From contig NW_001865059.1 in the NCBI RefSeq assembly GCF_000002865.3, positions 603,656 through 640,666 on the forward strand: a stretch of DNA of 37,011 nucleotides, given 5' to 3'. The notes under the pieces are model-generated. The model had not been told where the DNA came from. It worked only from the letters and a program-made list of their open reading frames with translations, and searched no databases. The translations under genes and the position numbers were made by a program. Within the stretch, counting starts at the first letter, position 1. Every line of letters starts with the position of its first letter. Below are positions 1 through 37,011 of this stretch, piece by piece. The DNA is from Monosiga brevicollis MX1. Lineage: Eukaryota > Opisthokonta > Choanoflagellata > Craspedida > Salpingoecidae.

Positions 1-3000
1 GTTCCCTCGACTTCTAGCAGTACCTCCAGTACCTCCAGTACCTCCAGTACCTCCAGTACCTCCAGTACCTCCAGTACCTCCAGTACCTCCAGTACCTCCA
101 GTACCTCCAGTACCTCCAGTACCTCCAGTACCTCCAGTACCTCCAGTACCTCCAGTACCTCCAGTACCTCCAGTACCTCCAGTACCTCCAGTACCTCCAG
201 TACCTCCAGTACCTCCAGTACCTCCAGTACCTCCAGTACCTCCAGTACCTCCAGTACAACAACAACTGCTGATGATGGATCTGGCATTTCCACCACTGTC
301 GTGCCTGTCACGACATCCGATGATGGCTCTGGGGCGACAACCACGGTGATAACGACTACGGGAACCCCAACCACCCCTATATCTCCAGTGAGTACGATGA
401 GCACCAGTACAACCACAGATGAAGGATCGGGCATCTCAACTACCATGACACCGTCAACGACTGACGATGGATCTGGTTTGACGACAACTATTTCAGCGAC
501 CTTAACGAGCTCCACCAGCTCCACCAGCTCCACCAGCTCTACCAGCTCCACCAGCTCTACCTCCTTTGCTAGCTCTACCAGCTCTACCAGCTCTACCAGC
601 TCTACCAGCTCTACCAGCTCCACCAGCTCCACCAGCTCTACCAGCTCCACCAGCTCCACCAGCTCTACCAGCTCCACCAGCTCTACCACCTTTGCTAGCT
701 CTACCAGCTCTACCAGCTCTACTAGCCTGACTAGCTCTGGATCGACTGCTCTGCCAGTGTCGACCACGACGGACGATGGCTCGGGTATGACAACAACGAC
801 TGTGCCACCATCAACAACAACCACGATGCCAACAACAACTACGATGCCAATGACGACCACGACGGACGATGGGTCGGGCATGACAACAACGACTGTGCCA
901 CCATCAACAACAACCACTATGCCAATGACCACCACGACGGACGATGGGTCTGAAACGACATCAGGGCCCTTCACTTCAACATCTATCACAACTACAACTG
1001 ATGAAGGCTCTGGTCTAACAACTACACCAACCGTATCCACTGCGTTGCCCACGTCTTCAATGTCTTCCACCTCTTCCACCTCTTCCACTTCCTCCACGTC
1101 CTCCACGTCTTTCACCTCCTCCACTTCGCTTGGGTCGACCCCACCCTCGACAACCTCGGTATTCTCATCGACCTCGTCAACCTTCTCAGTCTCTTCCACG
1201 TCTTCCACGTCTTCCACGTCCTCCACATCCTCAACGTCTTCAACCTCCCCAACTTCCTCAACGTCTTCCACGTCTTCCACGTCTTCCACGTCTTCCACGT
1301 CCTCCACGTCTTCCACATCTTCCACGTCTTCCACGTCTTCCACGTCCTCTACGTCTTCCACATCTTCCACGTCCTCCACGTCCTCCACGTCCTCCACATC
1401 TTCCACGTCTTCCACATCCTCCACGTCCTCCACATCTTCCACATCTTCCACGTCCTCCACATCCTCAACTTCCTCAACTTCCTCAACTTCCTCAACGTCT
1501 TCCACGTCTTCAACGTCTTCAACGTCTTCCACGTCTTCCACGTCTTCCACGTCTTCCACGTCTTCCACGTCTTCCACGTCTTCCACGTCTTCCACGTCTT
1601 CCACGTCTTCCACGTCTTCCACGTCTTCCACGTCTTCCACGTCTTCCACGTCTTCCACGTCTTTAACTTCCTCAACGTCTTCAACCTCTTCCACGTCTTC
1701 AACCTCTTCAACGGCTTCGACGTCTTCCATGTCTTCCACGTCTTCAACCTCTTCCACGTCTTCAACCTCTTCAACGTCTTCAACGTCTTCAACGCCCTCA
1801 ACTTCCTCAACCTCCTCGATCTCCACGACCTCTCCAACCTCTTCAACCTCTTCAACCTCTTCAGTCTCTTCGACCCCCTTAAGCTCCACAATATCAAGTA
1901 CAGCCTGCTTCAATTGCACAACTTCTACAAGCTCAACCATAACTACACCAGCAACCACGCTCACAACGACTTCGACAACGGTCGTGACGACCACAAGTCA
2001 GGCATCACCGACGTCGAGTACCACTTTGTTTGCCGAACCTACTAGTTCGATCTTTTCCACTACCACAACTTCAGAAACTATTTCAACGACGCGGGACACG
2101 ACGACTCGACCAATAACGACAAAGCAGGATAGGATAACGACGACTCGACAAGCAGACACTACAGTCCCACCCACAACCCGACGTGTAGACACTACAGTCC
2201 CACCCACAACCCGACGTGTAGACACTACGGCCCCACCCACAACCCGACGCGTAGACACTACGGCCCCACCCACAACCCGACGTGTAGACACTACGGCCCC
2301 ACCCACGACTCGACGTGTAGACACTACGGCCCCACCCACGACCCGACGTGTAGATACAACAACGCGGCGCACTGACACGACCACCGTGCGTGCCACTACA
2401 CGTGAGGATCGAAGAACAACTTTGCGACCCATTCCAACTACCACAATCGCGACTACGGTCGGCATCAATGTGACAACCGGGGGTGCCGAGGCTGTGGTGG
2501 GAGGAGGTGCTGGTGGTGGAGGCGACCTTTTGCCTTGGTTTTGTAAGTTTGCCGAGCTTGCAAATTAGACTTTGCGTTGAGCATTCTCATCCAACCGCTG
2601 TGCATGTTCCATCTATAGTGGTGCTCTTGGCGCTCTTTCTTCTTTCCCTCATGCTTCTTTGCTGCATCCAAGCAATGGCCTTCATGGGCAGTGCTGTGGG
2701 CGCTGGTGCTGTTGCTGGTTTGTATTGCGTTTTCTGTTGCCTTGATATGTTGGTCTGGCTCTAGATACTGCTTCCCTCCGCTTGATCGCACTCATATTGA
2801 CGTATTGGCCTTGATGGAAAGCGCAGATGAGAGTTCGATCGGCAGCAGTGAGAGCTCATACAGCATTAACCTCTATTCTGAGATCGGTAAGTGGTTGCCG
2901 TTTGTTGGTGCCGAGCCGCAGATCGTCATCCCAACGACTTGTGTCTCAACGAATGCTGACATGCTCTGTCATACGTACGCTATATTCTTAGGAGACGGGG

Positions 3001-3156
3001 TCATGGCGAATAACGGACTTTACGGAGCTGTGCCAGCTGGCCGACCACCTTTGCCATCACTACCGACAACGGCACGCCCACCTGTGGCCCCTCCGGTGTG
3101 TCGGCTGCCAATTGTTTTGCCGAGTAGCTACGCACATGGTATACCCACACACACAC

Positions 3157-3203
<47 letters not shown>

Positions 3204-3915
3204 CGCGTGTTTTGTCTGAATATTCACCTCGGCGAATCTTTGCTCCTAGATGTTGATGAGGGTCAACCCAACCTATGGCATACATCGGGCGCGATCGTCA
3301 GTGGCCATGCAAGGGCCACCACTACAGAGCCGCATGGACATGCGCTCGGGCAGCTTGCACATGGCAGCTTCCAGGGGCTCGGGACTGTCCAGCGGCCCCT
3401 CGTTGGTTGCTGCAGGCCCGCCCTTAATGTCGGCCGGACCACCGCTTTTGTCCGATCATAGTCAGTCTTGGCAGCAGGGGACGGTGCTGCGTCGCGATGG
3501 ACGGGTTTCACTACATCCCTTCAGTGGCCCGATGGCAAGCGCGCAGGGCTGGGGCCCTTCCATCGTGAGCGGCGGACCTATGGTTCCGGGGCCTCGACAC
3601 AGTGTGCATGGTGCGCACAGCAGCCGGTTGCTGCAAACCAACCTTTCTCAAACCAGTCACGCGGCTCGCACAAGCCCTCGGCAGAATGTGCCGGTAATAC
3701 TGTCTTCGGATAGTGACAGCGTGGCAGGCGGCTCTGTGCACTCGGCAGGCTTTATTCGCACCCCCTACGAGTCCATTGCATCCTTGCATTCGGCCATCCC
3801 ACCGTCGCAAGGCACGGGCCCATCTCCAACGCCCAACACGGTCTTACATCGTGTCCAGCAGGGCGTAGACGAGCCCGACATGATGGGCAGTTCCTCGAGC
3901 GGTTCTGAGCTATGA
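1..3915 (+). CDS. Mucin/proteoglycan-like single-pass membrane protein (5' partial)
   Basis: The frame is open from base 1, so the start and any signal peptide lie upstream. Suggested exons are 1-2542, 2692-2886, 2992-3138 and 3302-3915. All three introns are phase 1 and the frame stays open, giving 1165 residues in the window. The ectodomain (about 845 residues) is almost entirely Ser/Thr, mostly Ser-Ser-Thr tripeptides, interrupted by D-D/E-G-S-G motifs and by six 11-residue TTRRVDTTxPP repeats, and ends in a Gly-rich linker. One hydrophobic helix follows (about 2692-2755, LLWALVLLLVCIAFSVALIC), then a tail of about 280 residues rich in Pro, Ser and Gly with a PYESI motif and C-terminal GSEL. 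I infer a heavily O-glycosylated surface protein. The second intron is 105 bp, a multiple of three, and could be retained. An alternative third intron (3096-3249) also keeps frame. No named family is recognised. Confidence 0.75.
16..256 (+). repeat. 9-bp tandem repeat AGTACCTCC inside the mucin coding region
   Basis: A near-perfect array of AGTACCTCC, about 26 copies, reads Ser-Thr-Ser in the coding frame. The array ends abruptly at a DDGSG-encoding spacer. Confidence 0.95.
505..1890 (+). repeat. Degenerate 9-bp Ser-Ser-Thr coding arrays
   Basis: Two more arrays encode the same Ser-Ser-Thr period with other codons. At about 505-730 the unit is AGCTCYACC. At about 1055-1890 it is TCTTCCACG with variants such as TCAACG and TCCACA. 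Spacers between arrays carry TTTDDGSGMTTT-type blocks, one of which is duplicated (about 757-820 and 852-910). Confidence 0.9.
2155..2352 (+). repeat. 33-bp tandem repeat, six copies
   Basis: Six consecutive 33-bp units beginning GACACTACRGYCCCACCCAC encode an 11-residue repeat, DTTxPPTTRRV, with x being Val in the first two copies and Ala in the rest. The basic Arg-Arg pair in each unit contrasts with the uncharged arrays upstream. Confidence 0.95.
3146..3200 (+). repeat. (AC)n followed by (TG)n, inverted repeat in an intron
   Basis: A CA run switches to a TG run at about 3160, so the left arm can pair with the right arm. It lies in the last intron of the mucin-like gene. Confidence 0.9.
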
Positions 3916-4591
3916 TCTCCCGCTTTTTAGATGCAAGGCAAAGGCTACATAATATGCTACCAGCTCTTGAGTGTCAAAAGTGTGCTCGTATGAGACAATG
4001 CTTGAGCCGTCAGGCAGCTGTATTTTTAATGTCTCGTGCAGCCACCGGGTCTGTTCTTGCGACCACTTTCTGATGTTGATCTACATGAACTTGTGCTTGT
4101 TCTTTTTTTTATTTTCCCATCTGTCCGAGGACTGAAGATGTTCCCATCTGTCCGAGGACTGAAGATGTATAATATTGCTGTTCTGATGTTTTTCTGCGAG
4201 GAGATGATGTAGAGTGCACCGGAGGCCGAGTCGTGGTGCATTTGTTGTGTAGCGCTCGCTTGTATTTTTCTTGCCAATCTGTAATTTGTATCTGGGTGTT
4301 CTTGTCTTGTCCGATCAATAACAGGGCGCTGCAATGTGTTTGATGATTTGTTGAAGACTCGTGCATGCCAGAGGACACTGTGGTGCTCAAGTGATCCATT
4401 GAAGTGCAGAATTGAGCAAACAAATCTCACACAGGAATTCGGCAAACCAGGCACGGGTTCTTCAAGGCATCGAGGTGAAAAAAAGAAAAAGAAAAGAGAA
4501 CAGGGACCTGGTTGAAAATGTCGAGCAAAACAACGAGAGTTGACGGGGCGAAGGAAAACAGATGAATCGACACAACACCAAGCTTTGCGGT
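3916..4591. other. Intergenic region between convergent genes
   Basis: This holds the 3' side of the mucin-like gene and of the copper chaperone gene. It contains an exact 27-bp tandem duplication (4114-4140 and 4141-4167) with unit TTCCCATCTGTCCGAGGACT plus GAAGATG. Overlapping open frames on the minus strand have no recognisable composition or domain and I treat them as non-coding. Confidence 0.6.
4114..4167 (+). repeat. 27-bp perfect tandem duplication
   Basis: Two identical adjacent 27-bp copies in the likely 3' untranslated region of the mucin-like gene. Confidence 0.95.
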
Positions 4592-5174
4592 CTACTCTGA
4601 GCGTGCATAGCTGCAAGCCTAAAGAATGAGATTGACGCATCGCACCATCATGGTCAGTCGGCAGCAATGTCATCAGTGAGGCAGTGCTCAGGGCTCTCGG
4701 GTATAATAAAAGCTGTCCCTCAGCCGACGGGGCAGCTGGCGGCTCACCTTGCCCGTCTTTTGGATGGTGGCCAGGATGGTATCCTTGTCGAGGGGGGTCT
4801 TGACGGCTACGGTCTGAGCCTCCATGTCAATGCTGATATCCTCCACTTCTGCATGCACACGAGTCCAAGCGTAAGACGAGCATGAGTTACTGATTGCCGA
4901 CTTCAGGATGTCATGACGAAAGCAAGCAAGCTGCAAGCACAACCGCACCGGGGACTTTCTTGAGCACGCGCTCAACGGCACCGGAGCATCCGCCACAGCT
5001 CATGGCCACGTTGTAAATGTGGGTCTACCCGAGCGAATGGGCACATGTTCAAGGGGTGAGGGATCAAACACACGCACCCAGCCGAATGAAGAAACAGCGG
5101 AACAAGAGGGAGGTGTGTGCCACAAACGCGGCGAGCCAGCCAGCAGGACTATGCCTCTCGACACGTACGGGCAT
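4592..5174 (-). CDS. ATOX1: ATX1/ATOX1-type copper chaperone
   Basis: Small cytosolic HMA-domain protein that in the known family carries Cu(I) to P-type copper ATPases. Minus-strand exons are 5169-5174 (ATG CCC only), 4949-5024, 4748-4848 and probably 4592-4618, giving about 69 residues; the family is usually 68-73. The start MPTHIYNVAMSCGGCSGAV holds the copper-binding MxCxxC motif (MSCGGC). The second half carries VEDISIDMEAQTV and the conserved KTGK near the C-terminus (Lys of the Cu-site loop). The last splice (donor after KTGK, acceptor before ACSYARSE) is less certain. Without it the frame reads on to a stop at 4688 and gives about 80 residues. The first three exons join in phase 0 and phase 1 without gaps. 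The family assignment is secure. Confidence 0.9.
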
Positions 5175-5720
5175 AATGATGCTTAATCGTTAATGCATTC
5201 ACTTTCACTTCAAAGCCCGAAGAGACGGTATTGCATTTGTCGCTGCCGTCGTCCGTCCGTCGTCGATGGCGCGTCGCCGACGGACACTTCACTGTCTGAG
5301 AAAAAAAAAAAAAAAATGCGCTCCAAGCACCTGAAACAGCCGAAGACGTACTTGAAGAAGACATACGCACAGAAGATGAAGAATTCATAATGCATCAAGC
5401 TTGAGAAAATGCAGAATAATGTACAGTTATCGTAGCCAAACACGCAGACCAAAATGTCAGAAAAACAAAAGTATTGATTTGTCAGATAAAGTAAAAGTGT
5501 GATGAATAGTACACTGTCGCAGCACGGGACGTAGCAACGCTTTTTTTCTCTTTTTTTTTTTTTTTTAGGGCACTGCGCGCTGGTATCGGAGAATCAGCTC
5601 GATCACCGCTTGGGTTCGGAGCGGGCGGGTGAAGCATTGGTGGCAAACGGCAAAGAGAACGGACACTATATTGGAGGACTGGTCTGCCAGCGCGGGCAAT
5701 ACGAGGTGTAGGTTTGTGCC
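5175..5720. other. Intergenic region between divergent genes
   Basis: Likely shared upstream region of the copper chaperone gene (-) and the TPR gene (+). It has a run of 16 A at 5301-5316 and 16 T at 5551-5566. No gene is seen. Confidence 0.5.
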
Positions 5721-6614
5721 ATGGATATTCAGGATGATGTGTCTGAAATCGACGTGCGCGAGGAGCTAGAAGACGAGGAGGGTGAGGAGGAGGAAGAAGA
5801 GGAGGAAGAAGAGGAGGTGGACAATGGCATGCTTGGAGCGGAGGGGGACGCGGATGACGCCGATTCGACAGGGGACGACAACGGTTCCAAAGCAACCAAA
5901 TCCGCTGGCTCTAGTAGTTCGACTAAGGCCAAAGGCAAGGCCAAGGCGAAGAGTGGCAGCACCACTTTGCCTGCGTTGGTGCCAAGCACGCGCGTGCGTG
6001 GCCCCGTGGAAACCTTGATTGAGCTCGGCAATCGACAGATTGCGCTGCGGGCCTATGAAGAGGCCTTGAGCTTTTATTGCCGCGCCTTGCAGCGTTTGCC
6101 CGAGAGCCCGCTCGAAGCCACCCTGCGCCTGGCCTTGCTGCTCAATTTGGGTGAAGCCTCCCTTTTGCAAGCTCACGAGCAAGCTGAGGCGCGACAGCAA
6201 CAGCAGCTTTTACAACAACAACAACTTCAGCAGCAGCAGATGAACGGGACTGGGCGTGGCTTGTTTCCACCGATCGCGGGCGCCACTCGCCCTGCGACGC
6301 GGGCAACCCGACCGACCACCAAGGCTGGTGGACGGCCACCCACGCGGAAAAATCTCCCTCCGCCACCCAAGCCAACTGACTGGCTTGAACAAGTGGATCA
6401 AAGCACTTTGAGCAACGCCTACATTGAGGAAGCCCTCGCTCTGATCGACCGCAACCCCTCTGTTGATGTCACGCAGGCCTGTAAAAACTTGTGCTTTCCC
6501 TCTGCTTGCCTTTGGTGGCCGCAAGAGCTTGTGCCGCCCCCAGATCCTGCGGCAGCGAAAACCAAAGGCAAGAAGAAAAAAGGCAAGAAGAAGGGCAAGA
6601 AAAAACGCAAATAG
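5721..6614 (+). CDS. TPR-containing protein with acidic N-terminus and Lys-rich tail
   Basis: Single-exon frame of 297 residues starting MDIQDDVSEIDVREE. Residues about 10-55 are extremely acidic, with a run of Glu. They are followed by a Ser/Lys/Ala linker and a helical segment at about 95-145 (ELGNRQIALRAYEEALSFYC and following), which fits one TPR hairpin and part of a second. A Gln-rich stretch lies at about 155-175, a Pro/Thr/Arg-rich linker follows, then a short conserved-looking segment (DWLEQVDQSTLSNAYIEEAL) and a C-terminal tail of alternating Lys and Gly from about 275. TPRs usually bind other proteins. The charged ends suggest a nuclear or nucleolar role, but that is inference. I do not recognise a specific orthologue, and a missed 3' intron cannot be excluded. 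Confidence 0.7.
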   Translation: MDIQDDVSEIDVREELEDEEGEEEEEEEEEEEVDNGMLGAEGDADDADSTGDDNGSKATKSAGSSSSTKAKGKAKAKSGSTTLPALVPSTRVRGPVETLIELGNRQIALRAYEEALSFYCRALQRLPESPLEATLRLALLLNLGEASLLQAHEQAEARQQQQLLQQQQLQQQQMNGTGRGLFPPIAGATRPATRATRPTTKAGGRPPTRKNLPPPPKPTDWLEQVDQSTLSNAYIEEALALIDRNPSVDVTQACKNLCFPSACLWWPQELVPPPDPAAAKTKGKKKKGKKKGKKKRK

Positions 6615-7072
6615 AGCCAATTGGCTACCTTCCCTCGGCTTGGATTGGATCCTGCTCGCGCTGCGCGCGACCCCATGCACAAATTGATGTGTGAAATGAT
6701 ACGTAAAGGCTTTGCCTATCTCTCAGTGCTTGCCGCCGGTTTGGCGCCTTTGCTTCTCGCACCTCCCGCTTCCTTTGCTTGATGTAAGGCGGCTAGAATT
6801 CCAGACCCTTCATTGATCAACACACATCAAACGATATGCCCAATGGATGAGGTCAATTACAGTGACTAACATGAGTGAAAAATAAGTAGCACAAGCCAGG
6901 CGCCAAGGAAACGTCCCAAACAATAGCCGAACTATCGACAAGATTTCATGAAGACGACCCAGGGGTGGGTGGGAGCGCAGGCAGTATAGGCATCAAACTA
7001 AAATGAAAAGATGAGATATCCTGAATAATCATCACATCAAGCCGAGACGGCAAGATGGAGCCTGATGGCGTC
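6615..7072. other. Gap between convergent genes
   Basis: About 460 bp of AT-richer sequence holding the 3' untranslated regions of the TPR gene (+) and the coiled-coil gene (-). No further feature is seen. Confidence 0.5.
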
Positions 7073-10000
7073 TCAGTCCACCTCTTGGTGGGACTCATTG
7101 TGCTTCACATCATTCCGTGCTCTGCCATCGTCATTGTTGAGTTCTTCGCGCTCCCCATCACTGTCAGGCAGCTCATCACTGCCGTCCTTTGGTGTCTCGT
7201 CTCCCTCTGCATCCGGTGATTCGTCTCCAGCATCACTGGCCCTTGCTTCAGGTTCGTCGAAAGCTTCGATTCGGCGGTCGCTTGCCTCCTTTCCCTCATC
7301 ATCAGGGGTCTCGGTTGTGGTTTGATCCAGCTCGGCTTCATCGTCTTCAGGCTCCTCGTCTTCCTCAAGCACGACGCTAAGCCCAGATTGAGAGTCCTCG
7401 GCCAACTCTTCTTTACGATGCGCTGCCGTCAAAGGCTGAATGACGGGATCCAGAGGCATGTCCTTGGACATGTCTTCCATCTCATCTTGGCCGTCAGCGT
7501 CTTCCACGAGCACGGTCGGAGTGATGGCATCAGAAGTTGGTTGTGAGGCAGCCAATGGTGGGCTCACAGATCTCGAGCGAATGCCTCCACTACTACCACG
7601 GCTTGCCAGATGGCCACGCGAAGACCGACGCGGGGCACCTGGCGGTGGTGTGGCGGGGGCAACGGGCGTCAGAACCTGCAGTGCAGCCGAATGATGGGGT
7701 TCCGGTTCCAGTGGCGTAGGCGAATCACTCGTCGTCGCCAGCCCAAGTCGCTGTGCATCCTGCGCCAAGGCTACGGCTTGGGTGCGAACTTGCAGCTGTG
7801 CCATAACGTCCTTGACGTATGTCATCTCATCCTTGAGCCCCAGCATGGCATGTTGGAGGTGCACGTCCTGCTGACGGGATAGCTGCTCAATGCGCTGCGC
7901 CAGCGACTGGCCATCTTGATTGTGCTGCTCTGTCCATGCCTGCATTTCAGCCCGCAACGCAGTGCTCTTCGCATCAAAGGCTGTTTGGTCGACTTTGGCA
8001 CCCAGAGAGCGTCGGATGAGTTCAAGATGCCGCTCCAAGGTCTGGCGCCCCTGGGCCGCATCTTCCTGATGACGCGTGACCGTTCGAGCCAGAAGCTCAA
8101 CTACGCCAGCAAAGCCATGGCAATCGGATGAGCGCAGAAAGAGAGCAGTCATGTGGCTGGCAAAAGATCAAAGACAGGCATGCTGCAATGTGCACACGAC
8201 TGCCCACCTTTAGCGCCCTGGGCTCGCTCCAGAATCTTGGCATTAGCCTGAAGAGCTTGGATTTGGGCTGCCAAGTCCTGGGAGGCCCTATAGACACGGT
8301 GACGGCATGCATTGTTCGTGAGGGCTCCAACGGGCTTGGCAAGCTCGAGAAAAAGGCAAGTGATCCAGACCGTACCGCTGAGCCTGATCGATTGCAACGC
8401 GCAGGTCTTGTGAACGCCGCTCAACGTAGTCGCGCGACTTCACAGCTTGCGCTTGCAGGCGCTCATCCCATTCAGCACGTAACGCATCAGCGGCTTGACG
8501 CAAATCATCGTGGCCAGTACGGCGTTGGCTCTCCACCGCGCCTTGCAAGCGTTGTCGACTTAGGATCTCCGCCTGCAGCACCGCCTCGGTCTGATGTAAT
8601 CGTTGACCCGTGGTGTCTGCGACGGCGGTGATGTTGCGATTTAGCTTTTGCAGCTCGCCCGCAGCACTAGAGGTGGCGCGGCTGAGCGCATCATCAACTC
8701 GCTTCAGCTCGCTTGCAAGCGTTTTCTAGAGCAGACGCTGGTGTAAGGCACCGGCAACGGTAAGTCAGGAGTATGCACGGGGCAAGTGGAGTCCCAACCT
8801 GATGGGCGGTCAGTTGGGCGGCCACGAGGGCTTGTACGTCGCCTTGCGCAGCTTGCAGCTGTTGGCGCTGAGCATCACGCTGGGTGGCCAGAGCGCCCCG
8901 AACGTCATCGATTTCAGTTTGCAGGGCCTGTCGAACCTCATCAATTGCAGCCTGCTGGTGCCCCTGCATGTGCTGCAAACTATATTGAGTGACGGGACAG
9001 GTGAGCGTGAGGTGCCGCTTCAACGATACAAACGCGAGAGGGAAGAACACTGTGGCTCTACATACTCATTCATGACGGTTTGGAGGTCACCCGACTGCAG
9101 GGCCGTCATGTGCCGCAGTTGCTCGCTGACGGCATCAAGCTGACGTCGCGTATCTGTCAGCCCCTCTTGGACATGCTCACGCTGGATTTGAAGAACAGGC
9201 AGGAGAAACACAGCACAATCGGAAAAAACAAAAACAAAAACGAAAGCACAATGCATGGCAATGGCAGATGAGCGCTACGCAGTCTGCAATCAAGCGCATG
9301 GTTTGGCAGCACCTGTCGCACCAAGTTGTCGTGGGCGTCCTGGAAGCCAGTTTCAAGCTGCGCACAGCGCGCATCCAGTGCATTTGTCCTGTTGCGGTGT
9401 GGGAACGCAAGGTGAGCCTGTATACAGTGGGACGTCCACTTTAGCACCCTCTGGTGACGCACCGTGTGTGTGTGTGAGCCTGGTTTTCTTGCAATAAGTG
9501 CGTGCCTGCGGTGAGGCTTTCAATGTGCTTGTTAAGTGTATCTTGGCGCTGGTCCGCGCGCTGCTGCTGTTCAACCATCGTCTAGTTTGGTGGCGATCAA
9601 AACTCAAGTGTAAGGACGGATGACGATGGAACCATGTGGGCACGCGTCTTGCGTCCGATGGGCCTGGCTACCTCATGGAGCTGAAGCACATTGGCCTGGA
9701 GCTGCTCCTGAATTACGGCTTGTCGATCTGTGGCACAACAAGCAATGGAGTGTGGGATGGATCAGTGCTGGCCGCGTCCTCGGAGAAATTTATTGAACGA
9801 GTACAGAGAGACGAAGTAGCGCACCAATTTTATCGTGCATCACGGTCAAAGCCTGACGAATTTGAGTGGCTACCGATGCGGCCGTGGTGTTGCTTTGCAG
9901 CTGGAGCTGCGTCAGGCTTTCATCGTGACGGCGCCAGGCAGATCTGAGATCAGTTTGCGTGCTGCCGACTTGATCAAGTCTACGCTGCTGTTCGTTGTGA

Positions 10001-10816
10001 CGCATCATGTTCTCCGACTCTGCGGTCGTCAAGCGTCGCTCGACAGCTTGAAGCCGACTGGCCAATTCTGCCGTCAGCGCACCAGAGGAGGCTGCTGCAG
10101 CCGTGGGCTGAGTCTGGTTGAGCTGCGTTTGGCGGATGTGCGCTTGCAGCTGCGCGATGGTCTCCATCATCTACATCATCGGTATCCAGGCCGCATGGGT
10201 TTGGGCGTCGGGGGAACGGGCGGTGGGTGTTGGGACGCATGGGGAAGTCGGACAGGCCGACCGAATGGCAAGAAAGAAAGAAACAACGACGACGACGACA
10301 ACAACAACAACAACAACAACAACAAAAGGTCAAAGGATCGAACCGCATGTTGGTACTGCGCATGAGCACGGGCATCTTCCTCGCGTTGGTGCTGCACAGT
10401 CCGGACTTCACCTACAAGTGCGGCACATTAGAGGTTGGACAGGGGAGACAACATAAATATCGTGAGTGCAAGCAGGATAATGCTCGCTACGTGGAAGGCT
10501 GTTCGAAACCAAGCTGTGGGTTCTGACGTTGAAGGCGGCTGGTTTCTTCGAGAAGTGCCTGATATGCGCGTTCACTCTGAAGAAGGCGATCCTCCTAAAG
10601 ACACGGCATGAATCACATCTTGAGATGAGCCAAGAGCAAGAGTGGGAATTGGGCGGGCCACAGCACAGCAGAGTCATGGCAAGACTTGAGAGTGCACAGC
10701 ACAGCGCACCATTGGTCTGGCTTGGCGCCCGTTCCAGCTGCCCCGAGGGCTGCCAGCAGACCCGTCATCATCCATGTTCTGCGGTTGTCGCGGGACTGGA
10801 GAGGCGTAGGGGTCAT
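7073..10816 (-). CDS. Long coiled-coil protein, multi-exon
   Basis: Minus-strand exons that join in phase are 10510-10594, 10344-10411, 9825-10170, 9672-9727, 9463-9581, 9313-9388, 9062-9181, 8799-8972, 8376-8725, 8208-8287 and 7073-8100, about 833 residues. The 5' end is unresolved. A candidate start at 10816 opens MTPTPLQSRDNRRTW, but its splice to 10594 is uncertain. Almost every exon encodes Gln/Ala/Glu/Arg/Leu-rich heptads, for example SRLQAVERRLTTAESENMMR and ELKRVDDALSRATSSAAGEL. The predicted structure is a nearly continuous coiled coil of over 550 residues. The last 200 residues switch to a Pro/Ser/Arg-rich linker and a strongly acidic disordered tail (EDEEPEDDEAELDQ) ending SHQEVD. 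It could be a cytoskeletal or ciliary scaffold, but no named family is recognised. Confidence 0.7.
10285..10325 (+). repeat. (ACG)n/(ACA)n trinucleotide repeat in an intron
   Basis: A short ACGACG run passes into CAA repeats. It falls between exons 10344-10411 and 9825-10170 of the coiled-coil gene. Confidence 0.85.
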
Positions 10817-11789
10817 TCTGCCGTTGGGGATCAATGGGAGGCAAAGGCCGAAGCGCCCTGCAGATCGGCAGGCGCGCGTGTCATATGAGGCTCGACCGGT
10901 CCAAAGCTGCCAGCACACCCTTGGACACGGCAAAACTCGAGAGAGGCCACTCACATTGCTAGCAATGGACAAGAGTGAACACCGCTTCGCCCCTCTTGTA
11001 CTGGTGCATGTGAGCTGTGGACGCTGGTCCTGGTGGTGTGCTGGTGCTAGTGCTGGTGCTGGTGGAGTCTGAAGCCTGGATCCTAGAGCCTAGAGCCTGG
11101 AGCCTAAAGCCTAAAGCCTAAAGCCTAAAGCCTGAGGCCTGAAGCCTGAGGTTTGCTACCTGGAGCCTGGAGTTGAAGCTCGGCGTGCTGGCGAGCTGGA
11201 GCGATGGAAAGCTTGTAGCCGAAAAGCTCTGCGCGCAGCAAACAGCTGACATATAAGCTAATGTATGTAAAACAAGAGTAAAATATGAAATGAACTACAA
11301 GTAAGTGGTAGTTTGTGCAGATGTGTACAAGGTTTATGTCGCTCAAGCGGGATCAAGGAGTTGTTGTTGTGGTGTCAAGACAAAATCCTAAAAGTATAAC
11401 TGATGTTACACTTTTGATAAAATAATAGTAAAATACTTTTTCGCGTTGGAACAGTGTGCTATTTGATATCAGATGAAGTATTATACTTTGATGTTAATTT
11501 TTTCGTCATAGTGCAACTTGTGTTACGCTTTGAATTTGAATTTTTTTTTTTTTGATTTTTTCTCTCTCTCAGTGAGCAGACGGACGATCGGACCTCCCCT
11601 CCTCCTTCGCCTCCGTCGTCTCCTCCTTCGCCTCCGTCGTCTCCTCCTCCTTGGCCTTCGTCGTCTCCTCCTCCTTTGCCTCGATCGTCTGCTCCTCTCT
11701 TGGTGTAATTGCCCAAAAGCAGCGGCCATTGCCGTGGGCACACCGAGCCGTTTGAATGTTAAACCGGTGCTGGTGATCTGCATCGCAAC
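10817..11789. other. Intergenic region between divergent genes
   Basis: Likely upstream region of the coiled-coil gene (-) and the SAP-LRR-PIN gene (+). It holds a degenerate GCCTRRA repeat at about 11078-11160, an AT-rich stretch at 11230-11550 and a CCTCCTTCG/CGTCGTCTC-type pyrimidine repeat at about 11595-11700 just upstream of the SAP-LRR start codon. Open frames here are low-complexity. Confidence 0.5.
11078..11160 (+). repeat. Degenerate 7-bp repeat GCCTRRA
   Basis: About ten tandem copies of GCCTAAA, GCCTGGA, GCCTGAG and similar lie in the intergenic region. Confidence 0.85.
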
Positions 11790-14024
11790 ATGATGTCGGC
11801 TACGTCAGAGGCGGATCTGCTCCGCAAGAGCAAGGTCGAACTTCAAGCGCTGGCTCTCCAAGTGGGCTTGAAAAAGGTGTGTCGGCTTTCTTTTGCCTCT
11901 CGTTCTCCTTCGTTATCCACCCTTGCGCCGGCCCAGCCTGCTCACCTTTCCAAAAATCGACTTTGGCGCGTGTGTAGAGCGGCGTGGGGTGGCCAACCTG
12001 CTGTCCGCCAAAGGGGAGCAAGGAAGATATCGTGCGGGCTCTGTTGCAGTTTCAAACTGAGCAGGGGGCTGATGAGCGCCTTCCCTCAGCTGAAACCTCG
12101 CCTGCCAGAACCATTGCCAAGGCACTTGAACCAGTCACAGCCACCGCTCGTCCTGACGATGCAACAGTGCCTACAACTCCGCCCCGCACACCTTCGCGTA
12201 CTATTCCGAGCGTCATTGTGACGCCCAAGGCTGCGCCACCGACGTCGTCAACTCAAATGCTCTTTGCCACCGCGCAGTCTGCAGCCACACAGCCCACGCT
12301 TTCGGCCGTGCCGGCCCATCCGCAGCTACCAGCCAAGGACCTACATGCCATCGCCACCATGGCTATTAGTGACGCACAAGCAAGTGGCACGGCCAATCTG
12401 GCCGACTTTCATCTGGACCGATTTCCTGCCCTTATGGACCGTGGCCTCGAGTGGCTCAGGACGCCCAGCGTCGCCCACAACCTCACTCAGCTGCATTTGC
12501 AAAACAACTATCTCACCGAGCTACCCTCTGAGATTGGCGCTCTCCAAGCGCTGCGCGTCCTGGACCTTAGCCACAACGAGCTCACGTCACTGCCCGATGC
12601 GCTCTTTTCGTGCCCCAAACTGCACTCCCTCACGCTAACCAGCAACAAGCTGCAGACCCTCTCGCCTATGATCAGTCAATGCAAGCACCTGTTTGTCTTG
12701 ATTCTCCACGACAACCTCTTGAGCGAATTGCCATACACGCTGGGTCACCTCAAGCACCTGCGCGAGCTCGGCATTGGATATCAGCCCCTGCTGCGCCGCC
12801 TGCCTCCGAACCTGGCCTTGTTGAAGGACCACCTAGATTCTTTATGGTTCCGAGGTCGAAATGACTTTAGCAATGTGCCTGCTGCCAAGCTCCTCGACAA
12901 GGATGCTGTCATGCAAATTTTGCAAGCTGAGCTGCGCACCCGTGTGACCCAAAGTCTGTCGTCTCCGCTTGCCCTTTTGCTCCAGCACCTTTGAACGTTT
13001 CGCAATCCCGCCTTTCAATGCTCATCTCCTCCCGATCTTCCCTGACTCAACAACTCACAGATACCAGCATGGCCGTTCTGAACAATCTCTTGGGTAACAT
13101 TCGCGTGTCTCCCATGAGCACCCCTAGCAAAGCCTACTTCAGCACGCCGCCCACATCGCGAGGTGCGTCTCGCGAAACCCAGGGCGCTTGAGTGCCATCC
13201 CCTTCAGATTGCTTTCCTTTGAACATACGCCTCTTTTTGCGGCGCTTTGAGACTTGCTTGCAGCTGTTTGACGAGTCAACCTGCTTGGTCGTATTTTCAC
13301 AGGGCGCAGCAGCTTGGTGGATCGAACCAATCTGGCTCAACCAAACTTTGGTGGCAAGTCATCAAACCTGGCCAAGACGCGCTTTGCCTATGACACCGAA
13401 ACAGACCAGTCACGGCAACGTGGGGCCTACACGCCACCCCGTGTCGCACGAGCACAAGTGGAGCCGGAGCGGACCTGGGCTTGCCTCTTTGCTGTGCTTG
13501 ACACCAATGTTGCCGTCGAACCGGCACAAATGCGCGACCTGCTAGATCTGCTGAATCATTATCGCGGGGTGACAGTTGTCATTCCCCGCACAACCATGTT
13601 TGAGCTAGAGCACATCAAAAAACGCACAGACCCGGCTGGCCATGCCGCTCGCAGCGCCATTCGGCTCTTTAACGCCCGCCTCAGCAAGCGTGACCCGCAA
13701 TTCCGTCTCCAACGTATCAAGGAAGAACTCAATGCCCAAAAGCTCAAGCTCTCGCAAGACCACCGCATTCTCGACTGTGCCATGTTCTTCCAGGAGCGCG
13801 TGGCGCAATACAAGGTCGGGATATCGTTTTGCCCGTGGAGGTTTTCTTTCTTCCTGAGATACACGGCATGGTGCTTAGCTCATCGGTTTGTCTTGAAATG
13901 ATGATAGCTTGGTGATCACGTCGTTCTATTGACTGGCGATGTCGGCCTACAAGCCGCCGCCGCCGCTGAACGAGTGGAATGGAACACCGTGCATCAGTTG
14001 CGCCGCAATCTCAGTCGGCGCTGA
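11790..14024 (+). CDS. SAP motif + leucine-rich repeats + SWT1-like PIN nuclease domain
   Basis: Suggested exons are 11790-11876, 12014-12941, 13061-13162, 13303-13814 and 13908-14024, which join in phase to 581 residues. Exon 1 plus the start of exon 2 make a SAP-type helix pair (SKVELQALALQVGLKK then GSKEDIVRALLQF); SAP motifs commonly bind nucleic acid. A Thr/Pro/Ala-rich linker leads to about five leucine-rich repeats (LTQLHLQNNYLTELPSEIGA and following). The 3' exons encode a PIN domain with FAVLDTNV, VIPRTTMFELEHIKKR, SQDHRILDCAMFF and VVLLTGDVGLQA, so acidic metal-binding residues sit in all four usual places; the pattern resembles SWT1/PIN_4 endoribonucleases. If the 12942-13060 intron is not used, the LRR frame stops at 12994 and a separate PIN gene would start at 13018 or 13069. 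An alternative acceptor at 11978 adds 12 residues inside the SAP motif. Confidence 0.65.
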
Positions 14025-14324
14025 TGGATGGCTTTCACTATTTGCAGAAAGTAAACCAAATTTCTACTTGTGGGTGGATGTTAGAAAGAAAAAGAAGACG
14101 AGCAAGGATCCAATGCATGAAATGTGTCGATTGTAGCTGCTTGTCTGAATCCAAATTTAAAAGCGCAACGATCCGCGCCCGGGTAGTTGTTCACCATCCA
14201 GCGTGAGTGACCAATTGGACGAGCAAAGGCGATGAAAATGGAAGCGACGAAAATGGATGAAAATGGATGCAACAGCTTTGCACAAACAAGCACATGATCA
14301 TATCCCCAACTGACTGATTTGCGC
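14025..14324. other. Gap between convergent genes
   Basis: About 300 bp of 3' flank shared by the PIN-domain gene and the USP5 gene. The only feature seen is a repeated GAAAATGGA-type motif near 14233-14268. Confidence 0.5.
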
Positions 14325-17300
14325 CTAGTCGCGCGACTCGTAGAGGTAGAGGTAGCCCAAGTCAAACGGGGGCTTGACGCTCTTGGCCACCTTGCGATCG
14401 TTGAAGATGAACCAGTCATCGCCCTTCCGAATGTGACAGATATAGTGACCACTTTGGGCCGCCGTTCCCATGTGACTGATGATCGCCTTGAGACGATAGC
14501 CTAAACCACATGAAGCAAATGCAAAAATCATTGTGCAAGCCGAGCATATGAAAGGAGTCAGCCACTTGCAAAAACAGTCCACGCTCGAGGCGAAGGAAGG
14601 TTAAAAAAGTGCAAAACAATTTGGATGAATAACAGCTTCTTGAGTCACGTACGGCCAGTGCCAGGTGCAAACTGCGGCTGGTCGGTGTTTGCGCGCTCAG
14701 AAGCAGGGGCCTCTGTGCTCGGCGCACTCTGCCGCAGATCTGATTCCTGCGGCAATATAATCCAACACCACGAAAAGGGATATCGTGAGCAGGGGCGTGA
14801 GTAGGTCAGGCAGTCCAGCAGTCCAGAGACTCAAGACAGATTCAGACAGACACAAGACATGGAGTGGTGTAGCAACAAAAGCATACCGGATCAGCCATCT
14901 CGTCAGGATGATTAAAGGCCCAATCGGCCGCGCGCTCCAAGTTGTTGTCCTGAGTGCAAGTGGCAAAGATATCAGTTGTGTGTATATTGCGGGCCGATGG
15001 CTTTTTGATGACGCGTTGGACCCTACCGTCTCACGAAGAGCGCGACGGGCCTGCTCCGTGGAAAAGCCCATGGCCTCGAGCATGCCCACAGCCTCGGCGG
15101 GGGGCTCAGCAGCGCCCCCGGAGGTATTTGCTCCAGAGGCTATCGCGGTTCCGGGAATGGTGAAAGGGGCCGCAAAGTCGGCATCATCCTGGTGAGCAAA
15201 AATCCACTCCATGGCTGCTTCCACGCCTGCCAAGGTGTGGAGGGGTTGTTGTGTGAGAGTCGATTATCGAGACGGATTATCGAGTCGGAAACAAAGTCTG
15301 GGCCGGCTTGCATGTTCCGTACTGTTGGGATTGTGATAAACCGCTCGCTTGCAGCCCTCCTCGGCAAATCCCATGGCAGCCAGTTGCGCCAGCATGTCGG
15401 GATCGAGTTCAATGGCAGGTGCTTCTTCAGCGGCTGGCTCTTCCTCTTCTGGAAGCAGCTCTTCATTGGGGTCGTGCTCCGAGGCTGCAAATGGCGTCAA
15501 ATCCATCTCCTCGGGCATGGTGATTGAGGCATCTACATCCCAACGATGCACGTGTAAGTGAAATCAATCAAACTTGTTCTTGGACACGCCCGGTTTGCGC
15601 TTCCAGCAGTTGAGGTCATACCGCGTTTTTGAGGGGTCCAATCATCTCCGACGAAAAATTTGTCGACTGCCATGAGAAGGTACTGTCACAGCGTTGATTT
15701 GAATGACATGAGGAGAAAAGAAACGAGAAACATGAAAAATGAAAGGAAACCCGAGCACAACAACAAAATCCAAGCATCCAAAGAATGTGACGAGTCGACG
15801 CACGCGCGGGAAGGACTTGAAACGTCGCTGCAAAGTGGCGGTTGTCTTGGCTTTGATGGCAGGGCTGTACCAATCCTCAATGACCTGTGAAATCAAAGCA
15901 GGCACCCGTCTCCATAAGACAAGCAAAATACGTAACGAGAGATGGCCTGAGGGTGTCTTCGTGCCTGATACGCGAGGGGCGCGTGCCATACCGCGGGAGC
16001 AAAGACGGAGTTGAGGATGCGATCAAAGCGCAAAACCAGCGGTACGTTTTCGCCCTCCACCTTGGTCTTGTTTGCCTTGGCCTCGGCCAGCTTTTGCTGG
16101 TAAGCTTGGTGTTCAGTCCAGTTTTCGGAATCCTCGGGGCGCACCGGTAAATGCAGTTGAGCGTCGTGCTCCGTGTGATAGCACCCCCCCCCCCCCCCCC
16201 AAAAAAAAAAAAAAAAAAAAAAAACAGGGAAAAAAAAAATGAGTCACGCAAAGAAGGCGCGCGGCGCACGTGTCGGGACGGGTTTGCTTGCCTTTTTGCT
16301 CGATGTGCAGGTCGTCTTGACCTCGGTGTCAAACTCAAAGAGCTGCCCAAAGTCGGCACGGCCATACTTTTTGCTATACGCCGACAGCTTTGTCATCATG
16401 TAGGACCAGAACTCGGAGGCATCTTGTTGGCTGCCGGTGGAGAATTCTGGGTGATCGCGGCAGAGTGCATGCTTGGTCATTTTAGGATCAATGCCATCCT
16501 GTTCCAGTTCAGCATCTGCTGCAGCGTCTGAAGCTTCAGGTTGGTTGGAATATTGGCCCGACTGAAGGCCGTGTCCAAGCTTATGGCTGTCCAAACCCGG
16601 CATGACCCAACAAAAACAGCATGAGAACATGTCAAGAAAAGAAAAAAAAAGAAGAAGAAAAAAAAAGGTCGAAGAAGAAAAACAAAGTAGAAGAAGGAGA
16701 AGGAGAAGAAACAAAAAGACAACTCGACTACGACAGGCAAGTGGTGCTCACAGTTGCAGTTCGAGGTCAACGGTGGGGTCGGCTTGACCATGGTAGGCCT
16801 GGATGGCTGAACCCTGAAACTCATCCACAAGCTCGCGAAGGCTGAACAAAACCTGCAACACCGAGTTCATGTAGCAGCTTTATTTGGGGAGGATGCAACG
16901 CGTGAGTTTGAGTCAAGCTGCAGGATGATATCATGGTGCATTTCAAAATAACGTGCGCGCGGCAAAACCATGGAAGGGCAAAACATGGAAGGGCGCCCGC
17001 GAATGGGGTTTGATGCTTGACATTGGGACAAACCTGTTGCCAAGGTTGCGCATGCCAGTAAAGCCGGGGCCAAAAGCTGGTTCAAGCTTGACGCCAGCTT
17101 CGGTGATACGGTCAAATTCAAACTTGAGTTGTTCGTTGGCCTCAATTTCCATCTCAGCCATGGACTTTGCAGTTTTGCGTTGCTCCTGGATGTTGATGCC
17201 AAAGTGCGCCAGATGCTGACTCAGCTTGGGGTCAAGGACCATGTCATCCTCTTCGTACGAGTAGACATCGGCGCCCTCGGGGGTGATGGTGCCCAGCTTC

Positions 17301-18532
17301 ACGGCCAGCGGATACTTGGTCTGCTCGTAGTGGTCAATGGCGTGGTTGTTGCCACCGGATCCTATCCAGCAGATCAAGCAGAAAAGGTTGGGTGACCGGA
17401 CCACGGGATTGCGGTCGTGTTTCGACCCTTAAACAGGTCTGACGGCCGAGCTGCGGCAGCGGGACGTTACCATCGTAGAATTTGCGGCCACATAGGATGG
17501 TGCCATCGGTCAAGTTGAGCCAGAGATTATCCGAAATGTCACACTTGGCGCACTTGTAGCCACTGGGAGGAACGCGAACCCCGTTGTCCAGCTGCAGGAG
17601 ATTTTCAGCGTGCCTAAGGGTTCATACCCAAGTGAATGAATGTGGCCAAGGGCCAAAGGCGCCTGTGATGGGCAAGAAAAGCGGGGCACTCACTTGGAAG
17701 GCAACCGCTGTTCTTCCCAGGCTTGGGCCTGGCGAAGCAAGGTCAGGCAAGGTTAAAGTGCAGCAAAGTGAGTCCAGCGAGTGACCACCCGGAGGCCGAG
17801 GTTGGGATGCTCATGCTGACCTGCTGCTGGAGCGAGGCAGAGCTGGCAGCAATGATAGCGGCCGCACTGTCTTGGACGTGGGCGGGCAAGCTGGGGTCTT
17901 CGAGCGTGATCAGCTTGAATTCTGGCAAGATGGCCACGGTGTATGTGTAGACAAGATCATAGGCATCCGAGTCTGCTGCAAAGCCATCCGGGGTGCCTAG
18001 GCCGGGGTGTGGAAAACGTTGAGCTCTCCGTCGAGTCTAGTCATACCAAGGGCGGGTGGCTGCATCATACGAACCAATGGCCATTTTGGTGGGCTTTTTT
18101 TGTGGCGGTTCCTGCTCGGGCGCAGGCTTCTGTGTAGGGTCAGGACATGAGCTGTGCAGCCACGGCGCAGCAGGCGGGGCAGGACAGGGGGAACGAGGTG
18201 GTGGGCGGCAGCGAGGGGTGAGCGGCCATACCTCAACGCGTTCGGCGCGCAGATGCAGAAAGGTGCGCTGGCCCGTGACCTCGTGGTACGTCGCCACGGC
18301 CGCGCGGCCAAAGCCAATAAAGGTCTTCATGCACACATACAGGCCATCGGGCGATTCCTGTGACGTGGCGGTGGCAGCAGGGCGGCGGCAGAAAAGGTGA
18401 GGGTGGCCGGGCAGGTAAGCGGGTCAAGAAGGGAGGAACAGCCTGTACCGGTGTGTCAAAGGTCAGGGTGCACTGATCCTTGAAGACGCTGTCACCCCCA
18501 GCCGGGGTGCGCACGTCGTCAAACTCGGCCAT
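14325..18532 (-). CDS. USP5: Ubiquitin C-terminal hydrolase 5 / isopeptidase T
   Basis: Deubiquitinase that in the known family disassembles free polyubiquitin chains. Minus-strand exons: 18449-18532, 18232-18357, 18075-18129, 17821-17996, 17694-17728, 17471-17613, 17034-17361, 16752-16877, 16292-16586, 15992-16168, 15804-15884, 15622-15682, 15323-15532, 15027-15226, 14887-14949, 14653-14746 and 14325-14500. All phases agree, giving 809 residues (human USP5 is about 835-858). In order: an N-terminal UBP-variant region (KKPTKMAIG), the UBP zinc finger with Cys180, Cys183, Cys200 and His213 spaced as in human USP5, the catalytic Cys box RNLGNSCYMNS (Cys317), two UBA domains (about 565-690), and the His box [20 protein letters not shown] (His770). 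The Ser codon before Cys317 is split by an intron. One intron (16169-16291) seems to use a GC donor. All catalytic and zinc residues are present, so the enzyme should be active. Confidence 0.95.
16184..16224 (+). repeat. Poly(C) 17 followed by poly(A) 24 in a USP5 intron
   Basis: On the coding (minus) strand this is a T run followed by a G run a short way before the acceptor of exon 15992-16168. The T run may serve as the polypyrimidine tract. Confidence 0.9.
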
Positions 18533-19345
18533 CGTGCCTGGACGTCTGCGAGAAAAAAAAAAATACCAGGAGCGGCGGCGTCAGCAACGCAATTGGCAGC
18601 GTGTCACGGCGGTTGGCACGCCAGTGTCACTCACCGACAGTCACAAAGTGGCAGCAGCAAATGCAATCTCAACCAACGGCGCGGACAAGCCAGTCGTCTC
18701 CAGCCAGATCAGAACAAGCTCCACTGGCACACACGGAAGGAGGCGTCACTGAACAGTTCAGAAAAATCATTAAAGAGAGAGGAGTTTGAGAGAGAGAGTT
18801 TGAAAGAGAGAGAGAGTTTGAAAGAGAGAGAGAGTTTGAGAGAGAGAGAGTTTGAGAGAGAGTTTGAGAGAGAGAGAGTTTGAGAGAGAGTTTGAGAGAG
18901 AGAGAGGAGGGAGAGTTTGAGAGAGAGAGAGTTTGAGAGAGAGTTTGAGAGAGAGAGAGAGTTTGAGAGAGAGAGAGTTTGAGAGAGAGAGAGAGAGAGG
19001 AGGGGGGGAGTTTGAGAGAGAGAGAGAGAGTTTGAGAGTTTGAGAGAGAGAGTTTGAGAGAGGGAGTTCGAGAGAGAGAGTTTGAGAGAGAGAGAGTTTG
19101 AGAGAAGACCACTTTCTTTCAACAACTTCTCAAACATATACCTATATAAACCGTAAAACATCTCATCTTCTTACCACTTTGATACTCCATAACATTAATT
19201 AAGATTTAAATTTACGTCAACTTCTTCCGTTCTATCTTCAATAAGTCAATACTTGTCTGCATCTACTGTGATATTTGCTGCATCTTCTTTGAAATTTGCC
19301 GTTTGACTGCTGGATTCGAGAGCCCATCGACTTGACTTCGACAGG
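18533..19345. promoter_or_regulatory. Divergent intergenic region with GAGA minisatellite
   Basis: It lies between the start codons of the USP5 gene (-) and the membrane microprotein gene (+), so it probably holds both promoters. The middle third is the GAGA/TTTGA repeat. To its right the sequence turns AT-rich and includes TATATAAA at about 19143-19150, a candidate TATA-like element some 195 bp before the microprotein ATG. No gene is seen. Confidence 0.45.
18775..19105 (+). repeat. GAGA/TTTGA minisatellite
   Basis: About 330 bp of (GA)n blocks punctuated by TTTGA, giving units such as GAGAGAGAGTTTGA of variable length, with a few GGAGGG interruptions. One strand is entirely purine apart from the T triplets. 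Confidence 0.95.
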
Positions 19346-19762
19346 ATGGACGTGGACGTGGCAGAATGGCAGTCGTTCCTGCTGGACGAGTACGTCAAGT
19401 TTAGCAACGTGAGTCTGATCGTGGGGGTTGGCTCTGGCTGCTTCTGCTGCTACGGCATGGTACCATCACTACTGCCTAAAGGTGGTGGTGGTGGTGGTGG
19501 TGGTGGTGGTCGAGCTGAGTTGGTGGGGCTTGGTCGTCGTCTCCGCTGGGGGCGTCGGGGATGTGTTGGCAGCGTGTCTGACGCGCGTTTTTTGGGTGGC
19601 TTTGCATAGACAATCGTGCGGGATGCAGAGGAGGTTTTCTCAGAGTATCCCGGCCTGATGGGGACCATCGTGTTTGGTGCCATGACGGTCGGCTTGGTCT
19701 TGGGTCGCTGCTGCTGCGGCCCCAAGCGATCGGCTCAGGCCACAAAGCCCAAGAAGGAGTAG
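19346..19762 (+). CDS. 71-residue single-pass membrane microprotein
   Basis: Two exons, 19346-19408 and 19610-19762, join in phase 0 with a GTGAGT donor and CATAG acceptor. The protein starts MDVDVAEWQSFLLDEYVKFS, continues through an acidic stretch, and then has one hydrophobic segment at about residues 36-52 (GLMGTIVFGAMTVGLVLG). It is followed at once by Arg-Cys-Cys-Cys-Gly-Pro-Lys-Arg and a Lys-rich tail ending KPKKE. The positive residues after the helix suggest the C-terminus is cytosolic. The Cys triplet beside the membrane is a typical place for palmitoylation. No family is recognised. The intron carries ten GGT repeats. Support is the clean splice consensus and sensible amphipathic layout; transcript evidence is not available here. 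Confidence 0.65.
19481..19510 (+). repeat. (GGT)10 in an intron
   Basis: Ten perfect GGT units in the single intron of the microprotein gene. Confidence 0.95.
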
Positions 19763-20229
19763 AAGACACAGTCTGCAGAGGGCACGAGAAACGCCGGGCG
19801 ACAAACCACCTCGTCTCCAACGGATCAATGGGGTGGCTTCGGGTATTTTTGGCATCCGATTCAGTAGCCTTCAGATTGAGGTGCTCTGGCAATCACATGG
19901 TGACTCTCCCCGCACCTGCACTTGCCTGGCCTGATCCACTGGCTGCTGACCTGCCACGTCCTGAGTAAGGACTGATGTACCTTCCTCTCGCCCGGTCCCT
20001 CCCCCTTTGCAAGAAAAATTGAACCTCGAATGGATCCAAAGTTGACGGGGGCTCACACGCCTCCCTCCTTCCGGCCGATCACACCTCAATCCACTTCTGG
20101 TCGAAGAGGGCGACGGCTCACGCTGCACCGTCCCTCCTTGACTCCCCACCCCTGCCTCCGCCTCGAGCCTTTACCAGGCTCTTGTTCTTTTCCAAGTGGT
20201 TTTTGGCCATCTTCCCTCCCCTGTCTTTG

Positions 20230-20373
20230 ATCATCTGACGCCAGCCCCCTCTGTCACTGCCTCGCTGCTTTGCTCCCTGGCCTCGGTTTGTCTATCTGTC
20301 TCATTCTGCCCCTCCATCTCTGTGTATCTACCCAGCCGTCTCCATCTCTGTCTTGTTCTGCCTCTGCCTCTGC

Positions 20374-20432
<59 letters not shown>

Positions 20433-20812
20433 TTCCTTCGTCTCTGTCTGTGTGTGGCTCTCGCCTCTGTGTGTCTCTGTCTCTGTCTCTGTCTCTGTCT
20501 CTCTGCGTGCCTCTTGACTCGGTGTGCCTCCCTCTGTGCTCTCACTGTGCTTCTCTCTGTTCGATCTCTGTGTGTCTCTGTCTCTGTCTCTGTGTGTGTC
20601 TCTGTCTCTGTCTCTGTGTGTGTCTCTGTCTCTGTCGCTGCGTCTCTGTCTCTGTCGCTGCGTCTCTGTCTCTGTCGCTGCGTCTCTGTGTCTGTGTCTC
20701 TGTGTCTGTGTCTGTGTCTGTGTCTGTGTCTGTGTCTCTCTCTCTTTCTCTCTGTCTCTGTCTCTGCCTCTCTTTCTCTCTCCGGAATGCTCCGTCTTTC
20801 TTTCCCTTTCTT

Positions 20813-20864
<52 letters not shown>

Positions 20865-20910
20865 ACTGTCTCTCTCTCTCTCTCTGTCTCTCTCACACAT
20901 TTTTTTTTGA
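20230..20910 (+). repeat. TG, TCTG and TC microsatellite complex
   Basis: A pure TG run at about 20377-20430 is followed by TCTCTG/TGTCTG compound repeats and a TC run at about 20815-20852. Confidence 0.95.
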
Positions 20911-21181
20911 ATCACACACGCAAATTTGGATTTCAATTTGAGGCCGAAATTGGTCGCTGGCCTCTGTCTGTGTGTGAGTGTGTGAGGGGTGAGCCCTCCT
21001 GGCGTCGTTTGGACTGGCGTGGGAATGGCATTTTAGAAGCGGCTTTGCTACTGGGGTGAGGTGAAGGTCGACGTTGTCTCATTATTAGGAGGTGGCATGC
21101 TTGATTGCTGGCAGGAAATTGACCGTTGTCAGGCTGGTGGGACGGGGACGCAGCCACTTGGAGCTAGGAGCTGCAAGGAGC

Positions 21182-21230
21182 GGGCGTCACGGGCGTCACG
21201 GGTGTCACGGGTGTCACGGGTGTCACGGGC
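21182..21230 (+). repeat. 9-bp repeat GGGYGTCAC, five copies
   Basis: Two GGGCGTCAC and three GGGTGTCAC units in tandem end about 30 bp before the cofactor E start codon. They may be regulatory or simply a minisatellite. Confidence 0.9.
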
Positions 21231-21260
21231 TCTTGGGACACGCAGACACGGTCAAGCGCC

Positions 21261-24076
21261 ATGGCTAGCAACGATGCACCGCCTGCCTTTGTGGTGGGCC
21301 AGCGCGTGTGTGCAAATGAGCACTTTGCCACGGTTCGCTTCGTCGGAGACGTTGGTGATACTGGTGCGTTTTCTGGATCGATAGAAGTGTGAATGCCTTG
21401 ACAACCCGCGCCCGTGCCGACGCACAGACATTGTGCTGCCCGCCTGAAGAGGTTTCATCCTTCTTGTGGCATCATCAAAATGGCTAGGTTTGTGGATCGG
21501 CGTCGAGTGGGATGAGCCCAGTCGTGGCCGCCACGATGGCGCCCACAAGGGCGTTCGCTACTTTATCACCGAGTACGTTCGAACTGCAGCACTCATTCAT
21601 CTTTTCAGCTGCGCCTTGCACTTGCTCCACTTGTCTTCTTCAAGCCTGTTGGGTCTCAATCTCTGCTTAAACGGGGATCGTTCTCCCGCTTGGTTTCCCT
21701 TGCGCCTCGAATAGGAGTGACAGTCCACACGCTGCATCCTTCGTGCGCCCGAAAAAGTTGTCGCCCGGCCTGGATCTCGTGGCCGCCATTGTTGACCGCT
21801 ACACGCTTGCCTCTGACGTGACAGCTGACACGCGCTTGCATGGCGTGGCCGTCGAGCTCGTTGGTGAAGCCAAGGTCTCCGACTCCCTGCAAGCCCTTCC
21901 CGCACTCCAGGAGGTTGTGGTGACAGGATATCCAGTCAATGATACCGTCCTGCCCAATCTGCATGACCACCTCAGTGGTTTGCAGGCCCTTGACATTAGC
22001 CGGACGCTCATCTCCAATTGGGGCACCGTTGCCGACATTGTGCGCCAGCTGCCCGCCCTCCGCAGCCTCACCGTCAAGTTGGTTCCTTTTCCTGTTGGCT
22101 TTGAGACTGGTCTTCCCCGAACCACGCCCTCAGCAGTTTACGTCCCCCCCTTTCTTCTTGACACAGTGAGAATCGGATGGCTCCGGTTCCAGAGACGACG
22201 GATTGGCATCAAGGTGCCTTTCAGAACATCACACGCTTCCTGGTGTGCAAAACAAACCTCACCCCGGCCGAGGTATGATTCCTGAGATAGCAATCTTGTG
22301 TTCCCGCTCTTTCAATCAAGTCTCGAGTCCTGTGGATTCAGAGCATCGCCGTCACTTTTTAAACCCTGACCGTGCGTGTGGCTATCAGGGCACCCGGCTA
22401 GTGCAAGCCATGCCCAACCTGACTGAAGCTCATTTTTGTGAGCTCGGCTGGACCGCCATGCCGTACGCCGAGTCGCAACCACAGCCGGCACCCCTCTTGT
22501 TCCCAGGCTAACGTAGCGACTGCCAACGATTCGGCCACCTCATCATTGCATGTTTTCTTATTTTTCTGCTGGGATGGTACTGTTGTTCTTCATGACAGCT
22601 TTTTACCGAAAGATTGCCCAAAGCTGGCCATGTTGAATTTGTTTGGAAACAAGCTGGCATCCTGGGCACCGGTGCGCTGACCTCGCTGGTAGTTGACCCT
22701 TTTCTCTTCTTTGACTTATGCGTGGCCATGGTTTTGAAATTCGATGCTTGCTTCAGCTTTTAGCGCTACTGAGAACAGGCCACATGGATACGCTGCTCGC
22801 CAACCACAATGAACTTCCCGATCTGTTCGATGATGTCGGCAGTTTGAGCAACGGAGCCCTGCGCGTCCTCTCTCTCGGGTACGTCCTATTTTTTAACATT
22901 CGAATTTTTTTTTTTGGTTATTTTCTCGTCGGTCCCTGACCGGCATCTGATTTGTTCCTGCTTACGCGTTCATCCTTGACCTTGCTTGGCCCTTTCACAG
23001 GCACAATCGGTTGTCTCGCTGGCGTACGCTGTGGTTTCTGAGCCATCTTCAGGGTCAGTCACCGCCTGTCCTCGCTGATATCCGTCCAGCTTAATTTGAG
23101 GTTATCCCGACCCTGACCCTGTTTCTTGTTGCAGGCTTGGCCGACGTGCGAGTTCGTGGCAATACCTTTGCGAGTGACATGACCGAAGCCGAGCAGCGCA
23201 AGGGTGTGATCGTGAATTTACCTGGTGGGTGTTCATGCTCCGGCAACAAAGTAGCAGCCCGAGGTCCTGTCCGAGGTCCTGTCCTGAACCTGGGACCGCA
23301 TTCCTCTCAATCTAGCTGCGGCCATGAAACCGTAGGAGTCAATCTCATCAATGGGAGTGGCGTCTCCAAGCGGGAACGACAAGTAGCAGAACGCTTTTAC
23401 CTGACCCGTTATGCTCAGGTATGTCTCTCGCAGTTGTTCTTCTGGCTTTGGCAAACGCCACCAACTCAACCCCTTGCATGTGTGGTTTTTAGGCTTTTCA
23501 CACCTCGCGATCCAGCCCCGAAGCGACACAGCAATTTGAACACACCCACCCACGTTTTGCCGCGTTGGTTGCAGGTCGGCAAAGCGCATCAACTTTTTAA
23601 TGCCAAGGCAGACCTGTGGCAGTTGGTCTCTTAGTGTAATCCCATTCTCACCCTTGTGTCCACGGGGTTTGTGTGTGTAGAGCATGGTGAGCCAGAGGTC
23701 ATTCACGTGAAGCAACAAAACTGTCTTCAGGATACGCTCCTGGCTATTGACTGGCGCATCAATCAGGCCACCAACACCCGACTTCTTCTGACGGCCGATA
23801 CAACCCTACGCCAAGCGTTACGCACCCTGGCCATCCATCTGCACAAACCTCTATCAGAGCTGCTGAGCGCCTCCATCTTGTTTCATCAAGCGGTGCGCAA
23901 AAGCTGCTCTTGAACATTGTGCTGGCTCGGCGCATCGTGGCTCACCGGTCCTGTCCGCGCCACAAATACTTTGTCAACACAATTAGGAATTGCCGGACCA
24001 ACATAAAACTCTCGATTACTATCACATCACCAGCAACTCGATTGTGGATGTGCATTTGAGCGCCATGCCCATCTAA
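21261..24076 (+). CDS. TBCE: Tubulin-specific chaperone E (tubulin-folding cofactor E)
   Basis: Binds alpha-tubulin and, with the other cofactors, builds or dissociates the tubulin heterodimer in the cytosol. Exons: 21261-21363, 21488-21572, 21715-22077, 22167-22272, 22389-22437, 22485-22512 (tentative), 22599-22671, 22757-22878, 23001-23053, 23135-23224, 23336-23418, 23493-23574, 23681-23892 and 23987-24076. They join in phase to 512 residues (human is 527). The N-terminus is a CAP-Gly domain ([12 protein letters not shown], then [20 protein letters not shown]) followed by SFVRPKKLS. Leucine-rich repeats come next ([41 protein letters not shown]). Then the conserved linker [18 protein letters not shown] and [11 protein letters not shown], and a C-terminal ubiquitin-like domain ending [10 protein letters not shown]. 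The 28-nt exon was chosen because it restores frame; its flanking intron would be only 47 bp. Domain order and spacing match the family throughout. Confidence 0.9.
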
Positions 24077-24180
24077 ACCGCCTATGAAAATATATTCTGA
24101 ACGTTCTTCAACCCCCCGGACATATTGGCACAAGGCCGAGACTTAAACTTGCCGAGCTCATTTGCTTTGGGCGCATCAGC

Positions 24181-26721
24181 TTAGCACACGCTCTGATCGT
24201 ATTTGACGCCCATGGAGCCGGGCACGCTGCGTTGTTGGCGGTCTTCCACGGTAGCATAGGACCCGCGACGATATGCGTGGGGGTTTTCTGTGGCGGGTGA
24301 ATGCGAGCCAAGCTCGAGCAGGGCCACCTTGTCGGTAAATGTCAAATCCTCTGGGTCCTGCTGCTGCTTTGTGCGTAGGCGTGCGACGCGCTCTTGCAAC
24401 TCGGCACGCTTGGTGGCCAGGTTGTCATGGCTTTTTTGTTCCAATTGAAGAAGTTGCATTAGATGAGCATCATGCATCCACTCCTCGGTCAGTGCTTTCT
24501 CATCCAGTTCCACGCGACGGAAGCGCCCTTGGCGCAACATGTACGCCAAATCGGCGGTGCTGGGCAGAGAAGTGATGCCCCGCTTAAGGCTCATTTCCAA
24601 CCGCAAGCGCTCCAGGCGCCGGTTGGCGGCCACAGTCTCAGAATCCAGGTGTGCCTGCAAGCGTCGGGTTTCACTATCCATCTCGCCAGTCGGCACAGGA
24701 GGGGTCGGGGCTTGACTCGTGGGTCGTGATGCAGTCGCGGTTGCCAAAGGGCCCGCACTCGACACGGAATTGGGGCGCGACCTGCTCCCATCAGTCGAAA
24801 GCTGGTGGTGCAAGGCAGTCCCGCCCGTTGCGGGTGACAGCATTGACTGGCGTGCGTTGGCCGAGCCGGCGCGACTGCGCCACAAGTTGCCCACGTCCAC
24901 GGAGTGCCGTTTGACCAACTCGCGTTTGTTGCTCGGGGCAGACACGGTGGCAGCTCGGGGGCGCCGATGTGCAGCCGTAATACCAGTGCTACTGGCACCG
25001 TCCTCATCGCTTGCCTGACCACCATCACCGAGTTCAACAAAAGTTTGTAGGTTCTCGTCCCACCGACGGTGTTGCGAGCCGAGGCCCTGCTGCAAAAGCT
25101 TTTCCACCTGTCGGCGCAGAGCGTCAATCTCGGCCGCTTGGCGATGAAACGCCTCGTTGATCTTGGATTGCGGCATAAAGACCTGTGTGGCCGCTTCCAG
25201 CTCGGCCACGTATTCCTCGTCGATGCTTTTCAAACGCGCCTCAAGCGCTTGCTGAGTGATGAAATCTGGGGTCTCCTTGTTGCGCAGAGCATGCAATTCG
25301 TTTTCCAAGGCTGCTAGCTGGCTCTTGAGCTGCTCTTCCCGCTGGCGTTGCGCCTCGAGCTAACAGATTGAGTGATACACGGTGAGGGCAGTTGGACCAG
25401 TCTCTGCATTTTGTCTGCCAAGAATGGACGCTCAGGTCGTACCAGGGCTAAAAACTGTTGCTGCTGCGCTTCTAAGTGAGAGGTATCTGGCATGCGAAGG
25501 CGCTGCAACTCCTAAGGTCAACGCAGAGCATGGAGTCAAGCACACTTGGTGTGAGGAGAATCGGGGGTGTTTGATGATCGATGGTCGCCATGAGAGGGCG
25601 TACCTGAAGTAGATCGGCCGAGCTGGCTTGGTTTTGGCGGCGTTCGCGTTCAAGTTCCATGCGCAGCATCTCCAGACGAAGCTCGGCGGCGGTTTGATCC
25701 TGTCGTGCTTCGAGATTCCGCTGCAACAGGTTGCGCCGAAGTTCTTCTTTTTCGGCGGCATGCTGGGCAGCCGTTTGCCACGAGTCGGCAACGGATTCCA
25801 CCTCGTGGGAGTCGGGCAACGCTCCAAACGATGCCAGGCTGCGAATGGGTGCCCTAGCCTCGACTTCGCCAGCATGCTCTGCAAGGTCCGCATTAACACA
25901 AGATTGAGATGCGGGCTTTAGCAACATAACAGAAGCAGAGAGAACGTGTCGACGGCAAAGAAGGACAAGACCGAAAAGGTATAAAAAAAGAAGAAGAAGA
26001 AAAAAAAAAAAAGCCAAAACGTGGCTGGGCGACGCAGCGGTCATGGGGAGGGCATACCTGGGGATGACTGACCATCGTCACGGCGCTTGAGGAGGGCCAG
26101 TTCACGACGCAGGCGCGTGACTTCTCGCATGGCATCAACGAGTTCGCCTTCAAAATGGGCATCGTTAGGTTTGTGCTGTTGCGTGCGGAGAGACTCGACA
26201 CGCTGCTTGGCGGCGGTGAGTGCCTGCTGCAGGCGTGCGCGCTGTGTATTGCCAGGTGAGGGTGGTGCAGGGCCATTCGGCATTCGAATGGAGGACGAGG
26301 GCTGATGTCCACGCTGAGAAGCATAGCGAGCGTGTTGTGCCGGGTGATTTTGGCGTTGGCTGCCTGGGCCAGGGCGTCGCGTCGAGGCATCGTGCCGTCC
26401 ATAGGGCGGGGCCGCGTGTCGCTGGGTGGCGCGTCGGGTGCGGCGGCGGTCGGGGGGCAGGCGAGGATCTTCCAACTGGGTGGACCAGGTGTTATGGTCA
26501 ATGTAGTAAAGGCCAACCTCTGGATCGACGGCCATTTCCCATCCGTATGGAAGTTCGGGGCCTTCACACTCTTCAAAAGTGTGCGGCTTGATCTTGGCTT
26601 CGCGCGGATCCACCCAGGAGGAGGTATGGGCGCGGTGATCCAGGAAGTAAGTCCGCCCTGAATGCGCATCCACGCGTGCCTCGATGTGTGACGGCAGGTC
26701 ACGCGACACTGGTCGGTACAT
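24181..26721 (-). CDS. WWC1: KIBRA/WWC-like double-WW coiled-coil protein
   Basis: KIBRA/WWC proteins are scaffolds upstream of the Hippo kinases. Minus-strand exons 26058-26721, 25604-25878, 25443-25511 and 24181-25359 join in phase to 728 residues. Two WW domains sit at residues 8-40 and 57-86. The linker KPHTFEECEGPELPYGWE and the second domain (YYIDHNTWSTQLEDPRL) follow the WWC pattern, in which the second Trp of WW2 is replaced. In WW1 the first Trp is also replaced (Ile13), leaving only Trp36. Long coiled coils follow (LQQALTAAKQRVESLRTQ; AAEKEELRRNLLQRNLEARQ; LEAQRQREEQLKSQLAALEN), then a Ser/Pro/Arg-rich segment and a final helical stretch ending KYDQSVC. Animal KIBRA is about 1100 residues with a C2 domain; none is seen here. 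An upstream in-frame ATG at 26787 would add 22 low-complexity residues. The gene runs convergent with TBCE, 104 bp apart. Confidence 0.75.
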
Positions 26722-27547
26722 GGTGGCGGTGGCGATGGTGGCGGTGGCGATGGTGGAGGTGACGATCGGCTCAGATCGCAGCGGCAACGCAACGCGACTC
26801 GCTTATCACTTCTCGGGTGCAATCTGGCCAACCCAATCAAACAAAGCACAAAGCTGGCTAGATCAAGCTGCAGCTGGGCCTACACCAAAGCAAGCCAATC
26901 AGCAGGAGGGCAAAACCGGACCACGCACTGCTGCCGCGGCGAGAAGACGCTGCCATTGCCTGTGCCAGTCGATCGGTGAAGCCCCTTTGGCAAATTCTCG
27001 AGGTCAGTCAGAGAAAAATTTCAGATTGAGTGTGGCTGAGAGACCTGCAGTGAAGCGTGATGCAGAGGCAGAGAAGCGCTTTGAAAACAGTTACAGCCTA
27101 AGGATGAATTCCGTGCGACATCAGAGAACAGCGTACAGGGCGATCAGACCTCAGAGAGAGCGTTTCCGGAAGAGATGTACCTTAGAGATCAAGACTGTTG
27201 TGGCTGCACTATGGCGAAGTCAAAGTGTGATTTACAACACATTTCAACTGTATGGTTGAACATGTGAAACACAAGTTTGAGAGTTTTTAGAGAGAGAGAG
27301 AGAAGGAGAGAAACAAAAATTTAATTGTTTCACTTCATCATCGACTGCGCCTTGACCACTTGCTTGACTTTTGGGCATGCACTTGGGATTTGGTCTGATT
27401 GGAAGTGGGTAGGGGGAGAGATGGATGCCGCAGGGTGCTGGATTGAACGTTTCTGGCAGAGAGCAACAGACAACTTTTCACGCGAAAAAAAAAAGAAAAA
27501 AAGGACAGACAACAGAAGGGCACATGGGAGAGGGCTACAGCGAAGAG
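26722..27547. other. Intergenic region upstream of the WWC-like gene
   Basis: It holds a GGTGGCGATGGT repeat at about 26722-26760, just before the WWC-like start, then unremarkable sequence and a short (GA)n at 27288-27310. No gene is seen. Confidence 0.5.
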
Positions 27548-28974
27548 TTACTCCTTGTAGTTGATGGGCTTGTGGCGGCGGGTGCGCGTGGTGGGCAGGT
27601 CACGGACGGGGCTTTTGCGGCCTGGGTTTTGGAAGCGAAGCTCCTTGGGAATTTGGGATTGATCCGGGCTCAGGAGCTCCTCTTCGTCCGACTGGTCATC
27701 TTCATTGTCATCGTCCGACATCAGTCCATTGGCAACATTGGCAGCCGGTGGGCGGCGCGACTTGGTTGTCTTGGGTGCAGGGGTGGCTTCATCGCCAGCC
27801 TCCTCACCCTCATCCTCACTGAAGATACCACCGGTCGCGCTCGCTTCCATGGCTTCCCGCTCCGACTTGTGTTGAGCCAGAAGCTCACGAGCTTTGTCAA
27901 CGGCCGACTCGGTGACTTCCGCGGCCTTCTTCACCGCCACGGTTGGTGCTGTGGGGGAAGCTTGCGTCGTAAAGTAGCTAACACGTCGGACAACATGGGC
28001 ATTCAGACCAGGATTAACCAAGCAAAGTACCAGGGGCTTGGGCACCGTGGCGCACTGGCTGGAGATTGGAATCGATAGTGAAAACGAGAGAAAGTGGGAG
28101 CCGCGCATACCGGACGGCGAGGGAGAGGATGACAGACGCAATAAAGTAACCACCGCAGATGGCATTGGCGCTGGGAGTGTCTACAATAAAACGGGGGTAT
28201 GACACGCTCAAGGGTGAGCATGTAGTGTCACTTGATTCAGTGCCGCAGCCGAGGAAGGTTAGGAGAGGCGAGCGGCACTCACCCTTGGGCACGCTAGCAA
28301 AGTTTTTGAGCCAGTAGGAGAGGAGCGTGGCGGTAATGGCCGTGTTGAGCACATCCTCACCCACGTTCCAGGACGCACGGGCAGCCACAAAAATCTCCCC
28401 CAGAAAGAGGGCCGTGTAAATGGGGGCGCTGCGGTTGATGAGCCAAGCGGCAGTCACGTCGGCGAGCTCGTCGGAGCGTGCAGTGGCCTGGATGGCCAGA
28501 TTTTGCGAGAAAACCAAAATCAGGGTGGCGACGGCGGCGGGGCCCGACCAGACGCCAAAGAAGCTATCCCGAAGAGCCAGTGCGTAGCCTCGGCGACCCA
28601 TCATGTCGGCCACAAAGGCAACAAGAAAGTAGAGCGCCTGGCTCACGGCCGTCCAGCGCACGATCAGAGCGGCCAAGAAGGGCTGGGCCCCCAACACACC
28701 GTCCTCATGGACACCTGATGCAGTCACACGCGTCAAAGCGTAGCCTAAACACGCGAGCGGCAACGCAAAGTTTGACCCGGCCACACCGAGTGAGGAGGTT
28801 GTCATTGGAAAACCAACAACAACAACAACAGAACAAAAAAAAGAAAAAAAGAACCGACAGTGTGTCGAGATGGGCTAGCTTGGGGAAAGGGCATGGCGCG
28901 AACCTACCAGCCATGAGGGCAGTGACGCCGAGCGCCACCGCATGGACGCTCATACTGACTTCGACAGACACCAT
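27548..28974 (-). CDS. Multi-pass membrane protein, possibly FAR-17a/AIG1-like
   Basis: Minus-strand exons 28908-28974, 28283-28744, 28111-28180 and 27548-28058 join in phase to 369 residues. The first 225 residues hold about five or six hydrophobic helices. The pattern RWTAVSQALYFLVAFVAD, then LRDSFFGVWSGP, then a Trp-Leu segment followed by a helix with Glu (ALFLGEIFVAA) recalls the FAR-17a/AIG1/ADTRP family of membrane lipid hydrolases, including a Thr at position 54 where that family has its catalytic Thr. The His of the family's WLNH motif is not seen (the segment reads WLINRSAPIY). The last 140 residues form a cytosolic-looking tail that is Ala/Lys/Glu-rich, then very acidic (EDEGEEAGDE, DDDNEDDQSDEEE), and basic at the end (TTRTRRHKPINYKE). 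Membrane topology is firm; the family call is tentative. Confidence 0.6.
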
Positions 28975-30114
28975 GGTTGCTTTTTCGGGGCACAACACCA
29001 GACCTATTGGATTCAAAAGCCGATATGAGATACAGAGGAAAGCACAGGGCTTAGCCGTGCACACGACGCTTGACAATGCCATGGACATCAAGCAGGCGTG
29101 GTCCACAGCATTGGACAACCCGAGTCAGGACCTGCTACATGCGGGTGCCACGCCCCAATTTTCCAAACTTTATACTCAACCCCCTCAAACTCAGCGTCTG
29201 TTGGTCCTTCACCCCATCAACCGGCGTTTTTGCCTGCCCAGTCACGGGACCTCTTCTCCCCCCTCATACCACCACCACCACCATCATGCACCTCCAAAGA
29301 CGCAGAGACGGAGAGGAGGCGAGCGCGCCACGGGGTGACGGGGCATGGCATGGCAGTCGGGGCGCGAGCGTACCGCACACACACACTTGTCTTGTTGGAA
29401 AAAAAAAAATTAAAAGTAAGAGAGTGTGGTCTGGGGTGGGTGTAGTTTTAGAGAGTGCGGGAATTATGAGAAAAACGGCAGAGGGAGAGGGTTGAGGCGC
29501 TTCAACGAATGGGTGTTTGAAAGGGGAAAATCCCTAGGTAGCAGAGAGATGTTTGATTGCGTGACTTGGATTTAGAGATTGTGAGGGACACGAGAAAACT
29601 ACGAGAGAGGCGAAACAAGGCTTTTGCCGTTACAAGAGCAAAAAACGTCAGCAGTTTTTTTTTTGAAAGACAAATCGCCCCTATGGGATGAAAGCCCTCT
29701 GCAGTTTAGTCGCATCAGTCAAAAGTTCTGGATGGCTGCATAACCATGCAGTTGGGCCTGCTTCGTGCTGAGGATATCGGGCTTGTGCCAACGCTTCCCC
29801 AACCCGTTTCCATCTTATTCAGCCCGCGATCGATCCATCTCGAGCGCAGCCTTACTTTTTAAAAAGTTCGCGAAAGGCGCCAACATCAACGAAAATTGTT
29901 GTATAGCTCCAGCAGCTAAAAACAACACCTCCACGTATACAAATCTCACCATCGACAGGAATGTCTGACAATAGCCACTCCTTATTGTATACAACTACCC
30001 TCTAAAGTTCATTTGCATTAGAGTCTGAAGTGTGGCTTTGGTCATACTATCAAGAGCATAAAGTGTAGAACTTATCACACTATCGTAGGCCAACTCACTG
30101 TCCCATATTTTCTC

Positions 30115-30199
<85 letters not shown>

Positions 30200-30515
30200 T
30201 GTTTGTGCGGAAACGGCAGGGCGCAAGGTCTGACCCGGGGCGGGGACGATCCAGTGGCAAGACGTTGTGTAGCGTCGTTTGATTCACGTGTGTGAATGCG
30301 CTGATAAGAGGCTTGGTTGACACCGTTGCCGACTGTTGGGACCTGTGCCCTTTTTTTTTCCAGGGTCGATCAAGGGGTGCGACCCTGCTGTTGATGCCGC
30401 GCAGGACGTGTGAGCATATCACGCAGCCATTGTGAATGCGCGGCCTTTTTGCCAGGCGATCGCGCGCGTCTGCTGTGTACTTGCATTCAAGGATTGATTA
30501 CAAATACATGCGGAT
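28975..30515. other. Intergenic region between divergent genes
   Basis: About 1.5 kb separates the starts of the membrane protein gene (-) and the RhoGAP gene (+). It contains poly(A) and ACC/CAC repeats near 29265-29410, AT-rich sequence at 29640-30100 and a CA/CT microsatellite at 30116-30195. Open frames crossing 28978-29495 have no domain or consistent composition and I leave them out. Confidence 0.5.
30116..30195 (+). repeat. (CA)n(CT)n compound microsatellite
   Basis: About 17 CA units pass directly into about 22 CT units, some 320 bp before the RhoGAP start codon. Confidence 0.95.
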
Positions 30516-33500
30516 ATGACCGAGCGTGAGGTGGACGCGCTCATTGGCGCTGCCGTGCAGGCCGCCCTGGCCAATGATGGCACGGTCTTGCAAGCAACGA
30601 GCCAGCTTGTGGGCCTCTTCAAGGATCTATGTACCGGGCACACCGAAGCCATGCAGACGGATGCTCGTAAGGCCCTCACGACGGTCGTGGGCAACGCTCG
30701 TCGCGTTGCGGCTGCCGAGGCTGATCCCCTGGCTCGCTGCCTGGCCCTCGGTGAATTTGGTCTGAGTTGCACCGCGTTGGCCGATGCTGGTAAGGCTCTG
30801 GTGGAGGCTGCTGCCTCAACAGCGGCACCGGCTGCAACACCGGCTGCAGAACCCGGTGTACAAGAGCAGGCGCTGGAGGATATCGATGACGTACAAGGCG
30901 ATGAACCCGAGCTCTACAACAACTTTTCTGGCAATGCCATGGCAATGGGCATTGAGGAGGAAGAGGACGACGACGATGATTTCGCGACTGCCGATGATGA
31001 AACGGCCACCGCCCGCCTCGCTGTTGCATCGGCCTTACCCCCGCTGGAGGATGAGATCCAAGACGTTGTCGACATTATCCTGCACGACGCCGAGGAGCTC
31101 TTTGGTGCCATTGAACGCTGGGACGTGGCTGATGTCGTGTGCATCACCACCGGCGTTATCCGTGCCCTGCCCACGCTGCTGCAAGAAGCTGACAAAATCG
31201 ACAGCGATGATGTTGCTCAGGCTCGCCAAGTATGTCTTGCCTACCTTTTCTCTCCTGGCTGGGCCACAGATCAAGTTTTGATAGGTACGCTCTTGCCTGT
31301 CGCTTTGATCGGTACACTCACCCCGTTCCAATCCTACTGCTCAGAATGTCGTGGAGAGCTGCGGTGTCATGACAGGTCTGGCCCGTACCGTGGCTCGCAA
31401 CCCGGACGGAGCCTACCTCACCCCCCAACTTTCAGATGCGCTCTCCGATCTGACCACGGACATCAACGGCTTTGTCGTGGCTTTGAAACGCCACCGCTAC
31501 CTCGGCACGCAAGACGAAATCTCCTCCGAGGTTCTCATCCAGCGTTGTGAGGGTATTCTTCTCACAAAGCAACAGCCCTCCCCGTACAGGTGCGCGTTGT
31601 CCTCATTGCTTGCAGTGTGACATATCGGCAGCAGCTGACATTGCCTGTGACCTCTTGCTTTGGATGGCGACTTGCCCCTGTCATTGCCTCACCAATTTGA
31701 ATGACCAGTGACGCGCCCAACCCAGAGAAGCTGCAGCGGGTGACCAATCTCTCGCAAAAGGCTGCCATGCATGCCTTGTCCCAGCTCTCCGGCTGTCTGC
31801 TGAGCGATGACCCCACTGTCAAAGAAGTTGGTTTCTTGCGTCGGTCCTGCCCTCCGCTCTCTGTGCTCTCCCTTTCGTTCAGTTCCATACCGCCTCAAGC
31901 TTCCTCTGGCTTGAACTGCCTCTGATCACCCTGTTCGCCCATGTAGTTGGCCGCACTCTTGGACCAGATCGTGACGCATATTTGCCACCTGCTTGATGCC
32001 AGTGATCGACTCTCGCACGGCGTTAATTTACCACCCCGGGCCCACGCCTTTGAGACCTGCCACTTGATTGTGCGCGCTCTCCTGCCCGTGTGCAAACCCG
32101 TGCCTCCGGGAGGCAATGGGCCCGAAGTCGGCGCAGCTTTGACCACGCTTCGCAGCAACATGCCCGTCTTGCTCGAGGCCATCAAGCGCCTTGGTGACGA
32201 GTGTGACCGCCTCCTTGAGCAAGCCCAGGCCAAGCCGCCCCCCTTGCCCCAGCGCTTCGAGCCAACCTCCGCTGGCATAACCACCATCGGCGTCACCTGC
32301 CGCCTCTGCAGCGACAACTTTATCAACACCAAGGGCGAGGTGAGTCTGCGCTTTTTGCTCCAAACTGTTCACGGTCCCACACTCTGCGTCATCTCCATGG
32401 CATCCTTTCTGATCCCTCGCGGTGGTCGACATGGTGTAGCCCCTGCGCCTGGGCGATGCAACGCAGGTCACCCTGTTTGAGGATGCAACAATTCAGCAGC
32501 TCATGGTCTCGCTCACGCAAAACATCCGAATCCCCGTAACTGACCTTGCCGTGCTCAGCGCCGAGCAAGTGCTGCCAGGCGACCTGGCCGTAGCAGGTAG
32601 GGCGTGGATACAGACTGCATCAGGTCATGAGATGCTGCAAGTTCAGCAAAAATCTCATCTTGCGTCTTGTCTTGGTCGTACCCAGACGCACTCAAGCAAT
32701 CGGAGCTCTACGTGTATAACAAGAACGACAAGCATGACCTACAGAACGAGGTGGCTCTCATCAAGCAGCGCGTACGTCTATGCGCATAACTCGCAGCGCG
32801 CCTTTTTCGCGCAGCACATCCAAACCGCCTCGCGCTTGGGCATGCTCTAATCTTCCTTCACTTCTCGCTGCGGTCTACATCAATACACTTCAGCAATTGG
32901 CCAAGGCACTGCGTACAAACAAGATGAGCTCCAGCACCAACATCAAACGTTCTGAAACGAAACGTGCTTTTTCGTACGTGGCTTCAACCCGAGTGCAACA
33001 AAAGTTGGCTCCCTCTCCTTTCGTGCTGTCTTACGTGATGTATTTTACTTGGGTCTCGCACAGGGAACTCAAGGGGCGATCAGATGAGGAAACGGCGCGT
33101 CTGCAACTCATGTCACTGGTCAAGGATGGCCGTTTGACGGTGGATCAAGCCGTCAGCGCCAGCACCATCGCCAACTCGGCTGCCATGGTACGAGTGAGCG
33201 TCGCCCGTGGTTTTGTTCTCGTGAACCTGAGCACGCGCACGCTCATTTTGAGCATCTCCTATTTCTCTCCAGCAATTGAGCCTCAAGGCTTCGCATGCGC
33301 TCGACATGCCTGCCAACAAGCGGCCAGCGCCTGGGATCCCGCCAGCGCCTGGTATCAACACGGCCTCGGACGAGGACAGCATGTCCATGGCCGCCTTTGC
33401 CGCCACGTCCACACGCCGTAAATTCAGCCGCAGCCCAAGCCCCAGCGGCGGGGCCCCTAAGCTCTTTATGGAAGGCTTCTTGGGCAAAGTACGCCTGGCT

Positions 33501-34779
33501 GCCCTTTTTCTCCATGTGGTGTGATGCTTCCATTTGGTCACCTCGGTCCTACTCTGTCCACAGGAGGGCGGCACCTACCGCACGTGGAAAACGCGGTGGT
33601 TTGTACTGACGGACGTAGAGCTGACCTACTTTCGCTCGCCAAGCGTCAAGGTTTGTGAGACCCCCCGCCACCGGTCATGTTGAGTGTACGCCAACGGTTG
33701 CAGGGCCCTCTTCTACAAGACGCAGCGCTCGCAACTGTTTTGCACACGCCATTCTTAACCGATCTTGGCTTCCGTCCATGGCTAGGATCCCTTGGGCGTT
33801 ATTCCTTTGGATGTTTCGTTGTGCTGCAGCCCCGAACCGGATCGCAGTGGACACGGCAATTGCTTTGCTCTCAAGCCCAAGCAGCAAACGGAGCGCGTTT
33901 TCTACCTCAGCGCTGCAACGTGTGTTCTCCCGTGCCATCGTGCCCGCCCCTTCTTTTTCATACCAGCTCACCGCGCGCGGATATCACGTGTAGAGAGGCT
34001 CAGCGTCGAGCCTGGATGCGCTGCATTGACCAGCTCATCCCTGGGCGTCAGCCATACGTGTCCCAAGTCAAGGCGGTTAAGACTTGCATCCAACATCTGC
34101 AGGAATCGGGGATCGCCAAGGAGGACGTGTTTCGGTAAGCTTGCCCAAATCACGAACCTACTGATGGTGTCTGCTCTCTACCACACGGTACGGTTCTCAT
34201 GAGCCGTCGTTTGGCAGCGTGCCTGGCAATGCGGGTCAAGTTCAAAAGCTGGTGGAAGCCATGCAGACCAAGCTAGAGCTGCCGGCTGACCTTCTGGGCA
34301 ACCCACACACGTTGGTGAGCTTTATCAAGGCCGTCTTCAAGAATCGCTTGTTGGGTCCGTTTTTGTCCGATGAAGAGCAGCAACTGCTCAGCAAAGCTCT
34401 GCAAGAAAGCGCCTCGGACGAAGCAACGCAAGTGTCCAGCGTGCGCCACGCTCTTGAGCTCATGCATCCTCTCGAGGCGGACCTGGTGCTGGCCTTGGGT
34501 GAACTTTTGGTCAAGGTGGACGCCCATCAAGCCGTGACCAAGTGCTCTTCGGAAGACCTGAGTCGCTCCTTCGGTGAGTCCCAATGAAAGCGCACCCTTG
34601 GCCCTGTCCTTCTCCCTCCTTGCAGCGCACGCCCTGCTCATGCGTGACACTGCACTCTTGAATACTACTTTGCAGGCCCGCTCCTGTTTCCCTCGGCCGA
34701 GGAAAGCCAGGCCTGCCGTGCCATCTTTCTTTTGCAGGCGCATCTCGAGGACATGCGCAGTCAAGACTCTGATGCATAG
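30516..34779 (+). CDS. Helical-bundle, PH and RhoGAP domain protein
   Basis: Exons: 30516-31229, 31345-31589, 31709-31826, 31947-32339, 32440-32596, 32686-32771, 32894-32973, 33064-33187, 33273-33488, 33564-33650, 33786-33919, 33994-34134, 34218-34573 and 34676-34779; in phase, 984 residues. Residues 1-470 are mostly alpha-helical with an acidic loop (about 145-165) and look like stacked helical bundles of talin/vinculin style, though no family is proven. Residues about 491-570 (PLRLGDATQVTLFEDATIQQ) may be a ubiquitin-like or Ras-binding fold. A PH domain spans about 703-800 (FMEGFLGK, WKTRWFVLTDVELTYF, AQRRAWMRCI). A RhoGAP domain follows: EDVFRVPGNAGQVQKL with the arginine finger Arg832, then FIKAVFKNRLLGPFL and LALGELLVKVDAHQAVTK. 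RhoGAPs switch off Rho-family GTPases, and the PH domain suggests membrane recruitment. The split Arg codon lies across an intron. Confidence 0.85.
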
Positions 34780-35479
<700 letters not shown>

Positions 35480-37010
35480 TTATTCTCCAGCAATGAGATC
35501 CCACAATCGTTCCTTGTTGTGCCACTTGTGTTTGGCCACGGTCTTGAGCGTTTCTCGGAAACACTCTTCTCCACCGGGCAGCTCGGATATCCGTTGTCCA
35601 CCATACTTGTTTTTGCCCACTGATGCCCACAACTAAATTGGCCAGGGAAGAGCAAGGAAGCAGACATGAACGCGCTGTTTCGTACCCGCTTGGTTGGCAA
35701 GCGCAGCAGGCCAGCAGCGGTGTACGACAAAGGGCACAGCCTACCTCCTTGTCATTCATGGTTTTGCGCCGCAGATACTTGATGATCATGTTGCGAATAA
35801 AGGTCATGGCCTTTTGAGAAACCTGTGGGCCCTTGGCGCGTTTGCTACAAACAAGGCAAGACCGGCAAGGATGAGCCCGCGAGTTGTCGAAACATGTGAA
35901 CAATAGTTGCGATTTACCGTTGAGGCTCGCCCGAAGCGTCCGAGGACTTTGTTGATGCCGTTGCGGTGGCACTGTTGGCCAGGGCGGATGCGCCGGCAGA
36001 GGTTGATACAGGAGCCGACGCTTGATTTGCGTGGGTTGAGACGGCCGCCGGTGCCTCACGCTTTTGACCTGCAAATGAAGGTTCACACATAAATGTTGAG
36101 CAGACAAAAGGCAAAAGGGCAAGTTGCAAGTTTGTGGAAGTCTGGCCAGTGAAATACCTGTGACCGGCTGGCTGGAGGTGGTAGACGCGGGTTTGGCGTT
36201 GGCCTCTTCCTCGGCCTTTTTCTCTTCAGCCTGTTCCTTGTTTGCTTTTTCTTCTTCATCTGTTGAAACAAGCGGATCTGTGAGGGATCGACCCCTGTTG
36301 TGGGGGCTCGAGAGGGTGCGGGGTGCGCGATTAGAGCGCGTTGCTCGATGCGATTCCGTACCAAACTCATCATCTTCCGATTCAGTGTCCGAGTTGCCCG
36401 TTTCGAGGCGACGCTTGAGGCGCACAAGATCAGCATCATCCACCTCCTCCTCGGCGCTCTCGTCCTCTGTTTCGCTGTCAAGGACCTCGTCATCATTTTT
36501 CTGCAGGATGTCAAACTTGGGTCCAGTGGCCGGCAAGACTTCGTCTTCGTCGCGGACCTCAAACCCTTCATCAAGGTTATCAATGTCGTCGATCTCGTCA
36601 GGGTTGGCGCCGACCTCCTGGCCAGTGTGGTTGTAGCGCTTGGTGGCCTTGGAGCCGTGGCGAAAGCCACTGGCATCCGTCTCATCCTGTGCGCCGAGTG
36701 CTGCTTCAGAGAGCTGCAGTTCGTTGGACGAGGTGGTGAGGCGCTGCATTTCGGGTTGCTCCATGTCCTCCCGTTGTCGATTGAGGGCCAGTTGCAGAGC
36801 GGAGTGTTTGATTTGCAGGTTGGCCCCGGATTCCATGAGAGCATCTGCTTCATCGGCATCGATGGCCACCACTTGCCGCGCGCGGCGGGCCTCGTAGTAA
36901 TGGTCGAGGGGGTGAAGTGTCGCCGCGTTGGTGCGGCGGTCCAAGGCCAGGATAAACTCTCGCTTGCCCTCGCCGTAGATGCTGTCACGTTCCGTGCCGA
37001 CAAATTTGGC
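35480..37010 (-). CDS. GTF2F1: Transcription factor IIF alpha subunit (RAP74), 5' partial
   Basis: TFIIF-alpha works with RNA polymerase II in initiation and elongation. Minus-strand exons 36158-37010 (runs off the window), 35918-36068, 35745-35844 and 35480-35632 join in phase and give 418 residues. The visible start, AKFVGTERDSIYGEGKREFI then DRRTNAATLHPLDHYYEARR, matches the end of the dimerisation domain (conserved K-F-x-G, a beta strand, and P-x-x-x-W/Y-Y). A very acidic middle follows (DEIDDIDNLDEGFEVRDEDE and others), then a Lys/Glu/Ala helix and an Ala/Ser/Thr linker. The C-terminus (AMTFIRNMIIKYLRRKTMND, KELWASVGKNK, TLKTVAKHKWHNKERLWDLI) fits the winged-helix domain that contacts FCP1 and TFIIB in the known family. 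The assignment rests on both ends plus the acidic middle; similarity is moderate. Confidence 0.65.
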
Positions 37011-37011
37011 C

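Follow-up and report, generated by a model that had tools for sequence, protein, structure and literature searches.

A candidate gene of Monosiga brevicollis likely joining a SHOC2-type leucine-rich repeat to a PIN nuclease domain

Analysis of a 37,011-nt stretch of contig NW_001865059.1 of Monosiga brevicollis MX1 (hereafter the window; the genome assembly comprises 39.5 Mb in 57 contigs) revealed a leucine-rich repeat (LRR) reading frame followed closely by a PIN nuclease frame. Judged from the sequence, the better reading, with a probability of about 0.62, is a single spliced gene at 11790-14024 with five exons encoding approximately 581 residues (Table 1), and the LRR and PIN domains are likely carried by one mRNA. 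This reading is preferred on the basis of splice-site quality, spacing and the lack of room for gene ends between the two parts. The product would be an intracellular protein consisting of a low-complexity N-terminal segment, a SHOC2-type LRR, a linker containing Ser/Thr-Pro and, at the C terminus, a PIN_4 domain.

Table 1. Features of the candidate LRR-PIN gene under the one-gene reading (window coordinates)
Feature	Coordinates	Strand	Content
Exon 1	11790..11876	+	start codon 11790; N-terminal segment
Exon 2	12014..12941	+	low-complexity segment, SHOC2-type LRR, then predicted closing helix
Disputed intron	12942..13060	+	119 nt; contains LRR-frame stop 12994
Exon 3	13061..13162	+	102 nt, Ser/Thr-Pro-containing linker
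Exon 4	13303..13814	+	linker, then the larger part of the PIN domain (DTN, FELE, QDHRIL)
Exon 5	13908..14024	+	final part of the PIN domain (TGDVGLQ); stop codon

Gene structure

Splice sites were compared with 37 introns (median 120 nt) predicted by a small gene finder, which was trained on the window, with the present locus masked, together with three further PIN_4 loci of the genome (L002-L004). A first version of this gene finder was discarded because it over-predicted introns (456). The donor of exon 1, AAG|GTGTGT, scores 2.83, at the 78th percentile of the 37 predicted introns. Exon 2 can start at 11978, 12014 or 12050, all in phase, and can end at 12941 or 12953 in the same phase. The acceptor of exon 5 (intron 4) scores below all 37 predicted introns, and exon 5 is required for the PIN_4 match to reach position 127 of the 132-position profile. 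Exon 3 has good flanking sites and a neutral coding score (0.26); as its length of 102 nt leaves equal phases at both ends, the reading frame is preserved when it is skipped, and such skipping may occur in some form of the transcript.

The gene finder placed LRR and PIN in one gene in all seven settings (7/7), with exon 2 starting at 12050 in 6/7 and at 12014 in 1/7. Its junction, 12953 -> 13303, skips exon 3 and differs from that proposed in the first-pass annotation of this DNA. One gene leads two genes by a margin of 11.8 when a gene is assumed to cost 14, and the margin shrinks to 0 when it costs 2, indicating that it mostly reflects the assumed cost. On the minus strand, the gene finder also merged 24181-28805, the first part of which is membrane-like and another part of which carries WW, into a gene that is probably a false fusion. 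Its joining of LRR and PIN is weak support for one gene.

Junction between the LRR and PIN frames

The LRR frame stops at 12994 and the first ATG of the PIN frame is found at 13018, leaving a gap of 23 bp. The first-pass annotation had bridged this gap with an intron at 12942-13060, the coordinates and phase of which hold: its removal eliminates the stop and joins both frames in phase, C|GTGTGA is present at 12941|12942, and both CTGAC and CTCACAG lie 5' of 13061. The donor chosen there is weak. It (CCCGTGTGA) scores -0.83, at the 5.4th percentile of the 37 model-predicted introns, and the same-phase donor AAA|GTCTGT at 12954, which adds four residues, scores better (0.72); the acceptor before 13061 scores 1.78. 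Regarding the phase, dinucleotide shuffling of the interval left some in-phase GT-AG join possible in 1607 of 2000 cases, so that agreement in phase says little by itself. Of the real joins, 12954 -> 13061 is the best. Its score of 2.49 was equalled or exceeded in 34/2000 shuffles; within the same gene, intron 3 scores higher (5.56) and intron 4 lower (-1.28). The join 12942 -> 13061 scores 0.95, which was equalled or exceeded in 194/2000. The disputed intron is 119 nt long, against the median of 120 nt for the 37 predicted introns.

A somewhat unlikely alternative is a pair of tandem genes, an LRR gene ending at 12994 and a PIN gene starting at 13018, 13069 or 13114, arranged as overlapping or very tight units. 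Only 23 bp would then separate stop and ATG, although each frame is complete enough to stand alone. None of the 11 poly(A)-like words tried occurs in 12901-13806, and a poly(A)-like AGTAAA is found at 14050, 3' of the last stop. The disputed interval is not A+T-rich (0.47, with 45-54% in the other introns of the gene) and lacks a stretch like that upstream of 11790; the flanks of the gene have A+T contents of 0.74 (upstream) and 0.61 (downstream). The tail of the LRR frame (12944-12991) is mildly coding-like, with a score of +1.11 that does not mark it clearly as non-coding, and a small start-context model rates the ATG at 13114 (0.9) better than that at 11790 (-1.95). Two genes would also fit the frequency with which an in-phase join is possible in any interval this long, as well as the two-gene parse, which equals the joined parse at a gene cost of 2 or less; a splice pair as good as the real one, however, arose in only 34/2000 shuffles, and a single spliced gene remains the preferred reading.

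Within the one-gene reading, the splice could itself serve as a switch by alternative processing, in which retention of the intron would give an LRR-only protein ending at 12994 and its removal would add the nuclease, exon 3 being optional. The LRR frame ends 17 codons beyond the weak donor at 12942, two same-phase donors are available, the phases of exon 3 are equal and the gene finder favours the exon-3-skipping form. Weak or alternative sites alone are no proof of regulated use, and this sub-case is considered decidedly unlikely.

The PIN domain

The joined product matches PIN_4 (PF13638) with an E-value of 3.1e-19 and 70 bits, against a curated cut-off of 21.9, over profile positions 2-127 of 132, the match ending at residue 567 of 581. 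A six-frame search found PIN_4 at the same place as exon 4 (3.0e-17). All the motifs pointed out earlier occur: DTN, FELEHIKK and DHRILDCA, together with TGDVGLQ, which is encoded by a different exon (13908-14024). At least four PIN_4 loci are found in the genome, namely the LRR-PIN locus, an SMG5-like locus (L002) and a DIS3-like locus (L003), both labelled by eye, and an SMG6 locus (L004), which matched EST1A structures at 1.9e-4. When L004 was aligned after excision of a presumed intron by eye, the acidic residues of DTN, FELE, QDHRIL and TGDVG (D, E, D and D) fell in the same columns as those of this SMG6; the third of these residues is missing from the SMG5-like protein as aligned. That the PIN part is decaying or was misassembled is highly improbable: several weak splice sites might be cited in favour of such a remnant, of which no direct sign was seen, whereas the PIN_4 match is nearly end to end and the four acidic positions are intact.

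A profile built from three sequences (the candidate, L004 and L002) found human EST1A at 1.7e-10, a value to be read with L004 itself in the profile, and phmmer recovered no PIN from the solved structures when the PIN part was the only query. That the protein is an active nuclease is thus a prediction. The fold prediction for exon 4, made from a single sequence with no alignment, had a mean pLDDT of 39.9, which is too low for use.

The LRR domain and the N terminus

In the joined 581-residue product, Pfam LRR_8 is matched at 3.2e-16, and SHOC2 is the best solved relative of the LRR (5.8e-60); the tandem LRR_8 repeats together with this relative place the domain among SHOC2-type LRRs. NCBIfam contributed general LRR proteins well short of their cut-offs and nothing of PIN type. 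A model of the LRR piece from a single sequence with no alignment reached a mean pLDDT of 53.4 (low confidence), and Foldseek gave no PDB match for it at E <= 0.001. In this 203-residue model, a low-confidence helix at residues 189-201 follows the repeats, ending just before the disputed junction, and is predicted to be placed as a closing helix of the LRR would be. A Ccr4-type LRR was considered because the Ccr4 structure 4b8c ranked 4 and 6 in Foldseek. It was rejected, as SHOC2 comes first by sequence and no Ccr4 chain occurs in the best 60 of 203 matches.

The first-pass annotation had suggested a SAP-LRR-PIN fusion. Its LRR and PIN domains are borne out and their joining is likely; the SAP motif finds no support from the profiles used. 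A search for SAP returned no Pfam family up to E 10 with either acceptor choice, and a five-sequence SAP HMM gave the N terminus 1.3 bits, a score reached by 284/2000 shuffles. A loose SAP pattern, written after the sequence had been seen, matched the N terminus and 0/200,000 shuffles, but it also matched 0/5 true SAPs and was for this reason not used. The compact SAP reading requires the acceptor at 12014, which scores below all 37 predicted introns. Since the acceptor of intron 4, needed by the PIN domain, is equally low, a low score alone excludes no site.

Comparison with known systems

PIN nucleases like SMG6 and Swt1 owe their targeting to partner domains, and the PIN domain of Swt1 belongs to the PIN_4 family. 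In Ccr4/CNOT6, an LRR is located N-terminal to an mRNA nuclease (a deadenylase) and docks a partner, and the nuclease fold of Ccr4 is unrelated to PIN. The candidate resembles Ccr4 in having an LRR N-terminal to a nuclease. It differs in that its LRR is nearest to SHOC2 and in that the two nuclease folds are unrelated. With SMG6/EST1A the candidate shares a PIN domain, the acidic positions of which align with those of the SMG6 of its own genome. Unlike SMG5 and SMG6, it shows no EST1/14-3-3-like domain among the 10 Pfam families matched at E <= 1, and the genome carries a separate SMG6 (L004).

The likeness to Swt1 lies in the PIN nuclease domain and is a relationship at the PIN_4 family level only. 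A published survey describes Swt1 with a HEPN dyad after the PIN domain and a WW domain in some members (PMC3710099); in contrast, the candidate PIN domain is C-terminal, and neither HEPN nor WW is among the 10 Pfam families (E <= 1). A typical Swt1 identity is rejected on the domain order and the lack of a HEPN match among these families. The plant protein AtPS1 is described as consisting of an FHA domain, a compositionally biased linker and, at its C terminus, a PINc domain that is grouped with C1orf26 (SWT1), SMG6 and PhoH (PMC2581889). Both proteins have a non-catalytic docking domain at the N terminus and a PIN domain at the C terminus, with a biased linker between; the docking domain is FHA in AtPS1 and LRR here, no FHA being among the 10 Pfam families (E <= 1).

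Searches for relatives in viral contigs gave three pattern matches, none of which was confirmed, and those in contigs of prokaryote genomes gave 597, again with none confirmed. Plasmids yielded one weak match, a PhoH family protein (E 0.1, with 40% of the query covered). The combination of SAP, LRR and PIN was not found in the open-licence papers searched. No LRR-PIN protein appears in the titles and abstract openings of the open-licence matches listed, or in the available parts of PMC3710099, PMC5031192, PMC2581889 and PMC3482391. LRR with PIN is accordingly a domain pairing not met among the matches listed in these limited open-licence searches.

Possible function

By analogy with these systems, the LRR would dock a partner protein and thereby deliver a metal-dependent endonuclease, specific for single-stranded RNA, to its substrate; the FHA domain in AtPS1 and the LRR in Ccr4 may guide their enzymes in a comparable way. 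The LRR-PIN locus is one PIN_4 locus besides the SMG5-like, SMG6-like and DIS3-like loci, in a count that is a lower bound. A more far-reaching proposal, that an LRR-aimed PIN endoribonuclease replaces Swt1 in this lineage and is coupled to an intron-retention switch between LRR-only and LRR-nuclease forms, is unlikely as a whole. If an LRR does aim a PIN domain here, it would give a single-celled eukaryote a further means of directing RNA cleavage.

Neighbouring features of the window

An intron-rich gene for a USP5-type ubiquitin hydrolase lies at 14325-18330 on the minus strand and converges on the PIN gene; its final exon, near 14325, was read by eye. The predicted protein aligns with human 3ihp (6.4e-104) over three stretches, between which a part is missing. 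On the same strand, a WW-domain exon is found at 26058-26769 (1.3e-13, two stretches), and coiled-coil-like exons downstream of it reach 24181; this order of WW and coiled coil at 24181-26769 is presumably a KIBRA-like layout. A predicted 11-exon gene at 30516-34779 on the plus strand encodes a C-terminal RhoGAP domain (1.5e-13), and its long N-terminal part has no Pfam match at 0.01. No tRNA and no Rfam family were found in the window. A long array of 9-base units occupies 1049-1875, in which a minus-strand open reading frame encodes a Val-Glu-Asp-rich repeat, and a perfect GT array of 130 copies is located at 35043-35302.
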